Virus record (IMG/VR): IMGVR_UViG_3300048908_000307
Location: 1 to 64,000 of that record
Origin: a virus
Reading direction: 5' to 3' (one strand)
DNA: 64,000 nucleotides
Below are positions 1 to 64,000 of the stretch, one piece after another (within the stretch, counting starts at the first letter, position 1; every line of letters begins with the position of its first letter). The notes below the pieces were generated by a model. It searched no databases. It was not told where the DNA came from and saw nothing but the letters and a program-made list of their open reading frames with translations. A program made the position numbers and the translations under genes.

Positions 1-14
1 CTCCTTGGGTGGTG

Positions 15-51
15 CCGGGCCCCCGCCTGATTTCGGCGGGCGGGAGCCCGG
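15..51. terminator. GC-rich hairpin after the RecT-like gene
   Basis: An imperfect inverted repeat (CCGGGC..CCGCC on the left, GGCGGGCGGGAGCCCGG on the right, short loop around 27-34) lies just past the stop codon of the leftward RecT-like gene. It could be a weak terminator or a processing hairpin. There is no clear T-tract. Confidence 0.4.
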
Positions 52-63
52 ACTTGGGGTGGG

Positions 64-864
64 CTACTGCTGGGCGTTCTTGCCGGTGATCTCGGCGCCG
101 GTGATGTGCTCGGGCGGGAAGGCTTCGTCGCGGGCGATCTCGCCGCGGTCGACGGAGCGGAAGATCGTGCCGAGCTTGGCGACGTCGCTCTCGTCCCACT
201 CCCCGCGCGGGCGGCCGATCTTCGTCTCCAGCTGCTTGGCGTTGACGCCCACCCGCTTGTAGCGGTCGACTTCCTGCTCGATGCGGTCGCTCAGGGAGGC
301 GCCGTCGCCCTTGGCGAGGGTCTGCTGGCAGATCTGGATGGCTTCGGCGGTGTAGTAGTCGGGCAGCACCGCGTAGATCGCCTCGCGGAGCCTGCGGGCG
401 CCGAGGTTGGCGTTGTTCTCGTACACGTCCCGCAGATCGGTGAGGGTCTTCTTGCCGCTGCGGGTGTCGCGGATGTGGGGGGCGATGAAGATCTGCGAGG
501 AGCGGGAGTTGCGCTCGAGGTCCCAGGCGTAGGCGAGGATCTCGGACTGGCCGAGCGCGGTGTCGCGGGACAGCTCCATCGTGCCGTGCTGGATGTTGCC
601 CCAGATCAGGGCGAGTTCGCGGGCGAGGTGGACGGACGGGCCGGAGACGGTCTGGCCGGCCTTCGGGTAGGAGAAGAACGCCTTCTCGGCGATGGCGAGC
701 TGGCTGCAGGCAAACCGCATTTCGTCCTGCGCGAGGCCGCGGTTGCGCGGGTTCTGCTTGGCGACGAACACGGCGGCCTTGACCTCGGCCTCGGCGCGGG
801 AGAGTTCGATCGCGGTGGCCTGCCCGATGTGGGCGGCCGGCTGGGTCTGGGCGGGGAAGTTCAC
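64..864 (-). CDS. RecT/Erf-like single-strand annealing protein
   Basis: The 266-aa product resembles phage single-strand annealing proteins of the RecT/Erf type, which pair complementary strands after exonuclease resection. The supporting stretch is the segment around residues 70-95 (GPSVHLARELALIWGNI), typical of that group, followed by a charged C-terminal half. I chose the GTG at 864 because GTGA overlaps the stop of the upstream exonuclease gene and AAGGA lies about 10 nt before it. A longer reading into the exonuclease gene has no support. The exonuclease plus annealing-protein pair is a classic phage recombination module. The family call is firm; the exact subfamily is not. Confidence 0.75.
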   Translation of the reverse strand: MNFPAQTQPAAHIGQATAIELSRAEAEVKAAVFVAKQNPRNRGLAQDEMRFACSQLAIAEKAFFSYPKAGQTVSGPSVHLARELALIWGNIQHGTMELSRDTALGQSEILAYAWDLERNSRSSQIFIAPHIRDTRSGKKTLTDLRDVYENNANLGARRLREAIYAVLPDYYTAEAIQICQQTLAKGDGASLSDRIEQEVDRYKRVGVNAKQLETKIGRPRGEWDESDVAKLGTIFRSVDRGEIARDEAFPPEHITGAEITGKNAQQ

Positions 865-1745
865 AGGTAGATGTCCTTGTCTCGGTTCTCGGCCCATCCG
901 GGCAGGGCGAGGTAGTTGGGGTCGGTGTCGCTGTAGCCGGGCCACTTGCCGGAGGCGGTGCACTCGGCGAAGACCTCGATGGCGGCGCGGTTTTTGGCGC
1001 GGCCGATCTCGCGGGCGAAGTAGTCGATGCCGACGACGTTCACCAGGTAGGGCGCGGTCTTCTCCTGGACGATGAACAGGAGTTCCGTGTCCTGGCCGCC
1101 GAGGGCGAGGGCCATGGCGGCTTCCTCGTACCAGGCGGTCTGCTGGTTGTAGCCGTAGTTGTCGAGGGCCTTCTGGAAGGCGTCGCTGCTGGCGTCGGCC
1201 GCGGTCTTGTAGTCGGGAATGATCAGGCGGCCGGACTGGATGGACGGCAGCCAGTCGAAGCGGACGCGGCGGCGGATACCGGTCGGGCCGTCGATCCAGA
1301 ACCCGGACTGCTCGGGGGCTCCGTAGGCGGGTTCGAGGAGCGCGGAGGCGAGGGGGTGGCGGCGGATGGCGGCGGCCATGTCGTCGACCATGTCGATCTC
1401 GTACTGCTTGAGCGGGATGCCGCCGCGGGCCCGAGCCTCAGCGACCTCAGCCTTCGCCGCCTTGGTGTTCCACGTGTCGTGGTCGACGAGGATCAGTTCC
1501 GCGCCGCGGCCGAGCACCTTCGCGTGGGCGGCGTTGCCGTAGTCGAAGGTCTTTTTCGCGGGCTGCGGGTTGTCCTGCTCGTACCGGAACTTGGCGGGGC
1601 AGGACGGCGGCAGCAGCTTGCGGGCGCCGGACGAGGAGAGGCTCGTCTTGTCCGCGTGGTACGCCTCGTTGGTGAGGTCGGTGTGCAGGCCGAGGGCGGG
1701 CGGCTCGGCGGCCGTCGTGACCGGCGGTTCGATGGTCGTGGTCAT
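861..1745 (-). CDS. RecE-like PD-(D/E)XK exonuclease
   Basis: The 294-aa protein looks like the phage RecE/Cas4-type nuclease family (PDDEXK_7, formerly DUF3799). Visible elements are an N-terminal SLSSSGARKLL segment, FDYGNAAH with a conserved His near residue 74, Asp164 in RFDW, the D-Y-K catalytic pair near 178-180, and Q-x3-Y near 202-206, the RecB-like motif IV. It should resect double-stranded ends to give 3' single strands for the downstream annealing protein. The start at 1745 forms ATGA with the preceding gene's stop. Confidence 0.82.
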   Translation of the reverse strand: MTTTIEPPVTTAAEPPALGLHTDLTNEAYHADKTSLSSSGARKLLPPSCPAKFRYEQDNPQPAKKTFDYGNAAHAKVLGRGAELILVDHDTWNTKAAKAEVAEARARGGIPLKQYEIDMVDDMAAAIRRHPLASALLEPAYGAPEQSGFWIDGPTGIRRRVRFDWLPSIQSGRLIIPDYKTAADASSDAFQKALDNYGYNQQTAWYEEAAMALALGGQDTELLFIVQEKTAPYLVNVVGIDYFAREIGRAKNRAAIEVFAECTASGKWPGYSDTDPNYLALPGWAENRDKDIYL

Positions 1746-2242
1746 GCGGCACCGCCTTCGATGAGCGAGGCGTAGTAGCAGTGGCCGGGGCGTTCGCTGT
1801 GGAGTTCGACGAGACCGGCGCGGTGCAGGTCTTCGAGGCAGCGCCGCGCGACGGAGCGGTAGACGTTGGTGCCCATGGCGCGGTGGAGCACCGACTTCGC
1901 CCGGCCCGGGGTCCATTCGCCGCCTTCGTCGGTGATGGCCTGGAGGAGCGCGGACTTTGCGAGGCGGGGGCCCATGGGGATCCGTTGGATCGCCTGGGGG
2001 TACAGCACGTAGGAGCGCTGTCCGTCGACGGTTCGAGGGATCAACTGGCTGCGGCGGGCGAGGTCTCGCAGGTCTCGGCGGGCGGCGTTGCGGCCGATGC
2101 CGGACCACGGGGTGACTGCGTACAGGTCTTGGGCGCGCTTGGTGGTGACGGGCTGCCGCGGGCTTTCCTTGATCAGCGCGAGGAGGCTGTCGCGGCGTGC
2201 GGTGACATCCAGGGCGCCCCTGGTCTCGATGGTGGTGGTCAT
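1742..2242 (-). CDS. Winged-helix-like DNA-binding protein
   Basis: The 166-aa product has two regions that read like winged helix-turn-helix folds. One is near residues 15-65 (VTTKRAQDLYAVTPWSGIG, then RRDLRDLARR). A second is near 95-150 (TPGRAKSVLHRAMG.. RRCLEDLHRAGLVELH). Such proteins are common in actinophage early operons, often next to recombination genes; the specific role is unknown. The ATG at 2242 overlaps the upstream stop and the TGA overlaps the exonuclease start, so translation is coupled on both sides. Confidence 0.65.
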   Translation of the reverse strand: MTTTIETRGALDVTARRDSLLALIKESPRQPVTTKRAQDLYAVTPWSGIGRNAARRDLRDLARRSQLIPRTVDGQRSYVLYPQAIQRIPMGPRLAKSALLQAITDEGGEWTPGRAKSVLHRAMGTNVYRSVARRCLEDLHRAGLVELHSERPGHCYYASLIEGGAA

Positions 2243-2343
2243 TCGCTGTCCTTGCTGGTGCTGGTGTCGGCGCAGTCTTCGCAGCGGCCGTCGGCGGTGA
2301 ACGGCCCGTCGGTGTCTCCGCATTCGCGGCAGGCGAGCGGCAT
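2239..2343 (-). CDS. 34-aa zinc-ribbon microprotein
   Basis: This tiny ORF encodes CxxC-x12-CxxC (Cys5, Cys8, Cys21, Cys24), a minimal zinc-ribbon arrangement. It is joined by ATGA overlaps to the genes on both sides, which is the main evidence that it is translated. A role in binding nucleic acid or protein is only inferred. Confidence 0.6.
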   Translation of the reverse strand: MPLACRECGDTDGPFTADGRCEDCADTSTSKDSE

Positions 2344-2573
2344 CAGAACGGGGTCCTTTCGGTGACGGCCCGGCGGGGCCAGAGGGGCAGGCGCCAGGTG
2401 CGGAGTTGGTCGAGGCAGGCGCATTCGTCCCAGTCGACGTCGGCGCCGTGTGGGATCCAGCCGCCGAGGTCGCCCCGGCAGTCGGGGCAGCCCGGCTTGG
2501 GCGTCCGGGTGAGGTGCACGGCCCGCTGGTGCAGTTCGAACTGCCAGCGGCCGAAGGTGCGGGTGAGGTACAT
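2343..2573 (-). CDS. Small cysteine-containing protein
   Basis: The 76-aa product carries CPDC near residue 29 and CAC near 52, possibly one zinc site. Its stop overlaps the start of the 34-aa gene (ATGA). Two hairpins separate it from the operon part upstream, so it may be transcribed at a reduced level or from its own promoter. No family is recognised. Confidence 0.55.
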   Translation of the reverse strand: MYLTRTFGRWQFELHQRAVHLTRTPKPGCPDCRGDLGGWIPHGADVDWDECACLDQLRTWRLPLWPRRAVTERTPF

Positions 2574-2602
2574 GGGGTCTCGTTTCTGGGTGCACTGAAG
2601 GT

Positions 2603-2647
2603 GGGTCCGCTCCCTCGGGCGGGGAGGTGCTCCTCGGGAGCGGACCC
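2603..2647. other. Perfect 12-bp stem-loop
   Basis: GGGTCCGCTCCC and GGGAGCGGACCC form a perfect inverted repeat around a 21-nt loop, 30 nt before the start of the 76-aa gene. It could act as an RNA processing or attenuation structure within the leftward operon. Confidence 0.55.
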
Positions 2648-2697
2648 TGGGTGGCGCGGAGTTGCAGGGACTCGACGCGCCGGTATGGGTGGTTGTT

Positions 2698-2735
2698 CGC
2701 CCCGCCGCCAGCCGGCAACATCCGGCGGCGGGGCG
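2698..2735 (-). terminator. Strong GC hairpin after gene 2739-3146
   Basis: CGCCCCGCCGCC pairs with GGCGGCGGGGCG across a 14-nt loop, starting 4 nt past a TAG stop. It looks like a partial terminator inside the early operon. There is no T-run, as is common in Streptomyces. Confidence 0.6.
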
Positions 2736-2738
2736 GGT

Positions 2739-3146
2739 CTAGGCGGCGCCCACGTCGGCCTGCTTCGTGCTGGCCTTGCTGACGACGAACTCCTCGACGG
2801 CGAACAGCTCGTCGTCCTGCGGCGGGAGCGCCTTCTCGGCGGCCTTGATCTTTCGGCGGACCGCGTCGTAGCAGGGGCGGCACATCGCGGCGAGACGCCG
2901 GGCCGGCAGCCGGGCCGCGGTCACGAAGTCGCCCTCGTTGATCGGGTCCCGCGGCATCGCGATGAGGATGACCTTGCCGACCTTGGAGACGTGCTGGCCG
3001 TTCTCCAGATCGCACCGCCCCTGCACGCGCTTGCGGTCCGGGTCGTGCTTCTTGCCGCACGCCCCCTTGCACTCGCAGCGGTCGCCCGCGTTCCTCATTA
3101 CCGCCGTCCACAGGGCGGCGCCGACTATCGGCGGGCGGACGGTCAT
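2739..3146 (-). CDS. Cys-cluster early phage protein
   Basis: The 135-aa product has CECKGACGKKH near residue 24 and further cysteines at CDL and MCRPCYD, so it probably binds zinc. The layout (Cys cluster, basic middle, C-x2-C-x-D) recalls HNH-like or zinc-finger phage proteins, but I see no convincing HNH catalytic motif. The ATG at 3146 overlaps the upstream stop (ATGA) and was preferred to an in-frame start 24 nt further upstream. Confidence 0.6.
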   Translation of the reverse strand: MTVRPPIVGAALWTAVMRNAGDRCECKGACGKKHDPDRKRVQGRCDLENGQHVSKVGKVILIAMPRDPINEGDFVTAARLPARRLAAMCRPCYDAVRRKIKAAEKALPPQDDELFAVEEFVVSKASTKQADVGAA

Positions 3147-3694
3147 GACGCCTCCCTCTCGTCGATCCACTGCTGGGCGATGCGGCCCGAGTAGGAGCGA
3201 TAGACGGTGCGGCCGGTGTCCCGGTCGACGACCCAGTGCGGGGCGGCCCGGTAGTCGTAGTTCGCCGACTTGTGCACGTAGTGCCGACCCTGGTCGCCGT
3301 CCTCGCGCTTGCGGATGTAGTTGATCTGGATGTCGTGCTTGCCGTGCACGCTGGTGGTGCGGTACCAGCCGCGCAGCCCGTGAAGTTCGACATAGGCGTC
3401 GAGTCGGGCCGCATACCAGGGGCGGTCCTCGTCAGGCGCTGACGTTTCGGCTGCGGCAAGCAGCGACAGCACGGCCGCCTCCCGGCAGGAATGCCACTCC
3501 CGGACACCCGCGCCAGTCGCCGCGCATTCGGCGGCCTGCTTGGCGAACCGGCGGGCGGAGTGCCTGGCGGTTGCGGTGAAGTAGTCGTCAAACGACTTCA
3601 GCGACCAGTCGTTGATCGCATCCCGGTCCGGCAGCGGGCCGTCCGGCATGCCGGTCAGATCGGCGAGATCGACAGTTGCGATAGCGGTCGCCAT
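3143..3694 (-). CDS. Hypothetical early protein, 183 aa
   Basis: No family is recognised. The protein starts MATAIATVDLADL, has an Ala-rich helical middle and an aromatic, charged C-terminal half with HYVHKSANYDYRAAPHW. Its stop overlaps the next gene and its start lies one base from the preceding stop, so it is a coupled member of the early operon. Confidence 0.6.
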   Translation of the reverse strand: MATAIATVDLADLTGMPDGPLPDRDAINDWSLKSFDDYFTATARHSARRFAKQAAECAATGAGVREWHSCREAAVLSLLAAAETSAPDEDRPWYAARLDAYVELHGLRGWYRTTSVHGKHDIQINYIRKREDGDQGRHYVHKSANYDYRAAPHWVVDRDTGRTVYRSYSGRIAQQWIDEREAS

Positions 3695-4216
3695 CTACGC
3701 CACCCCCTCGTCGGCCACGGCCCACGACGGGACGTGGGCCGGGTTGGTGGTGGCGAACGGCGCCTGGTGCAGCGGCACCACCGGGGTGATGACCGGGATC
3801 TCCTGCGTGCGTGCGGCGGCGGCTTCGGCGAGGGCGCCAATCTCCAGCCGCCGCTTGGCGTCCGCGAGCTGCTGCTCCAGGTCGGCCACCCACCGGCCGC
3901 GGGTTTCGGCGTCCTTCTCGGCGACGGCCCGCGCACCCTGCTCGGCGGCGAGTTCCTCGCGGAGGCGGCGGACGCCGCCTTCGAGGTCGTCGATGACCTG
4001 GAGCTGGATGACGAACGTGTCGTCAGCGCCAGCCTTCAGATTCCGCAGGGACGCGTTCTCCTCACGCAGGTCCGCGAGTTCGGCCATCGCCTGGTCCAGG
4101 GCTGCGGTCAGTGACGTCGCCTTGTCTTCGGCCCGCGTCAGCTCGCGCTGCAACTGCAGCCCGGTCTTGCCGCGATGGCGGTTCCGGTAGCGGGCGGGGA
4201 TCAGGTTCAGGCTCAC
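3695..4216 (-). CDS. Coiled-coil early protein
   Basis: The 173-aa product is dominated by heptad-rich helix (residues about 15-125, with repeated L-x-x-E/A-L patterns) followed by a Pro-rich tail. The GTG at 4216 forms GTGA with the upstream stop. It is probably an oligomeric accessory factor; the function is unknown. Confidence 0.6.
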   Translation of the reverse strand: MSLNLIPARYRNRHRGKTGLQLQRELTRAEDKATSLTAALDQAMAELADLREENASLRNLKAGADDTFVIQLQVIDDLEGGVRRLREELAAEQGARAVAEKDAETRGRWVADLEQQLADAKRRLEIGALAEAAAARTQEIPVITPVVPLHQAPFATTNPAHVPSWAVADEGVA

Positions 4217-4590
4217 GGCTGGCCTTCCTTCAGCTGCTGGTTGACGGTGGTGGCGACGGCGAGCTCGGTTTCGAGGTCGGCGATGTGGCGGGGTGCGAGC
4301 CGGATGTAGAGGCACCGCAGTCCGTCGGCGATCTTGGTGATCAGCGGGAGGCGTGCTGCCCTGCGGATCTGGTCGGGGCTCAGGTCGAGTGCGGCGACCA
4401 GGTCGAGGACTTCGCCCGCGACGGCCGGGTCCTTGCCGAGCTCCCGGCCGGCCTGCCGCGGGTCCTTGTCGTCGAGGTGGTGCGGATGATCGGCGGCGAC
4501 CCGGTAGGCGATACGGATTGCGGCCCTGCGCTGCAGTAGCGCGTCCGGGATGGACGGCTGCGGGCCGTAGTCGGCGAGCTCGCTGCCCAT
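4213..4590 (-). CDS. Hypothetical helical protein, 125 aa
   Basis: It starts MGSELADYGPQPS and is mostly predicted helix, with an LSPDQIRRAARL segment that might be a small HTH. The start overlaps the previous stop by one base (TGATG). A longer reading upstream runs antisense-like through the neighbouring gene and was not used. Confidence 0.6.
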   Translation of the reverse strand: MGSELADYGPQPSIPDALLQRRAAIRIAYRVAADHPHHLDDKDPRQAGRELGKDPAVAGEVLDLVAALDLSPDQIRRAARLPLITKIADGLRCLYIRLAPRHIADLETELAVATTVNQQLKEGQP

Positions 4591-5090
4591 CAGGCACCTC
4601 GCCTCTGCTGCCAGGTGGTGAGGTGGTTGCCGTCGGCGTGCCAGGTCTGCGGTTGGTTCCAGTCGGCGGCCGGGAACACGCCCTGCATGAGGGAGGCGAT
4701 CTGCCGGGATCCGCCGCGCGGCAGCTTCAAGTGCTGGCCGTCGGCGTTGCGGGCGGTGACGACGAACACGCGCTCCATCGGGCCGTGAACGTCCGTCCAT
4801 ACCGGGGTGAGGAGGACGGTGACGGCGCCGGGGATGATGCCGTGTATGCGCCAGCCGAGCTGCTTGGAGTGCCTGCGCCGGCGGGATGCGGCAGCGCGCC
4901 GCGGGTGCAGCGGGTGCGTTTCCCGGTCCATGGTGCGGCGGGAGCGCTGCAGTTCGAAGAACTCGCCGCGCACACCGCGGGACCAGTCCGCGAGATTCGG
5001 GCCGTAGATGGTGCTGTAGTCGGCGTCGAGCTGCACGAGGATCTGCTCCACGTCGTCCGCCAGCGGGCGGGGCTCCAGGGCGGTCGCCAT
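4590..5090 (-). CDS. Hypothetical early protein, 166 aa
   Basis: The product begins with an acidic helix, has a very basic stretch near residues 52-75 and then a beta-rich part (GIIPGAVTVLLTPVW, FVVTARNADGQHLKL). No family is recognised. One base separates its start from the upstream stop. Confidence 0.6.
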   Translation of the reverse strand: MATALEPRPLADDVEQILVQLDADYSTIYGPNLADWSRGVRGEFFELQRSRRTMDRETHPLHPRRAAASRRRRHSKQLGWRIHGIIPGAVTVLLTPVWTDVHGPMERVFVVTARNADGQHLKLPRGGSRQIASLMQGVFPAADWNQPQTWHADGNHLTTWQQRRGA

Positions 5091-5091
5091 C

Positions 5092-5313
5092 TCAGGCCAC
5101 CTCCCGCAACCTGCGGGCCCGAGAGTTGGCGGCGGCCTGCGCGGTGACGGTGGCCAGCTTGTCGAGGGCGGCCTGGCCGGACGGGCCGACGGCGAGGACC
5201 ACGTTGCCGAGGACGATGAGCGTGTGGCCGTCCTGCTCGGCGACCTGGATGTCGTCGGGGTTGCTGCCGAGGACGAGCGTCTGGTTGAGCAGGCGGGTCT
5301 GGTCGTCGATCAC
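5092..5313 (-). CDS. Hypothetical small protein, 73 aa
   Basis: The start is a GTG giving (V)IDDQTRLLNQTLVLGS, overlapping the previous TGA (GTGA). The N-terminal part looks like a small beta fold and the C-terminus an Arg-rich helix. Function is unknown. Confidence 0.55.
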   Translation of the reverse strand: MIDDQTRLLNQTLVLGSNPDDIQVAEQDGHTLIVLGNVVLAVGPSGQAALDKLATVTAQAAANSRARRLREVA

Positions 5314-5573
5314 GACTTCTCCTGGGGGCGCTTGGTGAGGTTCACGCGGAAGACAGGGATGGTGGAGTCGGGGTCGGCGTCGTGCAGCCAGTGCCGCTGC
5401 TCCTTGAGCTCGCCCGGGGTAGCGGGACGGCTGGACGTCGGGTGGGCGAGGAGCCAACGGAGCTTCGCCGCCGACTCCTCCACGCGGGCCGCAGCCCGCT
5501 GCCGGGCGACGAGGGCCTGCACGGTCTCCAGCGGCACGTCCAGGTCGCGGATCGGGCGCGGGGTCGTCGTCAT
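5310..5573 (-). CDS. Hypothetical small protein, 87 aa
   Basis: It starts MTTTPRPIRDLDVPLETVQALVARQR with ATGA overlap to its upstream neighbour and GTGA overlap to the next gene. Mostly helical and charged. No family is recognised. Confidence 0.55.
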   Translation of the reverse strand: MTTTPRPIRDLDVPLETVQALVARQRAAARVEESAAKLRWLLAHPTSSRPATPGELKEQRHWLHDADPDSTIPVFRVNLTKRPQEKS

Positions 5574-5815
5574 CGCCCGGCCTCCGCTCCGTCGCGCGGG
5601 GTGAGACCGGGGGCGCCCAGCTCGACGATCAGCGCGTCGAGGGCGTCGACTGCCTTGGTCGCGGCCGTCACCGGCATGTAGTCGGAGAACGAGCGGATCA
5701 GCTCGGTGCGGAGCTGGTGCCAGCGGGGGGTGGCGGGTTGCGGCGCCCAGTCCGCCGACAGCGGGACGCCCAGCTCGGCGATCGCGGCGGCCAGGCGGGG
5801 GTTGATGGCGGTCAT
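5570..5815 (-). CDS. Hypothetical small protein, 81 aa
   Basis: The product (MTAINPRLAAAIAELGV...) is a helical protein with an Ala/Asp-rich C-terminal half. ATGA overlaps link it to both neighbours in the early operon. Function is unknown. Confidence 0.55.
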   Translation of the reverse strand: MTAINPRLAAAIAELGVPLSADWAPQPATPRWHQLRTELIRSFSDYMPVTAATKAVDALDALIVELGAPGLTPRDGAEAGR

Positions 5816-6537
5816 GAGGCCACCGCCTGACGGGCGGCGTCGCACTGGCCGATGGCCCAGACGACCGCGTGGCACTGGTAGACGAAGTGGTAGCTGACCT
5901 TGTCGAGGTTCCAGTCGCCGACGTCGGAGAAGGCGAAGCCGCCGATCTCGCGTGTCTCGACCTCGTGACCTTCGCGCGTGTGGCCTTTGTAGATGGCCCA
6001 CATCGTGGCGTCGTGGGAAGACTCGTGATCCTTCGAAGCCCCGCACGTGCACTCGGCGCGGTAGGTGACGCCGTGCTCGAAGTCGTAGACCATCTGCATG
6101 GCCCAGTCCCGCGAGCACAGGCGGTCGCTCTCCAGGATCTGCTCACGGACCGCAGCGCGCAGACCGCGCGGGGCGCCCTCCTTGACCGCGTCCGCGACCT
6201 CAGACTTGACCTGAGCGACAAGCCGCTCCCGGTCGTACTCACGGACAGAGTCGGCACCGTTGACGAGCTTCGACGCCCACCGGTCCGGCTCCACGCGGAT
6301 GCCGCGCAGCCAGTCGAACATGTCCTCGGTGTCCGGGCCGAACCGCTCGAAGTGGTACGAGCCGTGAGACCCGGCGACCAGCAGGTTGTACGGCCACGTC
6401 ACCACGATCAGACGGTTCATCGACTTGGGGGCCGAGAACTCGATGTGGCGGAACAGGCCGTCCTCGCGCTGCGTCTTCAGCGTGGCCTCGGCGAAGTCGT
6501 TGGTGAAGTGGCGGGCGATCGCGGAGTAGTCGGTCAT
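5812..6537 (-). CDS. Hypothetical early protein, 241 aa
   Basis: One of the larger early proteins. It has an aromatic beta-rich N-terminal half (NRLIVVTWPYNLLVAG, HGSYHFERFGPDTEDMFDW), a helical middle and a C-terminal part with CTCG near residue 161. I recognise no catalytic motif. Coupled by ATGA to both sides. It reads like a conserved actinophage early gene of unknown role. Confidence 0.65.
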   Translation of the reverse strand: MTDYSAIARHFTNDFAEATLKTQREDGLFRHIEFSAPKSMNRLIVVTWPYNLLVAGSHGSYHFERFGPDTEDMFDWLRGIRVEPDRWASKLVNGADSVREYDRERLVAQVKSEVADAVKEGAPRGLRAAVREQILESDRLCSRDWAMQMVYDFEHGVTYRAECTCGASKDHESSHDATMWAIYKGHTREGHEVETREIGGFAFSDVGDWNLDKVSYHFVYQCHAVVWAIGQCDAARQAVAS

Positions 6538-6797
6538 GCGGGCTCACCGCCGCCAGGCAGGAGCAGAACCTCGTCCTCGGTGATGCTGCGGATCGTCCGC
6601 AAGTCGTCCTCGAGCGCCGACAGCTGGATGCGCATCCGGCCACTCACGTCCGTCAGGAACACCACGCGGTGATTCGCGAACGACACATCGTGGGCGACGA
6701 TCTTCTCGACGTGACCCGACATCCAGGTCAGCTCGTACAGGTCCGGCTCCAACGGCTCGTAGCCGCACGGCTCGGGGTTAGTGGATGATGAAGGCAC
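6534..6797 (-). CDS. Hypothetical small protein, 87 aa
   Basis: It starts at a GTG with a GAGG sequence a few bases upstream. The product is acidic and beta-rich (LYELTWMSGHVEKIVAHDVSF). About 100 bp of GC-rich non-coding sequence separates it from the Xis-like gene, so it may begin a sub-operon. Confidence 0.55.
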   Translation of the reverse strand: MPSSSTNPEPCGYEPLEPDLYELTWMSGHVEKIVAHDVSFANHRVVFLTDVSGRMRIQLSALEDDLRTIRSITEDEVLLLPGGGEPA

Positions 6798-6903
6798 GGT
6801 CTGCCTCTTCTCTCTACTGGATGGTGAGGGGTGGATCGCGCGGCGTGAGCCGCGGTGGCCCCGGCTGGCGGACTGGACTCCGGCGGTTGGGGCCGTTTGC
6901 CGC

Positions 6904-7158
6904 CTAGGCGGCGGTGGCGAGCTCGGCCGGCTTGCTGCGCGGCTTGCGCCCTGCGGCGTGGATGCGCATCCGGTCCGACTTGTTGGTGATCACGCGGCGT
7001 CCGGGCTTGCTCGCGAGCCTCAAGTCCTTGATGCGCGCTCGGATCGTGTCGACGCTGCAGCCCAGGACGTAGGCCGTTTCCTGGACGGTCATGAACTCCT
7101 GGTTCACGTCGGCTGGCGGCGTGGGGCGGCCGTATCGGAGGTACTTGTCGCTAGGCAC
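6904..7158 (-). CDS. Xis-like helix-turn-helix protein
   Basis: The 84-aa product has MTVQETAYVLGCSVDTIRARIKDLRL (residues about 23-48), a helix-turn-helix of the MerR/excisionase type in which the second helix reads DNA, followed by a basic tail. Placed second in the lytic operon, opposite the repressor and 1.3 kb from the integrase, it is a reasonable candidate for the recombination directionality factor or an early regulator. Its GTG start overlaps the end of the Cro-like gene by 8 nt. Confidence 0.65.
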   Translation of the reverse strand: MPSDKYLRYGRPTPPADVNQEFMTVQETAYVLGCSVDTIRARIKDLRLASKPGRRVITNKSDRMRIHAAGRKPRSKPAELATAA

Positions 7159-7411
7159 TGGGGTTCTCCTCGGGGGGTGTGGTCTCGGGTGGGGCCAAGA
7201 TCAGTTCTGTTTCGTTCGCCCCCAGGGCCTTGCGCAGGCGCTGATACGGGGCTGGTCTCATGCGCTTGCGGGTGCCGTTCTCTATGTGGCTGAGGTAGCG
7301 CCGGCTGATCAGCGCGCTTCTGGCCATGTCTGCGAGTTCGACCCCGGCGTTCTTTCGCAGTTCACGGGCGACCTGCCCGTTCACCAGGAAGGTGGTTGGG
7401 GGTTGGTACAT
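7151..7411 (-). CDS. Cro-like XRE regulator
   Basis: The 86-aa protein carries an XRE-type HTH at residues about 13-60 (VARELRKNAGVELADMARSALISRRYLSHIENG). It is the first gene of the leftward early operon and diverges from the repressor gene across a 166-bp operator region. By analogy with temperate phages it should act as the Cro-like switch protein; this comes from position and fold only. Confidence 0.75.
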   Translation of the reverse strand: MYQPPTTFLVNGQVARELRKNAGVELADMARSALISRRYLSHIENGTRKRMRPAPYQRLRKALGANETELILAPPETTPPEENPSA

Positions 7412-7577
7412 GTCTAGAAGTTAGCCTTAGGTAGCCTCGTTGTCTAGCCCTAGTTAGGAACAAATCGGGCTGACTATCTAGCCGAAGTTAGGCCTACCTC
7501 AAACGTGCTGGTCACGGATTCGGCCTTAGTTGCCCCTGGTCCTAGCTGGCCCTGGCTGGCCCTGCCAAGATGTCCCC
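7412..7577. promoter_or_regulatory. Divergent lysis/lysogeny operator region
   Basis: Between the Cro-like and repressor genes lie near-identical sites TCTAGCCCTAGTTAGG (7443-7458) and TCTAGCCGAAGTTAGG (7477-7492), 34 bp apart and differing at two positions. A related TCTAGAAGTTAG (7413-7424) and a looser CCTTAGTTGCC (about 7524) also occur. This is the arrangement of repeated operators at a phage immunity switch. The -10-like CAAGAT at 7566-7571 lies 6 nt before the repressor ATG, suggesting a leaderless repressor mRNA. Confidence 0.7.
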
Positions 7578-7994
7578 ATGTCGACACCCGACCTGGCCGC
7601 CCTCGCCAAAGCCGTGAAGGCGCAACGCCTCGCCCTGTTCCCGTCACGCCTGGCCGCAGCAAAGGCGGCAGAGATCTCGAAGGACACCTGGGCTCGCGTC
7701 GAGGACGGCCTCACGGTCCGCGACGGGACCTACGCCAAGATGGAGCCAGCGCTCCAGTGGGCGGCCGGAAGCTGCGAAGCGATCCTGCGCGGCGAAAATC
7801 CGACAGGAGCCGTGCCGGTCGAGGGCGGCGTCCCCGGCGCCGTGAAGACGACCCTCACGGGAGAGGACCTGAGCGAAGACGTGCGCGAGACCGTGCAGCT
7901 GGCGGCGATCGCCACGACCGGTCTGTCAGCCGACGAGATCCGGGCACTGAGCGAGCGGGTGGTCCAAGATCTCAGGAAGCGCGGCCGGATCTGA
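7578..7994 (+). CDS. Putative phage repressor (immunity)
   Basis: The 138-aa product has an N-terminal XRE-like HTH (residues about 5-50, LAALAKAVKAQR.. AAAKAAEISKDTWARVEDG) and a C-terminal helical region. It is transcribed away from the early operon and toward the integrase, the usual place for the lysogeny repressor. I chose the ATG at 7578 since a -10-like element sits 6 nt upstream; an earlier in-frame ATG lies in the operator region. There is no peptidase domain, so induction by RecA-stimulated self-cleavage is not expected. Confidence 0.7.
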   Translation: MSTPDLAALAKAVKAQRLALFPSRLAAAKAAEISKDTWARVEDGLTVRDGTYAKMEPALQWAAGSCEAILRGENPTGAVPVEGGVPGAVKTTLTGEDLSEDVRETVQLAAIATTGLSADEIRALSERVVQDLRKRGRI

Positions 7995-8154
7995 CTGAAG
8001 TTCACTCAATTGGCGTACAACCATTTGCCTTTTCGGCCCTGTAATCGATTCCTCCCCCGCCTCTTGTGACGCAAGTGGTTGCAACCGGCACTGAACGTGG
8101 CAGAGTTCAAGCCACACCCTTGGAGGCTCCCTTCAAGCCCTAACAGGGGGAGCC

Positions 8155-8355
8155 ATGATGCAAGAAGGCGCACTCATAGCCGACTACGGGCCGGGCTTTC
8201 TAGGTCAGGCCGTCAAGGTCGACAACGGGATCGTCTGTGTAATCCCCTGCGAGTGGGGGCGTGTTGAAGTAAGAGCAACGATGCGTGATCTGGTGCAAGG
8301 CCTTGGCGGCAAGTGCGGAGGGTGCCAGGGCTGTCCGCTGGGCAAGGCTGGCTGA
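8155..8355 (+). CDS. Small CxxCxxC protein, 66 aa
   Basis: The protein begins MMQEGALIADYGPGF, has a beta-rich middle and ends with CGGCQGC, a dense cysteine motif likely to bind metal. AGGGGGAGCC precedes the ATG at a good distance. It lies between repressor and integrase and could be co-expressed in lysogens. Function is unknown. Confidence 0.6.
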   Translation: MMQEGALIADYGPGFLGQAVKVDNGIVCVIPCEWGRVEVRATMRDLVQGLGGKCGGCQGCPLGKAG

Positions 8356-8375
8356 GATCATGAGTGATGCGGAGT

Positions 8376-8399
8376 CTCGGCGGTAGGTGTACCGCCGAG
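8376..8399 (+). promoter_or_regulatory. Hairpin in the integrase leader
   Basis: CTCGGCGGT and ACCGCCGAG form a perfect 9-bp stem with a 6-nt loop, ending 31 nt before the integrase ATG. It may limit readthrough or translation of integrase. Confidence 0.5.
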
Positions 8400-8430
8400 C
8401 CCGCTCACCACCGGCACTCAGGGGGCGAAG

Positions 8431-9717
8431 ATGGCCAGACGAGCACGCGATGTCTATGTCGAGTGGCGTGGCGGCACCTGTCGCGTGAAGTGGTGGTCTG
8501 GCGAGTTTCACGACGACGGTCGCAAACGATTTGAGTCCAAGGGTGGTTTCACCGACGAGGACAGCGCCTACGAGCACGGCCTCGAGAAGATGTCGGAGAT
8601 CCGGCGCGGCGATCACGTCTCCAACCGTGACGGCAAGACCCTCATGTCGGACTGGCTCGACGAATGGCTTGCGGCCATGGATCACGCCCATCTGACCGAG
8701 CGCGGCTACCGGTCGGTGATCGAGAACCACATCCGCCCGTACTTCAAGAAGCGGAACACCGCGGTCGCCGACATCGACGTCCTCGCCTACCGGGCCTTCC
8801 GCAAGTACGCCAACGGCGCGCTCGGGTCGGGGTCTGCGAAGAACGTGATGATGGTCCTCGGCATGGTCCTCGACGACGCCGTGCCCCGCCTCATGAAGAC
8901 CTCCCCCGTCGAGCGCACCCGGCGCCGCGGCAAGTTCACGAAGAAGCCGAAGGAGCGGAAGAAGGATGTGCGCCCGGAGATCGTCGAGCAGCTCGCACGC
9001 AACGCGCGCACCTTCTTCGGTGAGCCCGGCTACGTCTTCATGTGGACGATGGCCATGACGGGCATGCGGCCGGCCGAGCTGTACGGGCTGACCCGCGAGT
9101 ACTGCTATCCGAACTGGCCCGCCTCTGACCCGCGGTCGAACCCTGACGAGGAAGAGCGGTACGAGGAGGACCCGGAGCGGTACGGCAAGAGCGATGCCCT
9201 GATGCCGGCGATCCGTGTTGAACGCCAAGTTCAGTACGAAGGCGGCAAGCTCGGGTTCTTTCCTCCGAAGTACGAGAGCTACCGGACGCTCGTCGTGCCT
9301 CCGTTCCTGGCCGGCCTGCTGGAGCAGCTGCTCGACTCGCACGACAGCCGGTGGGTGTTCCCGGCGATTCAGGGCGGCAGCCTCGGTGCGGTGAACTTCG
9401 ACTACAAGTACTGGCGACCCATCGCCGACGGGGCGAAGGCGCGCGAAGGGGAGCGTGTACGCAAGGAGCGGCCGGAGATCCCGGCCGTGCCGACGTTCGC
9501 GGGGAAGCGGCTGTATCTGCTGCGGCATGCCCACAAGGCCTGGCTGGACGAGGACGGCCACAGCAAGTTCGCGGTGGAGTCCCGGATGGGCCACGAGGTG
9601 CCGGGGGTTGAGGGGATCTACAGCAGCGTGACGGTGCCGATGGAAGGTGCCATCATGAAGACGTTGCAGGAGCGTTGGGACGGGCTACAGGAGCGGTTGA
9701 GGCGGTCGGAAAGCTAG
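8431..9717 (+). CDS. Tyrosine-family integrase
   Basis: The 428-aa protein is a phage integrase of the tyrosine recombinase family. An arm-binding N-terminal region and a SAM-like core-binding domain (about 65-165) precede the catalytic domain. Visible catalytic residues are Arg213 (TGMRPAEL), Lys280 (PPK, the beta-hairpin lysine), Arg365 (YLLRH), His388 (MGHEV) and nucleophile Tyr397 (GIYSSV). The usual first His of H-x-x-R is a Tyr here (Y362), a tolerated variation. GGGGGCGAAG is the RBS. It should recombine attP, probably just downstream, with a host attB. Confidence 0.93.
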   Translation: MARRARDVYVEWRGGTCRVKWWSGEFHDDGRKRFESKGGFTDEDSAYEHGLEKMSEIRRGDHVSNRDGKTLMSDWLDEWLAAMDHAHLTERGYRSVIENHIRPYFKKRNTAVADIDVLAYRAFRKYANGALGSGSAKNVMMVLGMVLDDAVPRLMKTSPVERTRRRGKFTKKPKERKKDVRPEIVEQLARNARTFFGEPGYVFMWTMAMTGMRPAELYGLTREYCYPNWPASDPRSNPDEEERYEEDPERYGKSDALMPAIRVERQVQYEGGKLGFFPPKYESYRTLVVPPFLAGLLEQLLDSHDSRWVFPAIQGGSLGAVNFDYKYWRPIADGAKAREGERVRKERPEIPAVPTFAGKRLYLLRHAHKAWLDEDGHSKFAVESRMGHEVPGVEGIYSSVTVPMEGAIMKTLQERWDGLQERLRRSES

Positions 9718-10047
9718 ATCCTTTCCCACTCGTTTCCCACTCCCCCTCGTTGGATCAAGGGACTTGCAGGTCAGAGAGATCGATAGGTCCAATCCCCCGA
9801 CTTCCAAATGAAGATGAACCCCCAGAATTTCCCATCGCCCTCGCCAGCGACAACATCAGCCACTAGGCGTTCTACCTGGCACTTCGTGCGGATAGTTGGG
9901 CTCTAGTTCGTTCTGGTTGGGTGCTGGTTAGGGCGTTCCTATCCCACTTGTTTCCCATTTCCCAAACCAGGGCAGTACCGGGACGCGACTAGGTCAGCCT
10001 CGAGGTTGATGCCGTCGGGGTTCGCCTTGCGGTAGACAACACAACAG
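9718..10047. other. Candidate attP region with arm-type repeats
   Basis: This 330-bp stretch has no convincing gene. It holds TTTCCCACT at 9722-9730 and 9733-9741 (11 bp apart) and a second cluster TATCCCACT, TTTCCCATT and TTTCCCAAA at 9940-9966. Paired clusters flanking about 200 bp are what integrase arm-type sites look like, so the core crossover probably lies between 9742 and 9939. I could not identify the core or a tRNA 3' end. Phage genes lie on both sides, so the site appears uninterrupted. Confidence 0.5.
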
Positions 10048-10096
10048 GCCGGAGCCGGCCCCCTTGCACCCTTGGAGGCGGGGGGCCGGCTCCGGC
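10048..10096. terminator. Strong bidirectional hairpin
   Basis: GCCGGAGCCGGCCCCC pairs perfectly with GGGGGCCGGCTCCGGC across a 17-nt loop. It closes the repressor-integrase transcription unit and insulates it from the accessory cassette. Confidence 0.75.
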
Positions 10097-10284
10097 TGTC
10101 TATGGGTGGGGCCGCCGGGTAAAAGCGAGTGGAACTCGAACATGCGTTCGATGTCTGACACTACCCGCACCCTGCGGCATATGCCAGAGCGTCGCAGGAC
10201 TCGCACGTTGTGTAGCGAGGCGCCACCCGAGGTGGGCACCCACCTGTTCTACGGGGAGGAGTGGGCCGTCCGTCGCGCGAGTTT

Positions 10285-10329
10285 CATGATCAAAGAATGC
10301 CGCAATTCTGCTGCTGACTTATGATCATG
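10285..10329. promoter_or_regulatory. Inverted CATGATCA sites upstream of XRE gene
   Basis: CATGATCA (10285-10292) and TGATCATG (10322-10329) are exact inverted copies. The second overlaps TATGAT (10320-10325), a good -10 element for the downstream XRE gene, so autoregulation is plausible. The 10097-10284 stretch upstream shows nothing else I can support. Confidence 0.5.
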
Positions 10330-10349
10330 GTCCGTAAAGCGTTGTCGGC

Positions 10350-10580
10350 GTGCCAGCCGATCAGCCCGAGTGGGTCCTCGACGCCCGCCGCTGTGTCGGC
10401 GACCGCATCCGGATACGCCGCCTCCGCCAGAACATGACGCAGGAGACCCTCGCCTACACCAGCGGGCTCGACCGGTCGACGATCCAACGCATGGAAGCTG
10501 GCCAGGAGATGAAACTCAGCCACCTGCTGCTGGTTGCCGAGGCGCTGAGACTGCACGTCACTGACCTCCTTCACGGCTAA
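10350..10580 (+). CDS. XRE-family HTH protein
   Basis: The 76-aa product has an XRE HTH at residues 18-65 (IRIRRLRQNMTQETLAYTSGLDRSTIQRMEAG). It uses a GTG start with no evident RBS. It starts the accessory cassette immediately past the integrase terminator and probably regulates itself or neighbours. Streptomyces carry many such single-domain regulators. Confidence 0.7.
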   Translation: MPADQPEWVLDARRCVGDRIRIRRLRQNMTQETLAYTSGLDRSTIQRMEAGQEMKLSHLLLVAEALRLHVTDLLHG

Positions 10581-10663
10581 ACGGTTTACGCGGTGCAACG
10601 GTTGATCGCGCGACTGAACCTGAGTCAACAGCACTACAGGTTGTAGGGGAAGTGCGAAGGCCA

Positions 10664-10675
10664 CATAGATCTATG
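10664..10675. promoter_or_regulatory. Palindrome CATAGATCTATG
   Basis: A perfect 12-bp palindrome whose half-site CATAG is shared with the palindrome at 11082-11095. The two flank the minus-strand gene 10771-11046. Both could bind the GntR protein at 11152. Apart from this site, 10581-10770 shows no feature. Confidence 0.4.
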
Positions 10676-10770
10676 CGTTTTCTGTGCACCCCGCACGTTT
10701 CTGTTACCGCAGGTCAGGCGCTGGCCACGGTTTACCTGGGAGACAAGTTCAAGGTCCAGGCCAACGGCGG

Positions 10771-11046
10771 TTACGGGGTCTCCTCGGACAGTCGCCGGTA
10801 CGCCTCGTCCCCCTGTGCCCGGTAGGCGCTCCACAGCCGCTCGGAGTCCTTGCACCTGCCGAGGTCGATGTCCCGGCAGACGTCGCAGGTCGTGGTGTGG
10901 GCGACGTAGCGGCTGTAGGCCTGCTGGAGCGGGGAGAGTTTCCCGGCGACCGAGGCTATGACCGGCGGGCGGGTTACGGGCTTGGGTGGGGGTTCTCTAC
11001 GCTCGTCCACGTCGACGCTCCACTCACCGGCTGGTTCCCCGGCCAT
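10771..11046 (-). CDS. Hypothetical small protein with Cys pair
   Basis: The 91-aa protein starts MAGEPAGEWSVDVDERREPPPKP, has a Pro-rich linker and a helical C-terminal part with TTTCDVCRDIDLGRCKDSE, probably a small zinc site. It diverges from the GntR gene. Similar short proteins with a C-x2-C-x6-C motif are frequent in Streptomyces; their function is not known to me. Confidence 0.55.
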   Translation of the reverse strand: MAGEPAGEWSVDVDERREPPPKPVTRPPVIASVAGKLSPLQQAYSRYVAHTTTCDVCRDIDLGRCKDSERLWSAYRAQGDEAYRRLSEETP

Positions 11047-11081
11047 GTGTGGTCGCGGGGGCTTCGTTTCAGCAGCTTAGA

Positions 11082-11144
11082 CATAGCATGCTATGGCGTG
11101 CCACGTATGCGACATCTCGCGTGGCATGGGATGGCGTGTCACGT
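11082..11144. promoter_or_regulatory. Palindrome and direct repeats before GntR gene
   Basis: A perfect 14-bp palindrome CATAGCATGCTATG (11082-11095) overlaps the first of two 20-bp direct repeats, CATGCTATGGCGTGCCACGT (11087-11106) and CATGGGATGGCGTGTCACGT (11125-11144), 38 bp apart and identical at 17 of 20 positions. They sit in the divergent promoter region of the GntR gene and look like operators. Confidence 0.6.
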
Positions 11145-11151
11145 TGACGGA

Positions 11152-11397
11152 GTGATCGAATTCGAGGCGGATGTGCCGAGGTGGAAGCAGGTAGCGGACG
11201 TGATCCGGGAGCGGATCGCCGATGGCACGTACCCGCCTCGCACTCGCGTCCCGTCGGTCATCCAGCTGGCTACCGAGTTCGGGATCGCGCAGGCGACCGC
11301 GCAGAAGGTGCACCGCGGGCTGCGCGACGAGGGGCTCATCTACACGGAGCCGGGCCTCGGTAGCTTCGTAGCACGACAGCCGCTCGCCGAGGGCTGA
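11152..11397 (+). CDS. GntR-type HTH-only regulator
   Basis: The 81-aa product is a lone GntR winged helix: VPRWKQVADVIRERIADGTYPPRTRVPS, then LATEFGIAQATAQKVHRGLRDEGLIYTEPGLGSFVA. It has no effector domain, as seen in short GntR proteins of Streptomyces mobile elements. The GTG at 11152 was chosen because the conserved domain begins right after it. The repeats upstream suggest autoregulation. Confidence 0.78.
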   Translation: MIEFEADVPRWKQVADVIRERIADGTYPPRTRVPSVIQLATEFGIAQATAQKVHRGLRDEGLIYTEPGLGSFVARQPLAEG

Positions 11398-11430
11398 CCG
11401 CTGACAGTGCCCCGCCCTAAACTGATCACC

Positions 11431-11619
11431 ATGCCTCCCACTCCCCCAGACCCGGGCCCCGCACGGCCGTCTGCTGTGGTGAATGAGGAGATCCGCGCCC
11501 TGGTCGTAGGGGCTGGCGGCTGGCTGTACGGGGAGACGCGGCGGCGGTACGAGGTGCTGCGGCTGGAGTGGGCGATCGCCGACGCGGCGGAGAAACGGGA
11601 CGTCGTCGAAGCGGCGTAG
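11431..11619 (+). CDS. Small hypothetical protein, 62 aa
   Basis: The product starts MPPTPPDPGPARPSAVVNEEIRALV and is helical. TAAACT lies exactly 7 nt before the ATG with no RBS between, the signature of an actinobacterial leaderless mRNA, so the ATG at 11431 is preferred to an upstream GTG. Function is unknown. Confidence 0.6.
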   Translation: MPPTPPDPGPARPSAVVNEEIRALVVGAGGWLYGETRRRYEVLRLEWAIADAAEKRDVVEAA

Positions 11620-11640
11620 TGCGACGGGTTCACCGTTTCG

Positions 11641-11693
11641 GGTACCCATAACCCTCGGAGTGGTGTACGTTTTAGGTACCCAAAACCCCGAGG
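11641..11693. promoter_or_regulatory. Paired GGTACCC operators of the RHH gene
   Basis: GGTACCCATAACCCTCGG (11641-11658) and GGTACCCAAAACCCCGAGG (11675-11693) are near-identical direct repeats 34 bp apart, just before the RHH gene. RHH proteins commonly bind such repeats in tandem, so autorepression is likely. Confidence 0.6.
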
Positions 11694-11700
11694 GGGAGCA

Positions 11701-12258
11701 ATGAGCGACGACAAGGGCGGACGCCCCGCCATCGGACCCAAGGTCCCCATCAACTTCCCGGCAGGCCTCCTCCGCGACATCGACAGCGCCGCCGACACCG
11801 CAGGGCTCAGCCGGGCCGCATGGGTCCGCCGCGCCACCGCCCGCGCCTGCCCCGAGACCTTCGAAGGCGCCATCCTGCCCGACCAGATGGGCCGATACCT
11901 GCGCGGCTCCGCCATGGGCGAAGACCTCGACAACCCCGACCGCGCAGTCCACGTCGACGCCGAAACCACCCAGCGCATCCTCCGGGCAGTCGACGACGGC
12001 GACCTCGACATCGGCATGGTCGAGACCAAATCGACCAGCCGCGAGACCAAGGGCGTCCGGCTCAGCCTCAGCTTCATCACCCGGGAGCTCACCGTCGGCC
12101 GCGAGCACATCACGCTCTACCAGGTCACGTACACGACCGTCAGCCTCCCGCACATCGGTGAAGCCGAGGGCGTCTACCACCACCAGCGCACCCTCTATCT
12201 CGACGGCGCCGCCGCCGAGGTCTTCCACGAGGAGATGCGCGAAACGCACCTGAGCTGA
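11701..12258 (+). CDS. RHH-domain protein with unknown C-terminal domain
   Basis: The 185-aa protein has an N-terminal ribbon-helix-helix (residues about 12-45, KVPINFPAGLLRDIDSAADTAGLSRAAWVRRA). A beta-rich 130-aa C-terminal domain follows, with alternating strands (LSLSFITRELTVG, ITLYQVTYTTVS). The first half suggests DNA binding at the repeats upstream; the second may sense a ligand or oligomerise. AGGGGGAGCA gives the RBS. I know no characterised homologue. Confidence 0.65.
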   Translation: MSDDKGGRPAIGPKVPINFPAGLLRDIDSAADTAGLSRAAWVRRATARACPETFEGAILPDQMGRYLRGSAMGEDLDNPDRAVHVDAETTQRILRAVDDGDLDIGMVETKSTSRETKGVRLSLSFITRELTVGREHITLYQVTYTTVSLPHIGEAEGVYHHQRTLYLDGAAAEVFHEEMRETHLS

Positions 12259-12276
12259 AGAACGTAGGATCCTGCG

Positions 12277-12489
12277 GTGACTATCGAACTACCCGACCAT
12301 CTGATCGCGCTGGAACGCCAGGCCTGGGCTGAGATCCAGGCCGGGGCGCTGACCGTGGACACGGCCCGCGCCGTCCACGACGGCATCGCCGCCTACGTCG
12401 CCGAACGGCAGGCGGCGGGCGATGAGGTGCGGCGGATGGACGTCGAGCTCGGGCTGAAGACGCTCGTGCGGTACGAGACGGCGGCCTGA
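12277..12489 (+). CDS. Small helical protein, 70 aa
   Basis: The product (MTIELPDHLIALERQAWAEIQAG...) looks like a helical Streptomyces accessory protein. TAGGAT lies 6 nt before the GTG, so the transcript is probably leaderless. It ends at a terminator hairpin region. Function is unknown. Confidence 0.6.
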   Translation: MTIELPDHLIALERQAWAEIQAGALTVDTARAVHDGIAAYVAERQAAGDEVRRMDVELGLKTLVRYETAA

Positions 12490-12598
12490 CAGCAGCGAGC
12501 CCCGCACCGGGCGCTGTTCCGGGCGGGGCATCAGCAACAACCCGACTAGATCGTTGGGATGTTGACGTCCACTCTACGAGCCGCCACTGACAACGAGG

Positions 12599-12633
12599 CG
12601 CCCCTCGGCGACGGGGATGACAACCGAGGGGCG
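12599..12633. terminator. Bidirectional terminator
   Basis: CGCCCCTCGG and CCGAGGGGCG form a perfect 10-bp stem between two convergent genes. A weaker hairpin (GCCCCGC/GCGGGGC) lies at about 12500-12528. Confidence 0.65.
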
Positions 12634-12636
12634 GGA

Positions 12637-12849
12637 TCAGTCTCGCAGGCCGCCCGCCTCGTCGGGCCAGGACGCGAGGACCCGCTGTTCCTCCTCGTCG
12701 ACGAGTACGACCCGGGCGCCCTCAACGCTGCCGTGCTCGCGCTTCCACGCTGCGTGCTTGCGCTCGGCCGTCGCTCGCTCGGCCCACCAGCCCTGCATGA
12801 CGACCTCGTCGCTGGTGTACAGGGTCAGGTGATACCGCTGGTCGTTCAC
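12637..12849 (-). CDS. Small hypothetical protein, 70 aa
   Basis: It starts at a GTG (MNDQRYHLTLYTSDEVVMQGWW...). The pattern of two strands, a helix and two more strands suggests a small alpha-beta fold. It lies 4 nt after the preceding gene's stop, forming a two-gene operon. No family is recognised. Confidence 0.55.
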   Translation of the reverse strand: MNDQRYHLTLYTSDEVVMQGWWAERATAERKHAAWKREHGSVEGARVVLVDEEEQRVLASWPDEAGGLRD

Positions 12850-12853
12850 GTGG

Positions 12854-13192
12854 TCAGCCTGTCATTCCGTCGTCGGTGAGGATCGTCAGCGGGGCGCCCG
12901 CATCCCTGGCCGCCGCGCGCAGGTCGGCGACGATGCCCTCGAGCGTCGACGGCATCCGAGACGGCAGCAGTCGGGTTACGGCGAGGAAGTGGGTGCGGCA
13001 GGTGTCCAGCCAGCGGAGGCCGAGGCCGGGCACGTCGACGACCCGGGTCGCGCGCGCCGGCTGGCCGCATCGGGCGCAGCGGTGGCCGCCGTCGAGTCGC
13101 TCCACAGCCGTGCCGCGCCAGGGCGCCCATGGCGGGGCCGGGTCGAGGGCGGCCGGGTCGATGCCGAGGGTGCGCAGCAGGTCAGCGTCCAT
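12854..13192 (-). CDS. Hypothetical Cys-pair protein, 112 aa
   Basis: The product (MDADLLRTLGIDPAALDPAPPWAPWRGTA...) has CARCGQPA near residue 39 and a further Cys at DTCRTH, plausibly a zinc knuckle. Its upstream region is shared with the divergent DUF6233 gene. It reads like a typical Streptomyces accessory protein of unknown function. Confidence 0.6.
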   Translation of the reverse strand: MDADLLRTLGIDPAALDPAPPWAPWRGTAVERLDGGHRCARCGQPARATRVVDVPGLGLRWLDTCRTHFLAVTRLLPSRMPSTLEGIVADLRAAARDAGAPLTILTDDGMTG

Positions 13193-13248
13193 ACGGTCCT
13201 CTCTCCCCCGGGGATGCGGAGGGAAGCCTAACGCCTACAATCGAACAC

Positions 13249-13587
13249 GTGAACGACAGCTCGCCGTCCAGACTCGACCAGCTCCTCTTCCTCAAACGCG
13301 TCCAGGAGCAGGATCTTGAGCGCACCCGCAGGTGGATTGCAGCAGAGGAACGACGGCAGGCAGAGCAGCGGCGCGGGGAGCAGGCCCGGCCGCCCGAGCC
13401 GGACTGGCTGCTCGAGCAAGGCCTCGACGGGCGGCAGGCGGTGTACGTCCACGTCGGCGGCTGCCACATGGCCGGGAAGAGGAGCCGCGGCGTGCAGCGG
13501 GACCAGGCGCTCCGGGCACTCGCCGACGGGATCGCCGCCTGCACCCACTGCCGGCCCGACTCGGAGCTCGGCTACCTGGAGGGATAG
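13249..13587 (+). CDS. DUF6233 family protein
   Basis: The 112-aa product fits the DUF6233 pattern: RLDQLLFLKRVQEQDLERTRRWIAAEERR, then PPEPDWLLEQGL, VYVHVGGC.MAGKRSRGV, and ALRALADGIAACTHCRPD. The conserved Cys/His set suggests metal binding. The family is confined mainly to Streptomyces and has no known function. TACAAT lies 7 nt before the GTG, so the mRNA is probably leaderless. Confidence 0.82.
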   Translation: MNDSSPSRLDQLLFLKRVQEQDLERTRRWIAAEERRQAEQRRGEQARPPEPDWLLEQGLDGRQAVYVHVGGCHMAGKRSRGVQRDQALRALADGIAACTHCRPDSELGYLEG

Positions 13588-13680
13588 CAGCAACGATCAC
13601 AAGGTCGTCACTGTGCTTACACAGCCCACACAACTCCCGCTACCGTCATCCCCTCAGAAAGCACGACAAGGGGGGACGCC

Positions 13681-14154
13681 ATGAGCAACCCGTACACCAG
13701 GCCGCCCGTACCGCCGCAGCCGTCCCGGCCCGCACCGAAGTGGGCCCGCAAGCGCTACGTACTTCCCGCGCTCGGCTTCGCCTTCTTCATCGGCATCGGG
13801 GCCGGCGGCAGCAACCAGGACAGCAGCAGCGACGCCAAGCCGACCGCGGCCAAGGTGCAGCCCACCGCTACCGTCACCGCGACGGCCACGGCGACGCCGA
13901 AACCCGCGCCGACGGTGACGAAGACCGTCACGAAGACGGTCAAGGTGAAGGTGACCGTCACCGCGGAGGCCCCGTCCGGCAGCGGCAGTTCGTCCGGCGG
14001 ATCGTCCGGGGGCAGCGGGTCGGGTTCCTCGGGCAGCTCCAGCGTTGCGGGGGGCGGGGCCACCGCCCAGTGCAATGACGGCACCTACTCGTATGCCGCG
14101 CACCACCAGGGCGCCTGCTCCCACCACGGAGGCGTGGCCGTCTTCTACAAGTAG
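13681..14154 (+). CDS. DUF3761 membrane-anchored protein
   Basis: The 157-aa protein has a short Pro-rich cytoplasmic start, one membrane segment at residues about 27-43 (YVLPALGFAFFIGIGAGG), a long Thr/Ala/Ser/Gly-rich extracytoplasmic linker with TVTKTVTKTV repeats, and a C-terminal DUF3761 module (CNDGTYSYAAHHQGACSHHGGVAVF). It is probably exposed on the cell surface. A GGGGG RBS precedes the ATG. As a lysogenic accessory gene it could alter the host envelope, but there is no direct evidence. Confidence 0.8.
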   Translation: MSNPYTRPPVPPQPSRPAPKWARKRYVLPALGFAFFIGIGAGGSNQDSSSDAKPTAAKVQPTATVTATATATPKPAPTVTKTVTKTVKVKVTVTAEAPSGSGSSSGGSSGGSGSGSSGSSSVAGGGATAQCNDGTYSYAAHHQGACSHHGGVAVFYK

Positions 14155-14173
14155 GCCGACCGTTCACGCACGA

Positions 14174-14205
14174 GCGCCCCTCGGCAACCATCGGTCGGGG
14201 GGCGC
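14174..14205 (+). terminator. Terminator after the DUF3761 gene
   Basis: GCGCCCC and GGGGCGC pair across an 18-nt loop that can itself fold. The hairpin begins 20 nt past the stop. Confidence 0.6.
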
Positions 14206-14350
14206 AAGGCTGGACGCTGGTTCATGAGGCCAGCAGCGGCAGCCGATCGGACGGCCCCAGGGGACCGCACTGCCGCAGCCAGTCTGGCACGAGGGGCTGA
14301 CAGGCGGGCGGAGTTCTCCTACCGTGGCCGCACCCGACATAGGAGGGGAC

Positions 14351-14398
14351 ATGAGCGACGACACGACCTGGGGCAACAGCGACACCGCCTGGGGCTGA
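14351..14398 (+). CDS. 15-aa peptide with DTxWG repeats
   Basis: The ORF reads MSDDTTWGNSDTAWG and stops. Three things argue that it is real. AGGAGGGG sits 4 nt before the ATG. A plausible promoter (CTGACA, 17 nt, TACCGT) lies about 40-65 nt upstream. A 14-bp terminator stem starts 33 nt after the stop, giving a self-contained monocistronic unit. The D-T-T/A-W-G motif occurs twice. There is no signal peptide. Role unknown; regulatory peptide, uORF-like element or peptide precursor are all possible. Confidence 0.5.
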   Translation: MSDDTTWGNSDTAWG

Positions 14399-14430
14399 AC
14401 CCCGCACGGTAGATCGGTACGCTGACGCAG

Positions 14431-14465
14431 CGACGCCCCGCCCACTTACTCTGGGCGGGGCGTCG
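14431..14465. terminator. Strong bidirectional terminator
   Basis: CGACGCCCCGCCCA and TGGGCGGGGCGTCG form a perfect 14-bp stem with a 7-nt loop, between the 15-aa ORF and the convergent gene at 14484. Confidence 0.8.
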
Positions 14466-14483
14466 TTCTGCAGGCAGTCTCTA

Positions 14484-14744
14484 CTACAGGTCGCCGCCGT
14501 ACTTGCGATCCTTCGCGGCGGCTTCTTCCCACGTCATGGCGGACTGGTAGTAGGCCGCGCGTGAGTCTCCGGCGAGTACCTTCTCCAGTTCACGGCGAGT
14601 CTGCTCGCGTGCTCGCTCAGCCGCCTCCTCTGCCCGCCACTCGACGAGTTCCTCCGGGGTGGCGTCGACGACGATGAACGTGTCCGTGACGCTGGAGAAG
14701 ACGGCGAGCTTCCCGTCAGGCTGCTGGATGATCTGCTGGCCCAT
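14484..14744 (-). CDS. Hypothetical protein, 86 aa
   Basis: The protein starts MGQQIIQQPDGKLAVFSSVTDTFIVVDATPEELVEW and continues as a long charged helix (EEAAERAREQTRRELEKVLAG). It resembles short Streptomyces phage proteins of unknown function and follows the next gene by 6 nt. Confidence 0.6.
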   Translation of the reverse strand: MGQQIIQQPDGKLAVFSSVTDTFIVVDATPEELVEWRAEEAAERAREQTRRELEKVLAGDSRAAYYQSAMTWEEAAAKDRKYGGDL

Positions 14745-14750
14745 GGGTCC

Positions 14751-15035
14751 TCACTTCTCGGTGACGGTGGCGGTCTTCGCCGTGCTGTGGACGAACCCGA
14801 CGGCGGCAAGTTCTACTCCGTTGACGGTGTCCGAAGCGACCGCCCGGAACAACTCCTCGCAGATCCCGCTCGACGTCCGGTCTACCCACTCCGGGGCGAC
14901 GTGGTGCAGCCATGCCGTCCAGTCGCCGCCGTAGTTGCCGATGTGCCAGGGGTACACCTCGACGTCCCCCTCGAAGAACGGGTTACCGTTCCGCATGATC
15001 CGAACGTTGACGGTCTGAGCTTCAATCACGGTCAC
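14751..15035 (-). CDS. Hypothetical protein, 94 aa
   Basis: It begins at a GTG that overlaps the resolvase stop (GTGA), giving MTVIEAQTVNVRIMRNGNPFFEG. The fold is probably beta-rich. It is co-transcribed with the resolvase. Function is unknown. Confidence 0.6.
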   Translation of the reverse strand: MTVIEAQTVNVRIMRNGNPFFEGDVEVYPWHIGNYGGDWTAWLHHVAPEWVDRTSSGICEELFRAVASDTVNGVELAAVGFVHSTAKTATVTEK

Positions 15036-15604
15036 TTCTCCCTTTCGAGGTATCGGTAGATGGTGGTGCGGGCGACGCCGAGTTCGTTGGCGATGTCCTG
15101 CACGGTGTGCTTGCGCTTGCCGTCGCCGCCGAGCTCGTCGTACATCTGCTGGGCCAGCTCGACCTGTCGACCGCGCAGGGCCTTCTTCCTACCGCCGACT
15201 CGGCCGCGCGCGCGTGCGGCGGCGAGGCCGTCGTGCGTGCGCTCGACCATCATCGCGTGCTCGAACTCGGCGATGGCGCCAAGGATGGTGAAGAAGAGGA
15301 CGCCACCTGGGGTGGAGGTGTCGATGCCCTGGTCGAGGACGACGAGCGTGATGCCGTTGCCGCGTAGTCGCTCGGACAGCTCCAGGAGGTTCTTTGTGGA
15401 GCGGCCGAGCCGGTCGAGTTTGGTGATGACGAACTCGTCGCCCTCGCGCGCGGCGATGAGGGCCTTGTCGAGTTCGGGTCGGGAGGCGAGCTTGCCGGAC
15501 GCCTTGTCTACGTAGATCTGGTCGCAGTCCGCCTTATGGAGGGCGTCCTCCTGCGCTTCGGGGTTCTGGTCGCGCGTGGAGACGCGCCCGTATCCAATCC
15601 TCAT
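15032..15604 (-). CDS. Serine resolvase/invertase
   Basis: The 190-aa product is a small serine recombinase of the resolvase/invertase type. The N-terminal catalytic domain begins MRIGYGRVSTRDQN with nucleophile Ser9 and has the conserved ITKLDRLGRSTKNLLEL block (residues about 64-80). The C-terminal HTH_7 reads TVQDIANELGVARTTIYRYLERE. Such enzymes resolve dimers or invert segments. TACGCT lies 6 nt before the ATG, so the mRNA is likely leaderless. Its coexistence with a tyrosine integrase on one element suggests a multimer-resolution role. Confidence 0.9.
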   Translation of the reverse strand: MRIGYGRVSTRDQNPEAQEDALHKADCDQIYVDKASGKLASRPELDKALIAAREGDEFVITKLDRLGRSTKNLLELSERLRGNGITLVVLDQGIDTSTPGGVLFFTILGAIAEFEHAMMVERTHDGLAAARARGRVGGRKKALRGRQVELAQQMYDELGGDGKRKHTVQDIANELGVARTTIYRYLEREK

Positions 15605-15614
15605 GACTGGAGCG

Positions 15615-15719
15615 TAGCGCAAAGGGGGGTTAGCGCAACATAGTTAAGGACACGAGTTTGCGTCACATCTGGCCTGCGGCAACGGAGTTGGGCTCACTGT
15701 GTCGCCAAAACGATCGTTT
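15615..15719. promoter_or_regulatory. Resolvase promoter and possible res-like site
   Basis: TAGCGCAA occurs at 15615-15622 and 15631-15638 (16 bp apart), overlapping the resolvase promoter (-35 TTGCGC, -10 TACGCT on the minus strand). A perfect 12-bp palindrome AAACGATCGTTT lies at 15708-15719. Resolvases often bind repeated sites in their own promoter, so this may be res; that is inference. Confidence 0.45.
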
Positions 15720-15818
15720 GCGGACACCCGCTTTGAGCTGCCAAGCGGTGAGGCCCTACTGACAGCACGCCCCGCCTTCGGCAGACTCTCGGCCCTGGCA
15801 GGCGACGAAGGGGTGGGC

Positions 15819-16001
15819 ATGACGGAGCGACGGTACGACCAGCTGCAGGCGCGAGCGGTCAACAACCTGGACAACACGTACTCCGGGGATGTCGGCACCC
15901 CCGACCAAGCGGCACAGCTCGCAAGGGCTCAGGTGTATGCCCTGTTGGCGGTCGGAGCCGCGATCAAGGATCTGGCGGCGGCGCTCCGCGAGGGCCGCTA
16001 A
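15819..16001 (+). CDS. Small helical protein, 60 aa
   Basis: The product (MTERRYDQLQARAVNNLDNTYSG...) is helical. The ATG at 15819 has GAAGGGG upstream; longer in-frame starts run into the palindrome-bearing regulatory region. It ends 8 nt before a strong terminator. Function is unknown. Confidence 0.6.
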   Translation: MTERRYDQLQARAVNNLDNTYSGDVGTPDQAAQLARAQVYALLAVGAAIKDLAAALREGR

Positions 16002-16009
16002 AACGAACA

Positions 16010-16049
16010 GCGCCCCCGCTCCCTGCCGGTTGGCAGGAAGCGGGGGCGC
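16010..16049. terminator. Strong bidirectional terminator
   Basis: GCGCCCCCGCT CCCTGCC pairs with GGCAGG A AGCGGGGGCGC around a GGTT loop. It separates the accessory cassette from the end of the lysis operon. Confidence 0.8.
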
Positions 16050-16061
16050 AGTTGTGTGGTC

Positions 16062-16784
16062 TCAGTCGGTGCGGCGTCCGGTGGGGTCGAGGCGCCGGTA
16101 TGCGGCCATGGCGAGCAAACCGGCCACGGTGACCGCGCCCTTGGCGGGGTTGTTGGATTTCAGCGGCGCCGGACCGGACGCGGGCGTGCACGTGTAGTGC
16201 GTCGAACCGTCGCCGTCGGGCGTGCAGTCGTAGGTGGTGCCGGTCCCGTCGGTGTACGTCCAGCCGGACGGCGGTGGCCCAGCCTCGCCGCGGTCGCCCT
16301 GCGGTCCCTGCTCACCCTGCGGCCCGGCTACTCCGGGATCGCCCTGGGCACCCTGCGGGCCCTGGGGACCGGTGACGCCGTTGGAGCCGGCCGAGCCTGG
16401 CGCCCCGGACGCCCCGGGCGACGGGGTGATCGTGGGTGCGGCCCTCCCAGGATCGCCCTTGTCGCCCTTCGGTCCGGGCGGTCCGGGGATAGGCACGGGC
16501 ACTTCGGCGCGGTCGGGCAAGTTTTTGACGGCCTTGGTGGGGTCCGGAGCCACTGGTGTCCCGCCCCGGGCTTTTACCTGCTCCCGCAGGGCCCGGACAT
16601 CTCCGGCGAGGGTGGAGACGGCGTTGCCTCGGAGGTCGGCTTCGGTGGCGAGCTGGTTGGCGCGTGCCGCTTCGGTCTGGACGCGTACATAGACCAGGAG
16701 CACCGCGCCCGTCAGCGCGAGCAGCGCGGCGACTATCCACAGCAGGTGGCGGCGGCGGGCGAACGCCCTCTCGGCCCGGGTCAC
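16062..16784 (-). CDS. Collagen-like membrane protein of the lysis operon
   Basis: The 240-aa protein has a membrane segment at residues about 13-33 and then a short coiled coil. About 85 residues of Gly-X-Y repeats follow (from GPPGPKGDKGDPG to QGDRGEAGPPP, with an interruption near 115-130), then a small domain with two Cys (YDCTPDG, YTCTPAS). Collagen-like repeats in phages usually give trimeric rods in tail fibres; one behind a membrane anchor in a lysis operon is unusual. The GTG start overlaps the previous stop. Confidence 0.75.
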   Translation of the reverse strand: MTRAERAFARRRHLLWIVAALLALTGAVLLVYVRVQTEAARANQLATEADLRGNAVSTLAGDVRALREQVKARGGTPVAPDPTKAVKNLPDRAEVPVPIPGPPGPKGDKGDPGRAAPTITPSPGASGAPGSAGSNGVTGPQGPQGAQGDPGVAGPQGEQGPQGDRGEAGPPPSGWTYTDGTGTTYDCTPDGDGSTHYTCTPASGPAPLKSNNPAKGAVTVAGLLAMAAYRRLDPTGRRTD

Positions 16785-17047
16785 GGCTGGCCTCCGAGCT
16801 GCAGCACGAGCAGCTTCAGGCGCGCCGTCTCCGCCTTCTCTGTGGCCAGCTCCAGGCGCAGCGCGGCCAAGTCGGCTCGCAGCTCCTTGCGTTCTTCCTG
16901 GAGCTGGTCCGTGAGGCTGTTGTATCCGCCGATGACTCCGCCCTCCCGCTGGGTCCGCCCGGCGATCCGGGAGCCGTACATGGCTGCCAGTCCGGCCACC
17001 AGGGCGCTACCGAGAACGCCTATGGCCGTGACCGTGGCGGCATCCAT
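16781..17047 (-). CDS. Membrane/coiled-coil protein, holin-like
   Basis: The 88-aa protein has one N-terminal membrane span (residues about 5-24) followed by a charged coiled coil (QLQEERKELRADLAALRLELATEKAETARLKLL). In actinophage lysis cassettes such one-span proteins accompany the main holin and may regulate lysis timing or act as a second holin. Confidence 0.65.
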   Translation of the reverse strand: MDAATVTAIGVLGSALVAGLAAMYGSRIAGRTQREGGVIGGYNSLTDQLQEERKELRADLAALRLELATEKAETARLKLLVLQLGGQP

Positions 17048-17081
17048 GTGGCGCCCTCCCGGTCGCGCAAGGTGGGCAGAC

Positions 17082-17411
17082 TCAGGCGCCCTGAGTGGTG
17101 CGGGGACCGGCGGTTATGAGGCTGTCCTGCGCCTTGCCGCTGACGCCGGTCGGCTTCCACAGGCCGAAGTGGGAGAGCACCGCGGTGCCGAAGGAGACGA
17201 GCGTCAGGACGATGGCGGTGCCGAGGCTCCAGCCGTCGGGGTGCGGGCCGGCGAGTTCGACGAGGAATCCGTTCGCCGCGGTCAGCGCGAGGAGCAGGAC
17301 GGCCTTGACGCCGGCCGAGGTGACGCGGGTGGTGACGAGGCCGACGAGGACCGGGAGGACGACGCTTATCGCGAGGCCCAGCCAGTAGGCGGAGTCGAGG
17401 TTGATGTTCAT
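17082..17411 (-). CDS. Putative holin
   Basis: The 109-aa product begins MNINLDSAYWLGLAISVVLPVLVGLV and has two further hydrophobic stretches (AVLLLALTAANGFLVEL; TAIVLTLVSFGTAVLSHF), the size and topology of a small holin. It directly follows the amidase gene, with an AAGGAA RBS. Holins form the membrane lesions that trigger release or activation of endolysin. Confidence 0.75.
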   Translation of the reverse strand: MNINLDSAYWLGLAISVVLPVLVGLVTTRVTSAGVKAVLLLALTAANGFLVELAGPHPDGWSLGTAIVLTLVSFGTAVLSHFGLWKPTGVSGKAQDSLITAGPRTTQGA

Positions 17412-17433
17412 GGCGGGTTCCTTCGTGGTTGGG

Positions 17434-18321
17434 TCAGTCGATGACGGTGAAGCCGTGGGCGTTGCCGAGCCGGGTGAGCGAGCTCTTGCCGGGGATGCCG
17501 TCGGCGGCAGCTCCGGAGTAGCCGTAGCGGCGCTGGAGGGCGGCGTATGCGGTGACGGACCTGGTGCCGAAGCTGCCGTCGACGTACTGCGTCGCCAGGA
17601 GGCCCTCGGCGTGCAAAGCCTTCTCGACCACCAGGACTTCGTCCCGGTAGGTGGTGTGGCCCTGCGCTGCGGCCGGGTCGTGCCGGGCCGCGTATACGAG
17701 GTGCGCGACGCTGACCTTCGGCTTCGCCGGGGTCGGCGGCTTCGGCGGGGTGACCGGGGTGGTTCCGAACAGGTTGGGCATCGGCCCGGGGTCGACGTGC
17801 GAGTTGCCCGGGATCTGGTTGTGTCCGTAGTGCCCGCCGAGCTTCGTCCAGACGTCGAGGGACACGGTGTCGCGGACGAACCCGGTGGGGGCGCCGCCGG
17901 GCCAGACGTCGGCGATGCCGAGGCTCCGCAGCCACGCCACGATCTTGTCGAGGTTCTTGCAGGGGGTGTCCCGCACCGTCGCGTACTTCTTGCCGCCGAC
18001 GGTCTCGCCCTCGGTGAAGACGGTCTCGATCTGGATGCAGTAGGCGCCGGTGCGGTTCGTCCGGACGTCGCCCGCGTTCTGCAGCGACAGCGAACGGGAG
18101 TCGGCGGGGAACATCTGCGCGATCTCTCCGGTAAACGGCTCCCACAGCAGGTGGGGGGCCACGTCGGCGCCACCGGACGTGAACCAGCCGAGTTCGTTCT
18201 TGAACGTCCAGTCCGTCGCGTTGGACGTGATGTGCCAGACGGCCCGCGCCGGCCCGCCGTTCATCGCGCCGACGTTTCCGACGGCGTGCCGGGCGGCTCC
18301 CGGCATCCACAGGTCGACCAT
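17434..18321 (-). CDS. lysA: Amidase endolysin
   Basis: The 295-aa protein has an N-terminal amidase_2/PGRP-type domain (residues about 10-190: VWHITS with a zinc His near 30, and GGHYGHNQIPGNSHVDPG for the C-terminal ligands). A Pro-rich linker with TPPKPPTPAKPK follows, then a C-terminal domain with peptidoglycan-binding character (VDGSFGTRSVTAYAALQRRYGYSG). It should cleave the MurNAc to L-Ala bond at the end of infection. The ATG at 18321 lies 2 nt after the upstream stop. Confidence 0.85.
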   Translation of the reverse strand: MVDLWMPGAARHAVGNVGAMNGGPARAVWHITSNATDWTFKNELGWFTSGGADVAPHLLWEPFTGEIAQMFPADSRSLSLQNAGDVRTNRTGAYCIQIETVFTEGETVGGKKYATVRDTPCKNLDKIVAWLRSLGIADVWPGGAPTGFVRDTVSLDVWTKLGGHYGHNQIPGNSHVDPGPMPNLFGTTPVTPPKPPTPAKPKVSVAHLVYAARHDPAAAQGHTTYRDEVLVVEKALHAEGLLATQYVDGSFGTRSVTAYAALQRRYGYSGAAADGIPGKSSLTRLGNAHGFTVID

Positions 18322-18323
18322 GG

Positions 18324-19154
18324 TCAGGCTCCCGTCACGTTGTTGTCGTGCGCCCACGCCTGCATCAGAGCCACGACCTCAACCAGTCGAGGATCCGGAG
18401 CAGGAGCGGGCGCCGGAGGAGGGGTGGGCACCGGCGTTGGAGTAGGCGTCGGCGCCGTGATCCAGGCGGGGACGGTCACGTCGCCCTGCTGCGAGAGGAG
18501 CCACTGGACGTCCGACTCCTTGAACCAGGCGGATCCGCGCACACCCCAGGAGTCGCCCCAGCTGTTGTCGATGCGGAACGCCTGCCGGGTGGCGTCGTAG
18601 GCGGAGAGCACGTACTCGTGGCCGCCAGCGACTTGGCTCTTGCGGTCGACTGTCACGAACCCGGTCGTCGGGTCGGGGTCGAACATCGACTCCAGCCAGA
18701 CGGTGCCGGCCATGACCGGGCCTGTCTGGAGTGCGGACTTGAGGGCGTCGAGGCTGAACGCGTGGGTGTAGGACGCGGCGAGGCCGAGCTTCTTCAGGGC
18801 CTTCGCTGCGCCGATGCCGCTGGAGCCGGTGTCGTCGGGCGGGTAGGTGCCGGTGATGCTGTCCAGTTGCGTGGCCAGCTCGTACACCTTTACGGCGAGG
18901 TCTTCGTCGACGGGGACGACGTTGTTGCCGATCGTCGTCGAGGTGAGGCCGGTGCGGGTTGCGCTGTCGGTGCCGAGGAGTCCGGCCGCCGCGTTGCCGG
19001 TGCAGGAGCCGAGTTGGCCTTGGTCGAAGATCGGGGCCCGGCGGGTCCAGTCGACGGTCTTGATGGCGGTTTTCGGTAGGACGCCGTGGGCGAACTGGAG
19101 GCTGCGGGGGTCGTGTTCGACGTGGCGGCCGAGCGGTCTGTGCTGTGTGGCCAT
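18324..19154 (-). CDS. Papain-like (C1) cysteine peptidase
   Basis: The 276-aa protein shows a papain-type active site: the oxyanion Gln near 47 and nucleophile Cys51 in QGQLGSCTGNA, His179 in GGHEYVLSAYD, and Asn197 in IDNSWGDSWG. A Pro/Thr-rich linker and a short C-terminal helix follow. It is the first gene of the lysis operon. In that place it could cleave peptide cross-links, process virion or envelope proteins, or act against the host. I chose the ATG at 19154, with GAGGGG before it. Confidence 0.82.
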   Translation of the reverse strand: MATQHRPLGRHVEHDPRSLQFAHGVLPKTAIKTVDWTRRAPIFDQGQLGSCTGNAAAGLLGTDSATRTGLTSTTIGNNVVPVDEDLAVKVYELATQLDSITGTYPPDDTGSSGIGAAKALKKLGLAASYTHAFSLDALKSALQTGPVMAGTVWLESMFDPDPTTGFVTVDRKSQVAGGHEYVLSAYDATRQAFRIDNSWGDSWGVRGSAWFKESDVQWLLSQQGDVTVPAWITAPTPTPTPVPTPPPAPAPAPDPRLVEVVALMQAWAHDNNVTGA

Positions 19155-19347
19155 GCGGGTTCCCCTCACGACGGGCCTTTACCTTGGAATCGTAGCTCCA
19201 ACCCCTCAATTCACCTACGAATCACAGGTAAGCTGTGAGTAGGTTCTTTGCTCAGAGGGCCTGTGGCAGGGGTGTGGCCGTGCGGGTCTGCACCCCTGCC
19301 GCTCAAATCCCGCGCCAACCCGCACACGCACCCGCACAGGAGCACCC
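19155..19347. promoter_or_regulatory. Divergent lysis / glycosylation promoter region
   Basis: This gap separates two divergent operons. It holds an inverted repeat, CCTAC-GAAT-CACAG then CTGTG-A-GTAGG (about 19212-19242), possibly an operator. GGCAGGGGTG/CACCCCTGCC, a perfect 10-bp stem near 19265-19304, lies in the leader of the rightward operon and may act as an attenuator. Confidence 0.5.
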
Positions 19348-19539
19348 ATGAGCAGCGACCTCACGATCCCCGCCCAGCGCGGACCCGCCCTGTTCTACGC
19401 ATCCACGGAACGCGGCGACGGCACGAGCACGGTCACCCGAATCGACATCACAGCGGTGGACGATCCCCGCGAACGCGCCCTCTGCCGGGGCCTATTGCTC
19501 CACGCGCTCGCCGTACTCGACGCCGGGAGTACCTCGTGA
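19348..19539 (+). CDS. Small hypothetical protein, 63 aa
   Basis: First gene of the rightward operon, with AGGAG before the ATG. The product (MSSDLTIPAQRGPALFYASTERGDG...) is a small alpha-beta protein of unknown function. Its stop overlaps the next start (GTGA). Confidence 0.6.
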   Translation: MSSDLTIPAQRGPALFYASTERGDGTSTVTRIDITAVDDPRERALCRGLLLHALAVLDAGSTS

Positions 19540-19643
19540 ACGCCCTTTGCGCCGCCCTGGCCTGCCTGTTCGCGTTCGTCGCGCTCACGCAGCCGGTCGA
19601 GGCGCGCATCGACTACACGCCAGCCGCCCGGAGTTCGCGATGA
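19536..19643 (+). CDS. 35-aa signal-peptide-like microprotein
   Basis: The product MNALCAALACLFAFVALTQP followed by VEARIDYTPAARSSR looks like a membrane anchor or cleaved signal peptide. It is held between two overlapping starts and stops, supporting translation. Role unknown. Confidence 0.5.
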   Translation: MNALCAALACLFAFVALTQPVEARIDYTPAARSSR

Positions 19644-19939
19644 GCGGCCCGTGCACGCGCCCGGAGTGCGGCGGCGAAGTCCACACCGACGGCTGGGGCA
19701 CGCCGATCCAGTGCCCGGCCCGCCGCTGCCCCCGCTGCGACTGCCCCGACGGCGCTGAGCAGTGCGAGCACTGCAAGGTCTGCCCCCACGCGGACCGGGC
19801 GGACGGCAGCAACCCCTCTACGGCCGTCGAGCTCGGCGCCGCCCTGCGCGCCGCGCGCGGCCACCTCGACTACTGGCAGCAGCGCGTCGACCAACTCGAC
19901 CGGCAAGTCGGCAGGTTCATCGACCGGGAGGCGCCGTGA
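19640..19939 (+). CDS. Cys-rich zinc-ribbon-like protein
   Basis: The 99-aa product has many Cys in its first half (CTRPECGG, CPARRCPRCDCPDG, CEHCKVCPH), forming at least two zinc sites, and a C-terminal coiled-coil helix (LDYWQQRVDQLDRQVGRFID). Overlaps link it to neighbours on both sides. Function is unknown. Confidence 0.6.
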   Translation: MSGPCTRPECGGEVHTDGWGTPIQCPARRCPRCDCPDGAEQCEHCKVCPHADRADGSNPSTAVELGAALRAARGHLDYWQQRVDQLDRQVGRFIDREAP

Positions 19940-20085
19940 ACACTGCCATCGCCATCACGGCGATCATCGCCGTGCTGCTCCTCGCCAGCACCATCGTCAC
20001 CGCCGTCCGCGACGTGGCCAAGGCCAAGCACCAGGCCGCCGCGCACTGCAAGACCTGCACCTGCGACAAGAGGGCAGAGTCGTGA
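19936..20085 (+). CDS. 49-aa single-span membrane protein
   Basis: The product is one membrane helix (MNTAIAITAIIAVLLLASTI) with a cytoplasmic tail ending in HCKTCTCDK. It is translationally coupled by GTGA at both ends. Confidence 0.55.
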   Translation: MNTAIAITAIIAVLLLASTIVTAVRDVAKAKHQAAAHCKTCTCDKRAES

Positions 20086-20537
20086 CGGACCTGCACGGCT
20101 GGATCACCCAGCAGGTCGACAACGCGGAGACGCTCGCCGACCGGTGGCACGACATCGAATGCGACGTGCACCGTTCCCATCTCGACGCCCCGATCAGCAG
20201 CCTCAGCGATGCCCTATGCCGCTGCGGAGGCCCAACCGCAGCTCGGCGCCGCTGTGCCGCCGACCGGAAGATCCTCGGTGATCACACCACCTTCGGTGAC
20301 GACAGTGTCCACTGCATCGGCTGCGGGATCGACTACGAGAGCGGCCCGCTCGTCGACAACGTCAACGACTGCCCGACGCTCCTCGCGCTCGCGGAGGGCT
20401 ACGGACTGACGCCGGAAATCCTCGCCGGACTCGACCGGCCACAGGCGCCCGAGCCCAAACGACGCGGGCCCACGCCCGACACCCGCCGTGTCCCGCCCGC
20501 CCTGCGCGGCCCCAATTGGAAAGGCACCACAGCATGA
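20082..20537 (+). CDS. DUF6221-like protein
   Basis: The 151-aa product opens MTDLHGWITQQVDNAETLADRW and contains RRRCAADRKILGDH, both typical of the Streptomyces/phage DUF6221 family. A C-terminal HCIGCGIDYESG zinc-like motif and CPTLLALAEGYGLTPE follow. The family is of unknown function and widespread in actinophages. The stop overlaps the start of the epimerase gene (ATGA). Confidence 0.7.
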   Translation: MTDLHGWITQQVDNAETLADRWHDIECDVHRSHLDAPISSLSDALCRCGGPTAARRRCAADRKILGDHTTFGDDSVHCIGCGIDYESGPLVDNVNDCPTLLALAEGYGLTPEILAGLDRPQAPEPKRRGPTPDTRRVPPALRGPNWKGTTA

Positions 20538-21487
20538 AGACGCTCGTGACCGGCGGCGCCGGGTTCATCGGTACATGGATCAGGCGAGAGCTTCTCTCGC
20601 GCGGCCACACGGTCCTCGTCATGGACCACCAGGACCGCCGCCAGCAGCTGGCGCCCGGCGAGGAGTTCTTCCTCGGCGACGTCCGCGACGCCACCGCCGT
20701 AACGGAGGCTGCCGCGCACTGCGAGGGAATCATCCACCTCGCCGCCGTCCTCGGCACCCAGGAGACGATCAGCAACCCGCGCCCATCGGCGGAGACGAAC
20801 ATCCTCGGCTCGCTGAACGTCTTCGAGGCTGCCACGCAGTACAACCTGCCCGTCGTCTACGCAGGGGTGGGCAACCACTTCATGCGGCTCCAGGGAACCG
20901 GCTGCTACACGATCACCAAGAGCGCCGCCGAGGATCTGGCGAGGATGTACAACCTCTACCGGGACGGCGGTCGGATCACCATCGTCCGCCCCGTCAACGC
21001 CTACGGCCCCGGCCAGAGCGTCGCCGCCCCCTACGGCACCAGCAAGGTTCGCAAAATCGCGCCCTCCTTCGCGTGCCGCGCCCTCGTCGGCAGCCCCATC
21101 GAGGTGTACGGGGACGGCACCCAGATCTCCGACTGCGTGTACGTCGCCGACGTCGCCCGCGCGTTCGTCACCGCGCTCGAGCACACCGCCGTCAACGGGC
21201 CCACCGAACACCCCGTCGAGGTCGGGCCGCTGGAATCCCTCACCGTCAACGACATCGCCCGCCTCGTCGCCGAGGAAGCCACCCGCTACACGGGCCGCGA
21301 GCCGGTCGCGATCAAGCACCTGCCGATGCGGCCCGGCGAGATCCCCAACGCGGTCGTCACCTCCGACACGTCCACGCTCCAGCAGATCGGCATGACCGCC
21401 GCCGACTTCGTGCCGTTGGACGAGGGCATCCACCACACCGTCCGCTACTACGCCGAGCAGTGGCTCCCCGGGTATCTGGCGGCCTGA
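20534..21487 (+). CDS. NAD-dependent sugar epimerase/dehydratase (SDR)
   Basis: The 317-aa protein is an extended SDR: the cofactor loop TGGAGFIG at residues 6-13, D50 in GDV, and the catalytic Tyr125-x3-Lys129 (CYTITKSAAE). The C-terminal part (VYGDGTQISDCVYVADVARAF) matches nucleotide-sugar epimerases. It probably makes an activated sugar for the two glycosyltransferases that follow. ATGA overlaps the preceding stop. Confidence 0.85.
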   Translation: MKTLVTGGAGFIGTWIRRELLSRGHTVLVMDHQDRRQQLAPGEEFFLGDVRDATAVTEAAAHCEGIIHLAAVLGTQETISNPRPSAETNILGSLNVFEAATQYNLPVVYAGVGNHFMRLQGTGCYTITKSAAEDLARMYNLYRDGGRITIVRPVNAYGPGQSVAAPYGTSKVRKIAPSFACRALVGSPIEVYGDGTQISDCVYVADVARAFVTALEHTAVNGPTEHPVEVGPLESLTVNDIARLVAEEATRYTGREPVAIKHLPMRPGEIPNAVVTSDTSTLQQIGMTAADFVPLDEGIHHTVRYYAEQWLPGYLAA

Positions 21488-21488
21488 C

Positions 21489-22505
21489 GTGCGCATCCAC
21501 ATGTGGTCGGCCGACGAGGCAGGTTCCGCCCTGTACCGGGCGATCCTGCCCGGCATGAGCCTGCAGTGGCTCGGGCACGCCGTGTCCGCCGGGATGCGGC
21601 TCCCGAAGGACTGGCCCGCCCTGGACGTCGTCGCCGGCTGCCGCGTCGCCAAACCGGAGCCGACCATGATGTGGCAGCGGCTGAAGGACGACGGGAAGAG
21701 GTTGATTCTCGACCTCGACGACGACTACTTTCACCTCGACCCCGCCAACCAGGCCGCCGTCCGCACCTGGGACAAGGCGATGCTGCAACGCCTCGCCGAC
21801 AACATGGCGCTCGCCGACGTCGTCACCTGCTGCTCCGAACCGCTGGCCGCCGTCCTGCGGGACTACGCGGTCGACGTCCGGGTCATCCCCAACGGGCTGC
21901 CCGCGCAGTACCTCGGCACGCCCCGCGACTACCAGGCGAAGGACCGGCCGCTGTCCGTGGGCTGGGCCGGCACGTCGTCCACGGTCGCCGAACTCCCGGA
22001 GGCGGTCCGGGCTCTGAACCGGATCTCCCACTACCCGCGGCCCGGTGGCGTGCAGGTCCGCATCGTCGGCATCAGCCCCGAGCACGCGATGGCGCTCGGT
22101 CTCCGCGGCAGGCAGATCGGTGCGTTGGGCTGGGTGGAGCGGCACGAGCACTACATGCAGGCGGTCGGCGAGTGGGACGTGTGGGTGGCGCCATACCGGG
22201 ACATCCCGTTCAACCGGGCGAAGTTCGCAACCAAATTCCTCGAGGCGTCGATCCTCGGCATCCCGCTGATCGCGTCGGACATCGAGCCGTACCGGCGGGT
22301 GATCCGGCATGGGGAGAACGGGTTCCTCGTCCGGTACGAGCACGAGTGGGGGCGCCTGCTGAAGCAGTTGGCGGACGACCCTGAGCTGCGGCAGCAGATC
22401 GGCATGACGGCCCGCGGGGAAGCGTCCGGGTCGATCCTTCAGGCACTCAACCGACAGTGGGAAGCGGCGCTCTCTGCGCCCGCGGCAGAGAGGACAGCAG
22501 CATGA
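21489..22505 (+). CDS. GT-B (GT4-like) glycosyltransferase
   Basis: The 338-aa product has an N-terminal half with ILDLDDDYFHL and VTCCSEPLAAVL followed by VIPNGLP. The C-terminal domain has VGWAGTSST and the GT4-type EASILGIPLIASDIE (E-x7-E-like) with NGFLV. It should transfer a sugar from a nucleotide donor. The GTG start lies one base after the epimerase stop. Confidence 0.82.
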   Translation: MRIHMWSADEAGSALYRAILPGMSLQWLGHAVSAGMRLPKDWPALDVVAGCRVAKPEPTMMWQRLKDDGKRLILDLDDDYFHLDPANQAAVRTWDKAMLQRLADNMALADVVTCCSEPLAAVLRDYAVDVRVIPNGLPAQYLGTPRDYQAKDRPLSVGWAGTSSTVAELPEAVRALNRISHYPRPGGVQVRIVGISPEHAMALGLRGRQIGALGWVERHEHYMQAVGEWDVWVAPYRDIPFNRAKFATKFLEASILGIPLIASDIEPYRRVIRHGENGFLVRYEHEWGRLLKQLADDPELRQQIGMTARGEASGSILQALNRQWEAALSAPAAERTAA

Positions 22506-23350
22506 TTGACGGTCACAAGGTGGCTTGTTGGACCCCGTTCGGCCGGGAAAATACCGTGTCGATCCTGGTGAAGTACATCGAGCGGGAGGTGAAGCGCGGC
22601 ATCGTCGATGAGTACATCCTGTACATGAACACCGACGACAGCCAGGTCAGCGACCGCGCCTACGGCTACCAGCTCGCCGAGCAGTACGACTGGATCCGCA
22701 TCATCGAGCGCCCGATGAAGCACCCCGGGCCGAAGCAGCGCTCGACCGGATACGCGTACCGGTCCTTCACCGACCTCGAAACGATCTACGTCCGTTTCGA
22801 CGATGACGTGGTGTTCGTGGACGACGCGGCCATCGAGAACCTCGTCCGCAAGAAGATCGAGATGGAGCCGTCGAAGGCGATCTTCCCGATCATCTGGAAC
22901 AACGCGCTCGTCTCCTGGTACCTCCAGCAGTGCGGCACCATCCCCCGCGAATGGGGCGAGGTCTCCCCGTACTGCATGGACCCGGTTGGCTGGGCCAACG
23001 GCCCGTTCGCGGTGAAGATGCACGAACTCCTGCTCGGCCACATCGAGGCCGGAACCGTCGAGCAGGTCTACATGTACCAGGACTTCCCGATCAAGCTCGG
23101 AGAGCAGTTCTCCGTGTCCTGCTTCGCCTCCGCCGGGAAGGACTACGCGGCCCTCGAACAGCCCGGCGTCCTCGTGCCGGACGAGGAGGAAAACTTCCAC
23201 ACCGTGCACTGGCCGCGCGTGACCGGCCAGCCGAACATCCTCATCGGCAACGCCGTGGTCTCCCACTTCTCATTCTTCCCGCAGAGGCCCTTCCTGGACG
23301 CCTCGGGCGTCCTCGACCGGTACCGCGAACTCGCAGACAAGGTGGCGTGA
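22502..23350 (+). CDS. GT-A-type glycosyltransferase
   Basis: The 282-aa protein has the metal-binding VRFDDDVVFVDD motif near residue 100 and a GYAYRSF segment just upstream. Tyr/Trp-rich acceptor-side features follow (PYCMDPVGWANGPFAVKMH). It fits phage-type GT-A glycosyltransferases. ATGA overlaps the previous gene. With its neighbours it probably glycosylates virion protein, cell-surface glycan or DNA; the target is not evident. Confidence 0.75.
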   Translation: MIDGHKVACWTPFGRENTVSILVKYIEREVKRGIVDEYILYMNTDDSQVSDRAYGYQLAEQYDWIRIIERPMKHPGPKQRSTGYAYRSFTDLETIYVRFDDDVVFVDDAAIENLVRKKIEMEPSKAIFPIIWNNALVSWYLQQCGTIPREWGEVSPYCMDPVGWANGPFAVKMHELLLGHIEAGTVEQVYMYQDFPIKLGEQFSVSCFASAGKDYAALEQPGVLVPDEEENFHTVHWPRVTGQPNILIGNAVVSHFSFFPQRPFLDASGVLDRYRELADKVA

Positions 23351-23556
23351 TGGGCACGCAAATCAGCGTCGAGGACGCCTTCCCCGTCTACCGGAAGCGG
23401 TGCGGCGAGCTGTTCGACGAGACCCTCGTCCTGCGTGCGCAGGTCGAGGTGCTGGAGCGGCGCGTGAAGGAGCTCGAAGACGACGCGCAGCAGCCGCCGG
23501 CTGGCGGCCCGGATCTGGCCGCGCAGCCGCCGTACCCGGAGGTCGAGCCGGGTTAG
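23350..23556 (+). CDS. Small coiled-coil protein, 68 aa
   Basis: The last gene of the glycosylation operon encodes a helix with LRAQVEVLERRVKELEDD and a Pro-rich tail. Its ATG overlaps the preceding TGA. Its stop overlaps the stop of the convergent 26-aa gene. Confidence 0.55.
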   Translation: MGTQISVEDAFPVYRKRCGELFDETLVLRAQVEVLERRVKELEDDAQQPPAGGPDLAAQPPYPEVEPG

Positions 23557-23633
23557 GGCCGCCGCATGCCGAGGAGGCTGCCGATGGCGATGATGCCGAC
23601 CTCGATGAGCAGGATGACTTCGAACGTGGACAT
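23553..23633 (-). CDS. 26-aa transmembrane microprotein
   Basis: The ORF encodes MSTFEVILLIEVGIIAIGSL then LGMRRP, one membrane helix with a positive C-terminus. A full AGGAGG lies 8 nt before the ATG, one of the best RBSs in the window. It follows the tail-fibre gene and faces the lysis region, so a holin or antiholin-like role is conceivable. Confidence 0.6.
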   Translation of the reverse strand: MSTFEVILLIEVGIIAIGSLLGMRRP

Positions 23634-23645
23634 GGCGGTTTCCTC

Positions 23646-24593
23646 CTATGCGATGCGTTCGGCGTAGTAGCCGAGGCAGGTCAGGGTGTTGGCGGCGTTG
23701 GCGGTGCCCCAGGTGGCGGTGAGGCAGATTTGCTGGCTGGCGGTGGAGTCGCGGGTGCCGGGGGTGGTGCCGTCGAGGAGGGGGGCGGGGGTGACGATGG
23801 GGGGGCCGCCGGTGACGCTCCATCCTTCGGTGGTGAGTAGTGATCCTTGGAAGGATCCTGAGGCGCCGGTGGCGAGGCAGACGACTTCGCCGACGCACTG
23901 CCAGGCGCGGGTGCTGGCTCCGGCGGCGCCTGCGGTGCGGTTTTGGCTTTGTGCCATCTGGTAGCCGCCGGTTCCGCCGATCTTCCATTTCCAGTTCATG
24001 GTGGGGGTGGTTGCGGCGGCGGCGGAGATGGTGCCCCAGGCTTTGATGCGGTAGACGGCGCCGACGACGGCGTCGTTTGCGGGGACGGTCATGGATGCGA
24101 TGACTGTCTCTGTGACGGTGTTGGCGACGGTGGTCTGTGCGCTGAGCTGGTTGCGGTAGGTGGTGGTGCCGCCGACGAGTTTGAGGTCGCCGCCGACGGT
24201 GACGTTGCCGACTGTGACGAGGGCGTCGTCGGTCTTTAGGACGTTGGCGGCGCTGCGGTAGAGGTTGGTGTCGGCGCCGATGAGGAGTTGTACGCCGGAG
24301 GCGAGTTTCAGGTTGGAGCCGAAGGTCGAGCTGCTGTTGGGGATTTCGACCCAGGACGCGGACGCGGGCGCGGTGCCGTTGGAGAAGAACGTGCTGTAGG
24401 CGGTGTCGGACTGGGCGATGGGCTTGCCCGCATACGGGGTCGCGGGGCGGGTGCCGGAGGTGACGACCTGGTAGCCGACGGCCGTGTCGACCTTGTCCCA
24501 GTTCTGGCCGAGGTCTTGGGTGTAGTTGACCAGCTCGGACCCGTCCGACTTGGACTTGTACAGGGCCAGCCTGGTGGTGGACGGATCAGGCAC
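23646..24593 (-). CDS. Tail fibre / receptor-binding candidate
   Basis: The 315-aa protein begins with a segment typical of actinophage fibre N-termini (LYKSKSDGSELVNYTQDLGQ). A beta-rich, Thr/Ser/Gly/Ala-rich body and an aromatic C-terminus follow. It is the last virion gene, the usual place for host-range determinants. The GTG at 24593 has AAAGGAG 8 nt upstream and slightly overlaps the previous gene. Confidence 0.65.
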   Translation of the reverse strand: MPDPSTTRLALYKSKSDGSELVNYTQDLGQNWDKVDTAVGYQVVTSGTRPATPYAGKPIAQSDTAYSTFFSNGTAPASASWVEIPNSSSTFGSNLKLASGVQLLIGADTNLYRSAANVLKTDDALVTVGNVTVGGDLKLVGGTTTYRNQLSAQTTVANTVTETVIASMTVPANDAVVGAVYRIKAWGTISAAAATTPTMNWKWKIGGTGGYQMAQSQNRTAGAAGASTRAWQCVGEVVCLATGASGSFQGSLLTTEGWSVTGGPPIVTPAPLLDGTTPGTRDSTASQQICLTATWGTANAANTLTCLGYYAERIA

Positions 24594-25164
24594 GGGGGGC
24601 GCTCCTTTCGGCGCGGGACAGTTCCCGGGCTTCGGTCTCGGTGAGTTGGCCGCGTAGCGCTCGCCGGTGCAGGTCGACCTCGCGCGCTCTGGAGACGACC
24701 CCGGCCATGGTGACGCCGTGTTCGGCGCGGATTCGGTCGAGCGGGTCGGGCCCCTTGGCGGGAGGGTGCACGCGTCCTCGGGTCTTCTTGGCGTGTGCGA
24801 CCCGTGCGAGGTGCGCATCGCGCGCGTGTTTGATCGTTGGCGCGTTGAACAGGTCGGTGGGAACCATCTGACCCCTCCGTGCCGCCCCGTTGGAGACAAG
24901 CGCGGGCGAGAGCATGCCTTGCGCTGCCGCTGCGTCCTCGATCTCTCCGCCTGGGGAGTGGACGAACTGCTCGTGTAGCACGATGTCGAGCAGCGTTTCG
25001 ACGTCGGCGGGGTCGAAGCCGTACTCGGCGGCCCGCTGCTCGAGCGTGATTTTGGGGAAGACGTAGGCGTGTTTCGAGCCGTCGGGGCGGGTCATGACGA
25101 CCGCCCAGCACTCGATATGGGGATTGGGGAAGTACGTGTCCACCGATTCGACGGTGAAGTCCAT
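24586..25164 (-). CDS. Tail-associated hypothetical protein, 192 aa
   Basis: It starts MDFTVESVDTYFPNPHIECW, with AGGAGGG before the ATG. The C-terminal half is helical and charged (LDRIRAEHGVTMAGVVSRAREVDLHRR). Position between two tail genes suggests a minor tail or assembly factor. No family is recognised. Confidence 0.55.
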   Translation of the reverse strand: MDFTVESVDTYFPNPHIECWAVVMTRPDGSKHAYVFPKITLEQRAAEYGFDPADVETLLDIVLHEQFVHSPGGEIEDAAAAQGMLSPALVSNGAARRGQMVPTDLFNAPTIKHARDAHLARVAHAKKTRGRVHPPAKGPDPLDRIRAEHGVTMAGVVSRAREVDLHRRALRGQLTETEARELSRAERSAPRA

Positions 25165-25176
25165 GAGCCCTCCTTT

Positions 25177-28092
25177 TCAAACTCGGAATGACCAGAAGTA
25201 GACGCCCCCAGCCCCGTTCAGGGCGGGGCTGATGGTGACCGTGAAACCGGTCGTCGAGTTGGCGCTGAGGCAGTCGGAGTGGACGATGTCGTCCTCGACG
25301 GTGTGCACCATGCGCGTAATCGACGCCCGCGTGGCGCCGTAGCCGACGCTTAGAGATGTTGCTCCGGAGAATCCGACGCGGCCCATCATCAGACCCTGCG
25401 TCGCCCCGAGATCTGAAAAGTCTTCCCATCGGCCATAGTGGCGCGTTTGGCCACCACTCATGAAGTACATTTGGTTTGTGGCCGACGTGGAATTATCGAA
25501 GCCCACCCACGCGAAGTTGGCGTCACCATAGAACTTCCCACCGCTTGGGAAATTTGCGTTCACCTGGTTGATGTCCGCATAGACGCTGCCGCCGTCTACC
25601 CCGCCGCGGTTGAACCCGGCGAGAAGCGATGCTGTTTGCGCCCACACGAAGCCGCCTCGACGAGTCTGGTCATCTGCGCGGATGACGGCCAGCTGCGCCG
25701 CACCGGTGCCGAGATAGTTGCGGGAGATGACCTGTGTGCCGGTGCCGTCGTCGTAGGGCGACGAGTTCATGCCGAGATTGACGTCCGTGCCTGACGAAAC
25801 CGCGTTGATGTAGCCGTAGTCAGTGCCGGTGTTGGCGTACCAGCGGATCTCGGGCAAGTAGGTGCTGGTCGGGTTGATCTCGATGCGCTTGCCGGAGGTG
25901 CCGGACTTGAGCTGGCCGATGATGGACACGGAACCGTCGGCAGCGGCGATGGAGACGGTCTGATCCCCGGCAGCGTTCCACGCCCCGATGCCGCCGCTGT
26001 TGAGCTCGACGCGGGACCCGGTGTCGGAGGTCTTGATGCGGGCGGCGACGACCCAGTCGGCGTTGATCTGCCCTGCGGTGACCTTGGAGACGGTCAGGTC
26101 GGAGATGTGAGCGTCGTCGATGAGCAGGGCCGTCGAGCTTGCCGCGTCTGACGGCCCGCTCTTGTTGCCGGTCATATCGACGGCCACGACCCGCACGTAG
26201 CGGGTACTGACCTCCTCGACCTGCACGGTGGCGACGACGGGAATCTGCGCCTGAATCATGCCCGCCGTCGCGGAGACTTTCGCCTTGAGGGTCGTAGCGG
26301 ACGGTGTGAACGTGGGCTCGTAGTCGACGTGGATCTCCAGATGATGGAGGTCCGATTCCAAGTTGTACGTGCCGCCACTCGACTTGCCCAAGGTGTGGGT
26401 GACCTGCACGGCGATCCGTGACGCGGCCACCGACGGGGCAGCCGGGGTGCTGGGCGGAATGTTGTCGGCGCTGGCCACGAACGTCGTCGTGCCCGACCAG
26501 GCCCCCGTGTTGCCCGTCTTGTCGACAGCCCGGATCTGTACGTCGTAGCCGATGCCCGGGGACAGGTCCGTGAGCTGCGCCGTGGTATCGCCCCACGCCG
26601 CGTACACCGTCAACCACTTGCCGGTGGGGGCGGCGAACGGTTGCCGCCACAGCTGCATGTCCTGCCACCGGATCTGCGACACCTGCGACCACGTCGCCGG
26701 ATAGATCATGTCCGTGTCGACGGCATACCGGATCTCGTAGTGATCCCCGTCCAAGACGGTGCTGCCGTCGACGTTCAAGGGCGCGTTCCACTGGACGATC
26801 GTCCGCGCCCGGGTGAAACCCCGCCCGTCTAGGTAGGCGGCACCCGAGAACGGGGTCACGAACACCGGCGTGCCGGGGATGCTCGTGTCGGCGTTCGGCC
26901 TGCTCCCGACGGGCTCCGTCGACGAGTTCGCGAGCTGGCGGGAGAAATCGCCGACCGTCACCGTGTTGGTGCCGTCGGTCTCCCACTCCATGTACTGGGT
27001 GAGGTCGATCCAGGTCCCGGTAGCACTGCGGTAGGCGACCGTGTATCCGGTGGTGATCGCCCAGCTGGTTTCGGTGACCTGGAGTTTCAGCGGGTTGAGG
27101 CGCAGCCCACGGAACGTGATCTCGGTGCTGGTGTCGACGAGCCCGGAGTCTGGGTCGTACACCCACACCCGGTCGCCGACCTGGAAAGACCCGTGGACGT
27201 CGTAGTCGGCTGTCGACAGCGTCAGCGCGTTGCGGGTGGAGACGAACTGCGACAACGCCAACTGCGCCCGCGTCGCCGCGTTCCCGGTCGCCGTGTCCGA
27301 CTCGGAGACAAGGCGTGTGAGCTTCAGGGCGTTGCCGTGGATGTCCCGGTACGGCGTCGCCGGGGAAATATCCGCCGCCCCCGTAGCAATGCTGGTGCCC
27401 TGCCCCTCCGCGAGGAGGACCACGCGGGTGCTGTAGTCCTCCATGTCGCGGGTGACGTCCATCGAGCCGGGGAGCGCCCGCAGCGCCATGTCTTCGCCGG
27501 CGCCGTTCGCGAGGATCACGCACGTCGGGTTGGTGACGAACAGCTGGCTGTCGGGGCCCGCATCCAGGGTGCCGTTGCCGTTGACGCGCCAGGACACGGG
27601 CACCGAGGTGGTGGACATGGTGTCGCACACGTAGCCGATGGCGGACCGCGGGGATTCGTACTGGTGGTGGCCGGTGTACTGGCCTGCCACGGAGTAGATG
27701 GTGCCCGCGGTGACGGCGCCCGCCCCGGACGCGGGGAGCAGCATGTTGATGGTGGTGGCGAATGAGGCGGACGCGGGCGTGACCGCGTTTTCGTAGACGG
27801 CGCCTTTGCCGTCTTCGTCGCCGAGCCACATGGCCATGCCGACGCCGCCGATGGCGAGGTCGTCCTGAGGGGCGCTGGTGCGGCCGTCGTCGCCAATCGT
27901 CTTAGTGCGCAGCACGCCGACGTAGCGGGCGGTCGTGAGCAGGTTGTCGCCGTACTGCAGCGGGTCCAGCCGCCCGGGGACGATCGCGACATGGCCGAAG
28001 TAGTCGAGCGCGTCGAGGACGTCGCGGGGTGTCCCGGGCTGGAGTTTGATCCCCCACGAGCCGAGTGCTTTGAGAACTTCCTGAACAGCCAT
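25177..28092 (-). CDS. Large tail-tip/fibre protein with FN3-like domains
   Basis: The 971-aa protein starts MAVQEVLKALGSWGIKLQPGTPRDVLDALDYFG, as in actinophage central tail proteins. It has a middle with fibronectin-III-like features (IPGTPVFVTPFSG; LSPGIGYDVQIRAVDKTGNTGAWS; PPSTPAAPSVAAS), a helical LTVSKVTAGQINADWVVAARIKT segment before a beta-helical stretch, and a C-terminal beta domain. It follows the Dit/Tal-like gene in canonical order. GGAGG precedes the ATG. Confidence 0.75.
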   Translation of the reverse strand: MAVQEVLKALGSWGIKLQPGTPRDVLDALDYFGHVAIVPGRLDPLQYGDNLLTTARYVGVLRTKTIGDDGRTSAPQDDLAIGGVGMAMWLGDEDGKGAVYENAVTPASASFATTINMLLPASGAGAVTAGTIYSVAGQYTGHHQYESPRSAIGYVCDTMSTTSVPVSWRVNGNGTLDAGPDSQLFVTNPTCVILANGAGEDMALRALPGSMDVTRDMEDYSTRVVLLAEGQGTSIATGAADISPATPYRDIHGNALKLTRLVSESDTATGNAATRAQLALSQFVSTRNALTLSTADYDVHGSFQVGDRVWVYDPDSGLVDTSTEITFRGLRLNPLKLQVTETSWAITTGYTVAYRSATGTWIDLTQYMEWETDGTNTVTVGDFSRQLANSSTEPVGSRPNADTSIPGTPVFVTPFSGAAYLDGRGFTRARTIVQWNAPLNVDGSTVLDGDHYEIRYAVDTDMIYPATWSQVSQIRWQDMQLWRQPFAAPTGKWLTVYAAWGDTTAQLTDLSPGIGYDVQIRAVDKTGNTGAWSGTTTFVASADNIPPSTPAAPSVAASRIAVQVTHTLGKSSGGTYNLESDLHHLEIHVDYEPTFTPSATTLKAKVSATAGMIQAQIPVVATVQVEEVSTRYVRVVAVDMTGNKSGPSDAASSTALLIDDAHISDLTVSKVTAGQINADWVVAARIKTSDTGSRVELNSGGIGAWNAAGDQTVSIAAADGSVSIIGQLKSGTSGKRIEINPTSTYLPEIRWYANTGTDYGYINAVSSGTDVNLGMNSSPYDDGTGTQVISRNYLGTGAAQLAVIRADDQTRRGGFVWAQTASLLAGFNRGGVDGGSVYADINQVNANFPSGGKFYGDANFAWVGFDNSTSATNQMYFMSGGQTRHYGRWEDFSDLGATQGLMMGRVGFSGATSLSVGYGATRASITRMVHTVEDDIVHSDCLSANSTTGFTVTISPALNGAGGVYFWSFRV

Positions 28093-28097
28093 CCGTG

Positions 28098-29762
28098 CTA
28101 CCTCCGGACTCCGTAGACGGCTTCCGGCATGCAGGCGATGTACTGGTTCCGCAGGTCTGTGGCGGCGTCCCCTGAGGCGACTGGCAGGCGCAGGCGGACT
28201 TCGTCGACGACGATCACGTCCGTGACGGGCGGGAAGTTCGCGACAGTCGGCGCGATCGTTGCGGTGGCGGCGTTGGCAGGCGCGGTGACGGTGCCGTCAT
28301 AGAAGGTGTACGTGTTGGCCGCGAGTGCGTTGGTGAGGGTGCTTGTCGACAGGTAGGCGGCGGCGGCATTGAACCAGTTGATGTTCAAGTCGACGCTGCG
28401 GGCGGTGGCGCAGCGAATCCACGCGGACGCCCGGTAGATGGTGCCCGCAGTGACGGGGACCGGGTTGGATTCGATGCTGGGGAACTGGGCGACGCCATTG
28501 GGCGTGAACTGGGCTGCTCCCGTGCCGACCTTGACGGGGGTGGTGACGCGGACGCCGGTGCCGCCATTGGAATTCCAGCCGGTGATGTTGGTGTCGAAGT
28601 CCGGGTTGGCGTTGAGGGTGCCGCCGCCTCCCGCCGCAGCAGACACGCCGAGCCAGAAGTCGAGTGTCGTCGTGGTGTTCTTCTGTACACCGCCGTTGGC
28701 GTGGGCAATGAAGGTCCGAGCGGAACCGCAGGCGAAACGGTTGCCATCACTGTCGTCGTTGGTGGCGGTCAGGTAGCCCTGCGCGGACGTGTCGACGAAC
28801 GCCTCCGCCGTATTGAGGCGGATCTTCAGCTGGTCAGCGGCCGTGCCGACCTGCATGTAGCCCTCGACGATGCGGGAACCGCGCCGGAGAGTGAGGTCGA
28901 TCGTAAACCGGCCCGGATTGAGGGCTTTGACCAGGCGGAGGATCGCCATTTCGGGGTCGTTCCGCAGCAGGGTGGCTGCGTCCCAGGCGCCGCCGACGAG
29001 TCCGCTGGACGAGTAGAAGGGGCTCCATAGCTTCGACCGGTAGGCGCCGCCCGTGTAAGCCTGCACGTCAAAGCTGCCGCCACCGGTCGCCGACCAGGTG
29101 ACGTTGATCAGGCCGTTGGTAATGGACCAGCCGGTCGCGGCAAGGGGCACGTCGACGCCGTACACCTCCTGCCCGCCGGTGGTCGTCGCGCGGACTCGGC
29201 CGGCGAGGTAGGCGGTGGGGAGGCAGCCCCAGCGGGGCGAGACGTTGGCGGGGACGGTCCGGTAGACGGTGATGGTGCCGTCGGCGCCGGTGCGGGTCAT
29301 CGTGGTCGGGTTGGTGGCGCCGGTGTAGTAGCCGTAGTGGCCGATCGGCGGGGCGTGCCAGCGCTCCCCGGTGAGGGCGAAGTCGTTCAGTCGGACGGCG
29401 CCGGTGAGCCTGCTCTGCAGATCGGTTTCGGCGTCGGAACCGACCCGGTCCAGGGAGACCTTCCAGGAGCTGGTGACGGCCTCGTTGAGGTACTCGGTGT
29501 AGGTCGCCCCAGAGCTCTTCACCGCGTAGTAGCCGTTCCGCTCGGGCTTGTCGGTGAAGGTGACCGGGATGACGGCGCCGGGGATCAGGGAGTTGATGCC
29601 GTCGTGCCGGGCGATGACCTGCGCCCGGGTGAGCGGCGGATACGACTCCTGGCCTTCGAGGTCGAGGCCACGGCCGTCACCTCCGCCGGACTCGGTAGCG
29701 ACGAACGTCTCGCGGAGGGGAATGCGGCCGAGCTGGAGGTCGCCCCAGTTGAACAGGCTCAT
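28098..29762 (-). CDS. Distal tail / baseplate protein
   Basis: The 554-aa product (MSLFNWGDLQLGRIPLRETF...) directly follows the tape measure gene, where siphophages encode distal tail proteins. A C-terminal jelly-roll carbohydrate-binding-like segment is suggested by PDFDTNITGWNSNGG...AAQFTPNG...VTAGTIYRASAWIRC. That could help attachment to cell-wall glycans. ATGA overlap couples it to the tape measure. Confidence 0.7.
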   Translation of the reverse strand: MSLFNWGDLQLGRIPLRETFVATESGGGDGRGLDLEGQESYPPLTRAQVIARHDGINSLIPGAVIPVTFTDKPERNGYYAVKSSGATYTEYLNEAVTSSWKVSLDRVGSDAETDLQSRLTGAVRLNDFALTGERWHAPPIGHYGYYTGATNPTTMTRTGADGTITVYRTVPANVSPRWGCLPTAYLAGRVRATTTGGQEVYGVDVPLAATGWSITNGLINVTWSATGGGSFDVQAYTGGAYRSKLWSPFYSSSGLVGGAWDAATLLRNDPEMAILRLVKALNPGRFTIDLTLRRGSRIVEGYMQVGTAADQLKIRLNTAEAFVDTSAQGYLTATNDDSDGNRFACGSARTFIAHANGGVQKNTTTTLDFWLGVSAAAGGGGTLNANPDFDTNITGWNSNGGTGVRVTTPVKVGTGAAQFTPNGVAQFPSIESNPVPVTAGTIYRASAWIRCATARSVDLNINWFNAAAAYLSTSTLTNALAANTYTFYDGTVTAPANAATATIAPTVANFPPVTDVIVVDEVRLRLPVASGDAATDLRNQYIACMPEAVYGVRR

Positions 29763-32700
29763 CGGGCGCGCTCCTTGTTCCACTTGCGGATGGCTTCATT
29801 GATGTCGCTGGCCATCGCGGTGGCGAACTGCTTGCGCTCCGACGGGCTCGGCATCGTGAGGCTGTTCACGGTCATGTTGACGATGACGTCTCCAACTCCT
29901 GGGCCGCCGCTCGCCAGGAGCGCGTCGAGCCTGGCCGTGTGGTCCGCGGACAGGACCCGCTCGGGGCGGCCGGTGGCGTTGACGGACATCGTCGCCCCGG
30001 GCTGGAGCAGGCCGCCGCTGTCGAACTTGGCGGCGGGGGCGAAGCCGTACCGGTCGGTGAACAGACCATCGTTGTAGCCGCGCGCGGACTTGCCCATGTG
30101 GACGCCGGCGCCGCCGCTGGACTCGACGTTCATGCCGCCGAGGGTGCCCGCCGTGTGGCCCACGCCCGCATTCGTGATGCCGATCATGAACGGGGAGTTC
30201 AGGTTCCGCACCCAGCCGGCGGGAGCCGTGTTGCCGGAGAACGATCCGGTCGCCCACCGGCGGTGCGGACGCTCCCCGCGGATCACGGACTCGATGGCGG
30301 ACATCAGACCGGAGCAGTTGTGGCTGATGAGTCCGTCCGAGACGAACGAGTGCGAGTCCTGGACCTCGATGTCCCAGGTCTCCTCCATGCCGTCTGGTTC
30401 CACGGAGAGCACTCGCTGCACCGACATGCTCTCGGTCCTCAGCTGCGCCATGAGGCGGAGCAGGCCGGGGCGGTGGCCAGCGCCAGTTGTCTGGTTGGCG
30501 CCCCGTCCCGGTGCAACCTCAATGCTGTGGATCGGACGGGCGTTCTCGATCTTCTTCCCGCCGATATAGACGTCCTTGGTGCGCGCCCGGGTGTTGGTCA
30601 CCGAGACACGGTCGCCGCGGCGCAGATGCATCTCCCGGACGCCCTCGATGAGTTCGCGGGACGTGGCCTTGTACTCAATGAGTTCTGCCGTCTCGAAGGT
30701 GGCGCCGTTCTTGCCGTTCTTGTACGAGCCGTCACCGTCGGCGTACCCCCGGAGGAAGGCATCTTGTGCGCCCTGGCTCCATTCCATGACGACGGGCGGG
30801 ATCGTGCGCTCGTGGGACTTGCCATGGAACCCGTTGCGGATCATCCATCGAACCCGCTGGACGTCGCTGATCATCACGCCATGGCGCGGGTGGTGGGTGA
30901 CCCTCCGGTTCGGCGAGTACTTGCGGAGCACGGCCATCGCCTTCTCGGCGAGATCGTCGTACACGCAGATCCGGATGCCGCTGTTCTGATTGACGCTGCC
31001 GTCGGCCAGCCAGAGCCCCATCAGCCAGGCCAGGTCCTCCGGTACTTCCTCACCGCCTTCCTTCGGTGAACCGGTGTAGGTGACCAAGTAGTCGGTCGGG
31101 GTGAGGTCGCGGACTTCCTTCCACTCCGTGCCCCACTCGGCCCCGGCGACGCGCTCGTCCACGTCCATCATCGGCCGCTTGACGGGGGCAGCAACGAGCA
31201 CGCGGTGCCCAGCAGTTGCCCGGATGGAACGGTTACGGGTGCGGACCTTGAACAGCTCCTGCTCCCCAGTGTTCCACTTGGCCAGCACCTTGGACGCGAC
31301 GAGCTTGCCGTCTTGGTAGGCCATCACTTCCATGCCGGGGTGAAGGTCGCGAAGTTCGGTGTGGCCCTGCGGAGTTGTAATCATGGACGAAAGAGTAAGG
31401 CAGTCCCATGATGGGTTTCCGTTTCCGGCCCACTGATAGGGCAAGCCGTCCTGGGTCTTCACCCACGACATCGCCCGCTGTACGGCCGGCCCGCCCACGG
31501 CTTTTTTGTCCTCGTTGCCGAACCAGCCGAGCATCCCGTCGACGCCTTTGTTGACGAGGTCGCGCATGAGGTTGCCGATGCCGCTGTTCGGGATCTGGCC
31601 GATGAGGGGGCGGACGAGGGCGCTGAGGGCCTTCTGTGCGGCAGCCTTCAGCCCGCCGAGGACGAGGTCTTTCGTCCAGGAGGCGGCGGAGCTGATCGCG
31701 CCGCCTATCGCGTCCGTGACGGTGCCGATGATCCCGCCGCCCGCGAAGCCCTGTGCGGGCTGGTGCATCTTGCGTTCTTGCTGGCTGGTCGGATTGCCGC
31801 CGGTTTTGGTGGGGCGGTCTTGGCCGAGCAAGGCGTCGATGCCGCGGTGGCCGCCAAGCTTGGCGACTTGGCTGTTGGAGAGGATGCGTTCGCCGGGGGT
31901 GAGCATGGCGGGGACGGTGTCCCGGTTGCCGCTGCCGGGGACGACGCCGCCCTTGTTGAAGCCGAGGCTGATCGACGGGAGGGTGATCTTCGAGCTGATC
32001 TTTCCCGCGATGGAGTTCCACATGCGGCGGATGCCGTTGTTGTAGACGGTGTTCACTACGAACCGCACGGGGCTAGCGATCTTCGACTTCACGCCGTCCC
32101 AGATCGTGCCGAGCGCGTCCTTCAGCGTGGAGAATGCCGTCTTCATCGCCGACTTGAAGGTGTCGATCTTCGTGCGGATCGTGGAGAAGATCCCGCTGAT
32201 CTTGTCGCTCGCCCCGTTCCATAGCGCGTTCCATGTGGTCGTGACCGCGGTCTTCACGCCGGCGACGCCGTTCTTCACCGCCGTCCAGGCGTTGGAGATC
32301 GCGGTGCGCAGACCGGTCCAGAAGGAGTCCCACTTCGTGCGGACCTTGTCCCAGAGGGTGTTCCACGTCGTCACAACCCAGTTCTTCAGGTCGGTAAAGA
32401 TCTTCTTCGTGCCGGTCCACAGCGACCCGAACCAGCTGATGATGGCGTTGACCAGGTCCGGGATGATCGAGTGGCCGACGAGCTTGTCGTAGAGCCACTG
32501 GAAGGCGTCGACAATCCAGCCCACCACCTTCTTCACCCCGTCAGCGAGAGCGGTCAGCCAGCCGATCACCGTCGTGATAGCAGGTACCAGCAGGTTGACC
32601 GCCCCAGCCAGTACGGTCGCCAGCAGCGTCGCCAGCCCGGTGATCAGCGGCATCAGCGGAGTGATCACCTGCATGGCCAGCTGCAACAGAGACGCGATGA

Positions 32701-35479
32701 GCTGACTGATCGGCGGGAGCAGCGGCGTCAACGCCGTCAGCAGCTGCGGGAAAAGAGGCGCCATCGCACCCAGGAACTGGCCCACGAGCTGCACCGCCGG
32801 CAGCAGGGCCGTGATGACCGGGGTCAGCCCCTTCGCCAGGGCCGCGATGAACGGCACCAGGGAGTCGAGCAGGGTCTTGATGAACGGTGCGATGGCCTTG
32901 ATGACGGTGGCGATCAGGTTGCCGATGGGCTGCAGTAGCGGCATGACCGCCTGCACCAGGCCGACGAGGACGCTGCCGACGTCCTTCACGACGGGCAGCA
33001 GGGCGGTGATGATCGGCATCAGGGCTTTGCCGAGCGCGCCAGCCAGTTCTGCGAGGACCGGCCCGAACTTTTCGGCGAGGTCGGTCACCACGGGCGCCAG
33101 TGCAGCGAGCAGCGGAAGCGCTGCCTGGATGACCGCGCCGAGTGTTCCCGCGACCAGTTTGGCGATGGCGTTGATGGCCGTAAAGATCGAGGTCAGGGCC
33201 TTCTGCACTTCAGGCATTGCGGTGATCTTGCGGAGTTCCTTGAACACCGCGCCGATCCCGCCCAGCGCGTCACCGCCCGCAGCCCCGGCGGCTTTCATGA
33301 TGTTGCCGAGGGTCCCGAAAATGTCCCCGGCCAGGTGCCCGAACTGCTTGGCGATGTCGACGGCCTGGTCGATGATCTTTTCCAGGTGGCCGGACTTGAA
33401 CGCCTGAGTGAGCTGCTGGGAGAACCGGTCGAACACCCCTCCGGCCGCCGTCGTGATCCTCTTGAACGCCGGGGACGCGGCAATAGATACCTGCGCGAGG
33501 CCCTTGATGAACTGACCCGGGATCCGACTGAGGGGCTTCAGCCCGCCGTTCAGGCCGTCGAACATCCGCCGCAGCATGCCGGTCTTACCAAGCTCGGTGA
33601 CTGCGCTCGCGGCGTTCTTCGCCATACCGTTCAGAACCGTCGCCGTGCCCGTCAGCCCGGTCTTCAGGGACGGCAGGACGGCCGACGACATGGTCGTAAA
33701 CGTCTGCCCTAGGCCAGCGAACAATGCGTTCTGTACATCGAGCTTGAGGCCGCGCCAGGCCTCGCGCTGAGCGAGGACCGCGTTGACGAACGCCCGCGCA
33801 TTCGGGGCGAGCTTTGCCAGGGCGTTGCCGACCTTGTTCGTCGCCACGGCGCCGGCCGTCTGCGCTTCCGCCAGGGCGCGTGCCGCGTCTGCGGCGGCGG
33901 CCTGCGCGTCGGCGATCTGTCGGGCGCCGTCGACGGCAGCCTTCGCGGCAGCGGCGCGCGCATCGGACAGATCCCGCTGAGCCTTTGCGATCTTCTGGGC
34001 GCCGTCGACCTGCTGCCGTGCCGCCTCGATCTCGGCGTCTTTCAACGCCTGCGTCTTGTCCTTGACCGTCTGGTTGGCGTCGGCAATGTTCTGCTTGGCC
34101 TGGGTGACCTTGGCGCTGCCTTCGACACCGGCTTTGTTTGCGGCGTCGGCCTGGTCCTGCAACCGCTTCGTTTCGGTCTGCTGCTCGCTGAGGGCCTGGA
34201 GTGCCTGGTCGTAGGCGAGTTGGTCCTTGGCGAGCTGCTCGGCGGACACGTTCGCGCCTGCGGCCTTGTCGGCGGCGAGCCTCTTCTCGGCGTCCTGGAG
34301 GTTGAGGACGTCCTGCCGTTCGTTGAGGCGGGCGTCCTTCAGCCTGTTGTCGAGGTCCTCGAGTTCCATGGCCGCGTCTTTGCGGGCCTGGGTGAGGTCG
34401 AGCTGTGCCTGCCGGGATGCGCGCTGGGCGGTGGCGAGGTCCCGCTCCGCGTTGGCGACAGATTCGGCTGCCCGCCGGTTGGCGTCGGCGACGTCGGACA
34501 CCGTGTTCTTGAGGTTGAGCTGGGCGTCCTGGATCTGCCGGGCAGCCTGCACGCGGGCCGCGGCGGCGGCAACCTCTGCGTCCTTCACGCCCTGCTGGGC
34601 CTTGGCCAAGCTGCGCTGGGCGTTCTCGACCTGCCGGATCGACTTGCTGGCCGCGCCCGCACTGGATGTGGCCGGCGCGAAGGCCGCCTTGAAGGCATCG
34701 CCAATGCCGCTCGTGCCGATCTTGATTGCGGCGAAGGCCGCGCCGAGCGACAGCACGGCGGGGGCCGCGACAGCAGCAGCGGGCCCCATCTGGATGATGG
34801 CCTGCCCCAGCGAAGCCACGGTGGGCAGCGCGCCGACGGCGATGCTGGACAGGCTGGTCAGGCTGGAGACGAGCCCGCCAAGCCCTCCCCCGCCGCCCCC
34901 GAGGCTGGACAGGGCCGACCGGTCGACGTCGACGCGCACGTTGGCGTGGCGGTCGCGGGTCAGGGCGTCGAGGCGGGCGCGTGCGGCGGCGTCATTGAGG
35001 TTGACGCCAACGGTCATGTCCCGGCGGCGGGTGAGGTTGGCGAGGGAGTCGGCGGCGACGCGGGTGTCGACGTCGACACCGATACGGACCTGGCGCCGCT
35101 GGATCAGGTTGCGGATCTCCGCCGCGGCGACCCGGGTGTCCACGCTGGCCCGGATGTTGACGACGCGCTCGGCGGTGAGCCGGTCGAGCTGGGCTTGGAC
35201 ACGCCGGAGTGCCGTGTCGTTCATCTTCGGCGTGACGGTGACGTCAAGGTCTCGCAGGCGGAGGCGTGACAGTGCCGTCTCGTCGACCTTGATCCTCGCG
35301 GTGATGATGCGTTCGCGGGCGAGGCGGTCCAGTTTGGCGATGGCGGCCCGGTCATCCAGGTCGACGCCGACCTTGACCTTCTGGTCCTTGGACTTGAGGC
35401 GGGACATGGCGCGGTCGTAGGCGGACTCGTCGGCCGTAACCTCGACATAGCCCTCAGCGATCCTGAAGCTACCCGCCAC
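29759..35479 (-). CDS. Tape measure protein with NlpC/P60-like domain and intein
   Basis: The 1906-aa precursor is the tape measure protein. It has about six N-terminal repeats (residues about 30-200, V-x-V-D-x-D...L-x-x-L-x-R-x-R), coiled coil (about 270-560), hydrophobic LLP-type repeats (about 790-1000) and Trp-rich helices (about 1040-1150). A C-terminal NlpC/P60-like peptidase follows (LPYQWAGNGNPSWD | CSGLMSAI, later GVGHTAGTLGG). An intein at residues 1360-1721 splits the peptidase right before its Cys. After splicing the protein is 1544 aa. The GTG start has GGAGG 8 nt upstream. It sets tail length and may open the cell wall during entry. Confidence 0.92.
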   Translation of the reverse strand: MAGSFRIAEGYVEVTADESAYDRAMSRLKSKDQKVKVGVDLDDRAAIAKLDRLARERIITARIKVDETALSRLRLRDLDVTVTPKMNDTALRRVQAQLDRLTAERVVNIRASVDTRVAAAEIRNLIQRRQVRIGVDVDTRVAADSLANLTRRRDMTVGVNLNDAAARARLDALTRDRHANVRVDVDRSALSSLGGGGGGLGGLVSSLTSLSSIAVGALPTVASLGQAIIQMGPAAAVAAPAVLSLGAAFAAIKIGTSGIGDAFKAAFAPATSSAGAASKSIRQVENAQRSLAKAQQGVKDAEVAAAAARVQAARQIQDAQLNLKNTVSDVADANRRAAESVANAERDLATAQRASRQAQLDLTQARKDAAMELEDLDNRLKDARLNERQDVLNLQDAEKRLAADKAAGANVSAEQLAKDQLAYDQALQALSEQQTETKRLQDQADAANKAGVEGSAKVTQAKQNIADANQTVKDKTQALKDAEIEAARQQVDGAQKIAKAQRDLSDARAAAAKAAVDGARQIADAQAAAADAARALAEAQTAGAVATNKVGNALAKLAPNARAFVNAVLAQREAWRGLKLDVQNALFAGLGQTFTTMSSAVLPSLKTGLTGTATVLNGMAKNAASAVTELGKTGMLRRMFDGLNGGLKPLSRIPGQFIKGLAQVSIAASPAFKRITTAAGGVFDRFSQQLTQAFKSGHLEKIIDQAVDIAKQFGHLAGDIFGTLGNIMKAAGAAGGDALGGIGAVFKELRKITAMPEVQKALTSIFTAINAIAKLVAGTLGAVIQAALPLLAALAPVVTDLAEKFGPVLAELAGALGKALMPIITALLPVVKDVGSVLVGLVQAVMPLLQPIGNLIATVIKAIAPFIKTLLDSLVPFIAALAKGLTPVITALLPAVQLVGQFLGAMAPLFPQLLTALTPLLPPISQLIASLLQLAMQVITPLMPLITGLATLLATVLAGAVNLLVPAITTVIGWLTALADGVKKVVGWIVDAFQWLYDKLVGHSIIPDLVNAIISWFGSLWTGTKKIFTDLKNWVVTTWNTLWDKVRTKWDSFWTGLRTAISNAWTAVKNGVAGVKTAVTTTWNALWNGASDKISGIFSTIRTKIDTFKSAMKTAFSTLKDALGTIWDGVKSKIASPVRFVVNTVYNNGIRRMWNSIAGKISSKITLPSISLGFNKGGVVPGSGNRDTVPAMLTPGERILSNSQVAKLGGHRGIDALLGQDRPTKTGGNPTSQQERKMHQPAQGFAGGGIIGTVTDAIGGAISSAASWTKDLVLGGLKAAAQKALSALVRPLIGQIPNSGIGNLMRDLVNKGVDGMLGWFGNEDKKAVGGPAVQRAMSWVKTQDGLPYQWAGNGNPSWDCLTLSSMITTPQGHTELRDLHPGMEVMAYQDGKLVASKVLAKWNTGEQELFKVRTRNRSIRATAGHRVLVAAPVKRPMMDVDERVAGAEWGTEWKEVRDLTPTDYLVTYTGSPKEGGEEVPEDLAWLMGLWLADGSVNQNSGIRICVYDDLAEKAMAVLRKYSPNRRVTHHPRHGVMISDVQRVRWMIRNGFHGKSHERTIPPVVMEWSQGAQDAFLRGYADGDGSYKNGKNGATFETAELIEYKATSRELIEGVREMHLRRGDRVSVTNTRARTKDVYIGGKKIENARPIHSIEVAPGRGANQTTGAGHRPGLLRLMAQLRTESMSVQRVLSVEPDGMEETWDIEVQDSHSFVSDGLISHNCSGLMSAIESVIRGERPHRRWATGSFSGNTAPAGWVRNLNSPFMIGITNAGVGHTAGTLGGMNVESSGGAGVHMGKSARGYNDGLFTDRYGFAPAAKFDSGGLLQPGATMSVNATGRPERVLSADHTARLDALLASGGPGVGDVIVNMTVNSLTMPSPSERKQFATAMASDINEAIRKWNKERAR
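30317..31402 (-). mobile_element. Intein with LAGLIDADG-type endonuclease domain
   Basis: The 362-aa insertion has the intein hallmarks. It begins with Cys (CLTLSSMITTPQG) and has block B T-x-x-H (TAGHRVLV). Block F is TWDIEVQDSHSFVSDG, the end is LISHN, and Cys follows as +1 extein residue. Between the splicing blocks are two DOD-type motifs, LAWLMGLWLADGSV and FLRGYADGDGSY, with their acidic residues intact, so the homing endonuclease may be active. Joining the flanks restores SWD-CSG, the catalytic region of the host domain. Confidence 0.93.
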
Positions 35480-35834
35480 CTGCGCTTCCTCCGCTCACGA
35501 TCCCGGGGAACATGACCCGGAATGCCGTCAGCGAGACCTCACGGTTCTCGCCGCCGCCCTGCTGGGCGGGCTGGGTACTGCTAGTGCGGGTGGTTGTGCT
35601 GGTCGTTCGGTCTTGCTCCTCGCGTTCCGCTTCGACCCGGGCGGCAATCACGCCCTGATAGGCGTTCAGCCGGTGGGCGAGGGCGAAGTAGCGGGGCCCA
35701 TCAACCTCCTGCTCACGGAGGTCGATGCCGTAGATGGCGAGGAAGTCGGCGTCGATGTCTGCTTCGTGATCGAGGACCCAGACGATCTGTTCCAGCCGTT
35801 CGGCGAGACCAGATGTCCACGTCAGTCGGCTTTT
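35469..35834 (-). CDS. Tail assembly chaperone gpT extension (-1 frameshift)
   Basis: This 121-codon open frame has no proper start of its own upstream. It lies exactly in the -1 frame of the gpG-like gene and continues from the slippery site to a stop that overlaps the tape measure start. Read from the shift it gives (KSR)LTWTSGLAERLEQIVWVLD...IYGIDL, the helical pattern expected for the T domain. A fusion of about 251 aa is predicted. Confidence 0.82.
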   Translation of the reverse strand, partial: KSRLTWTSGLAERLEQIVWVLDHEADIDADFLAIYGIDLREQEVDGPRYFALAHRLNAYQGVIAARVEAEREEQDRTTSTTTRTSSTQPAQQGGGENREVSLTAFRVMFPGIVSGGSAGGG

Positions 35835-36223
35835 CCCCCCTTGACCTCGGCCTTACCGAAGGCGATCTTCTGCGCCATGTCGAGGATCTTCTGCATCTTC
35901 TTGTCGTCCAGCGTCGGGCACTGCTCCAGCGCCAAGTACGGCTCTGGGCCGAGAAGCCGCTCCAGCAGGCGGACAGCGGCGGCTTCCTCGCCGTACTCGC
36001 GGCCGATCCTCACAAACTCCAGGGAGATGCCCTGCGGTACGACCTTGGGGATCGTGTAGACCTGCCCGTCGATTGAGAACAGACCAACACGCTCTTCGTC
36101 GAGGACTTCACTGGACAGTTCAACGAGCTCGAACTCCTCGTCCACGACTGGTGCAGGCTTGGCCGCGACCCTCTTGCGGGCCGCGGCTCCCTGGCGGGTT
36201 CGGTTAGGGGTGGTGGGTGCCAT
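35822..36223 (-). CDS. Tail assembly chaperone gpG
   Basis: The 133-aa product has a basic, disordered start and a compact helical domain (IDGQVYTIPKVVPQGISLEFVRIGREYGEEAAAVRLLERLLG), as in actinophage G-type tail chaperones. It lies between tail tube and tape measure genes. The chaperones coat the tape measure and recruit tube subunits. Its 3' end carries the frameshift signal, so it is made as short and extended forms. Confidence 0.85.
   Translation of the reverse strand: MAPTTPNRTRQGAAARKRVAAKPAPVVDEEFELVELSSEVLDEERVGLFSIDGQVYTIPKVVPQGISLEFVRIGREYGEEAAAVRLLERLLGPEPYLALEQCPTLDDKKMQKILDMAQKIAFGKAEVKGGKAD
35834..35840 (-). promoter_or_regulatory. GGGGGGA slippery heptamer
   Basis: In the gpG frame the message reads AAG GGG GGA AAA, giving G_GGG_GGA, a known -1 slippery heptamer, four codons before the stop. 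Shifting back one base enters the long open gpT frame. Confidence 0.85.
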
Positions 36224-36258
36224 GGGTGGTGCTCCTCGATCGTGCAGGCGGGTTGGGG

Positions 36259-36822
36259 CTAGCTGGTCTGATCGACCACGTGGATCGGGCTGATCGACGC
36301 GGACACGTAGTGGCCGCTGAACTTCACGGCGTACATGGTCTTCTTCTCCTTGGTGTAGTCCAGGTCGATGGCGTCCGTGGACAGGGCCTTGCGGACGATG
36401 ACGCGCCGGTTGAAGGTGCCGCCCGGCGCCCAGCCGTCGAACAGGAGCGCCTTGTAGGTCGGCTGGGTGGCCGAGCTCGCGAAGCTGGGCTCGAACGAGG
36501 CGTAGCCCGCAGCCGAGGCGCTGGTGCCGCCGTTGAGGGCCAGCGATAGGTTCGCGAGGGTCGGCTCGGCCATCGACGTCTCGACGGTGAAGTCCCGCTT
36601 CGTCAGGCGGCTGCCGACGCGGTCGACGATCTGGTCGACGTCGAGCTCGGTGTACGACTGGGCGATGGTCAACTTGACGCCGCCGTCAGTGCCGCCGACA
36701 TCCGTCCACGACGAGGCGGGCGGCGTGGTGTTGACGGCAGCGTCGGCCGGTTCGGTCGCGCCGAAGGCTCCGCTGTACAGGGTCGCGGGGCCCTGAACAA
36801 GATTGGTCGCAGTCACCGACAT
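36259..36822 (-). CDS. Major tail tube protein
   Basis: The 187-aa protein (MSVTATNLVQGPATLYSGAFGA...) is beta-rich with the TYKALLFDGWAPGG.FNRRVIVRKA pattern of tail tube subunits. It lies directly before the tail chaperones, the canonical position. It polymerises into the tail tube around the tape measure. Confidence 0.85.
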   Translation of the reverse strand: MSVTATNLVQGPATLYSGAFGATEPADAAVNTTPPASSWTDVGGTDGGVKLTIAQSYTELDVDQIVDRVGSRLTKRDFTVETSMAEPTLANLSLALNGGTSASAAGYASFEPSFASSATQPTYKALLFDGWAPGGTFNRRVIVRKALSTDAIDLDYTKEKKTMYAVKFSGHYVSASISPIHVVDQTS

Positions 36823-36825
36823 GGG

Positions 36826-36999
36826 TCAGCTCTCCTTGGTGGTGGCCGCCGGGGTGGCGGACTTCTTCGGCGCCGGCGCGGGCGCGGCCGGTTCGTTGTC
36901 CTCGACGAGGAGCCCGTCGCGCTGGAGGTCGAGGTACTCGGCTTCGCCGACCTCGATAACCTGGTCGGGCCGCATGGTGGTGCGAATCTTGTGGGTCAC
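36826..36999 (-). CDS. Small tail-region protein, 57 aa
   Basis: It starts at a GTG overlapping the previous stop (GTGA) and reads MTHKIRTTMRPDQVIEVGEAEYLDLQRDGLL, then a Pro/Ala-rich tail. Short proteins with this opening occur in actinophage connector regions. The role is unknown. Confidence 0.6.
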   Translation of the reverse strand: MTHKIRTTMRPDQVIEVGEAEYLDLQRDGLLVEDNEPAAPAPAPKKSATPAATTKES

Positions 37000-37220
37000 C
37001 GGAACTGCTCCTTGGTCAATGGCCACGTCACGGAGGCGAAGTTGGGGTGGTAGCGGATCTCGATGGTCTGCTCGGGCGGGATGTCGCGGGGGCAGTCGAT
37101 GACGCGGACGTCTCCGGTGAACAGGAACTCCATCTCCGCGGCGTTGTCGTGTACGAGGACGCGTCCGTTCCAGGTGAGGAGGTCCCGGCTGAGGGCGCCT
37201 TGGAGGGCGTAGCGGCTCAT
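36996..37220 (-). CDS. Small connector/tail protein, 74 aa
   Basis: The product (MSRYALQGALSRDLLTWNGRVLVHDN...) is beta-rich with IDCPRDIPPEQTIEIRYHP. ATGA and GTGA overlaps couple it to both neighbours between the tail terminator-like and tail tube genes. Confidence 0.6.
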   Translation of the reverse strand: MSRYALQGALSRDLLTWNGRVLVHDNAAEMEFLFTGDVRVIDCPRDIPPEQTIEIRYHPNFASVTWPLTKEQFR

Positions 37221-37666
37221 GACGGCACCTCCACCCAGGCGATGGCCAGGCCGGGAATGCTGTACCGGGCATACGAGGACGGGTCGTCGGGGATGCGGCG
37301 TGGCTCGCCCGTCGTGTACGCGGACTTGACCTGTGCGGCCGGATATCCGGCGGGCAGGGTGACGGTCTGCGGAATGCCGGGGTGGTCGTAGCAGGCGGCC
37401 TGGATCGCCTCGGCCAGCGCGGCGGCAATGCTCCACGGGGGCTTCTGCGAGCTCCCGCTGTTGGCCCAGCAGTCCACGCCGATGACCGGCTCCCGCAACG
37501 GCACGTACAGATTGGGGCTGCCGCCGGCGACTACGAGCGTGCAGAACCCGGACGCCGCCCAGCTGCTGTTGTCCTTCGGCAGGGTGGTGGCGACGCGGTC
37601 GCCGACAACCGTCTTCAGCCAGGCTTCAGCCACGAGTTCGGGGGTGGCGCGCAGCAGGAGGCTCAT
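37217..37666 (-). CDS. Tail terminator-like protein
   Basis: The 149-aa product starts MSLLLRATPELVAEAWLKTVVG and contains beta segments with YVPLREPVIGVDCWA, resembling tail completion/terminator proteins in size and order (after the gp10-like gene, before the tube). It would cap the tail at the head side. Confidence 0.65.
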   Translation of the reverse strand: MSLLLRATPELVAEAWLKTVVGDRVATTLPKDNSSWAASGFCTLVVAGGSPNLYVPLREPVIGVDCWANSGSSQKPPWSIAAALAEAIQAACYDHPGIPQTVTLPAGYPAAQVKSAYTTGEPRRIPDDPSSYARYSIPGLAIAWVEVPS

Positions 37667-38034
37667 GCCGTCCTCCGCTGGAACAGTGCCGGACGGAGGT
37701 ATGGAAATGGCGGGGTGCCAGGGTGGTTGACCTTGGCGACGGGGTGGTCGGCGCCGGGCCAGTACAACGCCTTCTTGTTGGTCGGCCTGATGACGTGGGC
37801 GCTGGTGCCCATCTCCACGTCCGTGGCGTAGTTGCAGTCCAGGGAGCCGACTCGGAGCACTTTGTCGTGGACCTCGGCCCGCAGCGAGTCGCGAAGGCGG
37901 CCGGTGCGCTTGTGCACGAGGTACTGGGCGTCGCCGAGGATGGCGCGGCCAATGGTCTCGCCGAGCCACCGGTTGATGGCGGCGTCGACGTGCGTGCGTG
38001 CGGACGGGTCGATCCGCATGCTGGATCGTGCCAT
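37663..38034 (-). CDS. HK97 gp10-like tail completion protein
   Basis: The 123-aa protein has the features of gp10-like neck/tail proteins: a helical N-terminal part (HVDAAINRWLGETIGRAILGDAQ), KRTGRLRDSL, then VEMGTSAHVIRPTNKKALYWPG. ATGA couples it to the next gene. Confidence 0.78.
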   Translation of the reverse strand: MARSSMRIDPSARTHVDAAINRWLGETIGRAILGDAQYLVHKRTGRLRDSLRAEVHDKVLRVGSLDCNYATDVEMGTSAHVIRPTNKKALYWPGADHPVAKVNHPGTPPFPYLRPALFQRRTA

Positions 38035-38108
38035 GGCCGCCCTCCTCTCCGGTGGGTGGTCGTCGTACCGGCCCGCCCGGTCTCCCCGGGCATTGCGGGC
38101 CTGTGCTG

Positions 38109-38438
38109 TTAGGTGGTGCGCCGCAGGTCGAGCCGCAGATCGGCGGCCACGGCTGCGGAGTTCATGGAGGACACGGCTTCGACGATGTAGATCGCGCTGG
38201 TGCGTTCGTCGCGGATGCGGTCCTGGTCGGTGACGTCGGTGCCTGCGGTGACGCGGCCGACGGCGTAGCGGACGATCCTGGGGGTGGGGTCGTCGCGGGT
38301 GGTGACGCGGCGGTTCTGCTCGACGAGGGAGGCGGGGATGCCGGTGTGGACGGGGGTGTCGGTGTCGACCTCGTCGCCCCACGCGTTCGTGGCTGTGCCA
38401 CGGAGCACGGCGATGGTGGTGGTGGCGGTGGCGATCAT
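38109..38438 (-). CDS. Head closure / stopper-like protein
   Basis: The 109-aa product (MIATATTTIAVLRGTATNAWGDEVDTDTP...) is a small beta-rich protein with YIVEAVSSM near the end. Size and position between adaptor and gp10-like genes fit a head-closure protein. ATGA overlaps the adaptor gene. Confidence 0.65.
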   Translation of the reverse strand: MIATATTTIAVLRGTATNAWGDEVDTDTPVHTGIPASLVEQNRRVTTRDDPTPRIVRYAVGRVTAGTDVTDQDRIRDERTSAIYIVEAVSSMNSAAVAADLRLDLRRTT

Positions 38439-38887
38439 GCGGGGCCACTCCCCTGCCAGCGCGGGTCGTTGTCGTCCATGACCGCGCTGATGATGTTCAT
38501 GCGGCGGGGCGGGAACGCAGAACCGTAGGCGGGCCGGACACGCAGCGGGCGGATACGCCGCCACGACACCCGGTCGATGCAGCGCTTCGCCAGCGGGGCG
38601 AGAACCCCGGCGTTGGCGTGCGCCCACGTCGCCGACACCTGGTCCTGGCTGACGTTGGTGGTGTCCATATTGGTCGCCCAGTCCGGATGCTGGGTGATCC
38701 ACGCAGCCTGGTAGGCGACCGCCATCTTCAGCAGCCGCAGGTTCTTCTGCGAGATCAGCCCCACAGTGGAGGCGACCTCGGTCGTGTCGACGAACAGCTC
38801 GACGACGGCCTGCGCCTGGTCGACCTGCGCGTCAGTCACCGTGATGCCCGTGAGGGTGGCGACGTCGCTGCTGGTAGCCCACGTCAC
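38435..38887 (-). CDS. Head-tail adaptor protein
   Basis: The 150-aa helical protein (MTWATSSDVATLTGITVTDAQVDQAQAVVELFVDTT) fits the gp6/gp15-like adaptor family in the helix pattern and in the order after the capsid gene. It starts with GTG overlapping the previous stop. Confidence 0.72.
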   Translation of the reverse strand: MTWATSSDVATLTGITVTDAQVDQAQAVVELFVDTTEVASTVGLISQKNLRLLKMAVAYQAAWITQHPDWATNMDTTNVSQDQVSATWAHANAGVLAPLAKRCIDRVSWRRIRPLRVRPAYGSAFPPRRMNIISAVMDDNDPRWQGSGPA

Positions 38888-39324
38888 GTCGGGTCACCGC
38901 CTCCGGTGGCAACCTCGTACAGTTCGCGGCCGTCGACGGTTCCGGTGCGGTAGGCGTCGCCGCGCGGCACGAGCCCGGCTTCGACGGCGGCCTGGAGGGT
39001 GGCCTGCCGGTAGGCGAGGTGCGATTCCTCATCGGGCCCGCCGGCTTCGGCCTCGAAGTCGAGGCGAAACACGCCTGGCGGAACCGGCGCGGCAGGCGGG
39101 GCGCTTGCGGGCTGGACGGGCTCGGGGTCTGCGGTCTCGTCCGCGGCGTCCGTCGAGTCGGCGGGGGGTGCGTCGTCGGCGAAGTCGTCGTCTGCGGACA
39201 CAGTCTCGCCGGCGTCCGCGTCGGTGAGGCGCTGTACGAGCTCGGCCTTGACGCGGCCGGAGGGCAGGCTTCGGCGACGGCACTCCTCTTGGAGTTCCCT
39301 CGTCGACATCTGCTCGTAGTCCAC
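38884..39324 (-). CDS. SAP-domain head-region protein
   Basis: The 146-aa product begins with a SAP/LEM-like motif (MSTRELQEECRRRSLPSGRVKAELVQRL), a fold that usually binds DNA. An acidic Pro-rich linker and a compact C-terminal part (PPGVFRLDFEA... HLAYRQATLQAAVEAGLV) follow. Similar proteins lie after the capsid gene in many actinophages; they may bind packaged DNA or assist head completion. The start is a GTG preceded by GAGGG. Confidence 0.7.
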   Translation of the reverse strand: MDYEQMSTRELQEECRRRSLPSGRVKAELVQRLTDADAGETVSADDDFADDAPPADSTDAADETADPEPVQPASAPPAAPVPPGVFRLDFEAEAGGPDEESHLAYRQATLQAAVEAGLVPRGDAYRTGTVDGRELYEVATGGGDPT

Positions 39325-39357
39325 AACGCCCTCATTTCGTGGTTCGGGTTCACCGGT

Positions 39358-39391
39358 GCCGCCGGGGTGGCACCCACCAGTCCCCGGCGGC
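39358..39391 (-). terminator. Hairpin after the capsid gene
   Basis: GCCGCCGGGG and CCCCGGCGGC form a perfect 10-bp stem just beyond the capsid gene stop. A partial terminator here would raise capsid mRNA relative to downstream genes. Confidence 0.6.
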
Positions 39392-39405
39392 GGTCCGTGG
39401 GCCGG

Positions 39406-40467
39406 TCAGATCCGCTCGAGAATGGCCAGCGCCTTCTCGTGGCCGACGCCGAATCCGCGGCGCACGCGGAACTTGACCGCGGTGTCGTCGGTGGAGTCCT
39501 GCGCGCGGGCCTGGTCGACGAGGCTCTCGGGGTTGGATCGGTCGCCGCGCTTGAGGAACTGCCGGTTGCCGAAGATCAGCAGGTCGTTGCCGGTGGGGGC
39601 GCCGGTCATGGTCGCGGCGACCTTGAGGCCACGGCTCCAGGTGACGGGCACGTTGAACAGGGTGTCCGGGGTTCCGGCGGTGCCCTGGATGAAGATGGGG
39701 CGGCCCTGGGCGTCGGTGGCGAGGCGGAGGGCATCGCGCCAGCCGGGGGCAGCGATGACGATGGAGTCCGCGAGGCTCCAGTACTTGCTGGTTTCGACCT
39801 TCTTCAGGGTGCCGGACAGCTTCTCGTACAGCGACGTGCCGTCAGGGGTCGTCTTGATGGCGGTGTTGGTGTTCACCCAGGACGCGTAGTTGTCGTCGGC
39901 GTTGTAGCCGGTTGCCGCGTTGGTGGTGCGCAGCGCCTTGTAAACGCTGGTGAAGGGGACCGTGGTGCCGTTCTCGGCGCCGGACACGGCGAGGCAGGCG
40001 TTGTCGAACGAGTCCGCGTAGGAGACGGCCCAGTCCATGCCCTTGGTCTTGATCGTGTCGATGATGCTGTCGGCGTCGGCGAGGTCGTCCTCGTCCACCA
40101 CGAACTGCGCGAGGAACCTGCGCGCGGTGAGCGTGATGTAGTCGTTCGTCGACGCGTCCGGGGTGTACGTGGTGCCCGCGCTGACGGTGAGACCGCCACT
40201 GCGGAGGACGCGCTTCGTGGCGGTGCGCATCGGGTGGGGGCGTCCGTGCCGCTCGACCGCCGAGTCCATGAGGACGCGGGTGATGACGTCGGAGTCCCAC
40301 TCGATGGGGATCCACGAGTCGATGATGTCGGTGCTCGCAGCGCCGGCGATCTGGTAGACGGGGTACAGCTTTCCGGGCTGCTCGCCGCTGCCGAGGCGGG
40401 CCTTGCGGAAGCCGATGATGGAGCCGGGCTCGGGGATGGACGTGATGGGCACGCGCGTCGGGCGCAT
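39406..40467 (-). CDS. Major capsid protein (HK97 fold)
   Basis: The 353-aa protein has the pattern of actinophage HK97-fold capsid proteins: an extended N-arm, a helix-rich domain (ARRFLAQFVVDEDDLADADSIIDTIKTKG), and a domain with ADSIVIAAPGWRDALRLATDAQGRPIF and the LLIFGNRQFLKRGDRSNPESLVDQARAQD segment. The ATG at 40467 was chosen because TGAGG lies 6 nt before it; a longer reading starts in non-coding sequence. There is no separate protease. Confidence 0.9.
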   Translation of the reverse strand: MRPTRVPITSIPEPGSIIGFRKARLGSGEQPGKLYPVYQIAGAASTDIIDSWIPIEWDSDVITRVLMDSAVERHGRPHPMRTATKRVLRSGGLTVSAGTTYTPDASTNDYITLTARRFLAQFVVDEDDLADADSIIDTIKTKGMDWAVSYADSFDNACLAVSGAENGTTVPFTSVYKALRTTNAATGYNADDNYASWVNTNTAIKTTPDGTSLYEKLSGTLKKVETSKYWSLADSIVIAAPGWRDALRLATDAQGRPIFIQGTAGTPDTLFNVPVTWSRGLKVAATMTGAPTGNDLLIFGNRQFLKRGDRSNPESLVDQARAQDSTDDTAVKFRVRRGFGVGHEKALAILERI

Positions 40468-40603
40468 AGCAACCTCAGGAAGGGCAAGGGGGCTCACGGC
40501 CCGCACGGTTGGGTGGGTGCCCTACCTGGGCGGACCTGTGAGCGTCCCGCTCGTCCCTGCTACGGGCCCCGGAGGGTCCGGTGGTGCGTGTGCCCTGCCT
40601 GGG

Positions 40604-41368
40604 CTAGCTGCGAAGCGCGCGATTCGCGAGTTGGTCGACCCAGGACTTGGGTTCGGCCTTCGGCGCGGGCTTGTCGGCTGCGTCCACCTTAGCTGCCGGT
40701 ACACCATTCTGGCCAGAACCACCAGCCCCACCGGACGTTCCGGCAGAGTTGCGGGTGCGCTTGAACAACTCGGGGAAGTCCGCCTTCACCTGGTCGATCT
40801 GCTCGGCGAGGCCGGTGATCTCCCCGTCGTCGTCGATGTCGACCTCGTCGAGGTCGACGAGCTTCATCAGCGAGCCGAGGCGGGTGCCGTTCCATCCGGC
40901 CTCCGAGAGTGCCGCGTTGACGCCGGTGACGAGGGACTTTGTCTTCCGCATCCCCCGCAGCTCGGCCTCGGCGGCGGCCTTCTCGACCTGGCGGCGGATC
41001 TCTGCCTGTGACGGCCCGCGCGGCTCGTCCTTCGCCACGGCCGGCTCGTCGGGCTCCGGTTCGGGGTCCGGGTTGAGCTTGTTGCCGGTCTTGGGGTCGA
41101 TGCCGTGCTGCCGCAGGTACTTGCGGCGGGCGGCGGCTTCGGCGTCGGCCTTCTTCTTCGCTTCGACGAGCCGCTCGTACTCGTCGCGGCTGGGCGGCGT
41201 CCAGTCGTCCTCCGGCTCGTCGGCCGGTTCGTCGTCGGGCTCCGGCTCAGCCGCCAGAGGCTCCCCGCCGTCGGCGTAGAAGACGGGCGAGAACGGGCCG
41301 CTGCCGTACCAGGCGGGGCGTGCCCAGCCGGTGTGGATGCGGGAGCGGGCGAGGGTCTTGGGTGCCAT
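40604..41368 (-). CDS. Scaffolding protein
   Basis: The 254-aa product is acidic, Pro- and Glu-rich at its N-terminal third (EPEPDDEPADEPEDD), then strongly helical (EYERLVEAKKKADAEAAARRKYLRQHGID; RRQVEKAAAEAELRGM), ending Gly/Ala/Lys-rich. This and its place just before the capsid gene mark a scaffold. GGAGG lies 5 nt before the ATG at 41368. Confidence 0.85.
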   Translation of the reverse strand: MAPKTLARSRIHTGWARPAWYGSGPFSPVFYADGGEPLAAEPEPDDEPADEPEDDWTPPSRDEYERLVEAKKKADAEAAARRKYLRQHGIDPKTGNKLNPDPEPEPDEPAVAKDEPRGPSQAEIRRQVEKAAAEAELRGMRKTKSLVTGVNAALSEAGWNGTRLGSLMKLVDLDEVDIDDDGEITGLAEQIDQVKADFPELFKRTRNSAGTSGGAGGSGQNGVPAAKVDAADKPAPKAEPKSWVDQLANRALRS

Positions 41369-41388
41369 CTGGTCCTCCATGGTTGTGC

Positions 41389-42396
41389 TCAGAAATGGCC
41401 TGCGGCGACAGCCGATTGGGCGTGCCGTCGAAGCCGGTCAGGGATGCTGCTGCGCCGCGCCAGCAGGTAGCGGGCTGCCCGGATGCGGGCAGCGTTCGAT
41501 TCGGACGGGCGTCTGCGGCCCATCGCGACGCTGCGCAGCGCCTGCGCCCGCAGCAGATCCGGCAGGGCGGTGCGGCCGTGCGTCCACTCGTCCAGCCACG
41601 GGACCAGTCGGCAGCGGCAGTTCGGGTGCAGCGGCGGCCCTTCGATCGCGGCCCGCCGCGTTGTGCGTGATGCCGGGTCCATGGAAAGTCCGCCAGGAAA
41701 CTGGCCGTCGCGGTCGGTCAGCTGCCCGGAGTAGGCGAGGCAGCGGACGCACGCATCCGGTTCGCTCACCCACAGCCCGCGCGCCCCGAGTACCGCGGTG
41801 GCCTGCGCGGCACCGTCGTTGACGGCCCGGTGCACGGACCAGGCCACCGCCGAGCGCACTATCGACACCGCCCTGCGGGCCGCGCCCAGCGCCGTCACCA
41901 CACCCCGCCAGCCGGTCACAGACACCATGTGCGGGGACAGCAGACGGCCCGCGAGGCGCAGCTGCTCCCCCACGGTCCCGGCCAGCGCGCGGGCGGCATC
42001 CAGGGCGTCACGGGACACGTCGACACCCGGTACGCCTTGGCGGCGGCCGGATGCGCGGTGTGCGAAGGCGGTGGCGTGTCGGGCACCCAGCCGTGCCGCA
42101 TCGGGCAGCGCCCGCTCAATCACCCTGCCGGCCCGGCGGCCGAGGCCGCCAGTCGCCCGGTCCGTGTCGGCCCGCACCTGCGCCAGATAGGCGGCCAGCT
42201 CTACGCCCGCCCCGGCTGCGGTGAGCGATCCGAACGTGGCGATCCATGCGGCGAGGGCGGCGGTCAGGGCTGCGGCGAGGGCGGCGTCGGTTCCTGCGTC
42301 GGCTTCGGTGGCGGTGGCGTCCTCGAGCCGGGCCGCCTCGTCTGCCTGCTGCTGTTGGGTGAGGTCGGCGAGCTGCTGGGCGGTGGCGGGGCTCAA
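41389..42396 (-). CDS. MuF-like head morphogenesis protein
   Basis: The 335-aa protein has the MuF C-terminal signature (PDACVRCLAYSGQL, GPPLHPNCRCRLVPW) after a long Ala-rich helical N-terminal part. MuF proteins are minor capsid proteins linked to the portal. The start codon is TTG, forming TTGA with the portal stop and preceded by GGAGGTGA, an uncommon but well supported start. Confidence 0.85.
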   Translation of the reverse strand: MSPATAQQLADLTQQQQADEAARLEDATATEADAGTDAALAAALTAALAAWIATFGSLTAAGAGVELAAYLAQVRADTDRATGGLGRRAGRVIERALPDAARLGARHATAFAHRASGRRQGVPGVDVSRDALDAARALAGTVGEQLRLAGRLLSPHMVSVTGWRGVVTALGAARRAVSIVRSAVAWSVHRAVNDGAAQATAVLGARGLWVSEPDACVRCLAYSGQLTDRDGQFPGGLSMDPASRTTRRAAIEGPPLHPNCRCRLVPWLDEWTHGRTALPDLLRAQALRSVAMGRRRPSESNAARIRAARYLLARRSSIPDRLRRHAQSAVAAGHF

Positions 42397-43910
42397 TCGG
42401 TCACCTCCGGTACGTTCATCTGGGTGGCCGCGCCGACGACGACGTCGAGGAGTACGGCGACCTGCTCCTGGGAGATGGAGCCGAGCTGTACGGCGGTGCC
42501 GAGGGATTGCACGGCGGTGCCGAGGGAGCCGAGGAGCTCGATGCGGCGCTGGAGTTCACCGTCGTCGTCGAGGTCGGCGAGCCACGCGTCGACCTGGGCG
42601 GGGTCGTATCCGGCTTCGACGAGGGCTTGTTCGCGCGGCACACCGGCTGTGATCTTTGCGGCGACGGTGGCCCAGCCCTCGGCGTCGGACACGGTTTCGG
42701 CGGCAGCCCACTGGATGTCGACGGTGACGTCCTCGTAGCCGAGGAGACGGAGCGCGAACTGCCATGCCGCCTTCCATGTGCCGCCGAACGACCGCTGCCT
42801 GGCCTGCACCTTTTCTGTGAGCGGGCCGTTGGCCTCACGCCTCGACTTGCCTGAGATCTGCTCACCGGTGGCGTCGAAAATGTGCATGGGCGTGTCCGTG
42901 ACCTGCGCCATCGCTTTGACGTACCGGTCGATGGGCTTGAGGTACACGTCCGGGTCGGCGGCCTGGAACTGGCCGACGCCCTTCAGTCCTTGCAGGAGCC
43001 AGACTTCGCCGGGGTCGTTGCGGAGCTGGCTGGCGTTGAGGGGGGATTCGGGGTCGCCGCCCGCATCTTCCGGGAACTCGGGGTCCCAGTCGGACTGGGT
43101 TCCGGCCTGGTCGACGGCCGGGTCGATCAGGCCGTAGCGCTGCGGCAGGGACTGGAAGTCGACAGTCGCCGCGTGCGACATGACCAGCTTGTTGATCAAC
43201 GCCTGTGGCCCGTAAGCGGCATAGTGCTCAGGACGGCCGTAGGGGCGGGACGTCCGGAAATGAAAGAAGGGCACCTCGCCCCACGGGTTCGGCAGCACGG
43301 GCTGCTGCTCGTCTCCGCTGTACGGCAGCCACTTGTTCTGCCTGCCCGACCACTTGCCCTGCCAGTACCAGCGTTCGATGCGGTCCGGGTAGTACAGGTC
43401 CGCGCGGATCGTCTGGTCCTTCGCCGTGCCGGTCGTCCACGACTTGATCGCGAACGCCTTCCGTAGCGGGTTCTCCGCGTCGTAGATGATCCGCACGACG
43501 GACGCCGAGTTGACGAACATGTCGACACTGCTGGGTTCGCCGTCCTCGCCGACGTCGGGCCACACCATCAGATAGGCGTCGCCCTGCGAGCACGCCCGCG
43601 CGTGGAGACCGGGCCCTTCTTCCTCGAGCTCGTTGCGCTCGATCAGGTCCGTGATCTCGGCGTCGGTGTCCGGGTTCCCTGTGGTGATCGACGAAATGTG
43701 CAGGCGGTGCACCACCGCATCCACCGGGATCCGGGCGAAGTTGACATCGTCCAGCTCGCCCAGGTTGGACTTGGCGAGCATGCGGGCAACCTTGTCCGAC
43801 GCGAAGATCTCCTCCGCTTCGCCCTCGTAGTAGGCGTTGGCCCGCGCATACCCGGGCCGCGCCTCACACAGCTCGTGATAGGCGGCGACCAGATCGGGAG
43901 TACCAGCCAT
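42393..43910 (-). CDS. Portal protein (SPP1 gp6-like)
   Basis: The 505-aa product has portal features: RANAYYEGEAEEIFAS at the N-terminus, ARIPVDAVVHRLHI, the GEVPFFHFRTSRPYGRPE region, LINKLVMSHAATVDF and the stem/crown segment TDTPMHIFDATGEQISGKSRREANGPL. It lies between terminase and MuF. It forms the dodecameric channel for DNA. Confidence 0.9.
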   Translation of the reverse strand: MAGTPDLVAAYHELCEARPGYARANAYYEGEAEEIFASDKVARMLAKSNLGELDDVNFARIPVDAVVHRLHISSITTGNPDTDAEITDLIERNELEEEGPGLHARACSQGDAYLMVWPDVGEDGEPSSVDMFVNSASVVRIIYDAENPLRKAFAIKSWTTGTAKDQTIRADLYYPDRIERWYWQGKWSGRQNKWLPYSGDEQQPVLPNPWGEVPFFHFRTSRPYGRPEHYAAYGPQALINKLVMSHAATVDFQSLPQRYGLIDPAVDQAGTQSDWDPEFPEDAGGDPESPLNASQLRNDPGEVWLLQGLKGVGQFQAADPDVYLKPIDRYVKAMAQVTDTPMHIFDATGEQISGKSRREANGPLTEKVQARQRSFGGTWKAAWQFALRLLGYEDVTVDIQWAAAETVSDAEGWATVAAKITAGVPREQALVEAGYDPAQVDAWLADLDDDGELQRRIELLGSLGTAVQSLGTAVQLGSISQEQVAVLLDVVVGAATQMNVPEVTD

Positions 43911-43917
43911 CAGAAGC

Positions 43918-45498
43918 TCACCTCGGGCTCACAGAGCGGACCGCAGCCCGCGGCTTGGACGGGGGCTTCAGGAAACGCAGGACGGCGTTGCCGACCGTGT
44001 CGACGAGGTCGTCGTTGGGGGCCTTCGGGAAGGCGACCATCTGCTCTTCGAGGGCGGGCAGCGGCTCGGCGTGCATGACCCGGGTGGGGATCAGCTGGTA
44101 CAGGTTCAGGAGACGCTCGGCGCGGGTCTCTTTCTTCTCGCTGTTGGAGAAGGTGACGACCTTGACGGGCAGGTCGTGGAACACCTCGTGCCACAAGTCC
44201 CCGCCCTGGTTCGACTCAACGAGGATCGCCCCGACCTCGGGGAAGCTCTCCAGGATCTGCAGGACGCGGGCGCGCAGCGGCTTGCCCTTCAACTTCACGG
44301 CCTGCGCGAACTTCACCAGGCAGCGGGCCGGGTGGGCGGGGCCGGCGGGCGACCAGCTGACGACGGACAGGCCGGTGAAGTCGCTGGTCTTCTTGGTGGT
44401 GACGGCGCCGTCGACGGACAGGTATGTGCGGGCGGTCGGGAAGGTGCCGTAGGTGAAGTCGCCCTCTGACCAGTAGGCGCCGTCGGCGGCCATCGGGTCG
44501 TTGAGGTAGTTCTTGCGGTAGCTGCGCGTGTGCTCGATCTTCTTCAGGAAGGAGAGCGGCCACTTCGACGGCCACATCGACCGCTCGCGGCCGTAGTCGT
44601 CGCGGACGATCGGCAGGTGGTGGTGGACGCGGAACTGCTGCTCCCCCACCCACGCGTTCGACTCGTCACGCTCCCCCTTGCCCCACTTCACCAGCTGGTG
44701 CGTGACGCTCCCCGGCAGCGTTACCGTCCCGGACAAGATCGCTCGTGCGTAGATATTGAGGGGCAGGATCGCGTCCGTAATGGTCTTGAGTCGCTTGCCC
44801 GCCTGGTAGACCGAGTACTGCGCCTCATCTGGCTCAACATCATCTAGCAGCAGAAGGTCGGGGCGCTGCGATCCGACCTTCATGCCAAGGCTGGATGCGT
44901 CGATACCCTTCGCCGCGAACACGAACCCATTGGCGCGGATCACCATGTGCTTGGCGTCCGACTCGGAGGCGCCCGACGGACGCCGGCCGGCGGTGCACAG
45001 GTCGGGGAAGTCGCGGCGCAGAGCGGTGTTCTGGTCGACTTCCTTCCGGAACGTGCCGAGGTGCATCTCGGCCTGCGGACCGGAATCTGCGAACACCGCG
45101 GCGAACTTCACGTGCCCGTGCGCAGCGGCCCAGAGCGGCAGGATGAACAGCATCCACGTGCTCTTGCCGGTGTCGCGGGGCGCGAGGAACGCGTCGCGCT
45201 GCTCCATCGGCCCGGCGGGCGGGATAGCCCACTGGCGGGCGAGGCGCACCCATTCGAGGTGGGCGTCGGCGAAGGTGATGCTGCCGTCGGGGGCGCGAAG
45301 GTGGTGCAGGCAGTAGAGGACGGCGAAGAGCAGGGGGTCGAGGCGGGTGGCTTCGATACGCGCGTCGCGGTAGTCGGGGCTGCCGTCGAGGAGGCGCGCG
45401 TCGATGCCGGCGACCCAGGCGCCGAAGTCGAACGTGTCGGCGTTCGCTGCGTCGCCATACGGGTCGGTGATGCGCGCCTGGTTGACGGCGGTGGTCAC
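43918..45498 (-). CDS. terL: Terminase large subunit
   Basis: The 526-aa protein has a Walker A-like APRDTGKST (residues about 106-114), a Walker B LLLLDDVE (about 215-222) and a nuclease domain with acidic residues in SVDGA, ILVESNQGGD and NDDLVDTVGNAV. It is the packaging motor and cutting enzyme. The GTG at 45498 forms GTGA with the small-subunit stop. Readings further upstream run through the small-subunit gene in another frame. Confidence 0.93.
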   Translation of the reverse strand: MTTAVNQARITDPYGDAANADTFDFGAWVAGIDARLLDGSPDYRDARIEATRLDPLLFAVLYCLHHLRAPDGSITFADAHLEWVRLARQWAIPPAGPMEQRDAFLAPRDTGKSTWMLFILPLWAAAHGHVKFAAVFADSGPQAEMHLGTFRKEVDQNTALRRDFPDLCTAGRRPSGASESDAKHMVIRANGFVFAAKGIDASSLGMKVGSQRPDLLLLDDVEPDEAQYSVYQAGKRLKTITDAILPLNIYARAILSGTVTLPGSVTHQLVKWGKGERDESNAWVGEQQFRVHHHLPIVRDDYGRERSMWPSKWPLSFLKKIEHTRSYRKNYLNDPMAADGAYWSEGDFTYGTFPTARTYLSVDGAVTTKKTSDFTGLSVVSWSPAGPAHPARCLVKFAQAVKLKGKPLRARVLQILESFPEVGAILVESNQGGDLWHEVFHDLPVKVVTFSNSEKKETRAERLLNLYQLIPTRVMHAEPLPALEEQMVAFPKAPNDDLVDTVGNAVLRFLKPPSKPRAAVRSVSPR

Positions 45499-46100
45499 TC
45501 GCCCTGCCCTCGCTTCGCGCGCAGCCTGTCGGCGACGTTGGCGTTCTTGGCCCGCATCTCGGCGACCATTTCCTGCAGTTCGATGTCCTGCTGGGTGGTT
45601 TCGGTGACGGTCGCGTCGACCTTGGTAGGCGCGTCGAGGCCGAGGAGTTTGCGCTGTTCGGCGTTGTTCTTGCGGCGGGCGTCTTCGATCCTGACGAGGC
45701 GGTCGATCGCCTGGAGGACGGGTCCGTCGTCTTGGAGGGGTTCGCCGTCGATGGCGATGACGCGGCCGTTGTTGACGGTGATGTGGTGCCGGTCGAGTAC
45801 CTGCTTGGCGCGGGCTTCGAGTTCGCCGAGGCGGACCAGCTCGCCTTCGAGGCGTTCGAGGTGGAGGGCCCGGTAGGCGTCGATCTTCGGGTCGACTCGG
45901 CGTGCGAGCTCTTCGCGCAGGAGGTCGCGGGCGGTGGTCCACGGGATGCGGTCGCCGCGAGTGGGTCCGTCGGGGGCGGCGGTGATCGCTTCGATGGCGC
46001 GGAAGCTGTGGCCGTCGAGCTTCAACTGGAAGACGATCGCGGCCTTCTCGGCTTGCTCGGCCGGGTTCTTCCGGTTGTACGGTGCGGGTCCGCCAGCCAT
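45495..46100 (-). CDS. terS: Terminase small subunit
   Basis: The 201-aa protein has an HTH-like N-terminal part (AAIVFQLKLDGHSFRAIEAITAA... IPWTTARDLLREELARRV), a long helix (LHLERLEGELVRLGELEARAKQVLDRHHI) and a helical C-terminus. It is directly upstream of and overlaps the large-subunit gene. It should recognise the packaging site. Confidence 0.85.
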   Translation of the reverse strand: MAGGPAPYNRKNPAEQAEKAAIVFQLKLDGHSFRAIEAITAAPDGPTRGDRIPWTTARDLLREELARRVDPKIDAYRALHLERLEGELVRLGELEARAKQVLDRHHITVNNGRVIAIDGEPLQDDGPVLQAIDRLVRIEDARRKNNAEQRKLLGLDAPTKVDATVTETTQQDIELQEMVAEMRAKNANVADRLRAKRGQGE

Positions 46101-46244
46101 CGTCCGCCCTCCTCAGGCTCTGGATTGGAGTCAGAATCCAATCCGCACCTTCGAATCGTAGGACATTGGCGCGGAATAGTCGCCACTTCCCTACCGCAAC
46201 CCGTGTTGCGGGGGCACCATTGAAGGTAGGCGAGAGGAGCAGGG
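46101..46244. promoter_or_regulatory. Inverted repeats upstream of terS (promoter or cos/pac)
   Basis: Two clean inverted repeats lie here: GGATTGGA/TCCAATCC (46122-46129 and 46137-46144) and CCGCAAC/GTTGCGG (46194-46200 and 46205-46211). The gap precedes the whole virion operon and the divergent gene at 46245. It could hold the late promoter or the packaging recognition site. Confidence 0.45.
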
Positions 46245-46433
46245 ATGGTCTCCGACAGAGGCGGACGCGCCGGCTTCGTGTACCGATCCCGCCAGTCCGT
46301 GTACCGCGCGCTGCGTCGGCAGGGCGCCAGCAAGTCCAAGGCGGCGCGCATCAGCAACGCCGGCCGGACGTTCCCGCAGCGCAGCGCCATGGCGCGTAAG
46401 GCCAGCAGGACCCGACGTCGTCACGGCCGTTAG
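46245..46433 (+). CDS. Small basic protein, 62 aa
   Basis: The product is strongly basic (VYRSRQSVYRALRRQGASKSKAARISNAG...SAMARKASRTRRRHGR). The SKSKAARISNAG core is common in small actinophage and Streptomyces proteins that may bind nucleic acid. GAGAGGAG precedes the ATG. It is divergent from terS. Confidence 0.65.
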   Translation: MVSDRGGRAGFVYRSRQSVYRALRRQGASKSKAARISNAGRTFPQRSAMARKASRTRRRHGR

Positions 46434-46517
46434 CCGATCGGGGGACATTCCGCCGACATCTCCCCAAGTCGCCGGTGCGGCCCTACAGTCGGCTCACTGC
46501 GACAAGAGGGGGCTGTG

Positions 46518-46721
46518 ATGGCTGGGGGATGTCGGGACTGCAACACGTGCACGAAGCCGGGCTTTGCGCGTGCGGGTCAGAACCTGGGTGCCGGATTCGC
46601 GCACCTGATGACAGCGGGGATTAGCTGGGTGATCAAGCGGGGTGCGATGTCGCACTGCCCGCAGTGCAAGCACCTGCGGTCGAACCACCGCACCCGACGC
46701 GACGGCTCGTACATCGACTGA
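46518..46721 (+). CDS. Cys-pair small protein, 67 aa
   Basis: The protein has CRDCNTCTKPG near the start and CPQCKHLRSNH near the end, flanking a hydrophobic middle (LMTAGISWVIKRG). It matches a recurring Streptomyces small-protein type of unknown function. GAGGGGG precedes the ATG, and a terminator follows within 10 nt. Confidence 0.62.
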   Translation: MAGGCRDCNTCTKPGFARAGQNLGAGFAHLMTAGISWVIKRGAMSHCPQCKHLRSNHRTRRDGSYID

Positions 46722-46731
46722 CGGCACGTCG

Positions 46732-46766
46732 AAGGGCCCGCTCCTGACGGTGGGAGCGGGCCCTTT
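46732..46766. terminator. Strong bidirectional terminator
   Basis: AAGGGCCCGCTCC pairs with GGGAGCGGGCCCTT and is followed by T. It lies between convergent genes. Confidence 0.82.
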
Positions 46767-46777
46767 CGGCGTTGCGT

Positions 46778-46975
46778 TCAGCAGTAGTAGTGGTCGGACG
46801 GGTCGTCGTAGTCGCCGTCCCAGTCGCGGTCGACCCAGTAATCGCGGTCGGCGCGCCCGGCGGCGGTCGGCGTCTCATCCCAGTCCCGGCGGGGTTCGGT
46901 GAGCGGCTCCGGCACGTCGACGGCCGGGGCAGGCTCGGACGGGGCCGGGACGGTGGATGGCGGGGGGGCGATCAC
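46778..46975 (-). CDS. Acidic Pro-rich small protein, 65 aa
   Basis: The GTG start overlaps the previous stop. The product has a Pro/Ala-rich first half and an acidic aromatic end (RDYWVDRDWDGDYDDPSDHYYC). It is probably disordered; function unknown. Confidence 0.5.
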   Translation of the reverse strand: MIAPPPSTVPAPSEPAPAVDVPEPLTEPRRDWDETPTAAGRADRDYWVDRDWDGDYDDPSDHYYC

Positions 46976-47331
46976 TGCGGGGCTCCGTCGTACCAGTCGG
47001 CGGGCAGCTCGCACAGGTGCCAGTCGGCGGGCAGCGGGGCGAGGGGTTCGACGTCGGCGGAGCAGGGGGCGGCCCAGGTGCGCCGCCAGCTGCGCGCATG
47101 CCGGACACGCTCACCGGCGAGGGGGTTCCAGCAGTAGATCTCGATGGTCGAGATGCGGGTGAAAGAGCGCGGATGCCCGAACTCGTCGGTAAACGCTACG
47201 GGGCTACCTGCCTCCGCCGTCGCCAGGTAGGAGTGGGCCATCTTGTAGGCCTCGCCGGCGGTGGCGTAGCGGCCGATCCGGGCGGAGTTGACGTCCACGA
47301 TGAACGGCAGGGTCTCGTCGAGGTTTGGCAC
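46972..47331 (-). CDS. Hypothetical protein, 119 aa
   Basis: The product (MPNLDETLPFIVDVNSARIGRYATAGEAYKMAHSYLA...) is a small alpha-beta protein with an Ala/Trp-rich C-terminal part. It lies in a minus-strand run of four genes. No family is recognised. Confidence 0.58.
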   Translation of the reverse strand: MPNLDETLPFIVDVNSARIGRYATAGEAYKMAHSYLATAEAGSPVAFTDEFGHPRSFTRISTIEIYCWNPLAGERVRHARSWRRTWAAPCSADVEPLAPLPADWHLCELPADWYDGAPQ

Positions 47332-47341
47332 GGCGGGCTCC

Positions 47342-47473
47342 TTACGGGGTGGTGACGGTGACGGCGGGCTGCGGGGTTTGGTAGTGCACGTCGTGCGGGG
47401 CGAGGACGCACCACGCGAACAGCAGCGACAGGAGCGACATCAGCAGGCACAGGCCAGACGTCTGGGGTTTCAT
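47342..47473 (-). CDS. 43-aa membrane microprotein
   Basis: The ORF encodes MKPQTSGLCLLMSLLSLLFA followed by WCVLAP and a short polar tail (HYQTPQPAVTVTTP), a single signal-anchor helix. It fits tightly between neighbours 10 nt away on each side. It was found by reading the gap on the minus strand. Confidence 0.5.
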   Translation of the reverse strand: MKPQTSGLCLLMSLLSLLFAWCVLAPHDVHYQTPQPAVTVTTP

Positions 47474-47482
47474 CGCGGCTCC

Positions 47483-47836
47483 TTACGCGGCGAGGCTGAG
47501 GATGTGGGCGGCAATGCGGTGCTTGCAGGGGTGGAGACCCTTGATCCCTGCCGGACACGAGCAGGCGGTGCGGTGGGCCTTGTAGGTGCGCTCGCCGTCG
47601 GAGGAGGGAGCGAGGTAGATGCCGCTACGGAGGGGGATGAGGGCGCCCTGCTCAATGAGCTCTTCGGCCTTGGCGATCTGGTGGGGCTTGTAGATGGCGA
47701 TGATCTCGGCCTTGGCGGCGGCCCTGACCTTGCGGGTGCAGGTCGGGCCGTAGCCCGTCGCGACCGACTTGGCGGACCGGAGGGCGCGACCGCAGCGGAG
47801 GCAGTTCGAGTGCTGGTGGGTGGCGGTGGCGTTCAT
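47483..47836 (-). CDS. DUF6011/SWIM-like zinc protein
   Basis: The 117-aa protein has an N-terminal zinc ribbon (CLRCGRALRSAKSVATGYGPTC, DUF6011-like) and a C-terminal SWIM-like motif (CSCPAGIKGLHPCKH). Both are zinc-binding, probably for nucleic acid or protein contacts. GGGGGA lies before the ATG. The family is common in Streptomyces and their phages. Confidence 0.7.
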   Translation of the reverse strand: MNATATHQHSNCLRCGRALRSAKSVATGYGPTCTRKVRAAAKAEIIAIYKPHQIAKAEELIEQGALIPLRSGIYLAPSSDGERTYKAHRTACSCPAGIKGLHPCKHRIAAHILSLAA

Positions 47837-47878
47837 CGGGTCCCCCTTGGTGCTTGCCGGGGAGGTTCCCCCGACTTC

Positions 47879-47995
47879 CTTACGAACCTTACAGTTCAAT
47901 CCGAGAGGTTCGCAAGGTTCTTGCAGACCTTACAGATAAGGATCTTCGTAAGGTTGCCGCCTAGCATTCCTTACAGACCTGACGCGTCTTACACT
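47879..47995. promoter_or_regulatory. KTTCGYAAG repeats and leaderless promoter
   Basis: Upstream of the Phd-like gene are three copies of KTTCGYAAG: CTTACGAAC (47879-47887, reverse), GTTCGCAAG (47908-47916) and CTTCGTAAG (47944-47952), plus repeated CCTTACAG words. TACACT (47990-47995) lies 6 nt before the ATG. The GAGAGGTTCGCAAG form (47903-47916) recurs exactly at 58530-58543. Confidence 0.65.
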
Positions 47996-48001
47996 CCTCA
48001 C

Positions 48002-48229
48002 ATGAAGAAGCCGCAGAGCGTCCCCGTCGAGCAAGCACGTAAGGAGTTCGCCGACCTCCTGGACGGCAGCCAGCACAAAGGCGAGTTCGCCGAAATCACG
48101 CGCAGAGGGAAGCGCTCCGGCGTCCTCGTACCGCCCGACTGGTATGACGCCGCCATTGCCGCCATCAGCGAAAACCGAGAGCTGAAGCGCCAACTGGCCG
48201 AGGTGCAGGCTGGCGAGGAGTCCACATGA
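48002..48229 (+). CDS. Phd/YefM-like antitoxin-type protein
   Basis: The 75-aa product begins KPQSVPVEQARKEFADLLDG and contains FAEITRRGKRSGVLVPPDWYDA, the pattern of Phd/YefM antitoxins that bind DNA and neutralise a toxin. The partner gene overlaps by ATGA but does not resemble Doc, YoeB or PIN toxins. Repeated sites upstream imply autoregulation. It could be an orphan regulator. Confidence 0.75.
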   Translation: MKKPQSVPVEQARKEFADLLDGSQHKGEFAEITRRGKRSGVLVPPDWYDAAIAAISENRELKRQLAEVQAGEEST

Positions 48230-48546
48230 CGGAAGCGGTTCCAGCTCCCGGCACGACCCGCTACCTCTGCCCGCTCGAATGCGGCTGGCACCACGACGTC
48301 CCACCGCCCAGCGTCGACCGTGCCATCGAACTCGGCGCGACCGCCGACCCGGCTGCCCGGGACATTCACGAGGCGATCAGCTCGGTCGCGACCCGGGCCA
48401 GCTTCGCCGAGGCCGAGCGGACGGAGACCGCGTTGCGGGAGCATCTGGCCACGCACACCACGGAGCAGTTCGTGCGGACCATCCAGAGTTTGCGTGCGAA
48501 GGTGGCCCAACTACAGGCCGCAATGCCCGAGGCCGCCACCGAGTAG
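48226..48546 (+). CDS. Partner of Phd-like protein, unknown
   Basis: The 106-aa protein has an N-terminal CPLECGWHHDV motif that may bind zinc and a helical C-terminal two thirds (ASFAEAERTETALREHLATH... VRTIQSLRAKVAQLQ). It is translationally coupled to the Phd-like gene. In the toxin position it lacks recognised toxin motifs; it may be a co-regulator. Confidence 0.6.
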   Translation: MTEAVPAPGTTRYLCPLECGWHHDVPPPSVDRAIELGATADPAARDIHEAISSVATRASFAEAERTETALREHLATHTTEQFVRTIQSLRAKVAQLQAAMPEAATE

Positions 48547-48600
48547 CCCGCTTCCCGCATTCCGCCCCGTCTCCCCCACCGCCCCGGGCACACTGCGATT

Positions 48601-48801
48601 ATGGCGATCCGGGTGGGCGTACAGGCGGACAGCGAGGACGAATGCGCGGAAGGACTCGCGCAGCTGGTCGACGCCGGGTTCGTGCCCGTGATGCTGCCCC
48701 GGCTGCTGACCGACAACCGGTGGATGGCGCGCGCCGTCCCCGCCCGCACGACAAAGGCCCCGACCGCCGAGGATGGCGGCCGGGGCCCTTCTGCTGGCTG
48801 A
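48601..48801 (+). CDS. Small hypothetical protein, 66 aa
   Basis: The product starts MAIRVGVQADSEDECAEGLAQLVDAGFVPVML, a plausible alpha-beta core. CACACT lies 6 nt before the ATG, suggesting a leaderless mRNA. A terminator hairpin falls inside the last 50 nt of the frame. Confidence 0.45.
   Translation: MAIRVGVQADSEDECAEGLAQLVDAGFVPVMLPRLLTDNRWMARAVPARTTKAPTAEDGGRGPSAG
48753..48790. terminator. Bidirectional terminator
   Basis: AAAGGCCCCGACCGCC pairs with GGCGGCCGGGGCCCTT around a GAGGAT loop. It ends the leftward transfer operon as well as the rightward small gene. Confidence 0.75.
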
Positions 48802-49296
48802 TCAGGCGCGCGTCTTGTTGTTGGTCTTCACCCACACGCCCTTGTTCTCGGTGTGGGTTTCGCTCCGGTCCTGGTAGACGGGCCCGTTGTAGTGGTTGTG
48901 GATCTCGTCCGGGACAGCCTCTTTGACTCGCTTGACGAGCCGGCTGACGGCGAGGGCGAGGACGGCGGGGGCGCCGAACACGATGCCGACGACGGTCGGG
49001 TCGGCATGCCCGGACACCCAGAGGATGGCGGTGACGGATCCGCCGGCGACTGCGGTGAGGACGCTCCCGGACAGCATCAACGCGCTGGCGTCGGTGGCCT
49101 TCTGCGACATCGGCGGACGGCCAGGCTGGGCGACGGGCGGTGCGCCGCCGATCAGCGGCACGGGTGCGTCGTCGCGGTACGAGGTCGGCGTGCGCATCGC
49201 CTCCTCGACGGCGGCGAGCAGCTGGCGGGCTTGGGTATCGAGGTGGGCCTGCCCGGCCGCGGGGGCGGTGGGCGTCGGCTCGGGCAGGACGGTCAT
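48802..49296 (-). CDS. Two-span membrane protein of the transfer operon
   Basis: The 164-aa protein has a Pro-rich cytoplasmic start and two membrane spans near residues 80-102 and 106-124 (ALMLSGSVLTAVAGGSVTAI; VVGIVFGAPAVLALAV). A basic C-terminus follows with DEIHNHYNGPVYQ. Streptomyces transfer operons carry small membrane (Spd) proteins for plasmid spreading through mycelium; this may be one. Confidence 0.62.
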   Translation of the reverse strand: MTVLPEPTPTAPAAGQAHLDTQARQLLAAVEEAMRTPTSYRDDAPVPLIGGAPPVAQPGRPPMSQKATDASALMLSGSVLTAVAGGSVTAILWVSGHADPTVVGIVFGAPAVLALAVSRLVKRVKEAVPDEIHNHYNGPVYQDRSETHTENKGVWVKTNNKTRA

Positions 49297-49309
49297 GGGG
49301 TCGGGTCTC

Positions 49310-49915
49310 CTAGTCGATTTCACCAGTGCCGGTGCACACGGTGCAGAAGACGCGTTCGGCGTCGTGGATGTGGGTGTCGAGGTCGATGTAGCCGTTGTCG
49401 CAGAACGGGCAGGCGTTGATCGGTTCGGGCGTGTAGTCGGGGTCGGGTTCGTGGCCGCCGGCTTGGAGGCCCCAGGCGGCGCCGATGGCTGCGGCTTTGG
49501 CGGCTGCGGCGGCGTTGCTGACGGGCTTCTTTGCGGCGCGCAGGGCTTTGCGCTTGTGCCGCCTCAGGGCGGCCTTGATCAGCCGCTTCCAGTACACGTC
49601 GCGGACGGCCCGCTTCAGGTCGTCGACGATGACGTCGGGGTGGAGGATCCCGGCGAAGACCGCGCCGCCGACTTCGATCTCGAAGACGTCGTCGTCCTCG
49701 GCGCGCTGGCGGCCGCTGCTCGCGGCCTGGATCTCCTTGAGGATGCCGATGGTGATGAGGGGCTCTTCCCAGCTGTGGGACTGCCAGCAGTTGCCGCGGA
49801 CGGGCAGTCCGTCGATGAACCCGGCGCCGTCGAGGGTGTAGGCCTCGGAGCCGCACTCGGGGCACAGGTTGGGGTGCCCGTCGACCGTCATCTGCTGGAT
49901 CTTCAGGGTGAGCAT
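49310..49915 (-). CDS. Zinc-ribbon protein near tra
   Basis: The 201-aa product has CPECGSEAY near residue 18, a central domain (DDDVFEIEVGGAVFAGILHPDVIVDDLKRAVRDVYWKR), a basic Ala-rich helix and a C-terminal pair CPFC..CTVC with TGTG, like a DnaJ zinc finger. It lies between the octamer array and the membrane protein. Its role in transfer is unknown. Confidence 0.6.
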   Translation of the reverse strand: MLTLKIQQMTVDGHPNLCPECGSEAYTLDGAGFIDGLPVRGNCWQSHSWEEPLITIGILKEIQAASSGRQRAEDDDVFEIEVGGAVFAGILHPDVIVDDLKRAVRDVYWKRLIKAALRRHKRKALRAAKKPVSNAAAAAKAAAIGAAWGLQAGGHEPDPDYTPEPINACPFCDNGYIDLDTHIHDAERVFCTVCTGTGEID

Positions 49916-49940
49916 CGGACCGGGACCTTCCTCTCTTTTC

Positions 49941-50102
49941 GGTCTGCCTGAGGTCTGCCATGGGGGGTAAACGTGCAGGTGGGGGGTCTGCCAGAGGTCT
50001 GCCACGGCCTGCCGCCCAAAGGGTCTTCCGGCACTGGCTGGCAGACCTGCGGCAGACCTGCGACCTGCGACTATCCGTCCGCTGGCAGACCTGTGTCAGA
50101 CC
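49941..50102. repeat. 11-bp-phased octamer array (candidate clt)
   Basis: GGTCTGCC occurs at 49941, 49952, 49985 and 49996. Its complement GGCAGACC is at 50040, 50051 and 50084, and GTCAGACC (one mismatch) at 50095. All starts are offset from the first by 0, 11, 44, 55, 99, 110, 143 and 154, every one a multiple of 11, and the array is dyad-symmetric. It abuts the translocase stop. Streptomyces TraB proteins bind octamer repeats in clt, often beside traB, so this is a strong clt candidate. Confidence 0.75.
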
Positions 50103-52199
50103 TCAGTTGCGGACATTCCGGGCTGCGGTGATGTCGGTGAGGAGATAGCCCGGGGTGCGCTCCCCGTCCGCCCCGGTGACCCTCTTGACGTCGAGACCGA
50201 CGCCGAGCGCCTCTATCTCGTCCTTGAGGACCTTGCCGACGCGGGTGGTCCAGCCGCGGTCCGTCTCACCGTCCTGCTGCCCGTACTTGGCCGGGGTGGT
50301 GGCAGCGAGCGCGGCGAATACCTCGGCGTTCGTTACTCCTCCGCGGCCGGTCGAACGGGCGAGGATTTCCAGCCGCTCCAGCAAGGTCACGCGGACGATG
50401 CGGCCGTTGCCGCGCTCTCCGCCGGCCGCCGACGAGACGCCGGTCCAGGCCAAGAGCTTGGCCTCGATCGGATCGTGCCACTGGCCAGGCAGGCGGCCCG
50501 CGGCCTTCCGCATCTCGTAGGCGTCGGCAATGATCGGTGCCTTGTCGTCGTCGTCGATGAAGAACGACCGCAGCGAAACGGTGCCGAGGTCGGGCGACTT
50601 GAACCAGAACCGTCCGGGCTGGTCGAGCGGAATCAGCGACGCGTCGTACCCCTGGCCCGCCATGCCGTCGCCGAGGATCGTGTTGGAGGCGTTCGGAGAC
50701 TCGGTGTTCATGGCGGCGCGCGAGATCAGGTTCTGGCGGAGCCGACCGCGGACAACGTCGACCTCGGGCACCTGGGTTGCCGCCACGAGAAGCACGCCGA
50801 GGCCGGCGCCGACGGCGCCGATCTGGGCCAGGCTCTCGACGATCTCATCGACGTAGGGGCTCGTCCCCTTGGCCGTGTACGTGGCCAGCTCGTCGATGTC
50901 GATGAGCTCGATGCCGCCGATGGCCTCGATCAGATCCTCGGTGAGCTTGGCCTTGCCGCGCTCGTCGAGGAAGTCCGCCCGCCGGTCCAGATCCTCCAGG
51001 ACGGCCCGCAGGAACAGGGCGAGCCTCTCGGGGTTCTTCTTGACGAACGTGGACAGCAGGCCAGCGAACGCGTTGTGCTCGCCGGACGCCTTGCCGTCGA
51101 AGAGGCGCAGGTTGACCCGCACGTCCTTGGTCGCGCCGAGGTTGAGGTTGGCCAGCAGTACGCCCTTGCCGCGGCGGGTGGCGCCGCCGACGAGCATCAT
51201 CGTGTCGCGGACGCGGACGAGGACGGCGTTGCCTCGCTTCCCGAAGGCGAGCGGGGCGCCGTCATTCCACAGGTCGAGCTTGCCCTTGTGGCCAATAAGC
51301 GGGGAGACCTGGGCACTGGCGAACGGGTCGGCGCTGGCCACCCAGATCTCCAGACGGGACTCGCTACTGCCCGCGCCGCGGCCGACGCTTAGGTCGAGCC
51401 AGTCGCTGTGGACAGCGAGCGCTGAGGCGATCTCCTTCTTCTTACCGAGGGCGATCATGGCGGGCATGCCGGAGGGCAGGTCGACTGCGAACGCGATGCC
51501 GGGCCCTTCGGTGTGCGGCAGGCCCACGCCGCGGATCTCCGCCGCCCGCTTCTCGGGTACGACGCCGGCCTCGACGAGGACGCGCCGCATGGTCTCCTCG
51601 CCCAGGTGGGAGGTGCGGGTCGGGGCGGACACCGGGGCGACGGCGGGCTCTTCGGGCCGACCGAAGTAGCCGCCGATGACGACGAAGGCCAGCGCAAGCA
51701 GCAGCTGAATCCACCAGCTGCCTATCGTGAATGCAGCCGTGGCCCCGCCAGCGATGATCAGGCCGCTGATGCCGGTGCGGATCCAGTGCCGCTTCTTGTG
51801 GGCCTTGAACTCGGTGCGCCGTACCTCCAGGAGGGCGCGCGCCTTCGACTCGTCCGCGGCCCGCGCGCTGCCCCGCGGCTGCTCCTTGGCCTGGCGCAGC
51901 ATCAACTTGGCGGTGGCGATCTGCTGCCGGTAGTCGTCGTGCCGCGCCTCCCACCACCGCAGGCACAGCCGGCGGTAGCCGCGCAGCGACCAGCCGAGGT
52001 AGTACGGCGAGTGGGTGACGTGGAAGCGGATCGCGTCGACCGCGTTGTCGCAGATGTAGACGAGGCGGTGCCGCAGCTGCTCGCCGGACAGGATCCAGGC
52101 GGCGCGCGGGCGGGGCTCGATGGCGAGCGGTGCGGCCTGTGCGGGCTCGTCCTTGACGAGCTTCAGCGGGGTGCGCTCGTCGGTCAGCGGGGTGGCCAT
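50103..52199 (-). CDS. FtsK/SpoIIIE-type DNA translocase (TraB/TraSA-like)
   Basis: The 698-aa protein has a membrane region at residues about 143-180. The FtsK motor domain carries Walker A GGATRRGKG (338-346) and Walker B IELIDIDEL (429-437). A C-terminal winged-helix-like region (from about 600: ILARSTGRGGVTNAEVFAALAA...) would bind repeat DNA. Streptomyces conjugation uses one such hexameric pump to move double-stranded DNA between hyphae. Membrane gene, small GIY-YIG gene and octamer array all lie beside it, supporting a transfer role over chromosome segregation. Confidence 0.87.
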   Translation of the reverse strand: MATPLTDERTPLKLVKDEPAQAAPLAIEPRPRAAWILSGEQLRHRLVYICDNAVDAIRFHVTHSPYYLGWSLRGYRRLCLRWWEARHDDYRQQIATAKLMLRQAKEQPRGSARAADESKARALLEVRRTEFKAHKKRHWIRTGISGLIIAGGATAAFTIGSWWIQLLLALAFVVIGGYFGRPEEPAVAPVSAPTRTSHLGEETMRRVLVEAGVVPEKRAAEIRGVGLPHTEGPGIAFAVDLPSGMPAMIALGKKKEIASALAVHSDWLDLSVGRGAGSSESRLEIWVASADPFASAQVSPLIGHKGKLDLWNDGAPLAFGKRGNAVLVRVRDTMMLVGGATRRGKGVLLANLNLGATKDVRVNLRLFDGKASGEHNAFAGLLSTFVKKNPERLALFLRAVLEDLDRRADFLDERGKAKLTEDLIEAIGGIELIDIDELATYTAKGTSPYVDEIVESLAQIGAVGAGLGVLLVAATQVPEVDVVRGRLRQNLISRAAMNTESPNASNTILGDGMAGQGYDASLIPLDQPGRFWFKSPDLGTVSLRSFFIDDDDKAPIIADAYEMRKAAGRLPGQWHDPIEAKLLAWTGVSSAAGGERGNGRIVRVTLLERLEILARSTGRGGVTNAEVFAALAATTPAKYGQQDGETDRGWTTRVGKVLKDEIEALGVGLDVKRVTGADGERTPGYLLTDITAARNVRN

Positions 52200-52208
52200 G
52201 GCGGGGTC

Positions 52209-52682
52209 TCAGTCCTTCTTCCAGGGGGCGAGTCGTTCAAGACGGGCTTGGGTGCGGGCCATGCGGCTGTAGGGCAGGGTTTGGCCGCTAACGCGGCGGG
52301 GTGGGGTCCCGCCGTTGTTCCGCCGACCGTCTGGCGGCCGGCCGATGCTCGGAGCCATCTGGATCAGTGCGGCCTGCTGGCAGACGACCTCCCAGACCTC
52401 TGTCGCGCTGATCAATGCGAGGCTCGACGTCTCGGTCCATCCATCGATTCCCAGCAGCTGCTCTCTGGACAGATGGGGCGGTACGTAGAGGCGGAAGCGG
52501 ATATCGAAGAGGGCGGCCTGCTCGATCTCGCGAGCGAGCGTCGCCGACTTGGTGTGGAGGCGGCGGTATGGCGTCCAGCCTCGCCGTGTCAACTCTCGGA
52601 GCCGGTTTGCGGAGAGGGTCGTGTAGCCGACCTTGACGGACTGGAAGCCGGGGTGGATGAAGACGTAGGTGATCCCCGTCAT
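52209..52682 (-). CDS. T5orf172/GIY-YIG-like protein
   Basis: The 157-aa protein opens TGITYVFIHPGFQSVKVGYTT, the T5orf172 variant of the GIY-YIG fold, with LRELTRRGWTPYRRLHTKSATLAREIEQAAL matching the following helices and conserved acidic residue. It may be a nuclease or a DNA-binding remnant. Its last 40 residues (DGRRNNGGTPPRRVSGQTLP...) closely resemble the tail of the upstream DUF2637 protein. ATGA couples the two genes. Confidence 0.72.
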   Translation of the reverse strand: MTGITYVFIHPGFQSVKVGYTTLSANRLRELTRRGWTPYRRLHTKSATLAREIEQAALFDIRFRLYVPPHLSREQLLGIDGWTETSSLALISATEVWEVVCQQAALIQMAPSIGRPPDGRRNNGGTPPRRVSGQTLPYSRMARTQARLERLAPWKKD

Positions 52683-53992
52683 TCGGTGGCCTCCCCCGAC
52701 TTTCGGGCGGCCGTCTCGCGGCCGATCTGACGCCTGGCCCCTTCGCTGTACGACGGGGTGTCACCGGGGCGACGAACGGGCGGCGTGCCGCCGTTGTTGC
52801 GGCGTCCGTCGGGGGCGTCGGGATCCTTCTTCTGGCGGGGCTTGATTTGGGAACTGATCAGCGCCTGAGGGCCCCAAACGGGGGCGTCGGTGACGGTCCG
52901 CATGTGGGCCTGCGCGGCGCGCGACTGCGCCTCGATTTCGGCGCGGATTCCGACCGTTTTGCAGCCCGTCACGAGGAACCAGGCCTCGGCCCAGATCTGC
53001 TCGGTGACGTACTGCGAACCGCGGGCTGCGCGGAGGGCGTTGGCCACCTTCCACACGTCATCGTGGTCGGCCTTGCGGTCCGCGTCCTTGCGGGCCTGCT
53101 CCTCCTCGACGGCCTTCTCTCGGGCCGCCTTCTCGGCCGCGGCCTTCGCCTCCGCCCCCGCCTTGGCCTTGTCCGCGCTTGCGCGGGCAGCCGCCTCCGC
53201 TTCGGCCTGCTTCTCGGCTGCGCGCTTCTCCCGCCACGACGGGATGCCGTCGGCTTTCTGGGCGATGCCGTGCTCGTAGGCCATCAGCACGATCGGCCCG
53301 CCGAGGGAGGCGATAGCGCCGATCAGGCCGGCGTTGAAGCCGATCCGCGGATCGGACAGACCCCCGTACATGTTGATGCCGGCGGCGATCACGGCGCCGA
53401 GCATGATGCCGACGCGGTACGGGGCGACGTCCCGGCGGTGGGCGACCGCCCACGCGGCGCCGAACGCCAACACGAGGGCGAGGCCTTCGAGGAGCGCAGG
53501 CGCTGCGATCAGGAACGGGCGGGCCCGGTCCCAGAAGTGCATGAACTGGACCGGTGCGGCGATGACCAGGCCGACGGCGTAGATGCCGCGGGCACCCCAC
53601 TTCCACCAGCGCTCGGTGCGCTGCTGCTCGGCATCCCGCTTCGCCTCGGCAGCCTCCTTCTCGGCGGCAGCCTTGTTCGCCTTCTCCTTCTCGGTGTTGG
53701 ACTTGGCGGTCTCGGCGTTCTTCTTCGCGAGGTACGCCTGGTGGTCGACCTTCTCCTTCTCCAAGCGCATGGCGGCGCGGTCGTTGGCGATCCGCTCCTT
53801 CTCGGCCTTCTCGACGGCGAGGATCTTCTCGGCCTCAGCCTTGCCCGCCGCTTCGGTGCGCAGGGCGTCGGCTTCGGCGGCGGCTCGGGTACGGATCGCC
53901 TCCGCCTCGGCCAGCGCGCGCGGATCGAACCGCGGCTCGGGCGAGGCCACGGGTGTGCCGTTGACCTTCTTCTCGACGGACATGGCGGTCAC
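52679..53992 (-). CDS. DUF2637-like membrane protein (SpdB type)
   Basis: The 437-aa protein has a long charged, Ala/Lys/Glu-rich helical N-terminus (about 20-125) and four hydrophobic spans (about 130-240: GARGIYAVGLVIAAPVQ; FLIAAPALLEGLALVLAFGAA; VGIMLGAVIAAGINM; AGLIGAIASLGGPIVL). A second charged coil, a small domain and the GRRNNGGTPP tail follow. DUF2637/SpdB proteins accompany Tra in Streptomyces plasmids and AICEs and aid spreading. GTG at 53992 has GGGAG at good distance. Confidence 0.75.
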   Translation of the reverse strand: MTAMSVEKKVNGTPVASPEPRFDPRALAEAEAIRTRAAAEADALRTEAAGKAEAEKILAVEKAEKERIANDRAAMRLEKEKVDHQAYLAKKNAETAKSNTEKEKANKAAAEKEAAEAKRDAEQQRTERWWKWGARGIYAVGLVIAAPVQFMHFWDRARPFLIAAPALLEGLALVLAFGAAWAVAHRRDVAPYRVGIMLGAVIAAGINMYGGLSDPRIGFNAGLIGAIASLGGPIVLMAYEHGIAQKADGIPSWREKRAAEKQAEAEAAARASADKAKAGAEAKAAAEKAAREKAVEEEQARKDADRKADHDDVWKVANALRAARGSQYVTEQIWAEAWFLVTGCKTVGIRAEIEAQSRAAQAHMRTVTDAPVWGPQALISSQIKPRQKKDPDAPDGRRNNGGTPPVRRPGDTPSYSEGARRQIGRETAARKSGEATE

Positions 53993-54036
53993 AACCGCTC
54001 CCTTCAGGGGTCAGTGGGTGATCAGGTAGGTGGTCG

Positions 54037-54231
54037 TCAGCGGGGCCGGCGGCGGGTGCTGCGCCAGCCGAACGGGCCGGGCAGGTTGAGCGAGGTGGTG
54101 TCGCGGCCGGTCGAACTTCGGGTGTGCTGCAGCCCGTTCCGGGACCCGACGGTGATCGACCAGCTGCGGCGGTTGATGTTCAACCGGACGCCGGGGAAGA
54201 TCCGGATGCTCTTGCGGAACGTGATCGGCAT
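54037..54231 (-). CDS. DUF4236 protein
   Basis: The 64-aa product matches DUF4236: MPITFRKSIRIFPGVRLNIN, then SWSITVG and TTSLNLPGPFGWRSTRRR. The domain is widespread, small and of unknown function, and frequent in actinobacterial elements. TGATG couples it to the upstream gene. Confidence 0.85.
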   Translation of the reverse strand: MPITFRKSIRIFPGVRLNINRRSWSITVGSRNGLQHTRSSTGRDTTSLNLPGPFGWRSTRRRPR

Positions 54232-54440
54232 CAGCGCCTCCCGGCAGGCACAGGAGCGGGCTTGCGGCGAGCGGACGCGATCAGGCCGACGGCTGCGGCG
54301 AGCAGCAGCACGGCCGGCTGCGCCAGCACGGTGAACGCGCCCGTCGCAGCCAGCTCGACCGGGGTCGCAGCCGCAGGCCACAGGCCCACGACCAGCAGGT
54401 ACGTTCCGGCGAGCAGCCAGAGGATGGGGTGACGACGCAT
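54231..54440 (-). CDS. Two-span small membrane protein
   Basis: The 69-aa product has two hydrophobic helices (ILWLLAGTYLLVVGLWPAAA; FTVLAQPAVLLLAAAVGLIASA) and a basic end. GAGAGG precedes the ATG at 54440. Membership of the transfer operon suggests a spread-type accessory role. Confidence 0.62.
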   Translation of the reverse strand: MRRHPILWLLAGTYLLVVGLWPAAATPVELAATGAFTVLAQPAVLLLAAAVGLIASARRKPAPVPAGRR

Positions 54441-54491
54441 GACGGCCTCTCTCAAAGGTTGGGGGGATGGGGCTGGCCGGTTCTCCTTGGG

Positions 54492-54508
54492 CCCCGGGCG
54501 AGCCGGGG
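54492..54508 (-). other. Hairpin with GCGAG loop
   Basis: CCCCGG-GCGAG-CCGGGG, followed on the plus strand by GCGGGCAGCCGGTCAGC. The same loop and flank recur at 54778-54817, so this is a two-copy intergenic element. Confidence 0.55.
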
Positions 54509-54542
54509 ACCGCGGGCAGCCGGTCAGCTGCAGGGATTGGGG

Positions 54543-54728
54543 TCAGCCGCCGTAGTGGAGGTCGACGTCGACCTGCTCGGTGGGGCTCTTCCGCACGTGG
54601 TTGGTGACGTCGGTGCGGGCGCGCGCCTGCTCGTATGCGGGGCTCGGGTGGGAGACGGTCCCTGACTCGGTGCGGGTGGCGCCGGTGGCCTTGTCGGTGG
54701 CGGTGGCGGTGTAGCGGAACTTGCCCAT
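54543..54728 (-). CDS. Small protein, 61 aa
   Basis: The product (MGKFRYTATATDKATGATRTESGTVSHPSPAYEQARARTDV...) is a small beta then alpha protein with an acidic end. Similar short proteins accompany Streptomyces transfer genes. Function is unknown. Confidence 0.6.
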   Translation of the reverse strand: MGKFRYTATATDKATGATRTESGTVSHPSPAYEQARARTDVTNHVRKSPTEQVDVDLHYGG

Positions 54729-54777
54729 GAGGGTTCCTCTCGGTGGGGGTTGGAAGCGCTGGCGCGGTTCCCCTCGA

Positions 54778-54802
54778 CCGGGCCCGTGCGAGACGGGCCC
54801 GG
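54778..54802 (-). other. Perfect hairpin with GCGAG loop
   Basis: CCGGGCCCGT-GCGAG-ACGGGCCCGG forms a 10-bp stem just after the stop of gene 54814-54981. It shares loop and flanking GCGGGCAGCCGGTCAGC with the hairpin at 54492. Confidence 0.65.
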
Positions 54803-54813
54803 CGGGCAGCCGG

Positions 54814-54981
54814 TCAGCGCTTGGTCTTCGCCCCGAAGAAGCCGTTGCCGGGGGTGGTGGTGTGGCTCTTGTGGATGCGGGCGTCGCTGTCCTTGGTGCG
54901 GACGGCCGGGTCTTGCTGGGTGGTCTCGTGGCCGCACGCCTGGCAGGGCTTGCCGGTCTCGTTCTTGCTGAACAGGCCCAT
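54814..54981 (-). CDS. 55-aa Cys-pair microprotein
   Basis: The ORF reads MGLFSKNETGKPCQACGHET then a polar stretch and NGFFGAKTKR. One CxxC with a His nearby may bind zinc as a dimer. GAGAGGAGCCCGTC precedes the ATG. It was found by reading the minus strand of this gap. Confidence 0.55.
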   Translation of the reverse strand: MGLFSKNETGKPCQACGHETTQQDPAVRTKDSDARIHKSHTTTPGNGFFGAKTKR

Positions 54982-55020
54982 GACGGGCTCCTCTCGGGTT
55001 GGGGTGGTCGGATCGGTCGG

Positions 55021-55209
55021 TCAGGCCTGGCGGAGCTGGTCTTCGGTGAAGGTGGGCAGGCCGATCGCGAGGTCGAGGTGCGGGTCGCGGATGCCGTCGA
55101 CCTGCACCCGCCCGTCACCGGTCGGCCAGGCCTCGCCGGTCCGGCCGACCAGGCCGGGCGCGTCCGGGCTGGACGTGACGGTCACCTGGTCACGCTTCTT
55201 GATCGCCAT
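55021..55209 (-). CDS. Small SH3-like protein, 62 aa
   Basis: The product MAIKKRDQVTVTSSPDAPGL then VGRTGEAWPTGDGRVQVDG reads like a tiny KOW/SH3-type barrel. AAGGAGA precedes the ATG. Function is unknown. Confidence 0.6.
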   Translation of the reverse strand: MAIKKRDQVTVTSSPDAPGLVGRTGEAWPTGDGRVQVDGIRDPHLDLAIGLPTFTEDQLRQA

Positions 55210-55298
55210 GGGTCTCCTTCGATGCGGTGGACGGGTGGTGGCGCGCGCCCCGGGTTGCGTTCGCGGCTACGTCCGTGGTGACCGAGGCCGGGGCTGGG

Positions 55299-55340
55299 CC
55301 GTGGCGGCGGGGCCGCGGGGGACGAATCCCACCGCCACGG
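55299..55340 (-). other. Intergenic hairpin
   Basis: CCGTGGCGG and CCGCCACGG form a 9-bp stem past the stop of gene 55352-55609. Probably an operon punctuation element. The 55210-55298 gap shows nothing else. Confidence 0.5.
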
Positions 55341-55351
55341 GGATCAGGTGG

Positions 55352-55609
55352 TCAGGCGTTGCGGCGTCGGGCGGCCTCGTCCATGACGTCCTGGCCGCCG
55401 AAGCCGTGCGCCTCCGCGATACCAGCGAGGCGGTGGCTTTCGACGACGGCCGCCGTATGGGTCAGGTCGCCGTGGTGGTCGCGGCCCTGGGCGTGAAGGC
55501 CGTCCGCGATGGCCCGGCAGGCGTTGGCTTGATCGGCTGCCGCACCGAGGGCGTCGGCGGAGCGGGCGCGGTCGGCGAGCTGGCTCTGCAGCCAGGCAGG
55601 CTGGGGCAT
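55352..55609 (-). CDS. Hypothetical helical protein, 85 aa
   Basis: The product (MPQPAWLQSQLADRARSADALGAAADQANACRAIADGLHAQ...) is an Ala-rich helix bundle with several His. It lies in the transfer operon. No family is recognised. Confidence 0.55.
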   Translation of the reverse strand: MPQPAWLQSQLADRARSADALGAAADQANACRAIADGLHAQGRDHHGDLTHTAAVVESHRLAGIAEAHGFGGQDVMDEAARRRNA

Positions 55610-55620
55610 GACGTTCTCCT

Positions 55621-55818
55621 TCAGTCGATTCGAGTGATGTCGCTCGGGGTGGGGTCGAGCACGGTGTTGCCCCGGTTGAGGCGGTGGTGCAGCCGGTCGG
55701 CTTTGACGGCGGACTTCTCGACGGCTTCCTCAGCGCTGTCGGCGCGGGCGCTGTACGTGTACTGGCCTCCGACGCCAGGGCCGGACATTCCGCGACGCGT
55801 CACCGTGAAGCGGCCCAT
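55621..55818 (-). CDS. Small protein, 65 aa
   Basis: The product (MGRFTVTRRGMSGPGVGGQYTYSARADSAEEAVEKSA...) resembles the 61-aa gene 54543-54728 in layout (MG-K/R-F-x-x-T start, beta part, then helix), perhaps an old duplication. One base overlaps the upstream stop. Confidence 0.58.
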   Translation of the reverse strand: MGRFTVTRRGMSGPGVGGQYTYSARADSAEEAVEKSAVKADRLHHRLNRGNTVLDPTPSDITRID

Positions 55819-56036
55819 CAGGCGGCAGCCGGGTAGTCGAAGCCGTCGAGTTCGGCGGCCAGCGGCGGCTCGTCCGGGTGACGCAGGTCGTACTCCTCGG
55901 CGAGCTTCTTGACGCGTCGCATGGCGAGCTCGTCGGCGGCGTCAAGGGCGATCTCGTAGCGGGCCTGCAGGTCCAGACGGGCACGCTGCGCGGCCTCGTA
56001 GGCATCCAGGTCGGCGGCGATCAGGTAAAGCGGCAT
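55818..56036 (-). CDS. Hypothetical helical protein, 72 aa
   Basis: The product (MPLYLIAADLDAYEAAQRARLDLQARYEIALDAADELAMRR...) is a helical hairpin with an acidic end. It belongs to the transfer operon. Function is unknown. Confidence 0.55.
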   Translation of the reverse strand: MPLYLIAADLDAYEAAQRARLDLQARYEIALDAADELAMRRVKKLAEEYDLRHPDEPPLAAELDGFDYPAAA

Positions 56037-56083
56037 GGCAGTGGTTCCTCACTGGTCAGGTGGGTCTGGGATGGGGGTGGAAA

Positions 56084-56133
56084 GCCGCGCTGGCGGAGGC
56101 CGCGGGGGATTTGGGCTTCCCCGCCAGCGCGGC
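56084..56133 (-). other. 13-bp stem intergenic hairpin
   Basis: GCCGCGCTGGCGG and CCGCCAGCGCGGC pair perfectly across a 24-nt loop, just past the stop of the 37-aa gene. It could be an attenuator or processing site. Confidence 0.6.
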
Positions 56134-56143
56134 GGTCTTGGGG

Positions 56144-56257
56144 TCAGCCCCGCTGCTGGGCGAGGAGCTGGCGTGCAGCCTCGGCAGCCAACGCGGCGGC
56201 TGTCGCCTCGGCGATGCGCTGCTGGGCGAGAGCGTCAGCGGCTTCCTGCTCGGTCAC
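56144..56257 (-). CDS. 37-aa helical microprotein
   Basis: The GTG-started ORF reads (V)TEQEAADALAQQRIAEATA then AALAAEAARQLLAQQRG, a single amphipathic helix. GTGA overlap with the upstream stop is the evidence for translation. Confidence 0.45.
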   Translation of the reverse strand: MTEQEAADALAQQRIAEATAAALAAEAARQLLAQQRG

Positions 56258-56424
56258 GACTTCACCTCCTCGCCCGAAGCGATGACGAGGAACCGGTCGT
56301 TGCGGATGTCCTGCACGACGGTCGCCGGGATGCCGTTGTCGCGGAACGCCTTCGCCTGCTCCTCCGCCGGCCAGCTGCCGCGCGGGTGGCCGGCCTGGGT
56401 GGAGGCGAGGATCTTCTGCGGCAT
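56254..56424 (-). CDS. Small protein, 56 aa
   Basis: The product (MPQKILASTQAGHPRGSWPAEEQAKAFRDNGIPATVVQDIRNDRFLV...) is an alpha-beta mini-protein. It is coupled on both sides by GTGA and TGATG overlaps. Function is unknown. Confidence 0.55.
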   Translation of the reverse strand: MPQKILASTQAGHPRGSWPAEEQAKAFRDNGIPATVVQDIRNDRFLVIASGEEVKS

Positions 56425-56744
56425 CACGACACCTCGACCAGGTGCAGCATTCCGGCGGCGGCCAGCTGGCAGCGGCACATCGCCATCTCGTCCTGCAGGC
56501 GCAGGCAGCCGTCGTAATCGGCAGCAGCCGACAGGCGGCTACAGCGAGCCGACGCCCACCGGTGACGGGTCAGGAGGTCGGCAACCTGCAGGGAGACGCC
56601 GGTACAGGTCACGCCGTTGATGACAGCGGACTCACCCGGAGCCAGAGCAGCCAGGCGGCGCTCCAGGCTTAGGAGCGCGTCGACGGCCGGCTGCGGGAGC
56701 GGAGCGGTGGGGGCGGTAGCGGGGGTCGGGGTTGCGGTGCTCAT
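56424..56744 (-). CDS. Hypothetical protein, 106 aa
   Basis: The product has a Thr/Pro/Ala-rich start, then a helical domain with ALLSLERRLAALAPGESAVINGVTCTGVSLQVADLLTRHRW and several Cys (CSRL, GCLRL, CRCQL). It lies 2 nt after the Xis-like gene. No family is recognised. Confidence 0.55.
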   Translation of the reverse strand: MSTATPTPATAPTAPLPQPAVDALLSLERRLAALAPGESAVINGVTCTGVSLQVADLLTRHRWASARCSRLSAAADYDGCLRLQDEMAMCRCQLAAAGMLHLVEVS

Positions 56745-56746
56745 GA

Positions 56747-56977
56747 TCACGCCACCTCCGAGGTGGGCTTGTCGGAAGAGTTGCGGAGCGCCATGACGAC
56801 ATCCCGCGAGATTCGGATCGCGCCCCCGCGTCGGGAGTCGCCTTCGGCTCGCGGCTGTCCGTAGCGGATGGCCGGCAGATCGCCGTTGTCGATCCAGCGG
56901 TAGACCGTCGGCTTGGAGATCCGCAGCAGCACTGCGGTCTCTTGCACGGTGAGCAGGTCTTGAGCCGCAGGCAGCAT
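56747..56977 (-). CDS. Excisionase-like HTH protein
   Basis: The 76-aa product is a MerR/Xis-type HTH (LLTVQETAVLLRISKPTVYRWIDNGDLPAIRYG, then GAIRISRDVVMALR). In Streptomyces integrative elements such proteins act as excisionase. Here it heads the transfer operon, next to the divergent promoter region, and could be the operon regulator or an Xis. The partner integrase, if any, is not adjacent. Confidence 0.72.
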   Translation of the reverse strand: MLPAAQDLLTVQETAVLLRISKPTVYRWIDNGDLPAIRYGQPRAEGDSRRGGAIRISRDVVMALRNSSDKPTSEVA

Positions 56978-57032
56978 CTAGCTCTCCAATCCAGGAGTTG
57001 GGGGTTGGGCTGACATGACCAACTGTGGCAGG

Positions 57033-57164
57033 TCTCTTGAGAGGTTGCAATGTTCTCGCCCGATCGAAGCGGTCTCGTATGCCCCGCCGCCCCTCGTGAA
57101 CTGGGCTTATGGTTGGGAAATTGATGGATGACTCAAGAGACGTTGCGAACTGGAGGAGTCGCGA
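57033..57164. promoter_or_regulatory. Divergent promoter with regulator sites
   Basis: GAGAGGTTGCAA (57039-57050) and, inverted, TTGCGAAC (57143-57150) flank the start region of two divergent operons. They match the GAGAGGTTCGCAAG sites at 47903 and 58530. These look like operators for one of the GntR proteins encoded here. Confidence 0.6.
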
Positions 57165-57698
57165 GTGACGGAAGCGCAGTGGAGCGGGTCATCGACGCCC
57201 TATCTAGGCAGTGGCCAGGGAGACGCGTGGGGAAAGGAAGCCGCAGACCAGGGGCGCACCGGCAGCCAGCGGATCCTGAAGGCGGGGCCGATCGCGGCAA
57301 GCGGGGAGGTCGCCCGGCGACTCGGACTGCCCGAGGGCGCGGCGGTCATCGAGCGGCAGCGCCTGATCCTGCTGGACGGCCGGCCCGTCGAGTTGGCGAT
57401 CTCCTACTGGCCAGCCAGCTGGGCGGCCGAGACCGCACTCGCGCAGCCCGGCAGGATCCGCGGCGGCGCCGTATCGCTACTCGTGGAACTTGGCTACACG
57501 CCCGGCCGCGTCGACGAAGACGTCACCACGCGACCGCCCACCAGCGAGGAGTTCCAGACCCTGAACCTTGCCACTGGCGAGTGGATCCTCTCGATGGCCC
57601 GCACGATCACCACGCCTGGCGGTCGCCCCTACGAGGTGTCAGTCATGGTCAGCCCCGGCCGCATTGGACGGCTCCACTACTCAATGAAGGTCGACTGA
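57165..57698 (+). CDS. UTRA-domain protein lacking HTH
   Basis: The 177-aa product has a UTRA ligand-binding fold (IERQRLILLDGRPVELAISYWPASWA; LLVELGYTPGRVDEDVTTRPPTSEEF; LSMARTITTPGGRPYEVSVMV) but only a short linker where a GntR HTH should be. It sits 1 nt before a full GntR-UTRA gene, so it may form heterodimers with it or sense a ligand. GGAGGAG precedes the GTG. Confidence 0.75.
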   Translation: MTEAQWSGSSTPYLGSGQGDAWGKEAADQGRTGSQRILKAGPIAASGEVARRLGLPEGAAVIERQRLILLDGRPVELAISYWPASWAAETALAQPGRIRGGAVSLLVELGYTPGRVDEDVTTRPPTSEEFQTLNLATGEWILSMARTITTPGGRPYEVSVMVSPGRIGRLHYSMKVD

Positions 57699-57699
57699 C

Positions 57700-58461
57700 A
57701 TGCCAGAACAGCCCGAAGAAGAGACCGTCTGGCCCGTCCAGGACCAGATCGCCGCCTACCTCCGCGACGGAATCCTCAACGGCGACTTCCTGCCCGACAA
57801 GGCCCTCCCGTCAAGCCGCAAGCTGCATGACCAGTTCGGCGCCGCGGCGCAGACCATCAAGAACGCGATGGAAATCCTGGAGCGAGAGGGCCTCGTCTAC
57901 ACCCGCAGAGGCGCCGGGGTCTTCGCCCGCGGGCACCGCCAGCGCACCATGACGCCGGCCGAGTACAAGAATCCGCCGACGGATGGCGGCAAGTACCAGT
58001 GGATCGCCGCGGCCGAACGGAAGGGTATGACGGGGAGGTCGGAACTCCTCGACGTCGAGGAAGTCGTTCCGCCGCGCCTGGTCCGCAATGCGTTCGGACT
58101 CGGCGACGATGGGACCGCGATCTTGCGCCGCCAGGTGATGTACCTCGACGACGAGCCTTGCGAGTTGGTGGAGGTCTACTTCCCGCTCGACTTGGCCAGG
58201 GGAACGCCGATCGCCGAGCGTCGGCGCATCAAGGGTGGGGCGGGGCGAGTGCTGGCCGAGGCGGGGCTCCCGTCTCTCCGGTGCGTTGACAAGGTGGCTG
58301 CCCGGTGGCCGACTCCGCAGCAGCAGAAGGCGCTGAAGATGCCGACGAAGCTGCCCGTGCTGCGCCAGTTCCGCGTGACGTACAGCGTGGACGATCGCCC
58401 CATCCAGGCGGAGTTCATGATCAAGGCGGGTCATCTGTACGAGCTGGAGTATGAGTTCTGA
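57700..58461 (+). CDS. GntR-UTRA regulator (KorSA-like)
   Basis: The 253-aa protein has a GntR winged helix at residues about 10-80 (VQDQIAAYLRDGILNGDFLPDKALPSSRKLHDQFG; AMEILEREGLVYTRRGAGVF) and a UTRA domain at about 95-250. KorSA and relatives repress transfer genes in Streptomyces elements. The position beside the transfer operon promoter fits a master repressor of transfer. Confidence 0.82.
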   Translation: MPEQPEEETVWPVQDQIAAYLRDGILNGDFLPDKALPSSRKLHDQFGAAAQTIKNAMEILEREGLVYTRRGAGVFARGHRQRTMTPAEYKNPPTDGGKYQWIAAAERKGMTGRSELLDVEEVVPPRLVRNAFGLGDDGTAILRRQVMYLDDEPCELVEVYFPLDLARGTPIAERRRIKGGAGRVLAEAGLPSLRCVDKVAARWPTPQQQKALKMPTKLPVLRQFRVTYSVDDRPIQAEFMIKAGHLYELEYEF

Positions 58462-58475
58462 TCACCCCGCCCACC

Positions 58476-58502
58476 AGCCCCGACGCGGACGGCGTCGGGG
58501 CT
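58476..58502 (+). terminator. Terminator after GntR-UTRA gene
   Basis: AGCCCCGACGC and GCGTCGGGGCT form an 11-bp stem with a 5-nt loop, followed by T-rich sequence. Confidence 0.8.
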
Positions 58503-58529
58503 TCGTTGCGTCTGGATGCAAACGAGAGA

Positions 58530-58543
58530 CTTGCGAACCTCTC
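58530..58543. promoter_or_regulatory. Operator CTTGCGAACCTCTC
   Basis: The complement is GAGAGGTTCGCAAG, identical to 47903-47916. CTCTTACAG (58551-58559) nearby resembles the CCTTACAG words of the 47.9-kb region. It lies 62 nt before the GIY-YIG/GntR gene. Confidence 0.6.
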
Positions 58544-58604
58544 AACAAACCTCTTACAGTCGCTCCCGAGAGTGGCTCACGCCACACGCTCAGTTAGGAG
58601 CGGC

Positions 58605-59162
58605 ATGCCCGAAACTCCCGAACGAACCGCGCTCTACCGATACTTCGACGCCAACGACGAGCTGCTCTACGTCGGGATCTCGATCGACCCAGACGGCCGG
58701 CTGAAGGCCCACCGCGACAACCACGAGCCGTGGGTCGGTGAGGCCACCAAGCGCACCGACGAATGGCACGACTCCCGCTCGCTCGCCCTCAGGGCCGAGG
58801 CGGAGGTGATCAAGGCGGAGCGCCCGCGCTACAACGTGAAGCTCAACTACGACGACGCGCCCTTCGATCCCGCCTCGTGGCCCGAGATCGCTGACTTCCA
58901 CAAGGTGCCCGGCATTGCGGAACTGATGCGCACCGAGATCACCAGCGGACGGTGGGCGCCGGGCCAGCGCATCCCATCGCTCCGCACCCTGGGAGAGGCG
59001 GCGGGCGCAAGCATCCGAATCGTCAGCAAGGCCTCGACTCAGCTGCAAAACGAAGGGCTTCTCGACTTGCAGCCGGGGCACGGCGTCTTCGTCGCCCGTC
59101 CCCAGGAGCCTCGCCCGAAGCTGCCGCACAACTTCTTCTGGGAGCTCGGCTTCCCCGGATAA
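58605..59162 (+). CDS. GIY-YIG / GntR fusion protein
   Basis: The 185-aa protein joins two modules. Residues about 8-82 form a GIY-YIG-like nuclease domain (ALYRYFDANDELLYVGISID, Arg near 32, Glu near 65-67 in RAEAEVIKAERPRYNVK). Residues about 104-165 form a GntR winged helix (IAELMRTEITSGRWAPGQRIPSLRTLGEAAG; GLLDLQPGHGVFVA). AGGAG precedes the ATG. It could be a regulator with a degenerate nuclease or a site-specific nuclease guided by the HTH. I know no characterised protein of this layout. Confidence 0.8.
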   Translation: MPETPERTALYRYFDANDELLYVGISIDPDGRLKAHRDNHEPWVGEATKRTDEWHDSRSLALRAEAEVIKAERPRYNVKLNYDDAPFDPASWPEIADFHKVPGIAELMRTEITSGRWAPGQRIPSLRTLGEAAGASIRIVSKASTQLQNEGLLDLQPGHGVFVARPQEPRPKLPHNFFWELGFPG

Positions 59163-59702
59163 GCGAACGGCCGGGCGCCCACCCGCCGACTTCCGGCCGT
59201 CCCGGACTGCACTCCACCGTCTGGCCGCTTTACCGCGAGGGGTAGCGCATCCTATCGCTTCCGCCAAACCGCGTGTTTGCACAGGTGGGAGGCGTCGGGC
59301 ACGGGGGCTGGTTCGTAATCCATTGGCCTGGCCGGCGGCGCGTTTTGATCTAGCGTCATACCCGGTCGACCTCACGACGCCCGCGATTTGGGGGCGCCAT
59401 CGACGAGATCAAGACATCCGCGAGGAGGGGGGAATCGTGATTGGTGAACACGTTCCGATTCGGGCCGAAGCGGAACCCCGAGGCCACAGGCCACATGGGC
59501 CACTCGTTCGATTTCGTCAGTCCGAATCACCTACCCCATCGCTGGGGTAGACACCGGCTTCCGATTCTGACCCTAGTACCCGTTCTGACCAGCTAGGTTC
59601 CATGAAACGCGAACGGCCGGGTGCGTCAACACCCGGCCCGTTCTTCAACCAGCGGTAGCACCCGCTGATCTTCAACCCACTCACGCCAGAGAGAGGTTTC
59701 CC
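59163..59702. other. Non-coding stretch with terminator
   Basis: About 540 bp show no convincing gene. GAACGGCCGGGTG and CACCCGGCCCGTTC (59611-59643) form a terminator hairpin. A short GTG-started frame at 59443 with no good coding pattern was not accepted. Confidence 0.6.
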
Positions 59703-60119
59703 ATGACCTTAGCAATCCCTGCCCCCGCCGTCGCCACCTCCGCACCTGCGGCGTCCGTCACGCCGCGCATCTCCCCCGCTCTCGTGAACGGCCAGCGCGT
59801 CTGGCTGGAATGTCCGTCGTGGTGCACCGAAGATCATGTTGCGGCGAACGAGCGGCACCTGGAGGACGTCTGCCACGGCTCCCGGGCTGCCGATCTGATC
59901 GTGCCGCGGCAGGACGGTTCGGCGCGATTGATGCTGCTGACTCGCCTGATTGCCGGCGACTACGGTTCGGACGAGGACCGTGAACCTCTGGTGACGGTCG
60001 ACGTCGACGACGTGCAGGGCATGTACCTGTCGCCCAAGGAGGCGGACGACTTCGCCGACGGCCTGGTGGCGTTCGCTGAGGAGATCCGGGCGCTGGCCCG
60101 GACTGCGAGGGGCCTGTAG
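59703..60119 (+). CDS. DUF6907-like protein
   Basis: The 138-aa product has a Pro/Ala-rich start and the pattern WLECPSWCTEDHVAANERHLEDVCH, then VTVDVDDVQGMYLSPKEADDFADGLVAF, typical of the Streptomyces DUF6907 family. The CPSWC..H..H set suggests zinc binding. GAGAGAGG precedes the ATG. Function is unknown. Confidence 0.75.
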   Translation: MTLAIPAPAVATSAPAASVTPRISPALVNGQRVWLECPSWCTEDHVAANERHLEDVCHGSRAADLIVPRQDGSARLMLLTRLIAGDYGSDEDREPLVTVDVDDVQGMYLSPKEADDFADGLVAFAEEIRALARTARGL

Positions 60120-60135
60120 TCGCCGCAAGCACGGA

Positions 60136-60170
60136 AGCACCCCCGACTCCGCACTGGAGTCGGGGGTGCT
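60136..60170. terminator. 15-bp stem terminator
   Basis: AGCACCCCCGACTCC and GGAGTCGGGGGTGCT pair perfectly around a 5-nt loop, the strongest hairpin of this region. Confidence 0.85.
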
Positions 60171-60328
60171 GTGCTGTCTAGACCGCCTCGTCGGCCGCGC
60201 CCGCCGCGGCGTGTGGGTTTGCCAGCGGCAGGCCGTGCCCCGGGTGCCGCTCCAGGACCGGACTGTCGCACACGTCCCGTCTGGTTCGCAGCGTGTGGCG
60301 TGGGGGCTTGGGCCCGCACGCTCGCTAC

Positions 60329-60724
60329 ATGGGGGTCATCGAGGAGGGGCCGCGGCGGATCGGCGCCGGGCAGACGTTCACGTGCCCGTTTTGCGGGCTG
60401 CCGCAGGATCGGGTGCCGACACTGGACCACGACTGGGTGCTACTCGAGCCCGACGTCACCGTACTGGCGCACCTCGTGCCGGCGGAACACCGGTGGATCG
60501 TCGTGTCGGACGGCCGGGTCACGGTGTACGGGGTGTGTCCGCCGGTGGCGGAGCAGCGCTGCCGGGTCGAGCACCGGCTGGCGTGCCCGGGGCAGGAACT
60601 GCCGGACCTGTGGCCTTGGCTGACGACGTTGCGGGGCGAGAACAGGCGGGCCTCGGAGCGCCGGGACGACGGGGAGCAGCCGCCAGAGGTGCCGCCGGAC
60701 ATCGAACTGCCGGACGTCGGGTAG
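60329..60724 (+). CDS. DUF6083-like protein
   Basis: The 131-aa product has CPFCGLPQDRVPTLDHDWVLLEP, then VPAEHRWIVVSDGRVTVYG and CRVEHRLACPGQE, the layout of the DUF6083 family common in Streptomyces. Probably zinc-binding. The ATG at 60329 was chosen because the family pattern begins shortly after it. About 250 bp downstream (60725-60972) show no other gene. Confidence 0.65.
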   Translation: MGVIEEGPRRIGAGQTFTCPFCGLPQDRVPTLDHDWVLLEPDVTVLAHLVPAEHRWIVVSDGRVTVYGVCPPVAEQRCRVEHRLACPGQELPDLWPWLTTLRGENRRASERRDDGEQPPEVPPDIELPDVG

Positions 60725-60972
60725 GGGTCCGCAGGCTGTTCCGACTTGCGTGGACGGCTGGCCCTGGAAGCGCCGCTCTCACCCCATCTATCCACACATT
60801 CGTTCGACTAGTCACGCGTTGTCCAGACCTTCACCCGGCCTCTTCCGGCCCCTACCGGAAGCCCGATAGCCTGGTCTATCTGGGGGAAGCGCCGCATGCC
60901 CGTAGATCCGCCGAGTCGCGCCAGGGGGTGGCTCATCTACGGTGAGGGCAGGCGCGAAAGGGGATACTGATC

Positions 60973-61425
60973 ATGGCAACCGTGCGGGATGTCGCGGCTT
61001 ACATACTGGCGAAGGAAGCGCCGATGTCCGCCATGAAGCTGCAGAAGCTCTGCTACTTCGCCTACGGGTACCACCTCGCATGGGAGGACCGGCAGCTGTT
61101 CCCGGAACGCTTCGAAGCGTGGGCGAACGGGCCGGTCGTGAAGGAGCTGTACGCCCGGCATCGCGGCCGGTTCAACCTGGACCGCGGCGACATTGCCGGC
61201 GACCCGACGGCCCTGAGTGACGACGAGCGCGACTCGGTCAACGTGGTTCTCGAGAGCTTCCGCGCCTTCGACGCCCACGAGCTGTCGGCAATGACGCATC
61301 AGCCGGGCCCGTGGCTGGACGCCCGGACGCGGGCCGGCGCGACGGATCTGCAGCGCAGCAACGAAGAGCTGCGGGACGAGGAGATCGCCGACTACTTCGG
61401 CGCGCTTGTGGGCCGCGAGGACTGA
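60973..61425 (+). CDS. Panacea (DUF4065) antitoxin candidate
   Basis: The 150-aa protein matches the Panacea/DUF4065 domain: MATVRDVAAYILAKEAPMS then MKLQKLCYFAYGYHLAWEDRQLFPERFEAWANGPVV and ALSDDERDSVNVVLESF. Panacea is known as a versatile antitoxin domain paired with many unrelated toxins. GAAAGGGG precedes the ATG. The next gene starts 5 nt after its stop, in the toxin position. Confidence 0.85.
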   Translation: MATVRDVAAYILAKEAPMSAMKLQKLCYFAYGYHLAWEDRQLFPERFEAWANGPVVKELYARHRGRFNLDRGDIAGDPTALSDDERDSVNVVLESFRAFDAHELSAMTHQPGPWLDARTRAGATDLQRSNEELRDEEIADYFGALVGRED

Positions 61426-61429
61426 CCGA

Positions 61430-61903
61430 GTGGCCAAAGGGGGAAAACCGAAGAAGAAGCTGCAGGTCCCTTCAGCTCGGGTTGCCGAGCAGAAGCGGAC
61501 TGGCAATCCGTCCTCGCTGCTGCCGAGCTCATCGAGTTCCGACGAGCGGATCTGTTGGCGGTTCACGCATCTCGACCGCGAGGGACCGTGGGGCCTGGCT
61601 CCCCTCGATCACGAGAAAATCCAGGCACTGATCGCCGACATGGTGAAGTTCGAGAACCAAACGATCCACGAGCTGTTCCATCAAGGCGAATGGCCAGGCA
61701 AGTGTCACGACGTGGCGCAGCTACCGAACAAGGTCGCCCTCGATCGGCTTACCGAGCTTGGCCTCCCCGACATGACGAAGATCTGGAAACTCCGCATCGG
61801 CGGCCCCGGTCGTCTCTGGGGCTTCCTGGTTGGACACGTCTTCCACATCATCTGGTGGGACCCGGGCCACGAGGTGTGGCCGTCCAAACTGAAGAACACG
61901 TGA
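61430..61903 (+). CDS. Putative toxin partner of Panacea protein
   Basis: The 157-aa product has a Lys-rich, Ser-rich start and a compact domain: ICWRFTHLDREGPWG, IHELFHQGEWPGKCHDV, ALDRLTELGLPDMTKIWKLRI, and GRLWGFLVGHVFHIIWWDPGHEVWPS. The last pattern resembles RelE/HigB-like folds ending in a strand with D-P-x-H, but this is only by eye. Gene order makes it the likely toxin. The start is a GTG. Confidence 0.65.
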   Translation: MAKGGKPKKKLQVPSARVAEQKRTGNPSSLLPSSSSSDERICWRFTHLDREGPWGLAPLDHEKIQALIADMVKFENQTIHELFHQGEWPGKCHDVAQLPNKVALDRLTELGLPDMTKIWKLRIGGPGRLWGFLVGHVFHIIWWDPGHEVWPSKLKNT

Positions 61904-61909
61904 CGAAAG

Positions 61910-61937
61910 CGCCCCCGCCGGATCCCGGCCGGGGGCG
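61910..61937. terminator. Bidirectional terminator
   Basis: CGCCCCCGCCGG and CCGGCCGGGGGCG pair across a 3-nt loop with one bulge, between the toxin-antitoxin pair and the convergent operon. Confidence 0.75.
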
Positions 61938-61945
61938 TCGTCGTG

Positions 61946-62098
61946 TCACGCCTGCTCCCCGTGGACGGCCGCGTGCACCTCGGCCCATTCGCTGTGGCAG
62001 AGGGCGCAGCCGTCGGTGAGTTCATCGTGGCCGTGTTCCCAGCGGGCGGCGATTTCGTTGAGGCGGTCGACGGCGTCGGGCTCCTCGTCGCCGATCAC
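61946..62098 (-). CDS. 50-aa Cys/His microprotein
   Basis: The GTG ORF reads (V)IGDEEPDAVDRLNEIAARW then EHGHDELTDGCALCHSEWAEVH and a short end, with a C-x2-C-H motif. GTGA overlap with the XRE gene stop supports it. Found by reading the minus strand. Confidence 0.5.
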   Translation of the reverse strand: MIGDEEPDAVDRLNEIAARWEHGHDELTDGCALCHSEWAEVHAAVHGEQA

Positions 62099-62322
62099 GC
62101 GACCTCCAGGGTGTCGTGGGCGAGGCTGATGACGATGCGCAGGCCGCAGACGGCGGCGATGGCTTCGGCCCAGCCGAGGGTGAGGGTGGCGCGCCCGGTG
62201 AGCATGTGGCTCAGATGCTTGGGCGTGAGGTTGAGGCGCCGAGCGATTTCGGCCTGGCTGATCTGGGCGGCGGCGATAGCGGCACGGACTTGGGCGCGGA
62301 GGTCGTCCTCGGCCGTGTTCAC
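62095..62322 (-). CDS. XRE-type HTH protein, 75 aa
   Basis: The product has a lambda-repressor-type HTH (LRAQVRAAIAAAQISQAEIARRLNLTPKHLSHMLTGRATLTLGWAEAIAAVCGL). A GTG start overlaps the previous stop (GTGA). It belongs to the leftward operon that enters from the window edge. Confidence 0.72.
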   Translation of the reverse strand: MNTAEDDLRAQVRAAIAAAQISQAEIARRLNLTPKHLSHMLTGRATLTLGWAEAIAAVCGLRIVISLAHDTLEVA

Positions 62323-63059
62323 GTCCGCTCCCCCGCCGCCGCCTCGAGCTCCCCGACCTGCGCCACGACCCGCTCCAGCTTCCCCAGCAGCACCGGGTCG
62401 GCGAGTCGGAGCCGGGGCCGGTGCGCGGCGATGAGCAAGCGGATCTGGGCGAGGGCGGCCTGATCGCGGATGAGGGCGGCGCGGGTGGCGAGCTGCTCCC
62501 CCGACTCCTGCTCGGCTGCCGCCTGCAGCACGGCCTGCCACCGGTCGTAGCTGGCCGGGGGGATGACGTTGACGGTCTGGTAGCCGATGAGGCTGCCGCC
62601 GACCCGTTCGAGCGAGTACAGGTAGCCGAGGGCCTCGGCGAGGGCGGCGGCGAGCTGGTCGCGGTGCTGCTCGGCTTCCTCGGCGCGTCCGGCGTAGCTG
62701 CCAGCTGCGGCGTCGGCGGACTCGGCTGCCGCCCAGTTGGCGAGGTCGGCGTCGGCGAGTTGGAGGCGCTGCCGCAGTTGGGCGAGGTGACGGTCGCGGA
62801 CGAACAGGACCGTGTCGGCGATCTCGCGGGCTCGGGTGGCAGCGATGGGCTTGGGTAGGTTGTCCATGAGCAGCGGCTGGATGGCAGCGGCGTACTGCTG
62901 CCGGAGCCATTCCGGGTCGGTAATGGTGGCGGGCTCGGTCGCTTCGGTCACGGGTTGGCCTTCCTGAGAGCTCTGTTCGGGTTCTGACGGCCTTTGGGGG
63001 CCGGGTTGGGGTCCTGGTGCTCCGTGCGCCTCCTGGGCGCTCTGGCGGCCGTCTGTCAC
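62319..63059 (-). CDS. Coiled-coil protein, 246 aa
   Basis: A Pro/Gln-rich N-terminal tail (about 1-45) precedes long helices (about 55-135 and 165-240) with heptads (RHLAQLRQRLQLADADLANWAAAES; EEAEQHRDQLAAALAEALGYLYSL). No family is recognised. Coupled to both neighbours. Confidence 0.58.
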   Translation of the reverse strand: MTDGRQSAQEAHGAPGPQPGPQRPSEPEQSSQEGQPVTEATEPATITDPEWLRQQYAAAIQPLLMDNLPKPIAATRAREIADTVLFVRDRHLAQLRQRLQLADADLANWAAAESADAAAGSYAGRAEEAEQHRDQLAAALAEALGYLYSLERVGGSLIGYQTVNVIPPASYDRWQAVLQAAAEQESGEQLATRAALIRDQAALAQIRLLIAAHRPRLRLADPVLLGKLERVVAQVGELEAAAGERT

Positions 63060-63427
63060 GCCGCCACCTCCCCTCGCGGCCCTGAGCGGCCCTGTGCGGC
63101 TCTCGCGGCCCCCCGGACGTCCCGAGCGCCGCCCGCGGCCTCCTGGGCGCCCTGAGGGCCGTCTGAGCCCGTTCGCGGGGGTTCGACGGCCCGCACACCC
63201 GATCCGCCAGCGATAGCCGCGAGTTCAGCGAGGGTGATGTGGCCGTGGAAAATCGCCAGCGCCACAGCGTGGGCACGGTCCTGGGCGCCGAGCACCTTGT
63301 ACGCCTCACCGAGATGGCGGGCGACCGTGTCCGCGCGGATACCGAGACGGCTGCCGGTTTGGGTGCTGGTGCACCCGGCTGCGGCCAGGATGAGAACCTC
63401 CCGCTGCCGGGCAGTCAGCGCCCTCAC
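63056..63427 (-). CDS. LuxR/GerE-type HTH protein
   Basis: The 123-aa product has a LuxR HTH at residues about 3-60 (LTARQREVLILAAAGCTSTQTGSRLGIRADTVARHLGEAYKVLG). A Gly/Ala/Arg-rich disordered tail follows, encoded by a DNA segment with repeated GGCCCT/GGCC words. No receiver domain is present. A GTG start overlaps the previous stop. Confidence 0.72.
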   Translation of the reverse strand: MRALTARQREVLILAAAGCTSTQTGSRLGIRADTVARHLGEAYKVLGAQDRAHAVALAIFHGHITLAELAAIAGGSGVRAVEPPRTGSDGPQGAQEAAGGARDVRGAARAAQGRSGPRGEVAA

Positions 63428-63603
63428 GGCCGGCCCCCCTCGCGCAGCGCCTTGCGTGCCGCCCGCATGTCGGCCGCCGCCATCCGCCGCAGCGCCCGCT
63501 CGATCACCGCGGCCGGCACCTGCCCGGCGTAGCAGGTGGCGAGGATCCGCTCCGACTGGACGGTGAGGAGCTGGCGGGCCTGCGGGCGACGCTGCGGGCT
63601 CAT
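63424..63603 (-). CDS. Small basic helical protein, 59 aa
   Basis: The product (MSPQRRPQARQLLTVQSERILATCYAGQVPAAVIERALRRM...) is basic and helical. ATGA and GTGA overlaps join it to both neighbours. Function is unknown. Confidence 0.55.
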   Translation of the reverse strand: MSPQRRPQARQLLTVQSERILATCYAGQVPAAVIERALRRMAAADMRAARKALREGGRP

Positions 63604-63950
63604 CGGGTGCCGCCGTTGATCGCACGGGCCGCGGCGAGGGCGTGTTCGGTTCTGCCGCGCGTTGCGGCTGCCCGGCCCATCAGCTCGATCAGGCCTGCTT
63701 CGTAGTCGAGCCAGTCGGCGAGGACGAGGCCGACGCCGGGGTGCATAGCGGCGATGTACGCGGCGCACTGGGGGCTCGCTGCATCGGCGACCGGGTAGAC
63801 GGGCTCTCCGGTGTCGGGGTAGGTCCCTTGCGTCACGGTGGTGCCGTCGGCGGCCCAGTCGTTGGAGATGCCGGGGGCGGATCCGACTCCTGAAGCGGTG
63901 GCTCGCAACTTGGCGGCTGCGATGCGCAATTCGTCGGCGGGTGTGGTCAC
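63600..63950 (-). CDS. Actinophage-type hypothetical protein, 116 aa
   Basis: The product has an N-terminal helix (ADELRIAAAKLRATA), a middle AYIAAMHPGVGLVLADWLDYEA, and an Ala-rich C-terminal helix. The MHPGVGLVLADWL pattern is frequent in Streptomyces and actinophage proteins of unknown function. The start is a GTG overlapping the previous stop. Confidence 0.62.
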   Translation of the reverse strand: MTTPADELRIAAAKLRATASGVGSAPGISNDWAADGTTVTQGTYPDTGEPVYPVADAASPQCAAYIAAMHPGVGLVLADWLDYEAGLIELMGRAAATRGRTEHALAAARAINGGTR

Positions 63951-64000
63951 GGCTTGGCCTCCGGGTCGATGAGGGCTAGTTCGGCGTACTTCTGTGCGGC
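63947..64000 (-). CDS. Partial gene at window edge
   Basis: The last 17 codons of a leftward gene (AAQKYAELALIDPEAKP, stop) are visible; its start lies beyond the window. GTGA overlap with the next gene shows the operon continues. Confidence 0.5.
   Translation of the reverse strand, partial: AAQKYAELALIDPEAKP

Follow-up and report, generated by a model that had tools for sequence, protein, structure and literature searches.

The catalytic-cysteine codons of the NlpC/P60-like domain in the tape measure protein of a Streptomyces-type phage have, in all likelihood, been invaded by a mobile class 1 intein that carries a LAGLIDADG homing endonuclease. The intein was found in the window, which is the whole 64,000-nucleotide stretch of DNA analysed, positions 1 to 64,000 of a viral contig of 75,488 bases (IMG/VR record IMGVR_UViG_3300048908_000307). 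The identity and boundaries of the intein, the empty sites in relatives, the scattered occupancy, the disagreement between intein and host-protein trees, and the existence of a sister lineage inserted at the next codon were all obtained by computation. Coordinates of the features are collected in Table 1.

Table 1. Features of the interrupted tape measure gene, with positions in the window
Feature	Position	Strand	Basis or remark
Tape measure protein open reading frame	29759..35479	-	1906 aa with intein, 1544 aa without; open throughout
NlpC/P60-like domain, N-terminal part (GGPAVQ...NPSWD)	31403..31495	-	Homologue alignment, Pfam, PDB profile, predicted fold
Class 1 intein with LAGLIDADG homing endonuclease, 362 aa	30317..31402	-	Pfam, NCBIfam, boundaries, PDB profile, AF2/Foldseek
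Splicing block B, TAGH, residues 63-66 (T63-A-G-H66)	31205..31216	-	Sequence; H66 invariant in intein family
First LAGLIDADG motif, LAWLMGLWLADG, residues 124-135	30998..31033	-	D134 invariant
Second LAGLIDADG motif, AFLRGYADGDG, residues 215-225	30728..30760	-	D224 invariant
Splicing blocks F/G, TWDIEVQDSHSFVSDGLISHN, residues 342-362	30317..30379	-	NCBIfam, family alignment
+1 extein Cys codon, predicted catalytic Cys of the peptidase	30314..30316	-	Invariant in 34 aligned intein-free homologues
NlpC/P60-like domain, C-terminal part (CSGLMSAI...DRYGF)	30041..30316	-	Viral-contig scan, homologue alignment, predicted fold
Predicted catalytic His codon (GVGHTAGT)	30155..30157	-	Invariant in 34 homologues

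The interrupted open reading frame was best matched by the tail length tape measure protein families of PHROGs (E 1e-132). The only Pfam family that matched the split domain was NLPC_P60, which was recovered in all 34 intein-free homologues, in some weakly (best E 3e-6; 18.1 bits for the homologue L006, below the curated cut-off of 23). A profile of the domain, when compared with the PDB, matched 8zdo (gp16), a tape measure protein of known structure, together with numerous NlpC/P60 enzymes, and an AF2 model of the domain from an empty homologue resembled MepS, LytE and Acd24020. The PDB sequence search and the predicted fold support the NlpC/P60-like assignment made in the original prediction, and the Pfam matches point the same way. 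The insertion site lies within a highly conserved stretch of this domain. Two residues, the Cys that follows the insert and the His within GVGHTAGT, do not vary among the intein-free homologues (C46 and H99 in L006 numbering). This makes it very likely that the extein residue at +1 is the catalytic Cys, as had been proposed from the SWD/CSG junction. Because the insert sits between the Asp and the Cys of that junction, the active site would be contiguous only after splicing, again as predicted. The domain itself is presumably an active peptidase.

The large terminase is closest to those of Streptomyces phages such as Yara, and the portal and head genes come next, which makes an actinobacterium of the Streptomyces type the probable host. 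The gene that directly follows the tape measure gene (28098-29783, minus strand) includes a CBM_4_9-like carbohydrate-binding stretch that scored slightly below the cut-off, and it also matches a PHROG named phosphodiesterase. In one related contig (L025:5392-6108), the spacing between the tape measure peptidase region and the next gene exceeds that in the window by about 550 bases. Elsewhere in the window, a 698-residue FtsK/SpoIIIE-like open reading frame occupies 50103-52199 on the minus strand.

The boundaries of the intein agree with those given in the original prediction: C1 is encoded at 31400-31402, the terminal Asn362 at 30317-30319, and the +1 Cys immediately after it. The isolated intein scored above the curated Pfam cut-offs for LAGLIDADG_3 (47.3 bits against 22.5) and Intein_splicing (38.6 against 35.8), and above the NCBIfam cut-offs for intein_Nterm (28.2 against 24.5) and intein_Cterm (18.9 against 15.6); profile searches of this kind had been suggested at the outset. 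An AF2 model of the intein, for which seven relatives formed the input alignment, had a mean pLDDT of 83, and Foldseek ranked homing-endonuclease inteins first (TliVMA, 7qsu, E 5e-20; PhoVMA; PI-SceI; PI-PfuI). A profile of the intein family also matched solved inteins by sequence.

The splicing blocks and the two LAGLIDADG motifs described in the original prediction are present, with their key residues in place. The insert is in frame and possesses an N-terminal C1 and block A, a block B of the form T-x-x-H, and a terminal His-Asn followed by Cys at +1, which is the composition of a class 1 intein. Block F/G contains D344, H351 and H361-N362, and both acidic residues of the LAGLIDADG endonuclease, D134 and D224, are present. 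A C-junction pattern of this kind occurs once in the window, at the intein site, and was not matched in any of 100 shuffles. Divergence at third codon positions is about double that at first or second positions, in the splicing and endonuclease parts alike, a pattern that points to a constrained protein.

The distribution of the intein was followed through a scan of viral contigs with the C-extein as query, which returned 80 homologous loci. The site is uninterrupted in 79 of them. In the closest relatives of the window (L004-L008 and L013, 76-86% identical at the DNA level), the nucleotide alignment stops at the insert and restarts directly after it, a clean break in the comparison with insert-free homologues that had been called for. 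The site is empty in the nearest of these, L004, L006, L008 and L013, and for most of the intein-bearing cases the nearest relatives are likewise intein-less phages. The tape measure protein of the cultured Streptomyces phage Kromp (MH744420.1) has the same peptidase domain, 75% identical, but its SWDCSG is contiguous and the site holds no intein. A search of the flanks for a co-conversion tract gave none: identity to the close empty relatives is approximately equal near to and far from the site. Either the intein was not gained recently, or it came from a closely related donor.

The family has seven more members, each splitting an NlpC/P60-type motif, which makes eight inteins with that of the window. 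The first to be found was the intein of the Gordonia phage BearBQ (OR253908.1), which is homologous over its full length (35% identity, E 1e-59) and likewise lies in a tape measure peptidase motif, but its boundary (WGDC/CLTS...VVHN/SGAM) falls one codon later, with Ser at +1, and the two host proteins are far apart. The BearBQ intein occupies L002:6001-7116, and the GenBank record names no intein; the phage can be cultured on G. terrae 3612. Comparison across related phages, as originally recommended, placed the insertions in the same motif and also revealed a second register, one codon downstream, that the original prediction had missed. Site a (WD/CSG), at which the catalytic Cys is itself the +1 splicing nucleophile, is occupied in two of the eight, the window and L085 (NPSWD/CATLS), the latter being cut off by the contig end so that its C-junction is missing. 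At site b (DC/S), Ser takes the +1 position and the catalytic Cys the -1 position; this site is occupied in the other six (L070, L089, L090, L088, BearBQ and L093), five of them in tape measure proteins and one in a stand-alone peptidase. L070 has its insert in a tape measure protein near the Streptomyces type (SWDC/CIVG...VVHN/SGFM), and L088 belongs to a Gordonia tangerina contig. The intein outside tape measure proteins lies at L093:5833-7644, in a stand-alone NlpC/P60-like protein (DC/SELVEW). In L090 (2054-3139) the second LAGLIDADG motif reads GYCAADG, against GYCDADG in relatives, with the inner Asp retained.

Splicing at the assigned junctions is predicted to restore the D-C-S of the NlpC/P60-type motif in all seven members with a C-junction, that is, in all except L085. 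A start of the b-type inteins at the first of their two Cys residues was considered and discarded, since an intein excised from that point would take the catalytic Cys with it. Two neighbouring residues of the DCS run are usable as nucleophile, and this may account for the tolerance of both registers. When viral contigs were scanned with the intein as a single-protein or two-sequence query, nothing was found, and a general scan of viral contigs for site-a C-junctions gave no additional case. A search of actinobacterial genomes produced weaker intein matches in 12 further genomes; in the four of these with a readable C-junction, the matches lie in other proteins.

Trees of the inteins and of the N-exteins were then compared. 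The intein of the window forms a clade with that of L085 (100/100), and the b-type members form a clade (100/99) when distant phage inteins serve as outgroup; the placement of L093 shifts with the outgroup, depending on whether distant phage inteins or P1201 alone is used, and the trees therefore favour neither site as the ancestral one. In the N-extein tree, the window groups with the empty L004, L006, L008 and L013 (96/99), and L085 groups with the empty L044 (100/99); L085 and L044 lie within a six-row group that includes the b-type L070 (84/83). The host protein of L085 is thus near that of L070, and its intein is closest to that of the window. A tree that forced the inteins of L085 and L070 together was rejected (p-AU 1.6e-67), the tested group having been picked after the trees were seen. 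In these trees the inteins track the insertion register and not the host protein, the pattern that site-specific homing should leave, and this lends homing indirect support.

Taken together, the evidence fits a selfish element that homes and whose splicing and endonuclease motifs are intact, and does not fit a maintained switch. On the other side stand the missing co-conversion tract and the small number of site-a members known, two. Following translation, C1 would attack the Asp-C1 bond, and the +1 Cys, the peptidase's own nucleophile, would take over the N-extein. Cyclisation of the terminal Asn and an S-to-N shift would then join WD to CSG and free the thiol, yielding a complete tape measure protein with its active-site Cys. 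In a co-infecting phage or a prophage, the endonuclease would cut the empty site, and repair of the break would use the intein copy. Both splicing and cutting by the window intein are expected from its sequence. The original prediction had set simple homing at a conserved codon run beside a conditional switch. The first of these roles is upheld by the intein-less near relatives, the scattered occupancy, the disagreement of the trees, the intact endonuclease motifs and the related inteins at the motif in unrelated hosts; the second has gained no positive evidence.

As a switch, the intein would hold splicing back, for example according to redox or assembly state, to time maturation of the peptidase, and it would be kept by selection. 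Environment-sensitive splicing is known in other inteins, according to two reports (PMC6195587, PMC5790916), and the use of the enzyme's own catalytic Cys as +1 nucleophile means that activity is strictly tied to splicing. However, phage inteins commonly insert beside conserved motifs and active sites (PMC5050341), so that location, the sole support for a switch, is by itself no argument for regulation. Against it also stand closest relatives that manage without the intein, an occupancy that is rare and scattered, canonical splicing residues including the penultimate His, a retained endonuclease, and a member of the same family in an unrelated, non-tail peptidase (L093). A switch is accordingly quite improbable, and the same low probability attaches to its extension to a splicing-gated virion enzyme, in which redox or assembly state would time the tail peptidase through the catalytic Cys and the shift between registers a and b would reflect selection on this coupling.

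An Asp at -1 promotes N-terminal cleavage in some other inteins, and the residue at -1 is Asp here. Hydrolysis at the N-junction could then cut part of the tape measure protein and deprive it of its peptidase domain, but every residue for full splicing is present, and the intein-less relatives show this Asp too, within an uninterrupted motif, so that it was not chosen by the intein; such a maturation by cleavage is very unlikely. Least probable is a decayed, non-splicing insert that inactivates the peptidase: its loss would be tolerable in principle, since phage TM4 is viable without its own, different tape measure peptidoglycan hydrolase motif, which is active yet dispensable (PMC1796659), but the frame is open, all splicing blocks are intact and divergence is biased to third positions.

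Several known systems resemble this one in part. Mycobacteriophage inteins (in TerL, portal, RecB-like, RDF, TOPRIM and ThyX proteins; PMC5050341) also home, lie beside conserved motifs or active sites and are scattered among phages, but the hosts listed are packaging, DNA-modifying or nucleotide-metabolism proteins, and the words tail, tape measure and lysin are absent from the text of that paper. The V-ATPase homing-endonuclease inteins (TliVMA, 7qsu; PI-SceI) share the overall fold of a splicing domain with a LAGLIDADG endonuclease, but identity to 7qsu is approximately 17% and the host protein is unrelated. Tape measure genes, for example that of phage ICP1, are also targets of homing elements, although there an intron-type homing endonuclease gene interrupts the gene, in contrast to an intein at the active site (PMC10448857). 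No earlier description of an intein within the NlpC/P60 domain of a tape measure protein was found in the open-access literature searched, which does not prove that none exists, and an intein family that uses two registers of one catalytic motif may be new to specialists.

The finding extends the targets of inteins to a tail-borne cell-wall peptidase, an unusual one. It also places a single intein family in two adjacent registers of DCS, which supply Cys and Ser, respectively, as +1 nucleophile, and opens the question, testable in culturable phages, of how an insertion site shifts by one codon while host function is kept. Genes for tape measure proteins of this kind would encode more residues than the virion protein contains, a difference of consequence for tail predictions based on length.
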